Shown here: piece by piece, positions 1-64,000 of the stretch
Numbering within the stretch: the first letter of the stretch is position 1
How the letters are laid out: the number at the start of each line of letters is the position of its first letter
Source of the DNA: Cymodocea nodosa
Lineage: Eukaryota > Streptophyta > Magnoliopsida > Alismatales > Cymodoceaceae
DNA length: 64,000 nucleotides
NCBI GenBank assembly: GCA_036874045.1
Contig: CM072339.1
Coordinates: 8,315,501 to 8,379,500, forward strand
Direction of reading: 5' to 3'
The notes under the pieces: generated by a model
What the model saw: the letters and a program-made list of their open reading frames with translations, nothing else
Database searches by the model: none
What the model was told of the DNA's origin: nothing
Program-made: the position numbers and the translations under genes

Positions 1-330
1 TCAGATTGAATTGGATTGTACATTAATTTGTGTGTTGTTGAAATTTCTTCTGAAAAAACTTATTGGAAAATTTAGGATTACAGATGATGAAAAGAAGAAC
101 AAACGATAATATAATTAACACCTATGTGAAGATGATATACTTTGTATGTAATTTACATATATTCTAAATATCTTTGCAGGTTGATTACTGAAACATACAG
201 AATATATGTTTATGCTAAACAGAAGAAAAAAAAAACAAAAGGGGGAGAATTAATTCTAGCACTTTTTGAAAGACCAATTAATTAAATCTTAGTTTTCTAA
301 GGGACTAGCAAAATTTAGGTATGGGGGAAG
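1..330 (+). other. 3' internal spacer with polypurine tracts of an Athila-type element
   Basis: Non-coding. It ends in the purine run ATGGGGGAAG (321-330) directly before an LTR start, so it is the plus-strand priming site. A second purine run, AAAAGGGGGAGAA, lies at 237-249. Nearly the same sequence occurs on the - strand at 56621-56965, and a weaker relative lies between pol and the third ORF of copia element B (about 12060-12270). The rest of this element is outside the window. Confidence 0.7.
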
Positions 331-2137
331 TGTTTAGAATGAAAAAGTGCATATTATTAATGGTTAAATGATGGTTAATTGCATAATATTTAGCTTATCA
401 TATGAGAATTAAACCATTATGTTATAATTGCACTGTTATATGCTTTAATTGAAGAATCTGCTTAATTTTGAGGAATTAATGTTAATTTAGTACATTTATG
501 AACTGTCGGTAAATTGCAGGCTGTGAAATTCTTAAGTATCCGAAAATGCATCTGAGCATCGGATAGTTATACCTGTAACTCTCCGAAATGTTATTTTATG
601 TTTGAACTGCTGCTGACACGTGTCGAGATCTGGTAGATTTACTTAAGTTATAACTCGTTAAGTTAGCATAACTGTACGTGTTGAGTTGCTATATTGAACA
701 TTAAGGCAACGTGTTAGGTTAGCGTTATAAACTTAAGTTGTTATTTTTGCACGTGTTTTATAGTTAAATCAACGAAGGAAGTCCGTTGAGTTATCTGTAA
801 CTCCACGGACTATATATTTTCTAATATGCCACTGTAGCGGTTGCAGGAACAAACAGTTGGAAGGAAGAACCACGTTTGCACGTATCACGCAGGAATTCAA
901 TCACGCAGGGAGAAAGAAATCATCACCGTTGATCTGAAGGAAGGAAATCCAACCGACCATTCAAGCAGAAGTAGTTACCACTGAAGAAATATAAAAGAAA
1001 AGAAGAAAAAAAAGAAAGAGTGTGATCGATGGACGGTCAGTGTATACAGAGGAGGAGCACCGAGCTTTCTACAGACAGTATTGGCGATTCTCCGAAGTAT
1101 CACACCAACCATCGTATCACCACCATAATCACCAATCATCGGAGGTCTGTGAGGATACTTGCCTGATGTCGGGTCGATTCCGAGCCAAACACAGTGCCTG
1201 ACAACCACTGTGAGGAGTGATCGCGTCGCGGGAAGGGAAGCCATTTTCACCAATCGCCGACTCATATTTTAGGAGATCGTAAAGCTTTTAGCCTTGGCTT
1301 CGGGTTGATGCCTGTATGCTGAAGAGGAGATCATCTTGCAATTCTGGACTCGCGATTCTATAGGGAGAGGAGACAGGATTGTAAGTGGTTTAATTTTCAA
1401 TGGTGTAATCGCATTGCAAGTAGTGTCAGAAGTATTTACTATCAAGTGAGATTACTTTACATTTTACCTTTCGCCCATTTCCATGTTCATATTAAAACAA
1501 AAATACCAAAAACAATTTATCTATGTTTGTATGTTGTATTTGAGTGTTGTATTGTTTGTGTTGTATCGTGATTAATGTTATCTTTGTCAGTGTTGTGATT
1601 GTTTTAGTTTTACAGTTTACTGAAATTGGTTCGTTCAAAAGACTTAAAGATTTTAATGGTTACTATTTGAATGTTAGTATTGCTTAATGATAAATCCAAT
1701 GTTAACTAACATTAAAGAGCTTAATTGATGTTATTTACAATCTGTGGAATCGCCCAATGGTTGGCCGAATTCCTCTGTAAATAGTAGTATTAAAAAGAAA
1801 AGACAGGCTCATGGAGTTAACTTAAGTCCACGAGGTTAGTCCGTTGAGTTAGCCATAACTCAACGAACTTTGTCCATTGAGTTAACTGTAATTCAACGGA
1901 GAGCTTATTAAATATATAAATTTGATTATTAACAAATGAATAGTTCTCACGTTCTTCAGCAATTCCCTATGAGATCAACCTATACTTGCACATGATACAA
2001 TAGACACTGTGCACTTGCAGCTAAAGTACAAATTGGAATTAATATCTAAATTGTATTAAAGGTTGTTTGTTTACTTCTAAAAGAAAGAATAGGCGTAAAG
2101 CTAAATTAACTAAGTAAAAACAGAAGTAACAAATCCA
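331..2137 (+). repeat. Athila-type LTR, copy L1
   Basis: It starts TGTTTAGAATG right after a polypurine tract and ends just before a primer-binding-site-like sequence. The other copies end CCAAACA, giving short TGTTT/AAACA terminal inverted repeats; here the last bases are lost. The 5' half is packed with short palindromic modules built on AACTCGTTAAGTTA, CGGATAGTTA and CACGTG. Near the 3' end is the segment reading GTGCACTTGCAG that recurs in other gypsy LTRs. Other copies are at 5335-7210, 52931-54580, 54649-56620 and 62230-63469. L1 has internal-type sequence on both sides (PPT left, PBS right), so it is a junction LTR rather than a simple element end. Confidence 0.8.
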
Positions 2138-2212
2138 AGTTTTTCTAGTACATTATTGGAGATCTAATCAGATATTCTAGTATAGTGCTGGGAAAACACA
2201 AACAAGTATCAT
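2138..2212 (+). promoter_or_regulatory. Degenerate, duplicated primer-binding site after L1
   Basis: The sequence after L1 contains TAGTACATTATTGGAGAT, a worn version of the tRNA-Asp-type site seen cleaner at 5298-5334. A second similar block follows (about 2174-2212) and ends in ACACAAACAAG. The same double arrangement and the same end lie on the - strand at 54583-54648. At 2213 the sequence switches to an RNase H fragment on the opposite strand. Confidence 0.55.
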
Positions 2213-3538
2213 TTAAAGTTTTGCTTGCATAATGAATCACACTAGAAGATTTTTCTATCTTCTGTCCCAACATTACTCCTATAGCAAAATTAAATGCATC
2301 GCACATTAATTCAAATGGATGGCTCCAATTAGGTGCTTGTATTATAGGAGTTGAAATTAAGCTAGTCTTAAGCTTCAAAAATGCTTCTTTGCAATTTTCA
2401 TCAACGTTGAATGGGACATCTTTTAATAGATTAGTTAAAGGTCTAGCTCTTTTGTTATAATCTTTAATAAATCTTCTATAAAATCCAGCATGTCCTAGAA
2501 ATGATCTAATATCTTTTACTGATTTAGGTCTGGTAGATTAGAAATTACTTCTATTTTAGCTTTATCTACTTCCAACCCTTTCTTTGAAACGTGTCCCAAG
2601 ACTATTCATTGCTTAACCATGAAGTGACATTTTTCCCAATTTAGAACCAGATTTTTTTCCACATAGCGTTTTAATACTTGGTCTAAATTGTTTAAACACA
2701 CTTCATATGAAGTTCCATACACAATAAAATCATCCATAAATATTTCTAAAAAATCTTCAATCATTCTAGTGAATATGCCCTGCATATATCTTTGAAAGGT
2801 GGTTGGTGCATTGAATAATCCGAATGGCATTCTCTTAAAAGCATAAGTTCCATTAGGATAAGTGAAAGTTGTTTTCTCTTGATCCTCTAATGCTACTAGA
2901 ACTTGGTTATATACTGAATACCCGTCTAGGAAACAAAAATATTCTTGCCTTGCTAATTTCTCTAGCATTTGATCTATAAAAGGTAAGGGAAAATGATCTT
3001 TCCTAGTCACAACATTCAGGTTTATATAGTCTATACACACTCTCCAACCTGATTGAATTTTAGTAGGTATCAAGTCTTGACTTTCATTCATAATAACTGT
3101 TAATCTTGATTTCTTGGGAACTACATGGATTGGACTAACTCATGAGCTATCAGAAATAGGATAAATTATGTCATTATCTAACCATTTCACTATTTCCTTA
3201 TTGACTACTTCTTTAAGGTTTGGATTTAATCTCCTCTCAGGAATTCTAACTAGTTTAGCATTCTTTTCTAAATATATGTGGTAATAGCATAAAGTTGCAC
3301 TTAACCCTTTTATATCAGTCATAGTCCATCCTATTGCCTCTTTATAAGTTTTTACTACATCTTTTAATTTAGCAATTTGATCCTCTTTTAAATCTTAAGC
3401 AATAATGATTGAACATATTCATTTTTCTTCCAGAAATATCTAGGTTAATTCAAGAGGTAAATGTTTTAAATCTAAATGTTGCCCATTAGAAGCTAGAGCT
3501 CCTAATTGAACATTTTCATTTTCAATATTAATCTCTTC
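2213..3538 (-). pseudogene. Ty3/gypsy (Athila-type) reverse transcriptase and partial RNase H
   Basis: Decayed pol segment read from high to low coordinates. The start of the RT domain (3322-3140, with RRLNPNLKEVV and IIYPISDSS) continues in the same frame into 3091-2606, which holds WRVCIDY, FCFLDGYS, MPFGLFNAPTTFQRYM and the catalytic FMDDF. In-frame stops lie at about 3137 and 2606. One frameshift near 2535 separates RT from 2378-2213, which holds the RNase H start FELMCDAFNFAIGVMLG. RNase H is cut after the LNDT motif at about 2213, where an inverted LTR/PBS block is joined, so the rest of RNase H and the integrase are missing. It shares one frame with the upstream gag-protease. The Athila assignment rests on RT and protease motifs; it is non-functional. 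Confidence 0.85.
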
Positions 3539-5179
3539 TTAATCTCCTTCTATATTTATGCTTTCACTTTCTCCTAAATTTTCAGGGTTTAGTTTCCTAT
3601 TTAGTTCTTCTTGAATCACATCATCTAGCATATCTCCTTCATCCTCTAAAAAGTCTATAGTATGTACGGACATTTCTAACTCCTTAAACTTTTCTAGTTT
3701 GAAAATGTTTAATTGAGTATCCTCATTACCATATGCTAACTTCATTACTCCAGTTTTATAATTTATAATAGCCCCTGATGTTGCTAAGAATGGTCTTCCA
3801 AAAATTAAAGATGTATCATGATTTTGATACTTAATTTGTTGGGAATTCAAAATTACAATATCAATAGGATATATGAAGTTTTTGATTTTAATTAGGTCAT
3901 CGTCTATTTTTCCTCTAGGGTATCTTATACTTCTATCAGCTAATTGAATAACAGTCCTACTAGGGATTAATCCTTCTAATCCTAAGGATGTAAATATATC
4001 ACTCGGCATAACATTTATACCTGCACCTAGGTCTATTAAGGTTCTTTCTAGAATGGTATTTCCTATGGTACATGATATAACAGGGATTCCAAGATCAGAT
4101 AACTTTTTAGGAAATTGTGGCAGAAATAGGGAACTACTTTGCTCAGCTAAAAAGACTTTCCTCAAAACATTTCGCTCTCTTTTCTTAGTATACCACTCCT
4201 TAAGAAATTTAGCATAAGGTGGCACTTTCTGCAATAAGTCTAACAAAGGAATGTTAACTTGTACTTTTTCAAAAATTTCTCTAATTTTTTCTTATTTTTC
4301 AAGAAATGTTTGTTGTAATCTTTCAGGATAGGGTGCTAATGATTGTGATTTAGAAGTTTCTTTATCTTTCATTTGATTTGTTTGATCATTTTTAGTATCA
4401 TTTTAAGATTCAGATTTTTCTACATTGATTTCTAAGTTTTCAGATATTACATTTTCATTATTGTTTTGAATTTTGTTCTTATCCACCTTCATATTACTTT
4501 CTTTTTGAATTCTTGGCGATATATCAGTTCCAAATCTTAATGTTATACATACATCTTCCAGATTTTCATTACTTTCATGATGTTCTTGTATTTCATTTTC
4601 GTGATTATGATCTTCAACTGTTTTTAGTTTTAAATTGCATTCTTTAAATTCTATTGCATTGGTATTTTCTTTTTTCTGTATATCTTGCAAATTATGCAAA
4701 TCTGTAACATTAAAGTTTTCATTTGTGTTTTCCTATTGCATAACTTGTAATTTCATTGTAAATTCGTCTAATGCTTTTAGTTTTCTTTCCAGATTATCTA
4801 ATCTCATTGCATTCAATTTTTGATCAATTTTCATTATGGTTTTTTCAGTTTCGTATATAAGTTCAATTTTAGGTTCTGTATATTCTTCCCTATAGTTTAA
4901 TTGGTTAACTTCTTGTTGCTGACACATGTATTGTTCCAGTTTATCCGTGTTTTGCTCTAAGCTACGCTCCATTCTATCATACCTATCCCAAACTTCCTTA
5001 TCTCTTAACATGTTACAAATTCTAAACTGACCATTAGTTGGGTAAACTATAGGATTCTCATACTCAACTCTATTATATTGAATATAATTCATTTGTTGTT
5101 CATGTGATCTAACCATCTGCAATCGTCTTAGTCTCAAACAATCAGAGATGTCGTGACCTTCCAAATTGCAGAATTCACA
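3539..5179 (-). pseudogene. Athila-type gag C-terminus and aspartic protease
   Basis: One reading frame on the - strand, broken only by stops. It begins with a CCHC zinc knuckle, CEFCNLEGHDISDC (5179-5138), which would bind genomic RNA in the capsid protein. A charged linker follows (to about 4400, stops at 4733 and 4403), then a retropepsin-like protease domain in 4246-3539 with LIDLGAGINVMP. Its Asp is the expected catalytic residue of the DLGA motif. FGRPFLAT, a typical later protease motif, is present. Only about 120 bp separates the zinc knuckle from the primer-binding site, so most of gag has been deleted. The frame continues into the RT segment below 3538. Non-functional. Confidence 0.85.
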
Positions 5180-5297
5180 TATGCTAACTACAGGTTTCAG
5201 AAATGTTTAAGCATAAGCATATGCCATATTCTCAATTATAAAATAAAACACACAACACTCCCTCTACTATTAAAACAAAATAGCATTCATAGTTGCT

Positions 5298-5334
5298 TAG
5301 CTTCTCAATCTCCAACAACGGCGCTAGAAAAACT
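5298..5334 (-). promoter_or_regulatory. tRNA-Asp-type primer-binding site
   Basis: On the - strand it reads TAGCGCCGTTGTTGGAGAT just inside the LTR that ends at 5335. It resembles the complement of the plant tRNA-Asp 3' end that Athila elements use as first-strand primer. The expected TGG at the start is now TAG. Confidence 0.7.
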
Positions 5335-7210
5335 TGTTTGGGGTTGTTAAGTTAAATCGTAAACTTGTTTAATTTTCTTTTATGCTTGTATCAATAATTA
5401 CTTTTAGAAGTAAACAAATAACCTTTCACACAAATTAGATATTAATTCCAATTTGTATTTTAACTGCAAGTGCATAGTGTATATTGTGTTTGTGTGCAAG
5501 TACAGGTCGATCCCATAGAGATTGACTAAGAATTGTGTACTATTTTGATTTTTATATTGGAGTTTATATGTGTTCAGTTAAGCACTCCGTTGAGTTACAG
5601 TTAACACAACAGACCTAGTTCATGGAGTTATGATTAACTCAACGGACTAACCTCGTGGACTTAAATTAACTCCACGACCCTACCTTTCCAATTAAATACT
5701 GCTATTTACAGAGGAATTCAGCCAACCATTAGGCGGTTCCATAGAATGTAAATAACATCAATTAAGCTCTTTAATGTTAGTTAATATTAGATTCATCATT
5801 AAGCAACACTAACATTCAAATATTTCAAATAATAACCATTAAAATCTTTAAGTATCTAGAACAAATCAATTTCAGTAAACAATAAAACTATTTTCTATTT
5901 TCTGAATCAAACAAGCATAAAACATTTATAATACTAACAATGATAACATTAATCATGATACAAAATAAACTATACAACACTTTAATACTAAATGTAAACA
6001 TAGATAATTTGTTGTTTTTGGTATTTTTGTTTTGATATGTTCCTAAAGATGAATAAAAGGTGAAATGTAAAAATCTCTATCGATAGTAAAAACTTCTGTC
6101 ACTACATGCGACGCGATTACACCATTGAAAACTTAATCACTTACAATCTTGCCTCCTCTCCCTATAGAATCGCGAATCAAGAATTGTAAGATGACCTCCT
6201 CTTTAGCATACTGGCATCAACTCGAAATCAAGGCTAGAAGTTTTACGATCTCTTAAGATATGAGTCAGTGCTTGGTGAAAATGGCTTCCCTTCCCGCGAC
6301 ATGATCACTCCTCACAGTGGTTGTCAGTCACTGTGTTTGGCTCAAAATCAACTCGACATCAGGAAAGTATCCTCACATACCTACGATGGTTGGTGATTTT
6401 GGTGGTAGTGTGGAGCTTCAAGGAACTTTCGACGCTTCTTGTAGTTAGCATAGTTCTCCACCTCTGCACACACACTTTCTTCGTCTTTCTCCTCTTCTTT
6501 TATATTTCTTTCTGTAGTAACTGCTTCTGCTTAATTGATTGGTTGGATTTTCTTCATTCATATCAACGATGGTGATTTTTTCTTCATTCCACGAGTGAAT
6601 TCCTACGTGATATGTGTAATCATGGTTTTCCTTCGAGTTTCCTATTTTTGCAACTGCTACAATGGCATATTAGAAAATAAATGGTTCATGGAGTTATAGA
6701 TAACTCAACAGACTTACTTCATTGATTTAACACAACACATTACCTTAGTGTATATTCAAGTAACTCAATGCGTATAGTTATGCTAACTTAACGAGTTATA
6801 CATGTGCTATTCACGTGACATAATAAAGCATTCAAATTCAACACGTGCATAATTCTAACTTAACGAGTTCAAATATACAACTTACGGTTTTTACTCACTA
6901 ACTCAACGAGTTGTTACTGTGTACCTAAATATTCTTTTAGTGTTTAAAACATAACTATCTAGTACATAAAATGTAACTTTCTGAAATAACAGAAAATACA
7001 GATACTTAAGAATTTCAAAGCCTATAATTCACCGACAGTTCAGAAATGTACTTAATTAACGTTAATTTCCTGAAATTATGCAGATTCTTTCATTAAAGCA
7101 TATAACAGTGCAATTATAACATAATGTCTTAATTCTCATATGATAAGCTAAATATTATGCAATTAACCATCATTTAACCGTTAATATTATGCATTTTTTC
7201 ATTCTAAACA
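5335..7210 (-). repeat. Athila-type LTR, copy L2 (5' LTR of the 2213-5179 element)
   Basis: Read on the - strand it runs from TGTTTAGAATG at 7210 to CCAAACA at 5335, then the primer-binding site. It is collinear with L1 and L4 and has the same palindromic modules in its 5' half and the same conserved block near its 3' end. Its 5' boundary is joined directly to an inverted LTR fragment at 7211, not to ordinary flanking DNA, so no target duplication can be seen. Short ORFs inside it have no recognisable domain. Confidence 0.8.
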
Positions 7211-7975
7211 TGCATTTGAGCATCGGATACTTATAGTTTGTAACTATCTAAAACATCTGAACTTGTTAAGTTATTTCTTTATTGCATGTGTGTTTTAGTT
7301 AACTCAACGAAGTAAGTGCATTGAGTTACACTAACTTCACAGACCATTTATTTTCTAATATGCCACTATAGTAGTTGTAGAAATAGAAAATTCGAAGGAA
7401 AACCACAATTACACGTATTACGTTGTAATTCACTCATGGAATGAAGAAGAAATCACCATCGTTGATATGAATGAAGGAAATCCAATTGGTCATTTAAGTA
7501 GAAGCAGTTATTATTGAAAGAAATATAAAAGAATGGGAGAAAGACAAAGAAAGTGTGTGTGTAGGTGGAGAACCGCGCTAACTACAGGAAGCGTCAAAAA
7601 TTCCCTGAAGCTCCACACCACACCACCAAAATCACCAACTATCAGAGGTTTGTGAGGATACTTTCTAGATGTCACGTCGATTCCAAGCCAAACATAGTGA
7701 CTGACAACCACTGTGAGGACTGATCACGTCGTAGGAAGGGAAGCCATTTTCACCAAGCACTGACTCATATCTCAGGAGATCGTAAAGCTTCTAGCCTTGG
7801 TTTTAGGTTGATGCCATTATGCTGAAGAGGAGATCATCTTACAATTCTTGGTTCGTGATTCTATAGGGAGAGGAGGCTAGATTGTAAGTGATTAAGTTTT
7901 CAATGGTGTAATCACGTCGCATGTAGTGATAGAAGTTTTTATTGTCAATAGAGATTTTTACATATACTTTGTTGT
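7211..7975 (+). repeat. Inverted fragment of an Athila-type LTR
   Basis: Collinear with about 546-1460 of L1, on the + strand, head-to-head with L2. It lacks both LTR ends. With L2 it forms a long imperfect inverted repeat (arms about 6095-6735 and 7310-7970). It breaks off at about 7975, where copia pol sequence begins. Confidence 0.75.
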
Positions 7976-10900
7976 TTTACATTGGGTACCAAGGAACAGT
8001 TCTTCTTAATTTGTTTTGCAAGAGAAAACAACATCAAAATGGATCTTGGATAGTGGAGCATCAAGTCACATGACCGGATAGAAAAGTCTACTGAAAAATT
8101 TTACAAATACCAAGAAAGGAAATATTACATTTGGAAACAAAAGCAAGGATAAAATCATAGGTATGGGTAATGTTCAAATAACTCCTACTTGTGTTATTTT
8201 GAATATACTATATGTAGAAAACCTAGGATTTAATTTGTTGAGTGTTATAAAACTAATTGATAATGGATATTATGTATTATTTGAAGATGATGTATGTAAA
8301 ATTATTGATAAAAGTACAGATGAACTTAAGTTTATTGCTAAAAGAAAATGTTCTGTATGTATTTTATCTTTACCTTCTAGTGTAGTTGATTTAAATTCAT
8401 GTTTGCTAGCTGAAACTAGCGATGCATATCTATGGCATAGAAGGATCGAGCATATAAATATGAAGCTGTTACATAAACTGTCTAGAAAACATTTAGTGAG
8501 AGGTTTACCAAAGATTAAATACTCAAAGGATTTTATATGTAATGCATGTGAGTTAGGTAAACTTCTCAAAAACTCTTTTAAATCCAAAACTGATATATCA
8601 AGCAAGAGAGTCTTAGAACTTATACATATGAATCTATTTGGACCAACAAGAATCATGAGTCTTAGTGGTAAACGGTATGTATTTGTTTTAGTAGATGACT
8701 TCTCTAGATACACTTGAGTATATTTTCTAACATCTAAGACAGAAGTTTTTGAAAAGTTTAAAATGTTTTGCAATCTTGTTCAAAATGAACAACGTGTCTC
8801 TGTTCAAAAACTTAGGAGTGATCATGGTATTGAATTTGATAATGATCAAATGGATAATTACTATAAAGATCATGGCATTGACCATAGATTTTCTTTTCCA
8901 AGAGTGCCATTTCAAAATGATGTTGTTGAGAGAAAGAATCGATCACTTCAGGAAATGGCCAAAACTATGTTAAATGAACATTATTTACCTCAAAATCTTT
9001 GGATTGAAGTAGTGAATATAGCTTGTTATGTTATTAACAAAAGTCACTTAAGACCTCTTGTTAATAAAACTCCTTTTGAAATTATGTTTGATAGGGTTCC
9101 AAAAATTTCCTATATGAAACCATTTGGGTATAAGTGTTTTATCCTTAACACTAAGGATAAAATGGATAAATTTCAAGCCAAAGTGGATGAAGGAATTTTT
9201 GTAGGTTACTCTACTAGAAGTAAAGCTTATAGAGTATATAACAAGAGTTCTAGAACTATTGAAGAAACCTTTCATGTAAGCTTCAATGAAAATTCTTTTA
9301 GAAAATCTCAATCTAAAGCTGATAATGATGATATGATCAATTTTCCAAAAGAATTAGAGATCAATAGAGAGATTGAAGATTTATCTGAGAAAATCAAAAA
9401 TATGAACTTAAATGATCAAAGTGATGTATCTTCCGATGTTGATGAGAAGATTGAGGAGAATCATAGAAATTGGCATTATTCTTCATCACATCCCATCACT
9501 CAAGTCATTAGTAATATTAATGAGGGAGTTAAAACTAGAGCTTCAGTAAATTTAAATAGTTTGTGTATGTTTGTTTCTATGGTGGAACCAAAGAATATAG
9601 AAGAAGCATTATCTAATGAAAATTGGATAGTAGCAATGCAAGAAGAACTAAATCAATTCATTAGAAATGATGTTTGGGAATTAGTTTCTCCACCAGAAAA
9701 TTAATCTATAATAGGTACAAAGTGGATCTTTAGATACAAAACTAATGAGACTGGTCAAGTTATAAGGAACAAAGTTAGATTAGTTGCACAAGGGTATACA
9801 CAGGAAGGACTAGATTATGATGAAACATTTGCTCCTGTGGCTAGGTTAGAAAGTATTAGAATATTATTGGCCTATGCTTGTTATATGGATTTTAAACTAT
9901 ATCAAATAGATGTTAAGAGTGCATTTCTAAATGGTTTAATTAATGAAGAAGTTTATGTAAAGCAATCACCTAGATTTGAAGATATTAAAAATCCTGACTA
10001 TGTGTATAAATTGAAGAAAGCCTTATATGGTTTGAAGCAAGCACATAGATCGTGGTATAAAAGGTTATCTACTGATTTAATAGAACAAGGATATATCATG
10101 GGAAAAGTAGATCATACTCTATTTATCAAGAGGGATGATAAGGATCAGATTGTTGTTCAAATATATGTAAATGATATAATCTTTGGAGCAACTTCTAATA
10201 AACTAATAAAAATATTTTCTAAAGAGATGACTAGTTAGTTTGAAATGAGTATAATAAGAAAACTTTCATATTTTCTAGGACTTCAAATTAAGCAAATGGA
10301 TAAAGGTATATTCTTAAATCAGGAAAAATATGCAGATGAAATGCTTAAGAAATTTAATTTTAGTGATACAAGGATTCGAGGAACTCCTATGAGTACATCT
10401 TTAAAGTTAGATATTGATGACATAGGAAAATCAATAGATCAAAGAAAATATAGAAGTATGATTGGTTCTTTACTTTATTTGACAGCTAGTAGACCTGATA
10501 TTATATTTGATGTGTGTGATTGTGCTAGATTTCAATCTAATCCTAAAGAATCACACTCAATTGCTGTTAAAAGAATATTTAGATATATACGAGGGACTAA
10601 AAATTTTAGACTGTATTATTCTAAGGATAGTTCAATAAATCTTATAGGATATACTGATGTTGATTACGTAGGATCTAAGTCTGATAAAAAAAGTACCAGT
10701 GGCACATGTCAATTATTGGGAAATAATTTGGTGTCATGGTTTAGTAAAAAGCAAAACTATGTAGCAGTTTCAACCACTAAAGCTGAATATGTTGCTGCTG
10801 CATTGTGTTGCACTCAGATTCTGTGGATAAGACAAACTTTAGAAGATTTTGGATTATGTTATGATACAACTGAGATTTATTGTGACAGTAGTTTTGCAAT

Positions 10901-11114
10901 AAATCTTTCCAAAAATCCTGTATTGTACTCTAGAGCTAAGCATATAGAGGTTAGACATCATTTTCTAAGAGATAACATAATTAAAGGAAAAATTAAATTA
11001 GGATTTGTGTATTGTAAAAATCAATTAGCTCATATATTTACAAAACCTCTAGATGAAAATACATTCTGCAACATAAGATTAAATTTGAGTATTTGTAGGC
11101 TATGTGATGTGTAA
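7976..11114 (+). pseudogene. Ty1/copia Sirevirus-type pol, element B (5' truncated)
   Basis: Single frame from about 7980 to 11114 with no frameshift seen. Order: protease (DSGASSHMTG, 8055-8078), integrase (zinc-finger region around WHRRIEHINMK, then SDHGIEFDN and VERKNRS), RT (from about 9700) and RNase H (KSTSGTCQLLG, TKAEYVAA, YCDSSFAINLSKNP). In-frame stops: TAA 8007, TAG 8079, TGA 8715, TAA 9702, TAG 10236. Element C has CAG, TGG, CAG and CAG at the last four. The RT active site reads YVND instead of YVDD (Asn codon 10170-10172), and one codon is missing at QEGLDYD (QEEGLDYD in C). The whole gag and 5' LTR are absent; an Athila LTR scrap abuts instead. Non-functional. Confidence 0.9.
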
Positions 11115-12701
11115 AATGCTTAGACTCCACAAAAGATAAATATTATTGATGATGTTATTTATCTCATAGATATTATATACTTATTATAGACATATTTGAA
11201 TAATATCTAAACTACTACATAAGATACTATGTATTTATTGTAAAATTATAGAGTATCTTATTGATTTTAAGTATTTTGTCAAGTTTAATGGTTTTCAAAA
11301 TTTTAAGTGGAAGTGTAAATGAAAAACTTTAAATACCTCTGAAATCATGAAATTTTGATTAAGTGACTTTCGTTGAATCAATGAAAGTGCATATGATCAA
11401 GGATGAATTTGACTTGATTGATTAAACTTGTAGAATAATTTATATGTAAATCATATTAAACTATTAATCAAAAGTATGAGCTTATTGACAACGATTCATA
11501 TTTTCAGTAAAATCATAGACGTAAAAATTGTATGAGATTTGTGTTTTATTGCATCTGTATTAATGGAATATATATATACTATGCTTAAAATGAAAAGTGC
11601 TTACAAAGTGAAAATCTTTGAGAGTTTATTGATCAGTTTGATCACGAGCCTTTTGTACTTGAGCAGATAGGTATGTAAGGATTGTTGTTCTCAAAAAGAA
11701 CTCTTTAAATCTGACAACCTAAGGTCCTAATCAGACCTGGGATTGTTGACTGAAAGCTCATTACACGGGTACATTAGAAAGCTCTTGTATGATTCAAGCT
11801 TTTCAAACTAACTTTTAAAGAAAATTATCAATATTAACTATTTTGAAAAGATAAAAGTTGTTTCATTAACTATAGATATCTTTCAATCGAATATAGTTTC
11901 TACCAATATGACTGCTGATTTATTGAATCAACCTTAGTACTTTTGAAAATGTTTATTTGAGATACATTCTTTTATTCTCCTTGAGTTAATCATATTAATT
12001 TTAAAGGTATGTTTTGATTCATATATGGTTGGAGTTGATTCTTGAAATCATTTTTGATGAATTCAGGATGATAGAAATCTTCTGGAAAAAAATTTAAAGT
12101 ATAATTAACATCTATTTTTATACAAGTATATTTTGTATGTTATTAAATATATTTGAAGTATATTTATAGGGGGAGGAATAATAATGTCCAAAATAGATTA
12201 ATATAATTCAAAATATAAATCTTGGTTAATCTCAGTTTAGTCCTCTTAAGATCTTGATGAAACAATTTAAAAGACAAACAAACCATTTTAGATTCATAAA
12301 AAGAGAATATTAAAATAGTTTACAATGTTCTCAAGATGATGTTATATATGTTAAGTTTTAACTTGTGTGTTGTCTTCAAAAGGTTTCAGTTAAAAGCATC
12401 CGAAACTTATTTTTGTCATGTACTAACTAAATGTTATGTTATGTATGGTAATGTGTAAAACTGCCTCTAGACAGCGTTTTACTCGTTAGGTTAGTTAAAT
12501 CAATGAGTTATGCTTAAATATTTCGGGTACCTTGATTAAATAAACTATATTCAATATTCATTTAAAATCTAAACCCGACTACTATACACGTTGAGTTAAT
12601 TGCCTAAAACCCTATTTAAACACTTATTACACGAGCACTTAAGTTATTCGTAAACTTTGTCTAAAAATCTTTCCCACTTGTTGTTGTTACATCATACGAC
12701 A
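11115..12701 (+). other. Non-coding spacer between pol and third ORF, element B
   Basis: No coding sequence seen. It holds a PPT-like run, TAGGGGGAGGAATAA, near 12169-12183. It is collinear with the C spacer (31890-33454, - strand) and, up to about 12270, with the sequence next to LTR L4 of the gypsy-type element (56640-57760, - strand). A shared word is TTGACTGAAAGCTCATTAC. The last 300 bp contains TAACTCGTTAGGTTAG-like palindromic modules typical of the LTRs here. Confidence 0.65.
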
Positions 12702-14951
12702 ATGGTCTCCAAGTTCTACAAAGGTCATGGCAAAGGAAAAGAAAAAGGTAGAGGAGATGGAAAAGGAAAAGAAATAGACAATGAAGTTCCATGAGCTTGG
12801 TTTAAGAAAATACTTCAAGTAGACAAAAGGTTAGCAAAAATTTATAGTGAATACTTCTTTCCTAAAGGAATACTGAATGCAGTTAGACTAGAACTTCACA
12901 ATACGGATGAAAGTATAAATACATAGGTATTAGAAGCAAATTTGATAGAAAATACAGAATGAAGTATGCTGAAATTGCATTTTTGGAACAGTATGCTAAA
13001 TATATGGAAAAAGGTGTAGGTTCATCAACTACAATTCCTCAAACACCCATAAAGGGTACAAGATTACATGCATTTGAGGAAGAACATGAATCTGCTATTC
13101 CTACTCCTTTGTATTCAAAAGCAAAACAAACAAATATTGTTGTGGATAAAAGAAAAGTTGAAGGACTTCGAAAGGCAATAGAAAGTGCCTTCAAAGAATT
13201 GAACCAGAAAACTTTTATGAAACAATTTCAAAAGAAAACAACGATACTTGAAGAAGAGAGATTGACTTGTTATAGAGGAAGAAAAGTCAGGAAAATTATG
13301 TCTAAGGAAACAAAGTCTGCTGGAAAAGAAAAATCAAATGAGCATTTATTTCCAAAGGTCAATGTATGTCTTGACATTGTTCCTTTTAGTGCATTTAAAA
13401 AACTCATCAGTTCCGAGCATATTGAAACTAATGAAGATAATGAGACTTTATTTTCTTTTACTAGAAAACTTGAAAAGAAATCCAAGTCAAATATAAGTTC
13501 AAGTTTTTCTATTAATTCATGCCCTGATGATGCAGAAATTGAACAATCAGAGCATCAGGAAACTAACATAGAACAAGTTATTACAGATATAATTGAAAAT
13601 GTTGAGGCAGTAACTAGTTCACAGGCTAGATTGTCTAGAGTAGCAGATATTGAAAAAGATAAGACTTCAGAAGAGATTAATGTCAATCAGCCTTCTTCAG
13701 AATCTATAGAAGTAGAGTTTGAGAATTCACAGCATGTATCAATGGAGATATCTGTTGAACAAAATGAACAATTACAGACAGATACATCAGTTATAGAATT
13801 TGTAGAAAAATTGAACTCTAACCATTCTATAGAGACTGAACAGATGAATGTTGAGCATATTGAAGATGTTCCATACAATGTTGAAGCTGGAGAATCAAGC
13901 TTACATACGTAGCTTCAAGAAAATATTTTCACAGAGGAACAACATGACATTCATTTTGAAGAAGAGGTTCCTAAAGATGAATTAAATTCTGAATCAAGGC
14001 TTCAGGTATCACCTTCTTTGTATAGAGTATTACACATTCAAGGTAATTCAATTCATTTTAGATCTAAGGAAGCATTGCAGAAATACAATAATCTAATTAC
14101 ATGTCAGATTTTGCATGCTCGTCCAATAAAGTTTAGAAATTTGATGGAAATAAGATATCTATTTGAGTTTCAAGGCCTAATTCAATTCTTGCCAGTTGGA
14201 ACAAAATGGAAGCAATACAAAGAGCTTATTGCAGCTTTTTATAACAATCTAGTCAAGAATGACAATATACTGACAACTCAAATAAATCAACAAGAGTTCA
14301 CATTGTCTCCTGAACTAATTTTTGAAGTTTTAGGATTGAAGAATGAAGGTGTTGTTACAAATAGATTTGACATGATCAGACAACTGGAATGGGACATTCA
14401 CTCGCTATCAAAGATTCCAAATGTATATAGTGAAATGAGGTTAATGGAAAATCTGATAAGGTTTATTGCAAATATCCTACATGCCAATTTATTTCAGAGT
14501 CAGACACAATATGGAAGTCAGCAAAAGTTGTTTATATGCAACTTATGACCTACTAAATAGAATTCAAATCAATTGGTTTGTTGTCTTCATTTCTCAACTA
14601 CAGCATATAAGTTTAAAGTTATTTTTTGGTGATGTTGTATGTAGACTTCTTGCAAACCAATTAAATTTATCCGATTGGCCCTTTGAAACTAAAGGCATGA
14701 GAGCTTTTAGTGTAAAAGATTTGCAAAGATTCTAGGCCATGTATCAACCTCAACCTCATCAACAACAATAACTAGAATGTATAGAATAGATACAATCACC
14801 TATACAGCCAAGTTATTCAGTTCGAGTAGAATAGCAACCTCAACTACCTTCTTCCCTAGATGATGTGCTTAACGAAATAAAAAATGATATTAGGCATCTA
14901 GGAGATAAAATATGTAATGCTATTAGTGATATCTTTAAGAGGAATAGATAA
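12702..14951 (+). pseudogene. Third ORF in env position, copia element B
   Basis: It starts at ATG 12702 with a short basic Lys/Gly-rich stretch, then a segment shared with C (KRLAKIYSEYFFP), a long acidic, Ser/Glu-rich middle, and a C-terminal domain (about 13990-14735) with FEFQGLIQFLPVG and LSPELIFEVLGLKNEG. That domain resembles one I recall from plant retrotransposon proteins of unknown function. A Gln-rich tail follows to TAA 14951. Breaks: TGA near 12795, 1-bp deletion near 12920, TAG 13910, frameshift near 14500, TAG 14733, and more in the tail. I see no signal peptide or membrane segment, so 'envelope' is positional, by analogy with the env-like gene of Sireviruses. Real function unknown. 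Confidence 0.75.
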
Positions 14952-15496
14952 ATGTCAAGTCATTTGTCTGTTTGCTTATTTCTGAATACAAAATGTAATG
15001 TTTGTATTTATTGTTTGATTATTTGAACAATACATTTTTTTGTAAATGGTTACAATTGTTATTATTGTTTACAGAAAGCTTTGCTATAAATATGTCTCTC
15101 GATTTATATATTATATAATCATCTTTTTGATTAATGACAAAAAGGGGGAGAGATGTTATAAATTCAAAAGAAGAAGATGATTATGATTTTAATTGCATAT
15201 ATTATAAAGGGAGATAATATTTAAGTGGTTATTGTAATTTGACAAATGATAATGTAATCTGAAAGATAATTATATGGTTATTAAATTCTAAAAGATACTT
15301 ATGTAATTATTGACATCTGAAAGTTTTAGTTTTGAGAGGTGAATTCTACACAAACAATAGAAAAATGCTTAAGTGAACTTAAGTCAACAAACTTGTTTGT
15401 TGAATTAAAAGTTAACCCAATGAAGGTGCTTTGTTGAGTTAAATATATTTCATAATTGATTTAATATGGTTTTGTCATCATCAAAAAGAGGGAGAT
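14952..15496 (+). other. 3' untranslated region and polypurine tracts, element B
   Basis: Non-coding. It contains one PPT-like run, AAAAAGGGGGAGAG (15138-15151), and the LTR-adjacent one AAAAAGAGGGAGAT (15483-15496), directly before the 3' LTR start TGTTGAG at 15497. The same two-run pattern is seen in element C. Confidence 0.7.
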
Positions 15497-15766
15497 TGTT
15501 GAGTATTTTGTTTTGATGATGTGTGTTGAATGAAAGTAATCATATTTGCTCAATTACTATTGCTTGTGAAAGGAAATTAAGAACATCAATTAATACAGAA
15601 AAAATTTACTAATATAAATACTTGTCTATATTAGATCTGAAATTATACTAAGTTAAATAACTAGTCGTTTCGTTACATTAATTTCTCATTTAACTAAATG
15701 TTAAGTTAACGTGTGTTTTTATTGAAAAGCATGATATGTTTTAAAGCTATATTTTCTGTATCATGA
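15497..15766 (+). repeat. 3' LTR of element B, first part
   Basis: It starts TGTTGAGTATTTTG after a polypurine tract and is collinear with the start of the C LTRs (29070 downward). It is interrupted at 15766 by element D and resumes at 41958. The last five bases, CATGA (15762-15766), are repeated at 41958-41962 as D's target-site duplication. Confidence 0.85.
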
Positions 15767-16989
15767 TGTTAGGAATTTTGTTTTGATGATATATGCTTTA
15801 TTAATGTTTTTAAATAAGTCTAAATAATATTCTCTAAGTATATTTCTCTAAGTATAATAGTTAACAAATTATCGGAAAGTTTCATTTTTATGTCGGATAA
15901 GTTAAAGATTTCCGAAGAGTTAGATTTTCGATAGTTAAACTTTCAGATAGTTAACGTTTCATTTTTGTCGAATAGTTTATGTTAAAAACTCATATAGTTA
16001 AGTTATCTGCACGTGTGTTTTTAATGTTTTAAGTTATCACATGTTTTCCATGTGCGTTCAGTAATGAAAATCGAATAGTTAGATAACTGTTCGAGTTTTT
16101 ATACGCATAGATAGATAATTGTTCGAGTTTTATAAAATGACTAACGAACAGATAAGTTTGCTATATTTAGTCATGTGTTTTGTAGATGCAAAAACTTGAA
16201 GAGTTATAGATAAGTGTTTGAGTTTTTACAGGACTTAAAGGATAAGTGTTTGACTAAATCGAAGACTTAGAAGATATTCTACAAGACTCCAGGAAGATAA
16301 AAGTCTCGATGAATCTACGAGTGGAGATCCTGAAAATTCAAAATGATAGTGGAGAAAGTGGAAACTCAAAAAGATAGTAATTTGGATTAAAGAAAAAATT
16401 AGTACATGGATTATAGATTATGGATTATGGATTAAGTGGATGAACACACTGAATGTGAAAGACAACATAGTTCGACTAATAATAGAGAGTACGAGCTACA
16501 TTACAATAGAGGATCCCAATCTCAAAAACCAAGTCTGAATATTCAATCTGGATCCCTAACTGAAAAGTTAAGTTTGAATATTCATATTCTGAAAAATTCT
16601 CCAACATCAGAAGAAGTTCGAAATTCCAAGCAATTTCAGAAAAGGAGCTGCAAACGCAAGAAGTCTGGAAATTCGACAACTAGAGAAGAAGAGATACAGA
16701 AGCTGAGCAAAGAGAAAGGAAGAAGCTGTGTGCATAAAGATCAGGTTTTATACAATTCAAAATTAGTTTTGAATAAGAGCTTTGTTTTTCTATTTGAATT
16801 GTATATCGAACATTACTATATCAAAACCTTCAAGAAGGGAATTGAGCTGAAAAGATAATGTAAATTCTGTCTTTAAATAAAAGAATAGAATTTCATTTAC
16901 GAGTGTTTTTGTGCTCTTGTTTTATCCGCTAGTATTTAATTATTAAAGACACAATTCACCCCCCCTCTTGTGATCCAGACGATCCTACA
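15767..16989 (+). repeat. 5' LTR of element D
   Basis: It runs from TGTTAGGAATTTTG to GATCCTACA, 1,223 bp, followed at once by the iMet primer-binding site. The first half carries palindromic modules around CGAATAGTTAGATAACTG and TTCGAGTTTT plus CACGTG-like words. The 140-codon ORF near 16436-16858 lies within the LTR and shows no known domain, so I do not treat it as a gene. The 3' LTR (40799-41957) is collinear but lacks about 50 bp near 16490-16540. Confidence 0.9.
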
Positions 16990-16991
16990 AC

Positions 16992-17003
16992 TGGTATCAG
17001 AGT
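16992..17003 (+). promoter_or_regulatory. tRNA-iMet primer-binding site, element D
   Basis: TGGTATCAGAGT two bases after the 5' LTR. It pairs with the 3' end of initiator tRNA-Met, the usual first-strand primer of plant copia elements. Confidence 0.88.
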
Positions 17004-17078
17004 ATTTTATCATAATTAAGAGCTTTTATTTCTCTATTTAGGAATCGATTTTTCCTATCATTTTCTCAGGATCATCTA

Positions 17079-20000
17079 TTGAAAATGGATAATACTGAAA
17101 TCTTAGTTATGACTAAAGGACAGACCACTAACCGTCCTCCTATGTTCGAAGGTAGCAATTATGGCTATTGGAAATATAGGATGAAAGTATTCTTTCAATC
17201 AATCGATTTCAAATTATGGCATATAATTAGTAATCCTATAATGTTAGTTACGACTCCATATGATACTTGGACTTTTGATGAAAATGAGCGAATGACACTG
17301 AATGCTAAAGGTTTAAACATCTTGTTTTGTGCTTTATCTCATGATCAATTTAATAAAGTTTCTATATATCAAACTACATATGAGATATGGCATGCATTAG
17401 AAGTTGCCAACGAAGGTACTAACCAGGTCAAGGAATCTAAGATTAATATGTTAGTACATAAATATGAGCTTTTTAAAATGCACGAAAATGAATGTATCTC
17501 TGACATGTTTTTCCGTTTTCTTGAGATTGTAAATTCATTAAAATCTTTAGGCAAGAAATTCGAGGAAAAAGACTTGGTAAGAAAGATCCTTAGATCTTTA
17601 ACTAAAATTTGGGCTCAAAAGACAACATCTATTGAGGAGTCCAAAGATTTAAATACATATACTCTCGGTGATCTCATAGGAAATCTGATAGCCTATGAAG
17701 TACAACATTTAGATCCAAAAGGGAAAAATCCTAGAAGGGATCTGGCTTTTGAGGCTGATAAAGTCTCAAAAGTCACTAGTGATTCTAACGATGATTTACT
17801 ATTGTTAACTAGAAAATTTAGAAATCTATTGAAGAAACATAGGAACTTCAGGTCAGCAAAGACATCTGGAGATATGGAGAAGTCATTCATGAAAGACATA
17901 ATCATATACTACAAGTGCAACAGATCGGGTCACTTTCAAACTGATTGTCCACTCAACAAAGATAAGAAGAATTCGAGGAGGAATTTTAGGAGTAAGAAAT
18001 TTAGAAAGAGAATGGCACTTAAAGTGACATGGGATGACTCTTCAGCTTCACAAAGTGAAGAAACAAAGGATTCAACATTAGACAATGAATCCTCATCAAC
18101 ATCAGATTCAGAAGAAAATCTGGCAAACGTATGCTTCATGGAAAAATCTAGTGAGGTATACAAATCAAAATGGATAATGGATAGTGGAGCATCCAGCCAC
18201 ATGACTGGAGATATACGATTACTTATAGAAATAATAAAGACCAAGAATGGACAAGTTACCTTTGGAAATAAAAGCAAAACAAATATCCTTGGGTCTAGCA
18301 AGGTTCAGGTAACTGAGAAATGCTTTATAAATGATGTCTTATTAGTGAAAAACTTAGGTTTTAATTTATTGAGTGTTTTTGTTTTAATGAAGTTTTACAA
18401 AGTAATTTTTGAAAAAGATTCCTATAAAATTATGGATATGTCTACAAACGAAATTTTATTCATTGCATACAAGAAAGGATCTATTTGTATTCTGAATTTA
18501 CCTTCTGATATTATTAAAGACAATGCTTGCTTAATTGCAAAAATAGATGAAGTTATTTTATGGCATAGAAGGCTAGGACACTAAAATTTAAAATTATTAC
18601 AAAAGCTGTCTAAAAAGAATCTAGTTAGAGGTTTACCTAGTATTAAGTACTCGAAAGAGTTTATGTGTGATGCATATCAACTAGGTAAATTACATAAAAC
18701 ATCCTTTACAAGTTTAAATGAAATAATAAGCAAAAGAGTATTAGAACTAGTGCATATGGATTTATTTGGACCTATTAGGACAACCAGTCTAGAAGGTAAA
18801 CATTATGCTTTTGTACTAGTTGATGACTATTCTAGATTTACTTGGGTCTATTTTCTAGCTAATAAAACTAAAGTTTTTGAAATATTTAAGATATTCTGTA
18901 ATAAAGTTCAGAATGAGCAAAATGTTAAAATTCAAAAACTTAGGAGTGATCATGGTACAAAATTTGATAATGATCAAATGGACACCTTTTGTGAAGAATT
19001 AGGCATAGATCATAGGTAATCATTTCCAAGAGCTCCTTCACAAAATGGGATAGTAGAACGTAAAAACAGATCACTTTAGGAAATGTCAAGAACCATGTTA
19101 AATGAGAATAAGTTACTCCTATTTCTCTAGGCAGAAGCAATTCATACAACATGCTATGTTATAAATAGAGTACATCTAAGACCAATTTTAGATAAAACTC
19201 CTTATGAGATTTGGTATAACAGGGTTCCCAAAATAAGTTATTTAAAACCCTTTGATTGTAAGTGTTTTATTTTAAACACTAAGGAACGAAGAGACAAATT
19301 TAGAGCTAAATCAAATAAAGGTATTTTTGTTGGTTATTCCATTAGAAGTAAAGCATATAGAGTTTATAATAAATCAACAAAAACCATTGAGGAAACCCTA
19401 CATATAAAATTTCATGAAAATTCTCATTTGGATGTTAGACATGCTGAAAACTTTGATTCAGAAATTCTCTTAGAAATGGTATCAAATGATGTTGACAGAG
19501 AAATTAAGAGATTATCTAACGGAATAAGAAATATAAACTTAAATGATGAAAATTTAGAAGAAAATAATGTCATACCTATAGAAAATATGGAACAACATAG
19601 AAATTGGCGTTATGCTTCATCTCATCCTATCGATTAGATAATTGGCAATCCTAATCAAGGAGTTAGGATTAAGTCATCAGTAGTCAACATTTGTGGTGCT
19701 TATTCATTTTTTTCTTTACTAGAACCTAAGAAAATTGAAGATGCCTTAAAAGATGAATTTTGGTATTTAGCTATGCAAGCTAAGCTAAATCAATTTATAA
19801 GAAATGAGGTATGGGATCTAGTTCCACCACCTGAAAATTAGTACATAATAGGAACAAGGTGGGTATTTAGAAACAAAGTAGATCAAGATGGACATATAGT
19901 TAAAAATAAAGCTAGATTAGTTGCTCAATGTTACAAGCAAGAGGAAGGAATTGACTATGATGAAACATTTGCTCCTGTTGCTAGACTAGAATCAATACGA

Positions 20001-21254
20001 ATTTTGTTAGCTTATGCTTGTTATATGGATTTCAAATTATATCAAATGGATGTTAAGACTGCTTTTTTAAATGGATATATAAAAGAAGAAGTGTATGTAA
20101 AACAACCTCCAAGTTTTGAAGATTCAAAACATTCTGAGTATATTTATAAGCTTAAGAAGGCACTATATGGCCTTAAACAAGCTCCTAGATCTTGGTATGA
20201 GAGATTATCTAAATTCCTTATGGAAAAAGGGTATTCTATGGGAAAGGTAGATCACACTCTTTTTATCAAGAAGATCGAAAAAGATATATTGGTAGTTCAA
20301 ATCTATGTAGATGACATCATATTTGGAGCAACAAATGATAAATTAGTTGAGTCCTTTCCGAAATACATGATTAATCAATTTGAAATGAGTATGATGGGTG
20401 AACTATCATTTTTTCTAGGCTTACAAATTAAGCAATTAGATCAGGGTACTTTTATTTCACAAGAAAAATATACTCAAGATTTATTAAAGAGGTTTGGTTT
20501 AGACAACACTAAAACAAAGAATATACCAATGAGTACTATCACCTAGTTGGATAAAGATGACTCTAGAAAAACTGTAGATGTAAAACAATATAGAAGTATG
20601 ATTGGTTCATTACTTTATTTAATAGCTAGCCGACCAGATATTATGTTTAGTGTGTGTACTTGTGCTAGATATCAATCTAATCCTAAGGAATCACACCTAC
20701 TTGTTGTTAAACGAATTTTTAAATATCTATTAGGAACCATCAATTTCAAACTATTTTACTTTAAACACAGTTCTTTAAACTTAGTAGGTTATAGTGATGC
20801 TGATTTCGCAGGATGTAAGTCTGAAAGAAAAAGCACCAGTGGCACTTGTCAATTATTAGGAAATTCTTTAGTGTCATGGTTTAGCAAAAAGCAAAATTGT
20901 GTAGCATTATCTACAACTGAAGCTAAATATATAGTTGCCGCACTTTGCTGTGCTCAAATCCTGTGGATCAGACAAACTTTAAAAGATTTTGGTTTAGACT
21001 ATGAACCAACTAAGATTTTCTGTGATAGTAGTTCTGCAATAAGTTTATCTAAAAATCCTGTCTTACATTCACGAGCAAAACATATAGAAGTTCGACATCA
21101 TTTTCTAAGGGATAATGTTATAAAAGGAAAAATAGTATTAAATTTTGTTCCTACCACAAAACAATTAACAGATCTATTTACAAAATCCTTAGATGAAAAT
21201 ACTTTTTCAAAATTACGGTTAGAACTTGGTATCTATAGGTTATCTGATATTTAA
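17079..21254 (+). pseudogene. Copia gag-pol polyprotein, element D
   Basis: One uninterrupted frame of 1,392 codons with seven in-frame stops (18582, 19017, 19077, 19128, 19635, 19839, 20544) and no frameshift. Order: gag domain (from MFEGSNYGYWKYRM, residues 25-215), zinc knuckle, protease (IMDSGASSHMTG, about residue 367), integrase (LFGP, SDHGTKFDN, VERKNRS), RT (SAFLNG-type region, [16 protein letters not shown], catalytic YVDD) and RNase H (KSTSGTCQLLG, STTEAKY, CDSSSAISLSKNP). The zinc knuckle reads YKCNRSGHFQTDC with Tyr where the first Cys should be. Unlike C, there is no long coiled coil and no stop between gag and protease. At several stops the C or B copy has Gln or Trp. Non-functional. 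Confidence 0.92.
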
Positions 21255-23267
21255 ATTGTCCTGTTCATTGTATTTTGGTTTGTTATAAAGGTAGTTTTAG
21301 AATTTAATGTCTTTATTATTATTAAAAAAAAAAAACAAAACAAAATATCTATTTTCGAATTACAGTTTTCTAGTAGTTAAGAATTTATGAAATTCTGATT
21401 TTTATTGAAGTCAATTTATTTAAGAAAAATTCAAAAAAGATTACTTAAGGAAAGTTAAATTGATTCAATGTGAGTGCCAACTGTATTTGTTACTTATGTA
21501 TATGCTATTACAGAGATTTTAACAGGAAAATACATAGAAAGTATGTACTTTTTATTAAAGGAAAGTTATTAACATTCTGTTAGAAAAATTAAGTCTTGCG
21601 GTTGCCTCTAATTTAATTTACTATCTTGTTTTATTTTTTTTTGTTTTTGTTTGCAATTACTTGAGTAATTAAGTCCGTTGGGGGATCTTAAACCCTAGTC
21701 ACTTAAACCAACTGGTTTGGGATGTGCTGACTGAAAACTCATTTTGCAAGTAATTCAGATTACAATTAATTAAAAAAAAAAATACTTGTTCTCACTTGCC
21801 ATTGAGTAACTAGTTATCTTTCCCCTAAGCAAGGGATTGTGATCACGTAAAAAGATGATATTGTGGAAGGTAATACATAATATATATATATATATATATG
21901 AATATAAACAAAAAAAAAAAGGAAAGGGGGCAATGTACTCAAGCTTAATTTATCTTTCAAGGTGTTATAACAATCCTGCCATAATCTGTGCATATAATCT
22001 TTGTTATTTTTTTGGTATTATCTACTCTTTACACATGACGTACGATATTTATTGTCTTAAGTTCGTGTACTCATTATTGAATTCTTTTAAGTTCCTAAAG
22101 GTATATCTTTATGAATTTTCTTTTGTAAATTGAATAAGATAAAAGCCAAAAAGTCTAAATTGTTAAATCTACTACTTATTTCTGTATTTAATTCATATTT
22201 AAAATAAAAAAAATAAAGAGACTCAAATCTATTTAAGGCTTAGCATCCTTTTTAAGTAAGCTATTTGACCTTTTAAAGCCAAATCTACTTAAGGCTTGGC
22301 AACCTAGTTTAAGTACGTCATAGATTCTTTAGACTACATTTATGTAGGGGGAGCAATTTCTCATATAATAATTCAACTCTTATGAACTATTATATGTTTT
22401 CATAAAAGAATCTGCATAATTTCAGGAAATTAACATTAATTCAATACATTTCTGAACTGTTGGTAAAATACATACTTTTTAATTCTTAAGTATCCAAATT
22501 TTATGTGATTTCAGAAGACTATATTGTATATATATTGGACAGTTATGTTTTAAATGATCAATAGAATATTTTATTATTTCCTGAAGTACACGTGTCAAAG
22601 TCTAAATGCATTTCTTAAGTGAATGTTTGGCAAGTTATCTGGTAACTCTCTGAAATGCATCTGAGCATCGAATAGTTAGGTTTATAAGTATCTGAAAATA
22701 TCTGAACACCTTAAGTTAGAATTATGCACATGTTAAATTTCATTACTTTATAATGTCTCAGTTGAAACTCGAACAGTTATGTTTAACTCTTCGACTTTCA
22801 CACCTATCCATTCGAGAAACTCGAACAATTAACTTAATATTATTATATTTTTTGAAAAACTTAAACTCTGACAATAACTATTTATGTTTGTCGTATAGTT
22901 ATGTGCTTTACTGCTCACAAAACTCGAATAATTATCAAAAGTCTTCAAGTTTTCTCACTTTTCACTTAGTTAGAAGTTATTTTCTTTACATGAACAGTTA
23001 TGCTAAGTATTCTGCTTTTGTCGGTTGTAAAACTCATACGGTTATTGTAAGCACACGAGTTATTTATCAGTAACGGATCTTATATTTATGATTTCAATGA
23101 TTGAATCCGTTTAGAAACTTGAAGAGTTATAAATGTTTTACTAACAACCTTTCGTGTTTCTACCTTGGTAAAACCCTAGTTTCGTAATCTTTACTTCCAC
23201 CAAGTTCTATAGTGTACAGCGAAGCTTAATCGACAATGTCAAGATGTGGAAAGAGAATGTGGTAAAA
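21255..23267 (+). other. Non-coding spacer between pol and third ORF, element D
   Basis: No gene seen. It holds A-rich runs (21324-21345, 21771-21782), an AT microsatellite (about 21880-21899), a PPT-like TAGGGGGAGCAA near 22347, and then about 400 bp (22360-22760) collinear with the 5' part of the Athila-type LTRs, including the words AAAGAATCTGC and CTGAGCATCGAATAGTTA. The final part (22750-23170) is dense in CTCGAACAGTTA-type palindromic modules. Confidence 0.6.
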
Positions 23268-23630
23268 TGACAAAAGTGCAGAAAAGAGAGTTGGAACTTC
23301 AAAAAATGTAGAATGAAATCAACAACATCTATTCAAGGTACACTTTTACAAATGAAATACTGCATGAAATTAGAAAAGATGTTCAAGATGAGAAAAATTT
23401 CTGTTGAAAGTTTATTTGCAATTATGCTGAAACACAATTTAGACTAAAACAAACTAAACTTTCCGCATTACAACTATGGAAACGAACTTTACAACCTAAC
23501 CCTACGGTTGTTACAAGTTTTGGACAGATACCTAAAAAATTGGTACAGTTTATCACTTATTACGGAAAGAAATGAGGACCAATGATAGAAAATGCAAATA
23601 GGGAATTAGCAACATTGTATTCCTGTAACG
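23268..23630 (+). pseudogene. Third ORF of element D, 5' fragment
   Basis: Weak but recognisable relative of the N-terminal part of the third ORF in B and C. It reads through a Lys/Gln-rich start, then YSRYTFTNEILHEIRKDV, which aligns with YSEYFFPEGILNEVRQEL of C. Several in-frame stops (near 23310 and 23404). It is cut near 23630 by a solo LTR; the other half resumes at about 25930. Function unknown. Confidence 0.55.
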
Positions 23631-23632
23631 CT

Positions 23633-25819
23633 TTTGTGTGTTGTTAAATTAAATGGCAAAAGTGCAAATTTTACATTTATAACCGCAAGTGCACAGTGCC
23701 CATTGTAATAAGCATGTGCAAGTATAGGTCGAATCCACAAGGAGTTTGTCTTAAATAATTTTTATTAAAATGATTGTTCAATAAAACATCCATACCATTA
23801 AATCCACAATTAAAACTTTAATTACATGCAATTAAGTTACAATTTACAAAAATACAATAAAGATTTCAAAGGTAGCATAAAACTTGTTAATTCCTAGAGC
23901 TAATAGCAAGAAAACTCAAGAAAATCTTAAGTTCACGTTTCTGAAATCACAGAAATTAGTCTGAATTCTAACACTTCTTCCTTCTGGACATTGAAAAATC
24001 TAGAGAAAATATTAGTTGAAAAGGTCATCGAGTTATCTTTAAAATGGCAGTGATTTCCAGAACTAATTCACTCTAGGTTGCTTCCAAAGTCGGATATACA
24101 AACAGTGCGCAAAACGATTCTGAAAACTTTCCAAAAACGCGTCGTTGGTGTAAAAATCATAACTCAATCAAATCTTTATGAAACACCACGAAATCACCGT
24201 GCCTTGAAAGATAACTCGTTTCTCTAATCAGGAAAATTTACAGGAAAATATTTTGGAATACAAAAAATCAAGGCAACACGAAGGTGTTGAGCACAATTTT
24301 GGTCGCTCGACCAGTAAAACAGAGCAGATGCTACCTTTGAAAGAAAAATCGAAAAACCAAAGAAATGCATTCTAAAAAATTCCAAAAAAACTACATACGT
24401 ATTGTAAACTTAAATTACTTACAAAAAAATCTATAACATGACATATAACTTAGAGAAATCAAGTCGTACAACATATAACAAAATAGAACATGCATTGGAA
24501 TTTACAGCAAATAGGATATACACACATTCACAAGGGTTAAGAGTTAGTTTTATGCACAACATTCACATATTCACATGAATCAACTATATTCCATGAGATA
24601 TAATCTAAAAAAACTATTTAAATTAAAGAAATAAAGATTTAACAAAGATCCTAAACGTGCATACATTTATAAATTAAAAATACCTAAATACTCATACACA
24701 TTTGATATGAAAATATGTTTACAAGTATGAGGATCTCTCCCTTCTCTTTTACCTTTAATTCATCCACTTCTCTTCAAGCATTTGATCCCTATTTGATGAT
24801 GAACCACTTTGTCCGCTCCTCTACAAGGTTGTTACCACTTGCAAATCACGTCCAAAGGGGAACCGCATATGTTTGTTTTGGAGAAAATAGGTTGCACATC
24901 CTCAATCCACTTCCAAGATATACGAATTTGTTGGCTTTCCTCTCAATTTTGATGCTTCCTATTACCTCATCTTGAAGATCACGTCCCAAGCTCTTCCAAT
25001 GCTGCACACGTGCCTCCAATACCACCGATTTCACCCGTGGAGGTCCTTCCGTATGTCGGCTTGGAGTAGAGAGAAGGAGGTCTTCTAGAATGAGGGGGAA
25101 GGCGCCTAAGCTCACCAATCTTGGAGGAAAACTCTTCCAAAATCTTGGGTGGAAGAGGATGGACGAAAATTGGAGTTGGAGTTCTTGCCCTTGCGTGGAG
25201 GAGAAAGAGGAGATGAGATATTTCCTTGGTCAGCCATGCACTTTTCTCTTCCCTTGTCATTCATCTATGGAAAGAATTCAAACACCTTCCAATTTGTGGC
25301 CTCCTAAATTAAGCAAGTCTTGATGGTTGATTGATTGATATCTTCAAGAATTTGAAGTGTGTGATGGACGACCATGGGTTGTTGATTTCCAATGATTTAA
25401 TCCAAGGGTCCACGTCCTCACCTATTATCAACAACTCAAACATAACATTAAATGCATATGCACATTACACATAAATTGCTACTCAATTATAAAGCAAAAA
25501 TGAAATGTGCATAATATATTGCGTGCTCAATTGAGGATTATTTGATTTCATATCTTAATGATAATTCTTTTAAGACATACATGAAATCAATATAAAAATT
25601 ACTTAAATTTACACATGGGCTAATTGACTAGGTGTTAATTTAATAAAGGATAAATTTGTGCATTATTGACTATTTAATCCCTAATTCATGCATATGTCTA
25701 AAAATATGATTTGCATGTAATTCCACATTAGAACATATATATGTGCACTTTATAATCCTTAACATGCATGAATTAACATATATAAAATGCACAAATTGAT
25801 ACTTTACAATTCCCAACAT
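23633..25819 (-). repeat. Gypsy-like solo LTR inserted in the third ORF of D
   Basis: Read on the - strand it starts TGTTGGGAATTGTAAAG (25819) and ends AAAGCGTTACA (23633). Near that end is the segment with GGATTCGACCTATACTTGC and CACTGTGCACTTGCGG that is also found near the 3' ends of the Athila-type LTRs. The rest of the sequence differs from L1-L5, so it is another family. D coding sequence lies on both sides, so this is an insertion and not an end of D. I could not settle a target duplication; the flanks share AACATT only loosely. Short ORFs at 24715-25323 lie within it and show no domain. Confidence 0.65.
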
Positions 25820-25929
25820 TATTTTCCCCCGGCTATTTTAGATAACATTCACAGTATATAAATGAACAGAAAACTATCATTAGCAAAATGGACCTTCGAA
25901 GTGAAGGACAAAGAGTTTATTAACTTAAA

Positions 25930-27320
25930 ATGGCAGAGGTGGAGAGCTTAAAACTCTATATTCCATTATTACCACCTAGGCATCATGGTGAAGGACCATC
26001 AAGACCCCAAGTGCCTTTAATAGGAGAAATTAAGAAAATTTTAGAATCTCCTAAACAACAAGAAACATTGTAGACATATAGTCGGAAAAAGAAAAAGACA
26101 TTAGAATATTTTGGACTAACTACATGTGTAGAAGAAATAATGCAGCAAAAAGAACAATCATTGAAAAATGGAAAACTATGTTCCATTGCAGAAGCTGGAC
26201 AGACATTTGTATCAGGAATCCCAGTAGATGTGAATAATATTGGATTACAAGCATACACTCTAAGGTATTGTGTCACATTAGTGCATAATGTATCTTTTAA
26301 TACAATGGACAATTTTTCACATCATACTACAAGCACAAATTCTTTTCCTATGGAAAAAGAACATGTAGGAAATTTTGGTGATACATATACAGATGATATC
26401 AATTTTGATGATATTTTTGATGATATAGACATTGAGTTTATGAATATAGATGATATTTCATCTGAAGAGGAATGTACAGATATTCTTCCTCTAACTATGT
26501 CACGAATAGAAAATTTTGATTTTTGGTATAGTTATTTATACATATGGTTATGTCTGTTACAGTATATAATATACTTATTGATAAATGTATATAATCAACA
26601 ACATACATAGTTACAAATTGAATATCACACTACATATGTCTCAAGAATAGAAATTTCAAAAACACAGGATGATTCTATTATATAGATAGATATAGAACAT
26701 TCTTTCATACAGAGACAGTTGTTGTATAGATCAATTATAGACATACATGTTGCTGATAGACAGATTGATACAGATACTATTGCTATTGAAATGTTTCCAG
26801 AAGAACAAACAAAAGAATTTCAGCAGATTATTGATACGACAATAACAGATATTTCAGACATTTATACTAGTTTTGATAGAAATTCCACTAGTTCTGAAAA
26901 ATCTGAAAATATAGATGTTGTTGATAATCTTGAAACAAGTCTCAGATCAAAACATCATGACAGGAAAATACCTAATCCTGAATAGAGTTTAGATGAAAAT
27001 ACATTATTATTGTTCAGAAATAGTTCCTGTTATGACAAATTTCAAACATATAAAACTTTTACAATTTTATATTCAAGACTAGTTAAATTTGAAGGGATGG
27101 CACATATAAGAGAAATGTTTGAATTTCAAGGCTTGTTGACTCTACTTCCACAACAACTAGGTCATCTTGTTATACCCGAACTTATTAGTTGTTTTTACTC
27201 AAACTTAACAGTGGAAGAAGGTATTCTTGTTTCCAATATACAAGAAAATGACATATATTTAACTCCAGATTTACTTTATCAAGTACTTGGTCTGAAAAAT
27301 GGAGTTAAATTATCAAAAAG
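25930..27320 (+). pseudogene. Third ORF of element D, 3' fragment
   Basis: Frame runs from ATG 25930 to 27320 with TAG stops near 26070, 26608, 26680 and 26983. Order: a Pro/Lys-rich start, a long acidic Asp/Glu/Ser region with many ISD and DDI repeats, then the conserved C-terminal domain (FEFQGLLTLLPQQ, IYLTPDLLYQVLGLKNG) shared with B and C. It is cut at 27320 by the 3' LTR of element C. No membrane segment is clear, although a hydrophobic stretch (about 26520-26590, YLYIWLCLLQYIIYLLI) lies just before the 26608 stop. Function unknown. Confidence 0.7.
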
Positions 27321-29070
27321 TGTAGGATCGTATGGCTACACAAGAGGGGGTGAATTGTGTATTTTTAATATTTTCTGAAATATAATTGAAACTTTAAATC
27401 CCAAAAACAAGTAGAGATAGTATTTTCATAAAATCATTTGTATTCAAGGTTTCAATTACAATATACAATTCAATTCTCCTCAGAAATTGTAGATGCAATT
27501 ATATCTCGATACCATGTATCATCTAAACAATTTCATAACTACAAATAGAGAAAACTAATTTACGGAATTTAAAACATTTCTCCCTGTTTAAATCTTTCTT
27601 CTTCTTCTTTCTTCTTTAACAATTCTTCAGTGACGAATATCTTGTCTTTCTCTACTTCACCGAATTTGCTTTCTTCTAATACTTCAAATCTTCAGCGACA
27701 TAAATCTGACCTTTTCTGCTTCACTGAATTTTCTTCCACTTGAGAGATTTTCCCCGAAGAGGTGTTTTTGATCCCTGAAAAAGATTTTTCTTTTGGTTTG
27801 CAGGGATGATTTGATCCTTGAAAAGATTTTTCCTTTTGTGTGCAAGGATAATTTGATCAACGAGAATTCTATGCCTTTTATACTGTATCTTCATTTCATG
27901 CATATCCTTCACGTTTAACCACTACCAATTTTCCACTTCTCCACATCTTTTCTTTTTCCTTCATCGAAACACACACGTTCTAACCCATGTTTATATTTCA
28001 AATTTTCTTTAATCATCAGTCCTGAATCTCTGAAAAATTTCCTACAAAATAAACTTTCTCGTCCAAAAATTTTTCATCAATGTAATAAGAAGTCGTTACT
28101 TTAATGTTAATTAAACAAGTAACACAAGTATATATATATAACTTAATGTTTCTAACTTAACGAGTTCCTCATGTGTCATTTCACGTGACAAGTACTGTAG
28201 CTAACTTAACGAACTAAGTTTGTGGTGTTATGCTAACTCAACAAACCAGCTTAACCTTTCTTTCAGAAGGTTAAACGATAACTCACCGAAAACAGTTTAA
28301 GTTTCAAATAGTTATAGATGTAAGTCACCGAAAAACTCTTTATATTATAAAACTAGTGAGACACGAGTCAAGACCTGAAAAACATGACTTAAGTTATCTT
28401 TCGGATAGTTACGACTTTAAGTCTCCGAAAAAAACTTTAACTCACCGATTTAGTAATAAACAAATGTTTTTATAATAAGAATTTTACCACGTGCAAAAAT
28501 AACAACTTAAGTTTATAACGCTAACCTAACGCGTTGCCTTAGTGTTTAATATAACAACTCAACGCGTTTAGTTATATTAACTTAACGAGTTAAACATGTG
28601 CACCTCACGTGATACAATACAACATTCGTAACTTATAATGTCACCACGTGTATAACACTAACTTAACGAGTTTGTCTCTTCTTTTACTCACTAACTTAAC
28701 GAGTTATCACGTGACCTATTTTAACCTTTAAGCCTCTAACTTAACGAGTTCTCACGTGACCTCTATACAAACAAAACTCTAACTTAACGAGTTGTCTAAA
28801 CATGCACTATTCATGATACAGAAGATATAACTTTAAAACATATCATGCTTTTCAATAAAAACACACGTTAACTTAACGTTTAATTAAATGAGAAATTAAT
28901 GCAATGAAATGACTAGTTATTAACTTCAGATCCAATACAGACAAGTATTTATATCAGTAAGCTTTTTCTGTATTAATTGATGATTTTAATTTCTTTTCAC
29001 AAGCAATAGTAATTGAGCAAATATGATTATTTTCATTCAGCACACATCATCAAAACAAAAATACTCAACA
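27321..29070 (-). repeat. 3' LTR of element C
   Basis: On the - strand it runs from TGTTGAGTATTTTTG (29070) to GATCCTACA (27321). The 5' half (28130-28860) is a dense set of TAACTTAACGAGTT palindromes interleaved with CACGTG motifs. It closely matches the 5' LTR at 39029-40766. At 28488-28591 it carries a 104-bp block shared with the Athila-type L1. The ORF near 27721-27912 has no domain. Confidence 0.92.
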
Positions 29071-29114
29071 ATCTCCCCCTTATCAAAACAAAAATACTCA
29101 ACAATCTCCCCCTT
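29049..29114 (-). repeat. 33-bp tandem duplication of the LTR/polypurine-tract junction, element C
   Basis: Two perfect or near-perfect copies (29049-29081 and 29082-29114). Each contains the LTR start (TGTTGAGTATTTTTG on the - strand) and the adjoining purine run AGGGGGAGAT. It therefore offers two equivalent plus-strand priming sites and two LTR starts. Confidence 0.85.
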
Positions 29115-29597
29115 TTTGATGATGACAAAACCATATTAAATCAATTATGAAATATGTTTAACTAAACAAAGCACCTTCGTTGGGTTAACTTTTAATTCAA
29201 CAAACTTGTTTGTTGACTTAAGTTCACTTAAGCTTATTTCTATTGTTTGTGTAAATTTTACCTCTCAAAACTAAAACTCTCAGATGTCAATAATTATATA
29301 AGTATCAGTTTTCTAATTATCATCTATCAGATTACAATAACCATTTAAATAGCATCTCCTTTTATAATATATATGCAATTAAGATCATAATCATCTTTTT
29401 ATAATATTTCTCCCCCTTTTTGTCATTAATCAAAAAGATAATTACAGAGAATATATATATATATATAAGAGAATTACAACAACAATATCTGTAAACAAGA
29501 ATAATAATTGAATACATTTACAGAAAAATGTATTGTTCAATGAATCAAACAAATAATACAAACATTACATTTTGTATTCAGAAACAAACAAAAACAA

Positions 29598-31856
29598 TTA
29601 TCGACCCCTCCTAAGTATATCACTTATAGCATTACATATTTTATCTCCTAGATGCCTAATATCATTTCTGATGTCGTTAAGCACTACATCTAAGTCAGGA
29701 GGAAGCTGGGTTTGCTATTCTGCTTGAACTGAATAACATTGTTGTTGTTGTTGTTGTATATGGTTTGCAGGTTGTTGTTGTTGTTGTCGTTGAGGTTTAT
29801 GCATGGCCTAGAATTTTTGCAAATCTTTGACACTAAATGCTCTCATGCCTTTAGTTTCAGAGGGCCAGTTGGATAAAGTCAATTGACTTGCAAGGATTCT
29901 ACATACAGCATCACCATAAAATAACTTTGAACTCATATGTTGTAGTTGAGACATAAAAACATCAAACCAATTTATTTGAATTCTATTCAACAGGCCATAA
30001 GTTGCATATAAACAACTTCTACTGACTTCCAAATTGTGTCCAACTCTCTGAAATAAATTTGCATGCAATATATTTGCAATAAATCTTGCCTTTGCATTCA
30101 GATTTTCCATTAATCTCATTTCAGAATATACATCTGGAATTTTTGATAAAGATTGAATGTTCCATTCCAGTTGTCTTATCATGTCAAATCTGTTGGTAAC
30201 AACAACACCTTCATTCTTTAATCCCAAAACTTCAAAAATTAATTCAGGAGACAAAATAAACTCCTGTTGATTTATTTGAGTTTTTAGAAATTGTCCATTC
30301 TTGACCAGATTACCATAAAAAGCTGCAATAAGCTCTGTGTATTGCTTCCATTTTGTTCCTACTGGCAAGAATTTAATGAGGCCTTGAAACTCAAATAGAT
30401 CTCTCATTTCCATCAAATTTCTAAACTTTATTGGATGAGCATGCAGAATCTGACATGTAATTAGATTATTATATTTCTGCAATGCTTCTTTAGATCTAAA
30501 ATGAATTGCATTACCTTGAATGTTTAATATTGTACATAAAGAAGGTGATACCTGAAGCCGTGATTCAGAGTTTAATTCATCTTCAGGAACCTCTTCTTCA
30601 AAATGAATGTCATGTTGTTCCTCTTCCAAAATATTATCTTAAAGCTGTTTAGGTAAGCTTGATTCTTCAGCTTCAATAGTGTTAGGAACATTGTCAATAT
30701 GCTCAACATTCATCTGTTCAATCTCTATAGAATGTTCAGAGTTTAATTTTTCCACAAATTCTACAGTTGGTGTATCTGTCTGTAATTGTTCATTTTGTTC
30801 AACAGATAATTCCATTGATTCATGCTGTGAATTCTCAGACTCTACTTCTATAGATTCTGTAGAAGGCTGGTTAACTTTTAGCTCTTCTAGAGTCTTAATA
30901 ATTTCAATATCTGCTACTCCAGACAATTCAGTCTGTGAACTAGTTTCTGCTTCAACATTGTCAATTATATCTACAATAACTTGTTCAATGTCAGGTGCCT
31001 GATGCTCTGATTTGTCAATTTCTGCATCATCAAGACTTGTACTAATAGAAAAACTTGAGCTCATATTTGACTTGTATTTCTTCTCAAGCTTTCTAGCAAG
31101 GGAAAATAAAATCTTATTATCTTCATCAGTTTTAGTGTGCTCGGAACTGATGAGTTTATCAGATGCACAATAAGGTACAATGTCTAGACATACATTGTCC
31201 TTTGGAAATAAATTTTCATCTGATTTTCCTTTTTCAATAGACTTTGTTTCCTTAGCTTTAATTTTTTTGGCTTTCCTTCTTCTATAACATTTCTGTTTCT
31301 CCTTTTCAAGTATTGCTATTTTCTTTTCAAATTGCTCCATAAAAGTTTTCTGTTTTAATTCTTCTAAGGCACTTTCTATTGCAACGGCCTTTCGAAGATT
31401 GTTAACTTTTGTTTTGTCTACAGCAATATCTGATTCTACTTGTTTTGAATATAAAGGAGTAGGGATAGCTGATTCATGCTCTTCCTCAAAAGCATGTAGT
31501 CTCGTACCGTTTATAGGAGTTTGAGGAGTTCTACTTGATGAACCTACACCTTTTTCCAAATATTTTGCATATTGTTTCAAAAATGCAATCTCAACACATT
31601 TCATTCTGTATTCTCTATCAAATTTACTTTGAATCCCCATGTATGTAATACTAGCATCAGTATTTTGAAGTTCTTGTCTAACTTCATTCAATATACCTTC
31701 AGGAAAGAAATATTCACTATAAATTTTTGCTAACCTTTTGTCCACTCGAAATATTTTCTTGAACCAAGTACGTGGAACTTCATCATTCTCTATTTCTTTT
31801 CCTTTTGCATCTCTTCTGCTTTTGCCTTTTCCTCTGCCATGACCTTTGTAGAACAT
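29598..31856 (-). pseudogene. Third ORF in env position, copia element C
   Basis: It starts at MFYKGHGRGKGK (31856); the in-line ATG used by B is ATA here, and an upstream ATG exists at 31889. Order: basic Gly/Lys-rich start; KRLAKIYSEYFFPEG; a long region with predicted helical, Lys/Glu-rich coiled-coil character (about residues 150-190); an acidic middle; the conserved domain with FEFQGLIKFLPVG and LSPELIFEVLGLKNEG; and a Gln-rich CAA-repeat tail. Stops: TAA 30639-30641, TAG 29808-29810 and more in the tail. The TAG at 29808 is at the same place as TAG 14733 in B. No signal peptide or membrane span seen. 'Env' is positional only. Confidence 0.78.
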
Positions 31857-31889
31857 GGAAACTATCGTCACAGGTTGTAACAACAACAA

Positions 31890-33454
31890 ACGGGAAATAT
31901 TTTCTTGACAAAGTTTACAAATAACCTAAGTGCCCATGTAATAAGTGTTTAAATAGGGTTTTTAGGCGTATAACTCAACGTGAAGAGAAGTTGGGTTTAG
32001 AAATTAAATAAATATTGAATAAAGTTTATTCAATCAATGTACCCGAAATATTCAAGTATAACTCGTTGACTTAACTAACCTAATGAGTAAAACGCTGTAT
32101 AGAGGCAGTTTTACACGTTACCTTATCTAACATAACGTCTAGTTATCACACTTAAAACAATTTTCGGATGCTTCCAACTGAAACGTTCCGAAAACCACAC
32201 ACATGCTAAACTTAACATTATCTTGAGAACATTGTAAACTATTTGAACATTTTGTCCTTTGAATCTAAAATAGTTTATTTGTCTTTTTAAATTATTTCAT
32301 CAAGATTTTAAGAGGACATTAATTCAGATTAACTAAGATTTGTATTCTAAAATATATTAATCTGTTTTCGACATTGTTAATCCTCCCCCTACAAATATAC
32401 TTCAAATATATTCAATCAAAATACAAAATATACTTGTAGTGATAGTAGATGTTAAGTATAACTATACTTTTAAATTTTCTTTTCAAAGACTTCCATTATC
32501 CTGACATCATCAAAAATGATTTCCAGAATCAATTCCTACTGTATATGAATCAAAACACAACTTTGAACTTAATGTGATTAATTCAAGGAGAATAAAAGAA
32601 TGTATCTCAAATAAACGTTTTCAAAAGTACTAATGTTGATTCAATAAATCAGTAGTCATATTGGTAGAAACTATATGCGATTCAAAGATATCTATAATTA
32701 ATGAAACAACTACTTCTTTTCAAGACAGTAAATATTGATAATTTTTCTCAAAAGTTAGTTTGAAAGGCTTGAATCATACAAGAGCTTTCTAATGTACCTG
32801 TGTAATGAGCTTTCAATCAACAATCCCAAATCTGATCAGGACCTTAGGTTGCTAGATTTAAAGAATCCTTTTTCTAGACAACAATCCTTACATACCTATT
32901 TGCTCAAGTACAAAAGGCTTGTGATCAAATTGATCAATAAACTCTCAAAGATTTTCACTTTGTAAGCACTTTTCATTTTAAGCACAGTATATATGTATTC
33001 CATTAATACAGATGCAATAAAACACAAATCTCATACAATTTTTACTTCTATGATTGTACTGAGAATATGAATCAGTTTCAATAAGCTTATACTTTTGATT
33101 AACAGTTTAAGATGAGTTACATATAACTTATTCTACAAGTTTAATCAATTAAGTCAAATTTATGCATGATCATATGCATTTTCCTTGATTCAAAGAAAAC
33201 ATTTAATCAAAATTTCAGAATGTCAGAAGTATTTAATGTTTTTCATTTACACTTCCACTTAAAATTGTAAAAACCATTAAAATTGATAAACTACTTTAAA
33301 ATCAAGAAGATACTACTATGATTTTACAATAAATAGATAGTATCTTAAGCAGCAGTTTAGATATTACTTTAGATATTTATAATAAGTATATAATATCTAT
33401 GAGGTGAACAACATCATCAATACTATTTATCTTTTTATGTGGAGTTTAAGCATT
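31890..33454 (-). other. Non-coding spacer between pol and third ORF, element C
   Basis: No coding sequence. On the - strand it carries a PPT-like TAGGGGGAGGATTAAC (about 32394-32379) and palindromic modules near 31970-32120. It is collinear with B's spacer (11115-12701) and with the sequence beside LTR L4 (56640-57760). Confidence 0.65.
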
Positions 33455-36400
33455 TTACACATCACATAGCCTACAAATACCTAAATTTAATCTAATGTTG
33501 CAGAATGTATTTTCGTCTAGAGGTTTTGTAAATATATCAGCTAATTGATTTTTACTAGACACAAATTCTAATTTAATTTTTCCTTTAATTACGTTATCTC
33601 TTAGAAAATGATGTTTAACCTCTATATGCTTTGCTCTTGAATGTAATACAGGATTTTTGGAAAGATTTATTGCAGAACTACTGTCACAATAAATCTCAGT
33701 TGTATCATAAGATAATCCAAAATCTTCTAAAGTTTGCCTTATCCACAGAATCTGAGTGCAACATAGTGCAGCAGCAACATATTCAACTTCTGTAGTAGAA
33801 AGCGCTACATAGTTTTGCTTTTTACTAAACCATGACACCAAATTATTTCCCAATAATTGACATGTGCCACTGGTACTCTTTCTATCAGATTTAGATCCTG
33901 CATAATCAGCATTAGTATATCCTATAAGATCTATTGAACTATCCTTAGAATAATACAGTCTGAAATTTTTAGTTCCTTGTATATATCTAAATATTCTTTT
34001 AACTACAATTAAGTGTGATTCTTTAGGATTAGATTGAAATCTAACACAAACACACACAGCAAACATAATATCAGGTCTACTAGCAGTCAAATAAAGTAAA
34101 GAACCAATCATACTTCTGTATTTTCTTTGATCTATAGATTTTCCTATGTCATCAATATCTAACTTTAAAGTAGTACTCAGAGGAGTTCCTCGAATCCTTG
34201 TATCATTAAAATTAAATTTCTTAAGCATTTCATCTACATATTTTTCCTGATTTAAAAATATACCTTTATCCATTTGCTTAATTTGAAGTCCTAGAAAATA
34301 TGAAAGTTCTCCTATCATACTCATTTCAAACTGATTAGTCATCTCTTTAGAGAATATTTCTATCAACTTATCAGAGGTTGCTCCAAATATTATATCATCA
34401 ACGTATATTTGAACAACAATCTAATCTTTACCATCTCTCTTAATAAATAGAGTATGATCCACTTTTCCCATAATATAGCCTTTTTTTATTAAAAAAGTAG
34501 ACAATCTTTCATACCATGATCTACGTGCTTGCTTCAAACCATATAAGGCTTTCTTCAATTTATACACAAAGTCAGGATTTTTAATATCTTCAAATCTAGG
34601 AGGTTGTTTTACATAGACTTCTTCATTAATTAAACCATTTAGAAATGCACTCTTTACATCCATTTGATATAATTTAAAATCCATATAACAAGCATAGGCC
34701 AATAATATTCTAATACTTTCTAACCTAGCCACAGGAGCAAATGTTTCATCATAATCTAGTCCTTCTTCCTGTGTATACCCTTGTGCAACTAATCTAGCTT
34801 TGTTCCTTATAACTTGACCAGTTTCGTTAGTTTTGTTTCTAAAGATCCACTTTGTACCTATTATGGACTGATTTTCTAGTGGAGAGACTAATTCCCATAC
34901 ATCATTTTTGATGAATTGATTTAGTTCTTCTTGCATTGCCACTATCCAATTTTCATCAGATAATGCTTCTTGTATATTCCTTGGTTCCACCATAGAAACA
35001 AACATACACATACTATTTAAATTTACTGAAGCTCTAGTTTTAACTCCCTCATTAATATCACCAATGACTTGAGTAATGGGATGTGATGAAGAATAACACC
35101 AATTTCTCTGATTTTCCTCAATATTCTCATCAACATCTGAAAGTCCATCACTTTCATCACTAGTTTGATCATTTAAGTTCATATTTTTTATTTTCTCAGA
35201 TAAATCATCAATCTCTTTATTGATCTCTAACTCTTTTGGAAGATTGATCAAATCATCATTATCAGCTTTAGATTGAGATTCTCTAAGAGAATTTTCATTG
35301 AAGCTTATATGGAGGGTTTCTTCAATAGTCCTAGAAGTCTTGTTATATACTCTATAGGCTTTACTTTTAGTAGAGTAACCTACAAAAATTCCTTCATCCG
35401 ATTTGGCTTGAAATTTATCCCTTTTATCCTTAGTATTAAGAATAAAACACTTGCAGCCAAATGGTTTCATATAAGAAATTTTTGGAACCCTATTAAACAT
35501 AATTTCAAAAGGAGTTTTATTAACACGAGGTCTTAAATGACTTCTGTTAATAACATAACAAGCTGTATTTACTACTTCAGCCTAAAGATTTTGAGGTAAC
35601 TTATGTTCATTCAACATAGTTCTGGCCATTTCTTGAATTGATCTATTCTTTCTCTCAACAACACCATTTTGACACTGTGCTCTTGGAAAAGAAAACCTAT
35701 GATCAATGTCATGCTCATTACAATAGTTATCCATTTGATCATTATCAAATTTAGTTCCATGATCACTCCTAAGTTTTTGAATAGAGACACTCTGCTCATT
35801 TTGAACAAAATTGCAAAACATTTTAAATTTTTCAAAAACTTCTGTCTTAGATGCTAGAAAATATACCCAAGTGTATCTAGAGAAGTCATCTACTAAAACA
35901 AATACATACCGTTTACCACCAAGACTCATGATTCTTGTTGGTCTAAATAGATCCATATGTATAAGTTCTAAGACTCTCTTACTTGAAATATCAGTTTTGG
36001 ATTTAAAAGAGTTTTTGTGAAGTTTACCTAGCTCACATGCATCACACATAAAGTCCTTTGAGTATTTAATCTTTGGTAAACCTCTCACTAAATGTTTTTT
36101 AGATAGTTTATGTAACAGTTTCATATTTATATGCCCAATCCTTCTATGCCATAGATATGCATCACTAGTTTCAGCTAGCAAACATGAATTAAATCAACTA
36201 CACCAGAAGGTAAAGATAAAATACATACAGAACCTTTTCTTTTAGCAATAAACTTAATTTTATCTATATTTTTATCAATTATTTTGCATACATTATCTTC
36301 AAACACTACATAATATCTATTTTCAATTAGTTTTATGACACTCAGCAAATTAAATCCTAGGTTTTCTACATAAAGTACATTCGAAATAACACAAGTAGGA

Positions 36401-36573
36401 GTTATTTGAACATTGCCCATACCTATAATTTTATCTTTGCTTTTGTTTCCAAATGTTACACTTCCTTTCATGGTATTTGTAAAATTTTGTAATAGACTTT
36501 TTTGTCCGGTCCTGTGACTTGACGCTCCATTGTCCAAGATCCATTTTGATGTTGTTTCCTCCTGCAACACAAA
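33455..36573 (-). pseudogene. Copia protease-integrase-RT-RNase H, element C
   Basis: Protease begins just after a TAA (36574-36576) and shows ILDNGASSHRTG: the catalytic Asp is kept, but the usual DSG is DNG. A 1-bp deletion near 36196 shifts the frame before the integrase (WHRRIGHINMKLL, LFRPTR, SDHGTKFDN, VERKNRS). From there one frame runs to 33455 through RT ([20 protein letters not shown]) and RNase H (KSTSGTCQLLGN, YCDSSSAINLSKNP, HIEVKHHFLRD). Stops: TAG 35582 (B has TGG) and TAG 34421 (B has CAG). Only three lesions in about 1,040 codons, so this is the best-preserved pol here, but it is non-functional. Confidence 0.92.
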
Positions 36574-36576
36574 TTA

Positions 36577-38829
36577 AGAAAAACTTTTTCTTAGTACCCA
36601 ATGTTGTTGAGAACCAAGTTCATTAAACGCATATTTCTTCCTTTTGTTTAAAAATAGTTTAACATTATCATTTATATTCTTATTAGTTGTAAGTACTATT
36701 GATTTATCATTAGCTTCATACTCACATATAGCATTATTGCTTTTACAATCATTCTTTTTGTTTTCAGATGTAGTATAATCAAGACCAAACCGATTTTTAT
36801 CGGATGTTAATTTATTTCGGTCATGCTCATACATTTCAGTAATCATACTTAGATTTTGTACTTGTATTAACATTTTTCGCACATACAAAATCTTTTTCTG
36901 CACAAGAATTTTTAGTTTTATCACATGCAGAATGAGTAGTTGGTCTAATACCAGTGTATTGAATTACATGCTTAGGTTTTTGAATTTTCAGTTTACTACA
37001 ATTGTTTGAAATTTTAGAAACATTAGAAACTGAATTTCCAAAACAAGAAACAAGATTTTTAGAAACATTTATAGTCATGTTAGAAGTACAATTTGACAAA
37101 TCACATTGATTTATATTATTACTATATGATTCATCCCTTAAAGTACCTACTTCTACATATTTATTACCTTGTTTCATAATAAAAGGAATTTTAGTCTTAT
37201 ATTTACTTGAACTGCAACTAATAAATCCTTTATTGGCTTGAGATTCAGGATATTCAGGATAATTAAATCCTAAGCCAAATTTATAAGACACCGTAGGGGT
37301 ATTAGTTAGTTTGTCTAACTTAGTTTGACTTAAATTTCATTTCTCAATGGTAGAATTTAAATCTTGCTCTCTTAGTTTTAATTTATCTATCTCTAATTCA
37401 AGTTCATTTATATTGTTTCTCAACATTTCATTTTCAGATTCTATCTTTAATTTTTCAGCATTTATATTCTGTATTTGTTCATGCAAGATACATTCACTAA
37501 ATCTAAATTTTTGCAAATCTCTAGCATGATTTTCATTATTACATTTAAACTTTTCTAAAGTAGTAGGCAGGAAACAATTTTCTTCTTCTATAATGGATGA
37601 AGATTTTCTAATATTCTTATTTTCCAGTTTACATACTTTAAGTTTTTGTAATAATGCATGATAAGCACATAATAATTCATCAAAGTTGAAATCTGAATGA
37701 GTTTCAGGATCAGATATTACCTCAGACTCATCTGCCATGAAGCACACATGAGCAACGTCTTCTAACTCTTGTTCTCCTTCTGAATGTGAAGATTTTGATG
37801 TTGATTCCTCAAATTCAGACTCTTTAGACATGTCATCCCAAGTGACCTTCAAAGCCTTTTTCTTGTAAAACTTTTCTGAGTTTTCTGAGCCGTCTTCTTT
37901 TGATTTGTCCTACTATGCTTTTCATTTTTCCTCATAGGACAGTCTGGAGAAAGATGTCCAGGTTTCTTACAGTTGTAACATACGTACTTTCTGGATGAAG
38001 AATTCTTGTCATTCAATGATTTTGACGTTGAAGGTTTATCATTTTTGTTCCTTTGCTGTTTCCTAGCTTTCCATGCTTTCTTGAATTTCCTAGTCAGCAA
38101 AATCAAATCCTCGTCAGAATCAGTAGATATATAAGAATCTGAATTAATTTCGAAGGCTACTTCTTTCTTCATTTTTAGTTTGTTGTGACTTAGTGATTCA
38201 TTTTATTGAACTTCATAAGCTGTTAAATTTCCTATAAGTTCATTCATAGTATAAACATTTAAATCTCGTGATTCCTCAATTGATGTTACTTTCTGAGACC
38301 ATTTAGAACTTAGGGATCTAAGAATTTTCCTCACCAAATCCTTCTATTCAAAATTCTTTCCTAGACATTTTAAAGAGTTTATGATATCAAGAAATCTGGA
38401 AAACATCTCAGAAACATTTTCGTCTTCATGCATCTTAAAGAGTTCATACTTATGAATCAACATGTTTATTTTAGTCTATTTAACTTGAGAAGTATCTTCA
38501 TGTGAAACTTCTAATGCATGTCACACCTCATAAGAAGATTTATATGCCGACACTTTACTGAACTGTTCATAACTCAATGCACAAAATAAAATATTTAAGC
38601 CCTTAGCATTCAGAGTTTCATTTTCTTTTTCAGTAATTGTCCAAGTATTATAAGGAGTAGTTAACGGAATACATGGTTTAGAAATCATGAACCACAACTT
38701 ATGATCTATACTTTGAAGAAAAATAGTCATCCTATATTTCCAATATTCAAAATGTATTCCATCAAATAAAGGAAGACGATTAAAATTTTGGCCTTCATAT
38801 AAAGAAAAATTACCATTTCCAGTAGCCAT
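36577..38829 (-). pseudogene. Copia Sirevirus-type gag with coiled coil, element C
   Basis: It starts MATGNGNFSLYEGQNFN. Gag domain with FEYWKYRMTIFLQSIDHKLW, then zinc knuckle CYNCKKPGHLSPDC (about 37983-37942), then a long Glu/Lys/Leu coiled coil (about 37700-37340) and a Ser/Asn/Lys-rich tail. The extended coiled-coil gag is a Sirevirus trait and is lacking in D. Stops at about 38521 (TGA where D has TGG), 38480, 38345, 38203 and 37337. Single-base frameshifts lie near 37874 and about 36860. It ends at TAA 36574-36576, just upstream of protease; the same stop is present in B at 8007. Confidence 0.85.
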
Positions 38830-39014
38830 CTTACCTTAGATTTTTCAACTTATTTAATTTTAAACAGTCTAAAACTTTAAAACAACTTGAGCCTTAAATC
38901 AAGAAAGTTAAATGTATGCTCAGATATTAATTTCTGTTTAAAAACAAGGAAGGTAGAATAAGCAATGATATTAAATAAGTTGGTATCGATTTTATATCAA
39001 AGATTATTAACAAA

Positions 39015-39026
39015 GCTCTGATACCA
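39015..39026 (-). promoter_or_regulatory. tRNA-iMet primer-binding site, element C
   Basis: On the - strand it reads TGGTATCAGAGC, two bases inside the 5' LTR. The 185 bp between it and the gag start is leader with no ORF of note. Confidence 0.9.
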
Positions 39027-39028
39027 CT

Positions 39029-40766
39029 TGTAGGATGGTATGGCTACACAAGAGGGGGGTGAATTGTGTATTTTTAATATTTTCTAAAATATAATTGAAA
39101 CTTTAAAACTCAAAAATAAGTCGAGACATTGTTTTCATAAAATCATTTTTATTCAAGGTTTCAATTACAATATACAATTCAATTCTCCTTAGAAATTGTA
39201 GATGCAATTATAACTTGATACCATGTATCATTTAAACAATTTCATAAACACAAACAGAGAAAACTAATTTACAGAATTTAAAACATTTCTCCCTATTTGA
39301 GATCTTTCTTCTTCTTCTTCTTCTTCTTCAGCAATTCTTCAAGGATGAATATCTTGTCTTTCTCTGCTTCACCGAATTTGCTTTCTTCTAATACTTCAAA
39401 TCTTCAGCGACATAAATCTGACCTTTTCTACTTCACTGAATTTTCTTCCACTTGAGAGATTTTCCCCAAAGAGGTGTTTTTGATCCCTGAAAAAGATTTT
39501 TCTTTTGGTTTGCAGGGATGATTTGATCCTTGAAAAGATTTTTCTTTTTGTGTGCAAGGATAATTTGATCAACGAGAATTCTATGCTTTTTATATTGTAT
39601 CTTCATTTCATGCATATCTTTCACGTTTAACCACTACCAGTTTTCCACTTCTCCACGTCTTTTCTTTTTCCTTCATCGAAACACAGACGTTCTAACCCAC
39701 GTTTATATTTTGAATTTTCTTTAATCATCAATCCTGGATCTCTGAAAAATTTCCTGCAAAATAAACTTTCTCGTCCAAAAATTTTTCATCAATGTAATAA
39801 GAAGTCGTTACTTTAATGTTAATTAAACGAGTAACATAAGTATATATATATAACTTAACGTTTCTAACTTAACGAGTTCCTCATGTGCCATTTCACGTGA
39901 CAAGTACTGTAGCTAACTCAACAAACTAAGTCTGTGGTGTTATGCTAACTCAACGAACCAACTTAACCTTTCTTTTGAAAGGTTAAACGATAACTCACCG
40001 AAAATAGTTTAAGTTTCAGATAGTTATAGATGTAAGTCACCGAAAAACTCTTTATATTATAAAACTAGTGAGACACGTGTCAAGACCTGAAAACATGACT
40101 TAAGTTACCTTTTAGATAGTTACGACTGTAAGTCTCTGAAAAAAACTTTAACTCACCGATTCAGTAATAAACAAATGTTTTTATAATAAGAATTTTACCA
40201 CGTGCAAAAATAACAACTTAAGTTTATAACGCTAACCTAACGCGTTGTCTTAGTGTTTAATATAGCAACTTAACACTTTTAGTTATGTTAACTTAACGAG
40301 TTAAACATGTGCACCTCATGTGATACAATACAACATTCGTAACTTATAATGTCACCACGTGTATAACACTAACTTAACGAGTTCGTCTCTTCTTTTACTC
40401 ACTAACTTAACGAGTTATCACGTGACCTATTTTAACCTTTAAGCCTCTAACTTAACGAATTCTCACGTGACCTCTATACAAACAAAACTCTAACTTAATG
40501 AGTTGTCTAAACGTGCACTGTTTATGATACAGAAGATATAACTTTAAAACATATCATGCTTTTCAATAAAAACACACGTTAACTTAACATTTAGTTAAAT
40601 GAGAAATTAATGCAACGAAATGACTAGTTATTAATTTCAGGTCCAATACAGACAAGTATTTATATTAGTAAGCTTTTTCAGTATTAATTGATGATTTTAA
40701 TTTCTTTTCACAAGCAATAGTAATTGAGCAAATATGATTATTTTCATTCAGCACACATCATCAAAA
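39029..40766 (-). repeat. 5' LTR of element C
   Basis: Collinear with the 3' LTR (27321-29070), with scattered substitutions and small indels. Its inner end is CATCCTACA next to the primer-binding site. Its outer end stops around 40766 in an A-run and lacks the final AATACTCAACA seen in the 3' LTR. The same palindrome/CACGTG array is at 39880-40520. Confidence 0.9.
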
Positions 40767-40798
40767 AAAAAATAACTGTATTAATAGTTATTAATTTT

Positions 40799-41957
40799 CT
40801 ATATTAATTTTGTTTTGATGATATATGCTTTATTAATGTTTTTAAATAAGTCTAAATAATATTCTCTAAGTATAATAGTTAATAGATTATCGAAAAGTTT
40901 TATTTTTATGTCGGATAAGTTAAATATTTCCGAAGAGTTAGATTTTCGATTGTTAAACTTTTAGTTAGATAACCGTTCAAGTTTTTGTCGAATAGTTTAT
41001 GTTAAAAACTCGTATAGTTAAGTTATTTGCACGTGTGTTTTTAAGTTTTAAGTTATCACGTGTTTTCCATGTGCGTTCGATAATGAAAATCGAATAGTTA
41101 GATAACTGTTCGAGTTTTTATACGCATGGATAGATAACTATTCAAGTTTTATAAAATGACTAACGAACAGATAAGTTTGTTATGTTTAGTCACGTGTTTT
41201 GCAAGTGCAAAAGCTCGAAGAGTTACAGATAAGTGTTCGAGTTTTTACAGAACTTAAAGGATAAGTGTTCGACTAAATTGAAGACTTAGAAGATATTCCA
41301 CAAGACTCCAGGAAGATAAAAGTCTCGATGAATCTACGAGTGGAGATCGTGAAAATTCAAAATGATAGTGTAGAAAGTGGAAAATCAAAAAGATAGTAAT
41401 TTGGATTAAAGAAAAAATTAGTACGTGGATTATGGATTATGGATTAAGTGGATGAACATGCTTAACGTGAAAGACAACATAGTTCGACTACTAATAGAGA
41501 GTCTGAATATTCAATCTGGATCCCTAACTAAAAAGTCAGGTTTGAATATTCATATTCTGAAAAATTCTCCAACATCAAAAGAAGTTCGAAATTCTAAGCA
41601 ATTTCAGAAAAGGAGTTGCAAATGCAAGAAGTCTAGAAATTCGACAACTAGAGAAGAAGAGATACAGAAGCTGAGCAAAGAGAAAGAAAGAAGCTGTGTG
41701 CATAAAGATCAGATTTTATACAATTCAAAATTAGTTTTAAATAAGAGCTTTGTTTTTCTATTTGAATTGTATATCAAACATTACTGTATCAAAACCTTCA
41801 AGAAGGGAATTGATCTGAAAAGATATTGTAAATTCTATCTTTAAATAAAAGAATAGAATTTCATTTACGAGTGTTTTTGTGCTCTTGTTTTATCCACTAG
41901 TATTTAATTATTAAAGACACAATTCACCCCTCCTCTTGTGATATAGATGATCCTACA
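40799..41957 (+). repeat. 3' LTR of element D
   Basis: Collinear with 15767-16989. The first seven bases differ from the 5' copy and no polypurine tract precedes it, so the 40767-40798 junction is the scar of a deletion. It ends GATCCTACA followed by the target duplication CATGA. It lacks about 50 bp corresponding to 16490-16540. Confidence 0.88.
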
Positions 41958-43228
41958 CATGAGTAGTGCACATTTAGACAACTCGTTAAGTTAGAGTTTT
42001 ATTCGTATAGAGGTCACGTGAGAACTCGTTAAGTTAGTGAGTAAAAGAAGAGACGAACTCATTAAGTTAGTGTTGTACACATGATGAAATTAAAGGTTAC
42101 GAATGTTATATTGTATCACATGAGTTGCACATGTTTAACTCATTAAGTTAACATAATTACACGCGTTGAGTTGCTATATTGAACACTAAGTCAACGCATT
42201 AGGTTAGCATTATAAACTTAAGTTGTTATTATTGCACGTTGTAAAATTCTTATTATAAAAACATTTGTTTATTACTAGTTCATTGAGTTATCTGTAACAC
42301 AACGAAGTTGGTTCGTTGAGTTATCATAACACCACGAAGCTTGTTCATTGAGTTAGTGTAACACCACGAACTTAGTTCATTAAGTTAGCTACAGTACTTG
42401 TCACGTGAGTTGGCACATTAGGAACTCGTTAAGTTAGAAAAGTTAAGTTATATATCTACTTGTGTTACTCATTTAGTTAACATTAAAGTAACGACTTCTT
42501 ATTACATTTGATGAAAAATTTTGGACGAGAAAGTTTATTTTGTAGGAAATTTTTTAGAGATCTAGGATTGATGATTAAAGAAAATTTGAAATGTAAACGT
42601 TGTTCAAAACGTGTGTATTTCGATGAAGGAAAAAGAAAAGACGTGAAGAAGTGGAAAATTAGTAGTGATTAAATGTAGAGGATATGCATGAAATGAAGAT
42701 ACAGTATAAAAGGCATAGAATTCTCAGGGATCAATTATCCCTACACACCAAACGAAATATCTTTTCAGGGATCAAAAACACCTTTCGGGGAAAAGCTCTT
42801 AGTTGGAAGAAAATTTAGTGAAGTAGAAAAGGTTAGATTTATGTCATTGAAGATCTGAAGTATCAGGAGAAAGTAAATTCGATGAAGTAGAGAAAGACAA
42901 GATATTCGTCACTAAAGAATTACTAAAGAAGAAAAAAGAAAAAGAAGAAGAAGAAAAATCTCAAACAAGAAGAAATATTTTAAATTCCGCAAATTAGTTT
43001 CCTCTATTTGTAGTTATGAAATTATATAGATGAAACATGGTATCGATATATAATTGCATCTACAATTTCTAAGGAGAATTAAATTGTATATTGTAATTGA
43101 AACCTTGAATGAAAATGATTTTATGAAAATAATGTCTTGACTTGTTTTTAATATTGAAGTTTCAATTATAATCAAAAATGCTGAAAAATACAATTCACCC
43201 CTCTCTTGTGTAGCTATACGATCCTACA
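41958..43228 (+). repeat. 3' LTR of element B, second part
   Basis: It resumes the B LTR exactly after D: CATGA (41958-41962) and then GTAGTGCAC, collinear with the C LTR. It holds the palindromic AACTCGTTAAGTTA array, including the 104-bp shared module (42137-42239). It ends GATCCTACA at 43228. Together with 15497-15766 it makes a complete LTR of about 1.5 kb. Confidence 0.88.
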
Positions 43229-43857
43229 AATGTTTTAAACAATAATGTATTTATCACATGCAAAGATAATAACTTTAAGTTTATAATGCTAACATAACGC
43301 ATTGCCTTAATGTTCAATATAGCAACTTAACATATGTAGTTATATTAACTTAATAAGTTAAACATGTGCAACTCACGTAATATAATATAATATTCGTAAA
43401 CTTTAAATTTACTACATACATAATACTAACTTAACAATTTTGTTCCTTCAACTTAACGTTTTGTTCACTAACTCAATGAATTTTTACGTAACCTATTTTT
43501 ACCTTTAAGCCTATAATTCAACAAATTCTCGCGTGACATTTTTACAAACAAAGCACTAACTCAATGAGTTGTCTTAACATACACTATACATGATATAGAA
43601 ATGTAACTTTAAAATATATCATACTTTTCAATAAAAATACACGTTAACTTAACATTTAATTAAATGAAAAGTTAGTACAACTTAACGACTAGTTATTTAA
43701 CTTAACATAATTTCAAATCCATTATAGACAATTATATATATTATTAAACTTTTTCTTTATTAATTGATGTTCTTAATTTACTTTTACAAATAATAGTAAT
43801 TAATTAAATATGATTACTTTCATTGTGTACATATCATCAAAGTATAATACTCAATAA
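43229..43857 (-). repeat. Inverted partial Sirevirus-type LTR
   Basis: On the - strand it matches the first 600 bp or so of the C-type LTR, starting TATTGAGTATTATACTTTG at 43857. It is more diverged than C, so probably older. It abuts the 3' end of B's LTR head-to-head. Confidence 0.75.
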
Positions 43858-44058
43858 GTCTTTTCTCTTATCAAAAAACTTTGCATTAAAATTTGATAGC
43901 TTAGTTTTCCTACTCTTTTTTTACACTTTGTTTAGTTTGAATTTAACAAGAGACTCTCTAGCAGTTTCTGCTAGTGGAATTTTAGAATTCCTTATGGTTA
44001 AACACCAAGTTTTAATAGAAATATCTCCTTTTGTCTTTATTAGAATTCATGTCTTTAA

Positions 44059-44061
<3 letters not shown>
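43858..44061. other. Short unassigned stretch
   Basis: Follows the inverted LTR. The first 25 bases may be a worn polypurine tract (- strand). Nothing else recognised. Confidence 0.4.

Positions 44062-44131
<70 letters not shown>
44062..44131 (+). repeat. (CT)n microsatellite
   Basis: About 35 uninterrupted CT units. Apparent Ser-Leu or Glu-Arg repeat ORFs through it are artefacts of the dinucleotide. Confidence 0.98.
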
Positions 44132-44134
<3 letters not shown>

Positions 44135-46100
44135 TTTTCCATTGTAATGAAAGATTTTTACTTTAAAGGAGGGTTTTGATTTCCCAAATACTGCAGCCAT
44201 ATTTTCATTAAGAACTCCGTAACAATTACTTACCATTCAGGAATCGTTTGCTGTAAGCTTCTAAGTTACTTTATCTAGACCTACAACAAGATATCCAAAT
44301 TTTCAAATCCCAGAAAACGAGACGAAGAGTATGTAAGCCATGTATCAAATAATACCATCTGTTGTTGGGTGCAAAAGGTTGGCAGGAGGTAGACAATGTT
44401 GGCTGAAAAGAAGCTTTCGTTCAATCTTAAAGAGGAAGGTACGCTGGGAAGGGAAGTGTGCATGAACAAACAAGATCGGGTGTGAAATCGGCGAAAAATG
44501 GCATGCGGTGACATTGCACAAATCGTCAAAGATACCACACAAATTAATGAATAAGGAGGTATCTATCGTATTCGCTGGGACGTACCCCCGCACCAACACG
44601 AGAAATCGGTAGACAGAAGACACAACTTTGAAGGTTTGAACCATTCAACAGCTCCGCCGTTGCCTTCCTTCTCATTCTACCTCTTAAATGACAGCAGAAA
44701 GAAGCCGTACCTGTGATCCCTTGGTCTTCCTTCTCGCGGAAACCGTAAGTTAAGAAACTTACTTGTTAATAATTTACAATTGTCTTTACCAAAAAGAATT
44801 ATTTATGTTGTGGCCAGAAAAGACAAACGAAGATCGATGGTCCTTGCCGTGCGCACTGGAAGTCCACCTCCGAATCACACCCACAACTTCCATCCGCGAA
44901 CGAAAATCGATGGTCCTTGCCGTTTCTAAGAAAGATCCCTCCACCGTCTTCAGTCTTTCTCCGATTTAAAATATTTCACGATTTACGAATGTTGTGTCGT
45001 CCTTTTACTCCAAGTAAATTTAGTAAGGTCATCGACTGTACTTTTCATCTTTTTATCTATCTGTAACAGTGAAATCTTTGGCAAATTCCAGCCACTAATT
45101 TTTAAAAGAACATAACTTAGATTAAGTTGCAATTTCAATTGGTAGTAGTTTGTACCTATATATATATATATGAACTAACTGATTGAAAAATTTTCACGAG
45201 CACTTCAACTTATCCTTTTCCGTAAATTTTATGACCGCAATGGAAACCCCACTCCACTAACTGCTGAAACTTAAATCATATTTCTCTCTCTGCGCTAATC
45301 GTCTCCTTTTCTTAATTAATAATTAACATATAGTGACTGGCTTAGTCAAGCTCGTGAATAAGGTCGATATTGCAAGATCAGAAGAGAAGGTAGAAGTTGG
45401 ATCGATTGTTCTCCACTGACCCGGGCAATCCCGTCAAGGACGTCGGTGAACAAATCTAAGCCACATACCGCTATTCCTATTTAATGGTTTAATTTGAATT
45501 ACGACAAGTTCAACGTAGTAAAAGCAGCAGCAGTTTGATTTATACTTGGTCTGTAGATGTTCACATTTAGCATATTCGATAGCTCTATTGATTTAAGCTC
45601 GAATCATGCATGTGTGGGGCACACTTGACTCTTGAGGCGTTTGTCAGCGTTTCTAAATTTATTTCATTGGTTCTTGCTGCGGATGATAGGTTTTTCTTCT
45701 TCTTTTTTCAATTTCTGGCGACGGTACTGTTTTGCCATTTTCAAGTGTCATATTTTAAAGAAGACTTGTTTAACTAACTGTGCTTATTGCGATTGATCTC
45801 ACCGGCTATATTGTTAGTAGTAGCAAGATCTAGATAATCTCCATTGATTCCACACACTTTCATATCACAATTGACCATATTCTCGAGCAATTTCAATATT
45901 TGAATGGTTCTTTGTATTATAAAATTTGTGTGGGATGGATCGGTACGTCTACTATTATATTCCACCGTCACGAAGAGAAGCGGTGTCGCTCTCGCTGGCA
46001 GTCGGAATGTGTCAAGATGCAGCAACGATCGGGTTCTCTGCACCAACACCATGAATTAATCAACCCTGCCATAGTCAAGGCCTGCGGCTTAATTGCAGCG
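44132..46100. other. Low-copy intergenic DNA, no gene recognised
   Basis: More balanced base composition than the retroelements. Open stretches on both strands (such as 44345-44644 and 45774-46052, - strand) show no recognisable domain. There is a small direct repeat with the word AATCGATGGTCCTTGCCGT at about 44905 and a near copy at about 44833. An AT microsatellite lies near 45162-45172. It may hold remnants of old genes or distant regulatory DNA. Confidence 0.4.
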
Positions 46101-46126
46101 CTTTATTTTCCCTCTGTAAACTCCCT

Positions 46127-46617
46127 TTGACCAAGAAAATGAATTAAGCAGGTAATTATTATTATTTTATCTTGTTAAATGTTCAAACGAGGACTTAGCG
46201 TAGGTTAACCTATGGATAGATAATCTTTAATCCGTTAAACTTAAAAAATAAGGATAAATATACCGTTTACAATACCGAGATTATCAATCAACATCTGAAG
46301 GGTTGGCTGATCGGCTGGTGCACTCCATTTGGGCCACACGATTACTTGTGGAGCGACGATCCTCGAGGTTGAAGAAGTAAGCAGAGATAAAATTAATAAA
46401 CAAACCGCAACGCCGAATGGCAGCACGACCGTAATGGTATCCTTCGTCAGGTCATTAATCGGTATAATTAGACGTATTCGATATGGCACGTCAGCGGGGC
46501 AGAGAGTACCTGTGGTCAACATACGGGGCGGACGATGGACACGTGTCGGGAGAATCATTCTGGAGCCCGACCCCTTGGTCGCTGAAGGGGCATGTGTGCG
46601 GGTTTGAAACTTTGACC
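46127..46617 (+). promoter_or_regulatory. Upstream region of the WRKY gene: W-boxes and an ABRE/G-box
   Basis: Three W-box hexamers (WRKY-factor sites) lie 0.65-1.2 kb before the start codon: TTGACC at 46127-46132, its complement GGTCAA at 46514-46519, and TTGACC at 46612-46617. ACACGTGTC, an abscisic-acid-response or G-box-type site, lies at 46539-46547. This fits auto- or cross-regulation by WRKY factors, which is common for WRKY promoters, but it is inferred from motifs only. A long open stretch on the - strand (46241-46666) looks like chance coding in GC-richer DNA. Confidence 0.5.
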
Positions 46618-47194
46618 AACCCTCTAACATTCGGTCCACTGTTTTCCCCGTTGCCGCATCAGTCAAATATTGTGTCTATGTTTTCTTGATATACTACTTG
46701 AATCGACTAAATGAACAAACTAATTATTCTACTATGGTCACAAGAATTAATTTTCATCGATTTTGCAATTGTTTGGGCCGGTTTTTACATTTCTAAATAA
46801 AAAATCATTGTTTTAGTAAAAATTTGAACGGTTCATGAAAGTGACATGAGTAGAATATTGCATAGTTGGAATAATAATTTTATATTTTCATATCTAGACC
46901 ATAAAATTTATATTTTACTAATTACTTGGGTGAAGTGTATGAATGGAAGCTACCTTCGGCTTTATCTTCCTCGGCCTGATCAATAAGTGGTCTTCCCTTT
47001 AAACTTTCCAGCCCTACTTGCATCACAAAATCCCTACATACCTTTCCCATGCCTCATATAATCTCTTATTATTCTTCACATCTCCTAGTCAGCTCTATCT
47101 TCAAACAACCCTTTTTCTCGTTATTAATCGATCTTCTTCTGCCTTTTCCTCCTCTCCTCCTCCTTCTCCTCCTCCTCCCCGTCTTTCTTCTTCT

Positions 47195-47202
47195 TATATA
47201 AA
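47195..47202 (+). promoter_or_regulatory. TATA box of the WRKY gene
   Basis: TATATAAA, 84 bp before the start codon and directly after a long C/T-rich tract (47095-47190) like the pyrimidine patches of plant core promoters. Transcription would start near 47225-47235, giving a leader of 50-60 nt. Confidence 0.7.
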
Positions 47203-47285
47203 GTGTAGTGTGGTGGTGTTTGTACTTCACTCACCCGTCAACCAGCTTGTCTTCTTTGCACTCCATCTCTACTGCTCCCATACTT

Positions 47286-48706
47286 ATGTCTGAGAAGCGG
47301 GAATTCTACCACTACGACCACCACCAGCAGACAAAGCATCCAATAGTTCTTGAAGACCCTTTCCGCTTGGCATCCCAGCAGTGGCCTCCAGAATTCTCCA
47401 AGACGGCCGATCCACGAAGAACTTACCTCGACTTCCAGGAGTACTCGCATGTATCCGTCGACTACGAAGGCCAGCTGCTGGGCAAGGGATTCCATCTGTC
47501 GTCGGGGTCTTTCGACTCTGCCATCATCGACGAGGGGAAGGTTATGAACGAGATATTTCCTGCGGACGGTGCCACTGGTACGGGTTTTGTTGTCAATGGT
47601 GGTGATTGTAGTACTACTGCTGCTGTCCGTGGTGTAAGAGGAAGTGGGAGCGGTACGCCGGCACCACTGGATTCCCCTATCTCTTCTTCGTTGAACGAGG
47701 CAGCTGTCGAGGACGACGGAGGGAGGATGATAAAGCAAGAGGGGCAATGGCAGGGAAAGGAGTGCGAGGATGGGGATGAAAGGTCCAAGAAAGTGTAAGA
47801 GTACTGTTTGACTTCGGTTCTTGGTCTTCCTTTTCACACATAACACTCGTCTCATAGGTTATTAATCAGCTTCTTGCCCTTTATCCCACCGACCTTCCTT
47901 AGTGGACTTTAGGGTCTCATTCAAAATCCCTACTTCTTCTGGTACGAACTAGTTAAGATTGCTATTACTTGTTCGACTCTTTGTACCTCAAGTGTGTGTG
48001 TGTTGTCGTATGGGTCGATCAGTTGCCGTAATTATACTGCATCTAGACCAACAAGAGCGGCAAGTGATATTAATCTGTCAATGCATGATTCTCAGGTGTA
48101 AAGCGAAGAAGAAAGGGGAGAAACGCCAACGAGAGCCACGATTCGCCTTTGTCACAAAGAGTGAAGTCGATCATCTTGAGGACGGCTATCGGTGGAGGAA
48201 ATATGGCCAAAAAGCTGTCAAGAACAGTCCATACGCAAGGTGCGTGTGTATACATACATATGTACAACTATTAATTACAGCAATAAGATCCCTTTTTGTT
48301 TCTTGGTTCAAGAAGCTTGTGCCTCTAATTAATTATCAAGTTGACCAGAAGCTACTACCGCTGTACCACTCAGAAGTGCCCCGTCAAGAAGAGAGTGGAG
48401 AGATCATGCAAAGATCCGTCGACCGTAATCACAACCTACGAGGGCCAACACATCCACCACAGCCCAACCAATCTCCATCTGAACGGAAACGCCCTCCTCT
48501 CACCGATGCACACGCCTGGCTTCCATCCAGCCATGTTCGTGCATCCCAAAGATCATCTCCTTATTCCTCCCCTACAAAATGCCCTTGTGGACGCAAACCA
48601 TGGACTGTTCCCGCAAGACCCAGCAGCCGAGCAGCTTTTTCCCGCCGATGGTTATGGTCTCCTGCAGGACATCATTCCACCATTCATCCAGCCCAATGAG
48701 CCATGA
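47286..48706 (+). CDS. WRKY transcription factor, group IIc
   Basis: Three exons: 47286-47794, 48096-48239 and 48349-48706. Introns are 301 and 109 nt (GTAAGA..CAG and GTGCGT..CAG), and the joined length is 1,011 nt for 336 residues. ATG 47286 ([11 protein letters not shown]) is chosen because it follows the TATA box closely and earlier codons lie in the leader. A likely nuclear signal is [11 protein letters not shown] (172-182). The WRKY domain has WRKYGQK at 203-209 and a zinc finger C223-X4-C228-X23-H252-X-H254, the group IIc spacing. Intron 2 splits the Arg codon of the usual PYPR motif, the standard R-type position; here the motif is PYAR. The protein should act in the nucleus on TTGAC(C/T) sites in stress or development genes. 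It is closest in style to the WRKY8/28/71 type. All splice sites and frames are intact, so it is probably functional. Confidence 0.92.
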
Positions 48707-50245
48707 TCTATCTATCACATGTATCCTTAATCTATTGTTTTCGATCTGTTTAGTTCTTTATGCATTCCTGCTTAGTTACTACTTCGATCTTCCAGTGTGC
48801 ATGTACTACTTACTACTTGTATACATATATGACCGAATGTTTGACGTCGATTTTGCTTCACGTATTTAAGGATCTATTAATTACACTATAATCTCATTTA
48901 ATTAGAAAGAAAGATCTTATTAACATATGAATTCAATTTGGAGGAGGCACAGATCATTTTTCACTCATCGATCAGTTGCTGATAAACTTAACTTACCAAG
49001 GTGATCGATGTGCCCATGTCTGTGTTTATCACATGATCCGCAGCAATGAAGATTGACATGAGAATGGATTTATCTTCCATTCGTGTGCCAGAACGAATGC
49101 AATATATTTTATAAATTTAAATTGCTGTTAACTTTTGACTTGAAGAGTTCGATTCTGACCATTTGCCATTTCAAAAGTAATTCATAAGATGGGAAAATAT
49201 ATTGTAAAAGAATAATCAGCATTTCTTTCTTAATGGGTTGATTAAGAAAGGATCGATTAATGTTTGTTCAAGGTTGACTTTGCGTATCAAGCCAGTCAGC
49301 TGTCACAGGTGATGTCATAAAAAAAAATTTACGTTGAGGTGGTGAACCATCTACCGCCTCGAATGTAAATTATTTTCACCACCCAACGAGAAAAGAAGAA
49401 GACAAAGAAGAGGAGAAGAAGAAGAAAACGAAAAAGGAGAAAAAGGGGAAAAAATGAAAAATATGGAATATTATTGTATTTTTACAATTTTCTTTTTTAG
49501 GTAAGACTTTCTTTCTTTTAGTCCAAAAAATTTAATCTTATTTGAGATTTATGCATGATTTTAGTAATTATGGTAATTTATGTAATTATATTAATAATTA
49601 CTTACCATTAATGTTATGCATTTTAGAATAATGCATTGTTATAGTTATAGCAGTATGCATTTCAAATTCATGAACAAAAGCACATTAGTATTATTGTATA
49701 TTTATATTGATTATGGCATAATTATGTGTTTATGCAAATATTGAGATTTTACATAATTTCTTAAGATTAGTGCATATCGTGGACTTTACAACATATATTA
49801 GGAATTTGTGATTATTTTGCATGACATGGATATTTGTTGACTATGGAAGGTATTTATGTTGCATGTGATTATTTAACATTAAGGTAAGTATTGTAGAAAA
49901 TGCATGTCATTATTAGGTTTAATGTGAAATCTAATACATATTAAAATGAATGAATGTTTAGCTATGAACCTGGCTATAAGGGTATAATACTATAGAATTG
50001 TATATAATAGAGATGGAAGATATGGTTGGCCTTGTCTCAGGTACTCAAGGTATTCAACCCCAGTCATAGGGGACTATGTAACAGCTAATCCCTAAGGGAG
50101 TAAATATGCAATTATAGTTAAACTAAATATGAAAATATATGAGTAGTTTTGATATTAGGGCCCAAGGTATTATTGTAATTTGTAGGATACATTTTTATTT
50201 GTGATAAAAATGCATACTTTTTATTATTATATTGAGTTGATAGTT
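48707..50245. other. Intergenic DNA downstream of the WRKY gene
   Basis: 3' flank followed by A/T-rich DNA with no gene recognised. It contains an imperfect hairpin (49326-49371), a purine-rich run of GAAGAAG type (49388-49458), and long A/T-rich DNA to 50245 that may be an old unrecognised transposon. Confidence 0.5.
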
Positions 50246-50626
50246 GTGTATGAGACTAATGTCTCACTCACAAGAAGTATGTAACTAGCCCCAACTCAGG
50301 CTCTCTACCAAGGCTGCATAATGCTATAAAAGGATGTAGTACATCCTCACTATCAACTTGAGCTTTTGATGTAGTGGTAGCCATGATCCACCTTATGGTA
50401 TCATAACCTAGATGGTTGTGGGTAAGGCCCTAGTCATGCCATAACTAGCATATTGTGAGGGGGGGGGGGATTATTGGGTATGGGACCAATGTCTCACTCG
50501 TGGGGAGCATGTAACTAGCCCTAACTCGGGCTCCCTACTAGGGCTACATAATGTTATAAGAGGATGTGGTGCATTCTCACTATTAGCTTGAACTTTTGGT
50601 GAAGTGGTAGCCACGATCCACCCTAT
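50246..50626 (+). repeat. Two direct copies of a 151-bp unit
   Basis: Copies at 50246-50396 and 50476-50626 share words such as AATGTCTCACTC, AACTAGCCC and GTAGCCA.GATCCACC. The 79 bp between them includes an 11-base G run (50459-50469). No coding potential. Confidence 0.85.
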
Positions 50627-52930
50627 TGTTAAGAATTATGTTTTGATGATGTATGCAAAATCTCAATTAATCACATTTAATCAATTAATTTTGTTATTTA
50701 AAAAGTTAAATATAAAGCATTGATATATACAAAAAATATTTAAAAGTTATATATTTGTTTATATTAGATCATAAAAGTTGCTAAGTTAAATAACATATCG
50801 TTTAGTTCGACTAAATTTTATACAACTTGTTATTGAGTTAGTTTAACGTGTTTTTATAATGTTAAGCATGATATGTTTTGTTAGGATCGATAGGCTTACT
50901 AGAGGGGGGGGTGAATGGTGCTAGTGTATAAATTTTACTTCTTTATAAACTTGATTGATTCATTTTATAAAATGAAATCAAAACAATAGAAAGAAATGCA
51001 CACAAGAGGATTTTTAGGTGGTTCACCAACTTGGCTAGTCCACCCCCAAGATTCACTTGGGCTTCACTAAGTATACGAGTACTTACAATACATCTTTTTA
51101 GGTTGAAACAAGAACTAACACTTAGAGCTTTCAGGTATAAGCTCAACAACCAACCTTTCTTCGAGCTTTCAGGTTGAAGCTCTCAACCAACGAAGAGCTT
51201 TCAGGTTGAAACTCACGAACCAACACTTTGAACTTTTAACACAGAGTTTAAGTGTAGGGAGCTTTTGTGCTGCAGAAGACTTGAGATTATTTCTGAATGA
51301 TGCAAACTTGAGTGTATCTCTGAATGTGTTTGTAGCTCACAGTATATGATAATCGTTGTCTTAACTTTTTCTTTTCTTCTTATATTTATACCAAGAGGTA
51401 TAATGATCATATTTTCTTCCAACAGATGTATTCTGTTGTACTTGCTAAGAAATTAGACCTAAATATGGTAAGTTACCATTCAAGGAGGTATTTCAAGATA
51501 CCCTTCCAATTTCTTGGGTTTTTCAAAGGCTTAGCCATGTAACTCTTTGAAAATCAATAGTAACCTACCGAAAAGTCACTTAAGTCTTTCTGCCATGTAG
51601 GATTTCAGATCATACATATGAGTTGTTATTCGATCAGATACTTGCAGTTGTAACTTACCGAACTATTCTTTGACCGTCGGATAGTTAGCTATAATAACCA
51701 TCCGAAATCCTTCTTTAAGTTTCCAACTGCTTTCTTATTTCAATACGTGCATAATAGAATAACTTAAGTTTTGGATGGTTATAACTGTAACTCACCGAAA
51801 CTCTTCAAATTTTGGATAGTTAGCTTTCTACCTTTCCAAAAAGCCTTTTAAACTTCTGTTCTGGATTTCTACACGTGGGAAATTCACTAACTTAAGTTTC
51901 GGATAGTTGGCTTCCCTAACCTTCTGAAATTCTTGACCTTTCAGATAGTTAGTGCCTTAACTCTCCAATCATTCAATCAACTTCCTTTAAAACTCTTCGA
52001 AGTCTTTTTATATCCGGATAGTTACTCTTCTAACTATCTGATAGTGCTTTGGCTGCTTTGAACTGATTCTTCGGATACTTAAACTTGTAACTGTCCGATT
52101 TTCTTATGGCTCTATAGTAGCAATTTCTGAACCATCTATATCGAGTTTTGCTCTTTTGTTCAACTGTCTATATTGTGAAATATAATTTATTACCTCACAT
52201 AGGTTTTTGCATTATCGAAACACAAGGGTCCTAACATGTTTTACGTTGCATATTTATGTATCATATGTTGTGCACATGAGTAACTCATTGAGTTAACAAT
52301 GTTACGTTACAATTTGTGTTCAAGTTGTATACTATAACTCATTGAGTTAGTATAATGCATGTGTTGAATTTTATTTTACAAATGTTATTAAGTATCATTG
52401 AGTCACACATGTTTAACTCGTTAAGTTAACATAATTACATATATTAAGTTTTATATTTGAAGCACTAAGATAATGCGTTAGGTTAATGTTATAAAAGAGT
52501 ATTTTGCTTGTGATAAATTGTTATTGTAAAACATTTGATTTATGTCACATGCTAAACTTATTGAGTTAGTCACGTTGAGTTACAATTTTATATTTTATTA
52601 CATATTAGGTTAGTATTAATGTAATGAGATGTTATAACACTTATGAAAATTTTGGTCTAAAATGTTTGTTTTGTAAAGAATTTTTTGAATGATCTAGATC
52701 GATGAATTTTGAAGAAATGTGAAACATAATATGTGATGTTTATGAAAGGCTAATATCTTTTGAATTATTTCAAATTATGAATGAAAGATCAAGATTGATT
52801 AAGAAAGACATGGATCAAGACGTGAAGAGTGGATGTCGATCAAGTTGTGGATGAACATGGAATTGTGCATACATCGATCATTGATTATTTAATGCATGTA
52901 TTTACATTGATCAAATATGCTTATGAGAAT
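50627..52930 (+). repeat. Old Sirevirus-type LTR, split by a solo LTR and cut by an Athila LTR
   Basis: It starts TGTTAAGAATTATGTTTTG at 50627 and is collinear with the B/C LTR in 50627-50878 and again in 52237-52930, including diverged copies of the AACTCGTTAAGTTA modules (52290-52500). It is the most diverged copy of this family here. Its 3' end is lost at 52931, where an Athila-type LTR begins. Confidence 0.75.
50879..52236 (-). repeat. Solo copia LTR with 5-bp target duplication
   Basis: On the - strand it runs from TGTTAGGACCCTTGTG (52236) to CGATCCTAACA (50879), 1,358 bp. It is flanked by TGTTT on both sides (50874-50878 and 52237-52241), a clean target duplication, and no internal sequence is present, so it arose by LTR-LTR recombination. 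It holds many CGGATAGTTA modules and three repeats of GAGCTTTCAGGT (about 51125-51200). Confidence 0.9.
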
Positions 52931-54580
52931 TGTTTGGAGTTTTGTTAACTTTTGTTTTTATGTTTATATCAATAATTACTTTTATAAGTAAACAAACAAC
53001 CTTTCACACAAATTAGATATTAATTCCAATTTGTATTTTAACTGCAAGTGCATAGTGTATATTATATTTTTGTGCAAGTGTAGGTTGATCCCACAAAGAT
53101 TGAGTAAGAATTATGTACTGTTCCGATTTTTATATTGGAGTTTATATGTGTTTAGTTAAGCACTCCGTTGAGTTACAATTAACATAACGGACTTAGTTCG
53201 TGGAGTTATGCCTAACTCAACTGACTAACCTCGTGGACTTACATTAACTCCATGAGTCTATCTTTCCAGTTAAATACTATTATTTACAAAGGAATTCGGC
53301 CAACCATTGAACGGTTCCATAGAATATAAATAACATCAATTAAGCTCTTTAATGTTAGTTAATATTAGATTTACCATTAAGCAACACTAACATTCAAATA
53401 TTTCAAACAGTAACCATTTAAATCTTTAAGTATTTGGAACGAATCAATTTCAGTAAACAATAAAACTATTTTCTATTTTCTGAATCAAACAAACATAAAA
53501 CATTCACAATACTGACAATGATAACATTAATCATGATACAAAACAAACAATACAACACTTTGATACTAAATATAAATACAAATAATTTGTTGTTTTGATA
53601 TGTTCTTGAAGATGAGCGAAAGGTGAAATGTAAAAATTCTATCAACAGTAAAAACTTCTGTCACTACATGCGACGCGATTACACCACTGAAAACTTAATC
53701 ACTTACAATCTTACTTCATCTTCCTATAGAACCGCGAATCCAAAATTGTAAGATGACCTCCTCTTCAGCAAACTAGCATCAACCCGAAACCAAGGCTAGA
53801 AGCTTTACGATCTCCAGAGATATGAGTTAGTGCTTAGTCAAAATGGCTTCCCTTCCTGCAATGTGATCACTCCTCATAGTGGTTGTCAGTCATCATGTTT
53901 GGTTCGAAATCGATCGAACATCAGGAAAATATCCTCATAGACCTCCGATGGTTGGTGATTTTGGTGGTGGTGTGGAGCTTTAGGGAACTTCTGACACTTC
54001 TTGTAGTTAGCACGGTCCTCCACCTCTACACACACACTTTCTTCGTCTTTCTCCTCTTCTTTATATTTCTTTTTGTAGTAACTACTACTTAAATGATCGG
54101 TTGGATTTCCTTCATTCATATCAACGATGGTGATTTCTTCTTCATTCCACGAGTGAATTCCTACGTGATACGTGTAATCATGGTTTTCCTTCAAATGTCT
54201 TATTTCTACAACTGCTATAGTGGCATATTAGAAAATAAATGGTCTGTTGAGTTACAGATAACTCAATGAACTTACTTCGTTGATTTAACTATAAAACACA
54301 TGCAATAAAGAAATAACTAGTTTAGATATTTCAGATACTTACAAACCTTAATTATCCGATACTCAGATGCATTTTGGATAGTTACCAGATAACTTATCAA
54401 AAATTTACTTAAGTCATGCATTGATGTTTCAACACGTGTACTCCAAGAAATAATAAAATATTCTTTAAGCATTTATAACATAACTATCTGGTACATGGAA
54501 TATAACTCTTTGAAATAACAGAAATTCGGATACTTAAGAATTTCACAGCCTACAATTTATCGACAATTCAGAAATGTACT
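52931..54580 (-). repeat. Athila-type LTR, copy L3 (5' end missing)
   Basis: It ends CTCCAAACA at 52931 next to unrelated sequence, so this is a true outer end. Its 5' part (about 250 bp) is missing; at 54580 it is joined to the duplicated primer-binding site of L4. It therefore looks like the 3' LTR of an element whose internal region has been deleted. Confidence 0.75.
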
Positions 54581-54648
54581 TGTTTGTGTTTGGCCAACAC
54601 GACACTAGAAAACTTGTTTTGGATCTCCAGCAATGCACTAGAAAAACT
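54581..54648 (-). promoter_or_regulatory. Duplicated primer-binding site after L4
   Basis: On the - strand there are two successive tRNA-Asp-like sites, TAGTGCATTGCTGGAGAT and TAGTGTCGTGTTGGCC, each after an AAGTTTTTCTAG-like lead. Same structure as 2138-2212. Confidence 0.6.
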
Positions 54649-56620
54649 TGGATTTGTTAACTTCTGCTTTTCCTTAGTTAATTTATCTTTATGCCTATTC
54701 TTTTTTAGAAGAAAACAAACAACCTTTAATACAAGTTAGATATTAATTCCAATTTGTATTTCCAAGTTAGATATTGTATTAGTGTGCAAGTACAGGTTGA
54801 TCCCATAGGGAATTGCTTAAGGATTGAGAATTGTTTCATTTTTAACAATCAAATTTATATATTCAATAAGCCCTCTATTGAATTACAGTTAACTCAACGG
54901 ACAAAGTTCATTTAGTTATGGCTAACTCAATGGACTAACCTCGTGGACTTAAGTTAACTCCATGACTTTGCATTTTCTTTTTAATACTACTATTTATAGA
55001 GGAATTCGGCCAACCATTGGGCGGTTCCAAAGATTGTAAATAACATCAATTAAGCTCTTTAATGTTAGTAAACACTGGATTTATCATTAGGCAATACTAA
55101 CATTCAGATAATTCAAACAGTAATCATTAAAATCTTTAAGTCTTTTGAACGAACCAATTTAAGTAAACTATAAAACTAAAACAAATATAAAACAATCACA
55201 ACACTGACAAAGATAACATTAATCACGATATAACACAAACAATACAACACTCAAATACAAAATACAATCGTAGATAAGTGTTTTTGGTATTTTTGTTTTA
55301 ATATGAACATGGAAATGGGCGAAAGATGAAATGTAAAGTAATCTCAATCGACAGTAAATACTTCCGTCACTACATGCGATGCGATTACACCACTGAAAAT
55401 TAAACCACTTACAACTCTATCTCCTCTCCCTATAGAATCGCAAGTCCAAAATTACAAGATGATCTCCTCTTCAACATACAGGCATCAACCTGAAACCAAG
55501 GCTAGAAGCTTTACGATCTCTTGAAATATGAGTCGGCGCTTGGTGAAAATGGCTTCCCTTCCCGCGAAGTGATCACTTCTCACAGTGGTTGTCAGGCACT
55601 ATGTTTGGCTCGGAATTGACTCGACATCAGGAAAGTATCCTCACAGACCTCCGATGGTTGGTGATAATGTGGTGATGGTGGTGGTGACAATGGTTGGTGT
55701 GGTACTTCAGAGAATTACCGACACTATCTGTAGAAAGCTTGGTGCTCCTCCTTTGTACACACTGGCCATAACCATCGATCACACACCCTTTACTTCTTTT
55801 TCTTCTTTTCTTTTATATTTCTTCAGTGGTAACTACTTCTACTTGAATGGTCGGTCGGATTTCCTTCATTCATATCAACGATGATGCTTTCTTCTCCCTT
55901 CGACGAGTGAATTCCTACGTGATATGTGCGATCGTGGTTTTTCCTTCCAACTGTCTTGCTTCTACAACCGCTACAGTGGCATATTAGAAAATAAATAGTC
56001 TGTGGAGTTACAAATAACTCAATGGACTTACCTCGTTGATTTAACTATAAAACACATGCATAAATTTAACTATCCGATGCTCAGGTGCATTTCAGATACT
56101 TACAGATAACTTATCGATATATAACTTAAGTAAATCTACCAGATCTCAACACGTGTCATCAGCAATTTAATAATAAAAGAAACATTTCGGAGAGTTACAA
56201 GTCTAACTATCCGATGCTCAGCTGCATTTCGGATAGTTAGAGATAACTTACTGAAAATCCACTTAAGACATGCATTATGGTTTCAACACGTGTACTTCAG
56301 GAAATAATAAACTATTCTTTTAAAACATAACTGTTCGGTAGTTTAAAACATAACTATCCGATACATGTTTGGTATGTTAAACATAACTGTCTGAAATATC
56401 AGAAAATTCGAATACTTAAGGATTTCACAGCCTGCAACTTACCGATAGTTCAGAAATGTACTAAATTAACATTAATTCACTGAAATTAAGCAGATTCTTT
56501 AATTAAAGCATATAACAGTGCAATTATAACATAATAGCTTAATTCTCATATGATAAGCTAAATATTATGCAATTAACCATCATTTAATCGTTAATAATAT
56601 GCACTTTTTCATTCTAAACA
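54649..56620 (-). repeat. Athila-type LTR, copy L4
   Basis: It runs on the - strand from TGTTTAGAATG (56620) to about AAATCCA (54649), 1,972 bp. It has a polypurine tract on its 5' side (56630-56621) and a primer-binding site on its 3' side. It carries two copies of the long CGGATAGTTA/ACACGTGTCATC repeat unit (56070-56330). It is the likely 3' LTR of the gag-plus-F-box element (58434-61105). Open stretches such as 55585-55884 have no domain. Confidence 0.8.
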
Positions 56621-58010
56621 CTTCCCCCATACCTAAATTTTGCTAGTCCCTTAGTAAACTAAGATCTAATTAATTGGTCTTTCTAAAAGTGCTAGAATTA
56701 ATTCTTCCCCCCTTTGTTTCTTCTGTTCAGCATAAGAACTAGTATTATCATATAGATATTCTGTATGTTTCAGTAATATTGTTTTCTCCTCTTCAACCTA
56801 CAAATATACTTAGAATATATGCAAATTACATACAAAGTATATCATCATCATATAGGTATTAATTATATTATCGTTTGTTTTTCTTTTCATCATCTGTCAT
56901 TCTGAATTTTCCAATAAGATTTCTAGAAGAAATTTCAACAACATACGAATCAAAGTACAATCCAATTAAATATGATTAAGACAAGTAGAATAAAGAATTG
57001 TATCTCCATTAAACAACTTCAAAAGTCTATTCTTAGATTCATATTTCAGCAATTCTAGATAATAGAAAACATACTCGATTCATAAGATATCTGTATTTCA
57101 TAAAACACTTGTATCTTTTCAGAAAAGTATATGTATTTAAATTATTATTTTTTTTTTTTACTTTAAAAGTTAATTTGACAAGCTTGAATCATACAACAAC
57201 TTTCTAATGTACCCATGTAATGAGCTTTCAGTCAACAATCCCAGATCTAATCAGGATCTTAGGTTGCCAAATTTCAAGAGTCCTTTTTCAGGTCAACAAT
57301 CCTTACATACCTATTTTCTCAAGTACAAAAGGCTCGTGATCAAACAAGTCAATAAACTCTCAAAATTTCTTCTTCTTCTTTTTTTTTCTTTTATTCTTTC
57401 ACAATACAAAAACAAAACAAAACATTAAACACATATTGTATATGTACGTATTTCATTAATATAGATGCAATAAAACACCAATCTCATATAGTCCTACTTC
57501 TATCATTTACTGTAAATATGAATCCATATCAATAAGCTCATACATTTTCTGTAGTTTAATAAGATCTACACATAAATCATTTTACAAGTTTAATCAGTCA
57601 AATTAAATGTATCTTTAATCATATGTGTTTCATTTAATCTAGAATTCACATCTCAGCTCCTTCAGGACTTTAGATAATTTTTTCATTAAGCATTCTAATT
57701 TCATTTTAAAATCGTGAAACTGTTAAACTCATGAAATTCAAAAAAAAACATAAGATACTATATCTAGATTTGCATAAATAGTAAATTCTATAGCATCTTA
57801 TATAGTCTTCTAAATATAACATTCAAGTAGTTACAATTTATAAAAATTTTATAGTCTCAATTATCGGATAGTTACAGCAAGTTCATAAAAATTTTCAATT
57901 TCCACAAAACTTTGCAGTACCATTTTAATTCCTTTAATTAACAAACTTACATGGCTGTTACTTTAATTACCTCCCCCCCATACCTACATTTTGCATTGTC
58001 CTCAATGTAA
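56621..58010 (-). other. 3' non-coding region and polypurine tracts of the gag-plus-F-box element
   Basis: On the - strand it starts with GAGGACAATGCAAAATGTAG and a G-run (58003-57970), a motif I recall from just after pol in Athila-type elements. About 220 bp follow that also occur at 63470-63720. Then come about 1.1 kb collinear with the copia pol/third-ORF spacers, and finally the purine run ATGGGGGAAG next to LTR L4. No gene. Confidence 0.6.
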
Positions 58011-58433
58011 AAGATTTGACAATAAATACAGTAATTGTAGCAAGCATGAATATAGTTTCGTTGATTTAGCACCTAACTCAACAAATGAGTTTAAATTTAA
58101 ATTCAGGATAAGTAATCAGTTACATACCTTGTTTCGTTTGTATCTCCTTCTACATATTTTGATTTTTGATTCTGAAAAACTTTTCATTCACAGATAAAAG
58201 CAAAATATATAACAAAATAGCATTTAACAGCTATTGATAAATCATTGTCTTGTGTGGAACACAGACTCCTATGCCTTTGGTGGCTCACAAGCAAGCCAGT
58301 TGGTTTCCCAGAATAGATACCAACAAACTGGATTGATATTTTGTTTTTATTTTTTTTTATAAAATAAACTAAAACTAAATTTTTTAAAAGTAAATGCAGA
58401 AAACACACAACATTAAACACACAAAATCACAGC

Positions 58434-59594
58434 TTAAGAACATGATAGAAAAGTAGAAACAAATGGAATAAACATGTCAGTCCAAGCAAACTTTTTAGGC
58501 ATAATTCTTCTTGCTATTAATTCTGTTTTAATGCAGTTCTTGTTCCTTCTTAATTTGTAAACATGTAATATATTATAAATTCCAAATACAAGTGTATTAC
58601 CATTAATGATATGAAATGCAGAAAGGGATCCTTTTCGGTTCTAGGGTAATGTAGCAGTTTCTATTTCTACATTTATTTCAATATACTCCTCTTCCCACTT
58701 CCATTCATTTATGTCTTTCATAATCCATATTTGAAATTTCATCAATTCATCCCACTATCTTATCAGACATAAAGTAGGATAATCATATTCATTATACCAC
58801 ATTCCTATTTGAATTTTATCAAATTCTGTAGATGGTGGTTTAGCTATATCACTCGGTATAGGTAATATTTCTATAAAATCATCATAACTTTCTATGCTCA
58901 CTATGTATAAATCAGATCCAAATGCTATTGATATATCTGTGACTAGATATATATATCCATCAAGTATGACATGCATGTTATTAATTAATGATTTTTGTCC
59001 TAGATATATCATAATATTTTCAGTCCAAGATCTATTTAGAAAATTATACACACTTAAGCGTAAATCTTCACCCCAATTTCCTGTAGGTCTCCAATAATAT
59101 AATTTTTCAGGAATTGTAGAATTTTTATTAGAAAATATTAAAGCCGACCCACAATTTACAATTGGTACTTCATATCTATTAGGTCTTCCTATATACCATT
59201 CTTCTCTTGTTATAGGATTTCTTATCAAAATATCAGGTAATAGACTTGCATACCTTGGTCTCGTCCTGTATATGATTAATCCTTCATCTATCCCCATAAT
59301 ATGATTTATTCCTTCTAATGTATTGGGTGAAATTCCAGTAGTTTCTTCCATAGGCAGATATTCATGGTTAATTGAACTACGATTAAATGACTTCCATATG
59401 AATCCATCTCTAATCTTAGTCATTTTTGTAGCTTGTAGTCCCTGAAAATATTTTTCTTCAATACATTCTTTAATTTCCTTTGATACACAACACAGCCTAC
59501 ACAGATCTTTAGCTGACAAGTTACTTAGTACTTCCCTTAGTGCATCCAATGGTAATTGCATCAATTCCATTTGTTGATTTTGTATAACACACAC
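58434..59594 (-). pseudogene. F-box protein gene carried in the pol position of an Athila-like element
   Basis: One intronless frame of 386 codons with two TAG stops, at codons 280 (58755-58757) and 318 (58641-58643); no frameshift. An N-terminal F-box (residues 14-50: LPLDALREVLSNLSAKDLCRL, then CCVSKEIKECIEE) would bind SKP1 in an SCF ubiquitin ligase. The rest resembles the F-box-associated substrate-binding part of plant F-box proteins (RNPITREEW at 125-133; after the first stop WDELMKFQIWIMKDINEWKWEEE). Its start lies 177 bp after the gag stop (59772) and its end about 430 bp before the polypurine motif, where protease-RT-integrase would normally be. I infer capture of a host transcript by the retroelement. 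The protein made today would stop at 279 residues. Alternative: a host F-box pseudogene brought in by rearrangement. Confidence 0.8.
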
Positions 59595-59771
59595 AAAAAT
59601 TTAGCAGAGACAAAAATTAACATAACTACTGCACACCCTTGTAGAATTAAGGCATAACTCAACAGACTAAGTTCGTTGAGTTAAGGACTAATTCTACGAT
59701 ATAACTAACTATAAATAAACTTATATATACATATATATATATAGCTACTTCAGTTATACTACTTCATTCAG
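59595..59771 (-). other. Gap between gag and the F-box gene
   Basis: A/T-rich, with an AT microsatellite (about 59722-59742) and an inverted repeat of the LTR type (TAACTCAACAGACTAAG against TTCGTTGAGTTA, 59645-59682). It could hold a promoter for the F-box gene, but I see no clear one. Confidence 0.4.
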
Positions 59772-61105
59772 TTATCCTCCCAGAAGAGGTATCAATTTCA
59801 TTAACAGTTCTATTGATAGGTTAGGTACTGCTTGCATTGGCAATCCTCTAGTAGGTCTAACTTCCATTGATTCCTTATGTCTAAGGGGTATATTTCTATT
59901 TATATTTTGATTTGCAATATTTCCAAATACAAAATCTAGACGATTGTTTAATTGTTGGATTATCTTTTCTAATTTCTCTATTCTAGATCCTTATTCCAGT
60001 AATGCTTCATAACTTATATTCTTCTCATTTACATTTTCTCCTCCTTGGAAATTGTTGTTTCTCCAAGATAAATTTGGGTGATTTCTCCAATTAGGATTAT
60101 AAGAATTTCCAAAGTTATCTTTCTGATTTCTAGCATAAATAATATCTAAATCATTAATGTTTGCATTCTTTTCTGCTAGCTTTTGATTTAATGATAACTC
60201 TTCTATTTTCTTTGTTAATTCAGTTTATTTCACCTCAAGTATAGTACTTGAATCTATTTCATGCATTCCTCTTAGCAATATTCTTTTATCTGCAATAACT
60301 TTAGCCGAATTTTCCCACTGTGTAGTTCTTTTGCAAAGTTTTCTAAATATGCTCATGTTTCTTCACTACATAGTTTTAAAAATCCATTTTAACAAGTAGA
60401 TTCTAATAAAGATTTCGTTGAAACATCTATGCCTTTATAAATTACACCTATTAATTGTGCTTTACTCATTGCATGATGTGGACATTGAGTTAGTAAATCT
60501 TTAAATCTTTCAAAATATTTCTAGAATGATTCACCCTATTTTTGGCTACACATTAATATTTCTTTGTTCTTTTTAGTCGTTTGATGTGTTGGATAATATT
60601 TTTCCAAAAAAATAGAGTAAAATTCAGTCCATGCAGAAATTGAATCAAGCGACAGATTATATAACCATCTCTTAGCTGTGTCTTTTAAAGCAAAAGGGAT
60701 ATATCTAAGTTTAATAGCATCTATACTCATGTTTGGCATTTTCATCATTTGACAAACTTCATTAAATTCTCTAAGGAAATAATAGGCATCCTCTCTTTCT
60801 AATCCATGAAAATGTGGCAATTGACTAATATAATTAGATTTCAGTTCAAACCTATCTCTCTCAAAGTTTGGCAATCGAATACATGAAGGTTCATCAACTA
60901 ATTCAGGATACAGAATTTCTCCTAATGGTTTTTCTACTAGAGTAGCGATCTCTACGTTCTCTTTTAAAGAAAGGTTAGCTACACCCCAAAGGATTTCGTT
61001 AAAGTCTAGATGAGAAAATGTTTCAGTACGCCTCTGTGTTGAATATTCCTAAGTAGGTGTTCTTACTAATTGTTTAGTGCTAGGAGAATGAGTCCATGTG
61101 CTCAT
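59772..61105 (-). pseudogene. Athila-type gag
   Basis: Starts ATG 61105. The frame is kept through the capsid domain (RLPNFERDRFELKSNYI, then FHGLEREDAYYFLREFNEVC, RYIPFALKDTAKRWLYNL, FLEKYYPTHQTTKKNKEI), with TAG stops near 61050, 60536 and 60518. A frameshift and more stops follow near 60240-60340. The C-terminal part has NFGNSYNPNWRNHPNLSW, an Athila gag signature, and a Leu/Ile-rich coiled coil (IEKLEKIIQQLNNRLDFVFG). No CCHC zinc knuckle is present before that signature, unlike the gag at 5138-5179. The stop at 59772 is followed by the F-box gene, not by protease. It would bind and package RNA if intact; now dead. Confidence 0.85.
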
Positions 61106-62069
61106 AAATAAAATAGCAAACGATTAATTACATACTAGTTTGAAGCTTTCCATTCAATAAATATTTGTTGACGGATGAAGTCGAATCAGCTGCTTCTCCT
61201 TCCAGTTCCCCCAACGCATTCTCCTTTCTTTTAAAAGTGCTGGTAACTCGTAAATAACATTCTGTTTTATATATATAATGCACATCCATAAAGTAAATAA
61301 ATCTCGTTGTAAGAATGTGTCTTGCAATGGGTAGCATGGTTCTTGTTTTTATGGGTACGTGTACCACTACTAATTTCAAATTTTGGTAACCGCCAAGCCG
61401 ATGAGGTTTCGTTCATGGTTAAAAGAATAAATGTTCTGCTTAACTTGTGAACTAACCTCGTTGAGTTACAGATAACTCAAAGGAACAATGTCGGTTACTG
61501 TTGCTAACTCCACGGACTAACTTCTTTGAGTTACAGATAACTCAACGGAGTGACCTTATATTATATTACTAACCTCGTGGAGTTAAGTTTAACTCAATGA
61601 ACTTACTTCGTTGAGTTAACACTTAGCAACCTCTAAGTTTACTCCTCGTAAGTACCTCTATGTTTTTTTTTTCCTCCTGCACTCTGCTAACTGAAATAAA
61701 CTTAAATACATGTTATTAATGCAGCATTCTAATCAAAATTCGTTTAAATCTGAACATTATATAAATATTTAACTTGTAGTTCATTTCATGTTATGCAGAA
61801 TTTACATTTTACCTTGCAGCATGCAGATATTTTCAAGCATTTATTATTTAATCCTGTCATTCAGCAAACTGTAAATCTTTTTAAACATTCATGTATAATG
61901 TTCCATAAATTATATAACATTCAATATAGTTCATCCATTTCATCATTCTAAACACGCATGAAAAATATATCTAAAAACATATATTCATTCATATGAATCA
62001 ATTACATTACAATCAAATCAAATATTTTTCATACAAATATATACAAGTACAAGTAGACAAACTATACAA
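61106..62069 (-). other. Leader upstream of gag with palindromic modules
   Basis: No confident gene. An 83-codon open stretch (61379-61128) has no domain. At 61450-61630 are at least four GTTGAGTTACAGATAACTCAA-like palindromes of the LTR type. The rest is A/T-rich. Confidence 0.45.
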
Positions 62070-62219
62070 TTAGCCTCTATTCCTAAGTTCATCTACTTCC
62101 TTCTAAAGTTTTTCTAATTGCTGCTCTAATTGTTCTATCCTTTCTACAACTCCAGTAATGCCTCTAGAAGATACAGATATTTTAGCTGCTGCAACATAAT
62201 TTTTGTATTCTTTCACTAC
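62070..62219 (-). pseudogene. C-terminal coiled-coil peptide fragment
   Basis: An open frame ending at TAA 62070 encodes YVAAAKISVSSRGITGVVER and then IEQLEQQLEKL, with one TAG and EVDELRNRG. The heptad pattern is that of a coiled coil. It has no start and is joined at about 62230 to the middle of LTR L5. It may be the end of an unidentified retroelement ORF. Confidence 0.4.
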
Positions 62220-62229
62220 AATGGTTCTT

Positions 62230-63469
62230 GACTCCTCACAGTGGTTGTCAAGCACTGTGTTTGGCTCGGAATCGACCCGACATCAGGAAAGTATCATCAC
62301 AGACCTCCGATGGTTGGTGATTATGGTGGTGGTGATGATGGTTGGTGTGGTACTTCAGAGAATTGTCGATGCTGATCCTCCTCTGCACACATTGGCCACA
62401 CCCATCAATCACACACCCTTTACTTCTTTTTCTTCTCTTCTTTTATATTTCTTCAGTGGTAACTGCTTTTGCTTGAATGGTCGGTTGGATTTCCTTCATT
62501 CATATCAACGACGATGATTTCTTCTCCCTTCAACGAGTGAATTCTTGCGTGATAGGTGCGATCGTGGTTTTTTTCTTCCAACTTCCTATTTCTGCAACTA
62601 CTACAGTGGCATATTAGAAAATAAATGGTCCATAGAGTTACAGATAACTCAATGGACTTGCTTCGTTGATTTAACTATAAAACACGTGTATAAATTTAAC
62701 TATCCGATGCTTAGGTGCATTTCGGATACTTACAAACTTAACTATCCAATGCCTAGATGCATTTCGGATAGTTACAAACTTAACTATCCGATGCTCAGAT
62801 GCATTTTGGATAGTTATAGATAACTCACCAATATATAACTTAAGTCAATCTTCCAGATCACAACACGTGTCATCAGCAGTTTTATAATAAAGAAATATTT
62901 CAGAGAGTTATAAGTCTAACTATCTAATGCCTAAATGCATTTCGGATAGTTAGAGATAACTCACCGAAAATCCACTTAAGTCATTCTTCCAGAACATGAC
63001 ATGTGTCATCAGCAGTTTTATAATAAATGGAGATTTTGGAGAGTTACACATATAACTATCCGATGCCTAGTTGCAATTTCGGATACTTAGAGATAACTCA
63101 CCGAAAGTCCACTTAAGTCATACATTATGGTTTCGACATGTGTACTTCAGGAAATTATAAAATATTCTTTTAAAACATAACTGTTCGGCAATTTAAACAT
63201 AACTGTCCGGTACATGTTCGGTACATTAAACATAACTGTCCGAAATAACATAAAATTCAGATACTTAAGAATTTCACAGCCTGCAATTTACCGACAGTTT
63301 AGAAATGCACTAAATTAACATTAATTCCCCGAAATTAAGCAGATTCTTTCATTAAAGCATATAACAGTACACTTATAACAAAATAGCTTAATTCTCATAT
63401 GATAAGCTAAATATTATGCAATTAACCATCATTTAACCATTAATATTATGCACTTTTTCATTCTAAACA
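62230..63469 (-). repeat. Athila-type LTR, copy L5 (3' end missing)
   Basis: It starts TGTTTAGAATG at 63469 and is collinear with L4 until about 62230, missing roughly the last 900 bp of the LTR and the primer-binding site. It is in the right place and direction to be the 5' LTR of the gag-plus-F-box element, but the link is broken. Its 5' half has the largest set of hairpin repeats (62696-63130). Confidence 0.75.
62696..63130 (-). repeat. Hairpin minisatellite in L5
   Basis: Three copies of a 42-bp unit (62696-62737, 62738-62779, 62780-62821). Each is itself an imperfect inverted repeat with AACTATCCGA and TCGGATAGTT arms. It runs into a longer unit of about 135 bp (starting 62780, 62914 and 63050) that adds an ACACGTGTCATC-like box. 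Confidence 0.85.
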
Positions 63470-63720
63470 ATACTATATCTAGATTTGTATGAATAGTAAA
63501 ATTTTGTAGCATCTTATATAAGATTCTAACATTCAAGCAGTTACAATGCTTAAAAATCTTACAATCTCATTTATCGGATAGTTATAGCAAATTCATAAAT
63601 AAAAAAATTTTCAATTTCCATAGAACTTTGCAACACTATTCTAATTCCTCTAATTAACAAAATTACTTGGATTTTAATATAATTATGTCCCCCCCCATAC
63701 CTACATTTTGCATTGTCCTT
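63470..63720 (-). other. 3' end of a further Athila-type element, polypurine motif
   Basis: Same as 57755-58005: on the - strand AGGACAATGCAAAATGTAGG plus a G-run, then 220 bp. Here the 1.1-kb spacer seen at 56640-57750 is absent and the sequence goes straight into L5. Confidence 0.6.
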
Positions 63721-64000
63721 GTTATGCGAAGAGAAGTGTAGAAAGGGAGAAGCTTGGACTCGTGGAGAAGAAAGAAGAAGACAAAAGGGAAAAAACGTGT
63801 GAAGCAAATGCAAAAACACCAAGGTTTAACGTGGTTCCCCAATTGGGTACGTCCACGGATGGAGCTCAACTGAATGATTCTCTAGGTGATCACAAAGGGA
63901 TACAAGATTCAACTCATCCTCGAAGTACACGTTGGGGGTCTATTTATAACATTTGTGTACCCCCAAGTGACTAAGGACAAAACTACCCCTATGTGTAACA
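63721..64000 (-). repeat. LTR-like sequence at the window edge
   Basis: It starts TGTTATGCG at 63721, interrupting the AGGACAATG motif, and the window ends GTGTAACA, matching TGTTA/TAACA ends. It contains GTTTAACGTGGTTCCCC, a sequence type common in plant copia LTRs. It may be a short complete LTR or a truncated one. Confidence 0.4.

What the first reader, a model, noticed from the sequence alone, without database searches (positions are those of the whole stretch)
58434..61105. F-box gene in the pol slot of an Athila-like retroelement
On one strand and in order: LTR L5, gag (to 59772), a full-length-size intronless F-box gene (59594-58434), the post-pol polypurine motif, 3' spacer, polypurine tract and LTR L4. 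No protease, RT or integrase lies between gag and the polypurine motif. The F-box frame has only two stops, both TAG, and no indels, about the same wear as the pol genes nearby. This suggests a host gene captured by a non-autonomous gypsy element that would rely on another element's pol. An F-box protein in such a place could also target host silencing factors, but that is speculation.
Basis: partly seen in the sequence, partly recalled or inferred. Interest (0 to 1): 0.88.

Follow-up and report, generated by a model that had tools for sequence, protein, structure and literature searches.

The report
Retroelement carrying an F-box gene
An abundant plant retroelement family carries a host-type F-box gene (the part of a ubiquitin ligase that picks proteins for destruction) and keeps its capsid gene behind, not before, its polymerase genes, an unusual layout that could let the element act on the host's protein-degradation machinery.

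Summary
The F-box ORF is real (window 59570-58434, minus; PF00646 E 2e-10), lies just downstream of a gag ORF, and is not a one-off. The window's plant genome (375 Mb) holds 2,789 sites matching an F-box 26-mer (<=2 mismatches, control 0). The F-box lies beside gag in 28 of 30 copies picked by F-box and behind it in 16 of 20 picked by gag.

(1) LTR L5 is not this copy's 5' LTR: the copy is truncated at 62231 and L4/L5 are only 85-86% alike where they match. (2) The F-box is not in the pol slot and the family is not pol-less: integrase lies upstream of gag in 6 of 10 extended copies, RT/RNase H in five. One copy shows LTR - PBS - zinc-knuckle ORF - PR - RT - RH - (partly deleted) IN - ORF-X - gag - F-box - PPM - PPT - LTR, LTRs 94.2% identical.

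So this is an autonomous-type, Athila-like family with an accessory F-box gene and capsid-type gag behind integrase. The reading frame was kept (moderate evidence); a codon test was inconclusive. Function (SCF receptor, perhaps against host silencing) is inference.

The parts
58434..59570 (-). F-box gene (379 codons with stop; two in-frame TAG in this copy, no indel); C-terminal part perhaps FBA-like
   Evidence: Pfam; FBA_1 E 0.0028 (below its cut-off) in one of two other copies
59772..61105 (-). gag ORF with capsid-type Retrotrans_gag domain and YNPNWRNHPN motif, no zinc knuckle found; broken by stops and a frameshift
61106..62069 (-). family stretch between ORF-X and gag
   Evidence: 61106-62230 is matched in 8 of 10 extended copies, and 303 bp of it beside gag in L003; L007 lacks it
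62070..62231 (-). C-terminal remnant of ORF-X; the copy is truncated here
57960..58010 (-). polypurine motif downstream of the F-box
   Evidence: 94-100% identical in 10 of 10 extended copies
56641..57959 (-). 3' spacer
56622..56640 (-). polypurine tract next to the 3' LTR
   Evidence: sequence; same junction in L009 and L006
54574..56621 (-). 3' LTR (L4) of the F-box copy
62231..63719 (-). LTR L5 fragment plus post-polypurine-motif spacer of another copy; not the 5' LTR of the F-box copy
2148..5206 (-). zinc-knuckle ORF, protease, RT, RNase H of a related subfamily copy behind LTR L2; shows the 5' half of the layout
5308..7210 (-). LTR L2 with a PBS-like TAGCGCCGTTGTTGG near 5310-5330, 5' LTR of that related copy
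   Evidence: PBS read by eye

Best explanation
The F-box gene is the last gene of a high-copy, autonomous-type Ty3/gypsy (Athila-like) LTR retroelement: 5' LTR - PBS - zinc-knuckle ORF - protease - RT - RNase H - integrase - ORF-X (weakly Transposase_32-like) - capsid-type gag - F-box - polypurine motif - spacer - PPT - 3' LTR. A host-type F-box gene was captured, probably by template switching during reverse transcription (inferred), and then spread with the element. Its protein most likely binds SKP1 through the F-box and offers targets bound by its C-terminal domain to an SCF ubiquitin ligase (inferred from domains), serving the element as an accessory factor. The window copy is a truncated, decayed member. 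Shown: order, word counts, LTR pairs, target-site duplications of two internally deleted copies. Moderately supported: frame retention. Inferred: capture route, SCF activity, benefit to the element.
For: Order by protein match: RT-RH, IN, ORF-X, gag, F-box in sequence on one strand in 5 of 10 extended copies (L002, L004, L005, L006, L010), IN onward in a sixth, L011. L006 also has 5' LTR, PBS, zinc-knuckle-type ORF and PR, with LTRs 94.2% alike. The three within-copy LTR pairs (94.2, 93.9, 93.0%) all exceed the 63 between-copy pairs of the same 12 LTRs (max 92.9, mean 88.0; window LTRs left out). Site duplications, read by eye: ATATT in L007, CCATT in L009. Word sites, 26-mers with <=2 mismatches, reversed control 0 each: RNase H 3,534, ORF-X 3,114, gag 3,626, F-box 2,789. 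RNase H to gag spacing: 22 of 35 at 6.4-6.7 kb. F-box behind gag in 16 of 20 gag-picked copies, 3 of the 16 in part. Frame-breaking indels in those 16 F-boxes: 6 in 12.3 kb, none shared by 3 copies; non-coding flanks 5.1-7.4/kb.
Against: Site duplications were seen only in internally deleted copies; one guess at the 5' end of a pol-bearing copy found no LTR. Four of 10 extended copies show no pol in front as fetched (L003, L007, L008, L009). The only copy with both LTRs and pol has a truncated 5' LTR, a decayed zinc knuckle and a partly deleted integrase. The codon test is inconclusive: N/S falls with allele frequency (3.51 to 1.48), but shifted-frame controls fall too in the middle classes, and overall N/S (448/155 = 2.9) is near neutral expectation (3.0 at kappa 3). 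The indel comparison sets F-boxes of gag-picked copies against flanks of F-box-picked copies, uses the window copy as reference, and non-coding DNA has more simple repeats. No host paralogue was identified: an FBA_1 search of the genome gave no match (31 candidates; the tool says this does not show absence). FBA_1 is below its cut-off in one copy and not listed at E<=10 in the other; the fold model is poor (pLDDT 36).
Confidence: 0.82

Rival explanations
1. Non-autonomous gag plus F-box element mobilised by another element's pol.
For: At the window locus no pol lies between gag and the polypurine motif; L007 and L009 are copies with LTR pairs and site duplications that lack pol, so internally deleted forms exist and may have moved in trans.
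Against: Pol lies upstream in 6 of 10 extended copies; L007 and L009 have different deletions; RNase H and gag words are about equally frequent, and 22 of 35 linked pairs sit 6.4-6.7 kb apart.
Confidence: 0.08
2. The F-box is a dead passenger, captured once and hitch-hiking without function.
For: Overall N/S in 46 copies (448/155 = 2.9) is close to neutral expectation (about 3.0 at kappa 3); 41 of 46 sampled copies carry at least one stop in the part read.
Against: Most sampled differences are rare and probably arose after insertion, so they say little about the source lineage. Frame-breaking indels are about ten times rarer than in flanking non-coding DNA, none is shared by 3 or more copies, while a 3-base insertion is. 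Copies without a stop in the part read exist (5 of 46).
Confidence: 0.35
3. Composite: gag plus F-box belong to a second element joined behind the pol element by recombination or nesting, not one unit.
For: Gag behind integrase is abnormal for Ty3/gypsy; the 5' ORF has its own zinc knuckle; several copies lie in nested LTRs.
Against: No LTR match lies between pol and gag in the 6 pol-bearing extended copies; the stretch is colinear at about 85-95% identity across copies and the spacing is steady on C1. A composite origin long ago is possible, but it now spreads as one unit.
Confidence: 0.1
4. A cellular F-box gene family into which elements happened to insert.
For: Many plant F-box genes are intronless and numerous (recalled); the genome gives many F-box domain matches (which does not separate element copies from host genes).
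Against: The F-box has the same flanks (gag, polypurine motif, spacer, LTR) in nearly all copies examined.
Confidence: 0.01

Closest known systems
Athila / Calypso / Diaspora lineage (Ty3/gypsy, OTA superclade)
   Same: PR-RT-RH-IN order, tRNA-Asp-type PBS (tRNA identity recalled), polypurine motif behind the coding region, long LTRs, extra ORFs in the 3' part (lineage features recalled in part; PMC6317226 passages).
   Different: Capsid-type gag lies behind integrase; the 3' gene is an F-box protein; lineage not tested by a tree.
Thlaspi arvense 'LTR-gene' of the F-box family (PMC8764390; passages read)
   Same: One F-box-family gene (TaChr6G576) is reported there as an LTR-gene, so F-box genes tied to LTR elements are not unheard of.
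   Different: The passages speak of one gene, tandemly duplicated; no high-copy element family with an F-box slot is described in them.
Orchid Ty3/gypsy elements with an m6A demethylase domain (PMC9289625; passages and one section read)
   Same: A host-type protein domain fixed in gypsy families.
   Different: Other domain. The section describes a screen of 121 angiosperm genomes with 15 non-canonical domains and names several, no F-box; 'F-box' occurs nowhere in the main text. Supplements not seen.
LTR-captured genes such as maize Bs1, and rice/sorghum captured genes (PMC7264820, PMC3726574; passages read)
   Same: Host gene inside an LTR element, usually sense orientation.
   Different: Here pol is kept and a large family carries the gene. 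'F-box' occurs in neither main text.
Plant virus F-box-type proteins (polerovirus P0; abstracts in search listing)
   Same: A genetic parasite encodes a protein with an F-box-like motif; P0 targets ARGONAUTE1.
   Different: Different protein; here a host-like F-box with another C-terminus; no target tested.
Retand/Ogre elements with extra ORFs (PMC11963269, PMC6317226; passages read)
   Same: Large OTA elements with extra ORFs beside gag-pol.
   Different: Extra ORFs named there include antisense TRP28 and the plant mobile domain; 'F-box' occurs in neither main text.

Membership tests
Athila lineage (Ty3/gypsy) | Domain order PR-RT-RH-IN | tested here: met
   Full order in L006 (IN partly deleted), RT-RH-IN in four more
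Athila lineage (Ty3/gypsy) | gag (capsid) upstream of protease in the same coding region | tested here: not met
   5' ORF has a zinc knuckle (decayed in L006) but no match to the gag domain in L006 and the window pol copy; gag domain lies behind IN
Athila lineage (Ty3/gypsy) | tRNA-Asp PBS behind the 5' LTR | tested here: inconclusive
   TGGCACC(A/G)TTGCC in L006 and L007; comparison with tRNA-Asp is from memory
Athila lineage (Ty3/gypsy) | RT/RH/IN phylogeny and absence of an additional RNase H | not tested
   No reference set was held
LTR retroelement | Paired LTRs, PPT, PBS, 5-base site duplication | tested here: met
   L007 (ATATT), L009 (CCATT); LTR pairs 93.0-94.2%; site duplications only in internally deleted copies
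Non-autonomous (pol-less) LTR element | No pol in the family | tested here: not met
   Integrase upstream in 6 of 10 copies, RT-RH in 5 of 10
F-box protein | F-box domain | tested here: met
   PF00646 2.1e-10, 3e-10 and 7.1e-9
F-box/FBA subfamily | F-box associated domain in the C-terminal part | tested here: inconclusive
   FBA_1 E 0.0028, 18.0 bits, cut-off 21.1 in one of two copies scanned; none in the genome search
SCF substrate receptor | SKP1 binding and target ubiquitination | not testable with these tools
   -

The most novel reading that the evidence does not exclude
A reorganised retroelement lineage that split its gag: zinc-knuckle nucleocapsid stays with pol behind the 5' LTR, capsid moved behind integrase and is made from a separate message, next to a captured F-box gene that the element uses as an SCF receptor to remove a host restriction or silencing factor, like the P0 strategy of plant viruses.
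Probability: 0.2. Interest if true: 0.93.

Novelty: new variant of a known kind. Interest (0 to 1): 0.75.

Why it matters
If right, it is a retroelement family with thousands of gene-word sites that disobeys the gag-before-pol order and carries a ubiquitin-ligase adaptor. A large plant survey states that elements with domains in unexpected order were removed as likely mispredictions (PMC6317226), so such layouts may have been filtered out elsewhere. It gives a testable case of a transposon acting on the host protein-degradation system, and a warning for genome annotation: a great many F-box matches in this genome are likely transposon copies.

Tried and rejected
Non-autonomous pol-slot reading: rejected after reading copies upstream. 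L5 as 5' LTR: rejected. An F-box-less ancestral form: 4 of 20 gag-picked copies lack the F-box; their DNA is an LTR (L054), spacer of the same family at different offsets (L055, L065) or copia-type sequence (row 53), which looks like deletions or insertions; I read further DNA of only one of them, and not the junction itself. N/S by allele frequency: looked like selection but shifted-frame controls shared much of the trend, so not used as evidence. Fold model: pLDDT 36, no fold search made. Protein homologues: none for the F-box (E<=0.001, 292 candidates, three-sequence alignment, E<=1, 3,768 candidates); one short gag hit. Viral contigs: none. PDB: only weak chance-level rows. Retrogene signs: a poly-A-like stretch lies behind the F-box stop (58340-58362), and imperfect A/C-rich repeats of 15-16 bases flank the ORF (58395-58426 against 59581-59598, 81-87%); these may be microhomology or chance and are no clear site duplication. 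Site duplication of a pol-bearing copy: one fetch missed the LTR. Host FBA_1 genes: no match at E<=0.001, 31 candidates, uninformative. Papers: 10 searches answered, judged by titles and abstract starts; some lists were capped (15 of 35, 15 of 43, 20 of 21, 5 of 17). Seven papers were opened in passages. One of them reports an F-box-family LTR-gene; none of the passages describes an F-box-bearing element family or gag behind pol. Other listed papers holding the word F-box were not opened; subscription papers are not held. Species not identified.

Full report
What is there. On the minus strand, the window holds gag (61105-59772), an F-box ORF (59570-58434), a polypurine motif (about 58010-57960), a spacer, a polypurine tract and LTR L4 (56621-54574). 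The F-box is secure (Pfam 2.1e-10). Its frame has two TAG stops and no indel in this copy, while gag has several stops and a frameshift.

L5 is a chance neighbour. L5 matches L4 in two stretches of its U3 side (85.4% over 540 bp, 86.3% over 562 bp) and, apart from short repeat motifs, has no counterpart of L4's other half. It is preceded by a copy of the post-polypurine-motif spacer (63470-63719 against 57755-58002, 82%), as expected for the 3' LTR of another element. The 1.1 kb between L5 and gag belongs to the F-box family and continues upstream in other copies. The window copy is therefore cut at 62231, inside ORF-X.

A large family. The window lies in a 374.6 Mb genome. A search with the F-box protein scored 138 of 6,247 first-look candidates, the best ones, 88-100% identical. 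Sites matching 26-base words with at most 2 mismatches number 2,789 for F-box, 3,626 for gag, 3,534 for RNase H and 3,114 for ORF-X; each reversed control gave 0. These are word counts, not counts of intact elements, and the RNase H word was chosen to fit the related window pol copy too. Of 30 loci picked by F-box score (one is the window itself), 28 have gag, F-box, polypurine motif and spacer in line, three of them (L007, L011, L021) with only part of gag; L015 lacks gag, L012 lacks gag and the 3' part. Of 20 loci picked by gag score (every seventh row), 16 have the F-box directly downstream, 3 of these in part (L056, L062, L064); 4 do not. On contig C1 up to 14.32 Mb, 30 of 41 exact F-box sites have an exact gag site 500-1100 bp upstream on the same strand, median spacing 783 bp; 30 of the 100 exact gag sites have an exact F-box site behind them.

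Where pol is. Ten copies (L002-L011) were read about 8 kb to each side. In five, RT-RNase H, integrase, ORF-X, gag and F-box follow each other on one strand; in a sixth the fetched stretch begins in integrase. The other four (L003, L007, L008, L009) show no pol in front as fetched. Pfam confirms RT, RNase H and integrase in L002. L006, read 6.5 kb further, has 5' LTR, PBS, zinc-knuckle-type ORF and protease in front, and its LTRs are 94.2% identical over 1,633 bp. Its 5' LTR is truncated and its integrase partly deleted. The three within-copy LTR pairs (94.2, 93.9, 93.0%) exceed all 63 between-copy pairs of these 12 LTRs (82.2-92.9%, mean 88.0). L007 and L009 have 5-base site duplications (ATATT, CCATT, read by eye), but both lack pol through internal deletion. 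On C1, 35 of 81 exact RNase H sites have an exact gag site 4-9 kb downstream on the same strand, 4 upstream, and 4 and 1 on the other strand; 22 of the 35 spacings fall at 6.4-6.7 kb, and 12 RNase H sites have gag and F-box in line. The top-hit lists agree in the main: RT to gag same strand at +6.2, +6.4, +6.5 and +8.9 kb but also one at -5.5 kb; RT to F-box at +7.8 and +8.1 kb, and one on the other strand.

Gag behind pol. Between 5' LTR and protease, both L006 and the window's related pol copy (LTR L2, 2148-5206) have an ORF with a zinc knuckle (CEFCNLEGHDISDC in the window, decayed in L006) and no match to the capsid-type gag. The downstream gag has Retrotrans_gag and the YNPNWRNHPN motif but no zinc knuckle by my pattern. 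So the gag functions look split, with capsid behind integrase; this rests on two copies for the 5' end. A reference survey of plant elements reports that sequences with domains in unexpected order were removed as likely mispredictions (PMC6317226, passage read).

The F-box protein. The N-terminus fits the F-box; one of two open copies scanned shows a sub-threshold F-box-associated domain (FBA_1, E 0.0028). A genome search with FBA_1 found nothing, which the tool calls uninformative. The structure model is too poor to use. No homologue was found in the protein collection, which seems poor in plant sequences: gag found one 119-residue hit. The host origin is thus inferred from the domain.

Was the frame kept? 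In gag-picked copies the F-box has 6 frame-breaking indels in 12.3 kb (0.49/kb), none shared by three or more copies, and a 3-base insertion in four or five copies. Non-coding stretches beside it, measured in F-box-picked copies, have 5.1-7.4/kb with 2-6 shared ones; gag has 0.9-2.5/kb. All are counted against the window copy, so indels of the window copy itself count as shared. The F-box-picked set gives 0.09/kb for the F-box but is biased by its choice. The N/S ratio falls from 3.51 in singletons to 1.48 in alleles seen 8 or more times (p 0.004), but the same test in shifted frames falls too in the middle classes, where alleles are richer in transitions. I count the frame evidence as moderate and the codon evidence as inconclusive.

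How it may work. Replication is by the family's own pol (sequence inference). Gag and F-box sit far from the 5' LTR and are separate ORFs; a spliced or separate message is likely but not shown. The F-box protein would join SKP1 and offer bound host or element proteins for ubiquitination. Viral precedents exist: abstracts listed describe polerovirus P0 with an F-box-like motif targeting ARGONAUTE1. A target here is unknown.

Novelty. Capture of host genes by LTR elements is known (PMC7264820, PMC3726574, PMC9289625; passages read). One F-box-family LTR-gene is reported in Thlaspi arvense (PMC8764390, passages); in the wild tomato paper the F-box passages shown are in its reference list (PMC13310191). 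In the titles and abstract starts of the searches and in the passages opened I found no element family with an F-box gene, nor gag behind integrase. That covers open-licence PubMed Central papers only, and capped lists. The Thlaspi passage, found on re-checking, lowers interest slightly (0.76 to 0.75).

Noticed in passing
window 29811-30638 (-): A copia-type (SIRE-like, by eye) element carries an ORF that is 30% identical over 135 residues to ORF-X of the F-box gypsy family (E 3e-21 pairwise; both weakly Transposase_32), so two superfamilies seem to share an accessory ORF.
   Followed up: partly
window 59641-59697, 61459-61620, 6685-6733, 7298-7340: A palindromic motif like GTTGAGTTA...TAACTCAAC recurs in LTRs of different families and between gag and F-box.
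   Followed up: no
window 47953-48696 (+): A host WRKY gene exon (PF03106, E 4e-8) lies among the elements.
   Followed up: no
window 56797-57634 against 11380-12170 and 32388-33176: Part of the 3' spacer of the gypsy F-box element is about 72-73% identical to stretches behind pol of the copia-type elements, perhaps exchange between superfamilies.
   Followed up: no
G000 C2 8.76-9.66 Mb: Eight RT rows with the same open-frame value of 633, suggesting a recent local amplification.
   Followed up: no
L007 (L041/L042) and L009 (L045/L046): Internally deleted copies with LTR pairs and site duplications may have moved using pol supplied in trans.
   Followed up: partly
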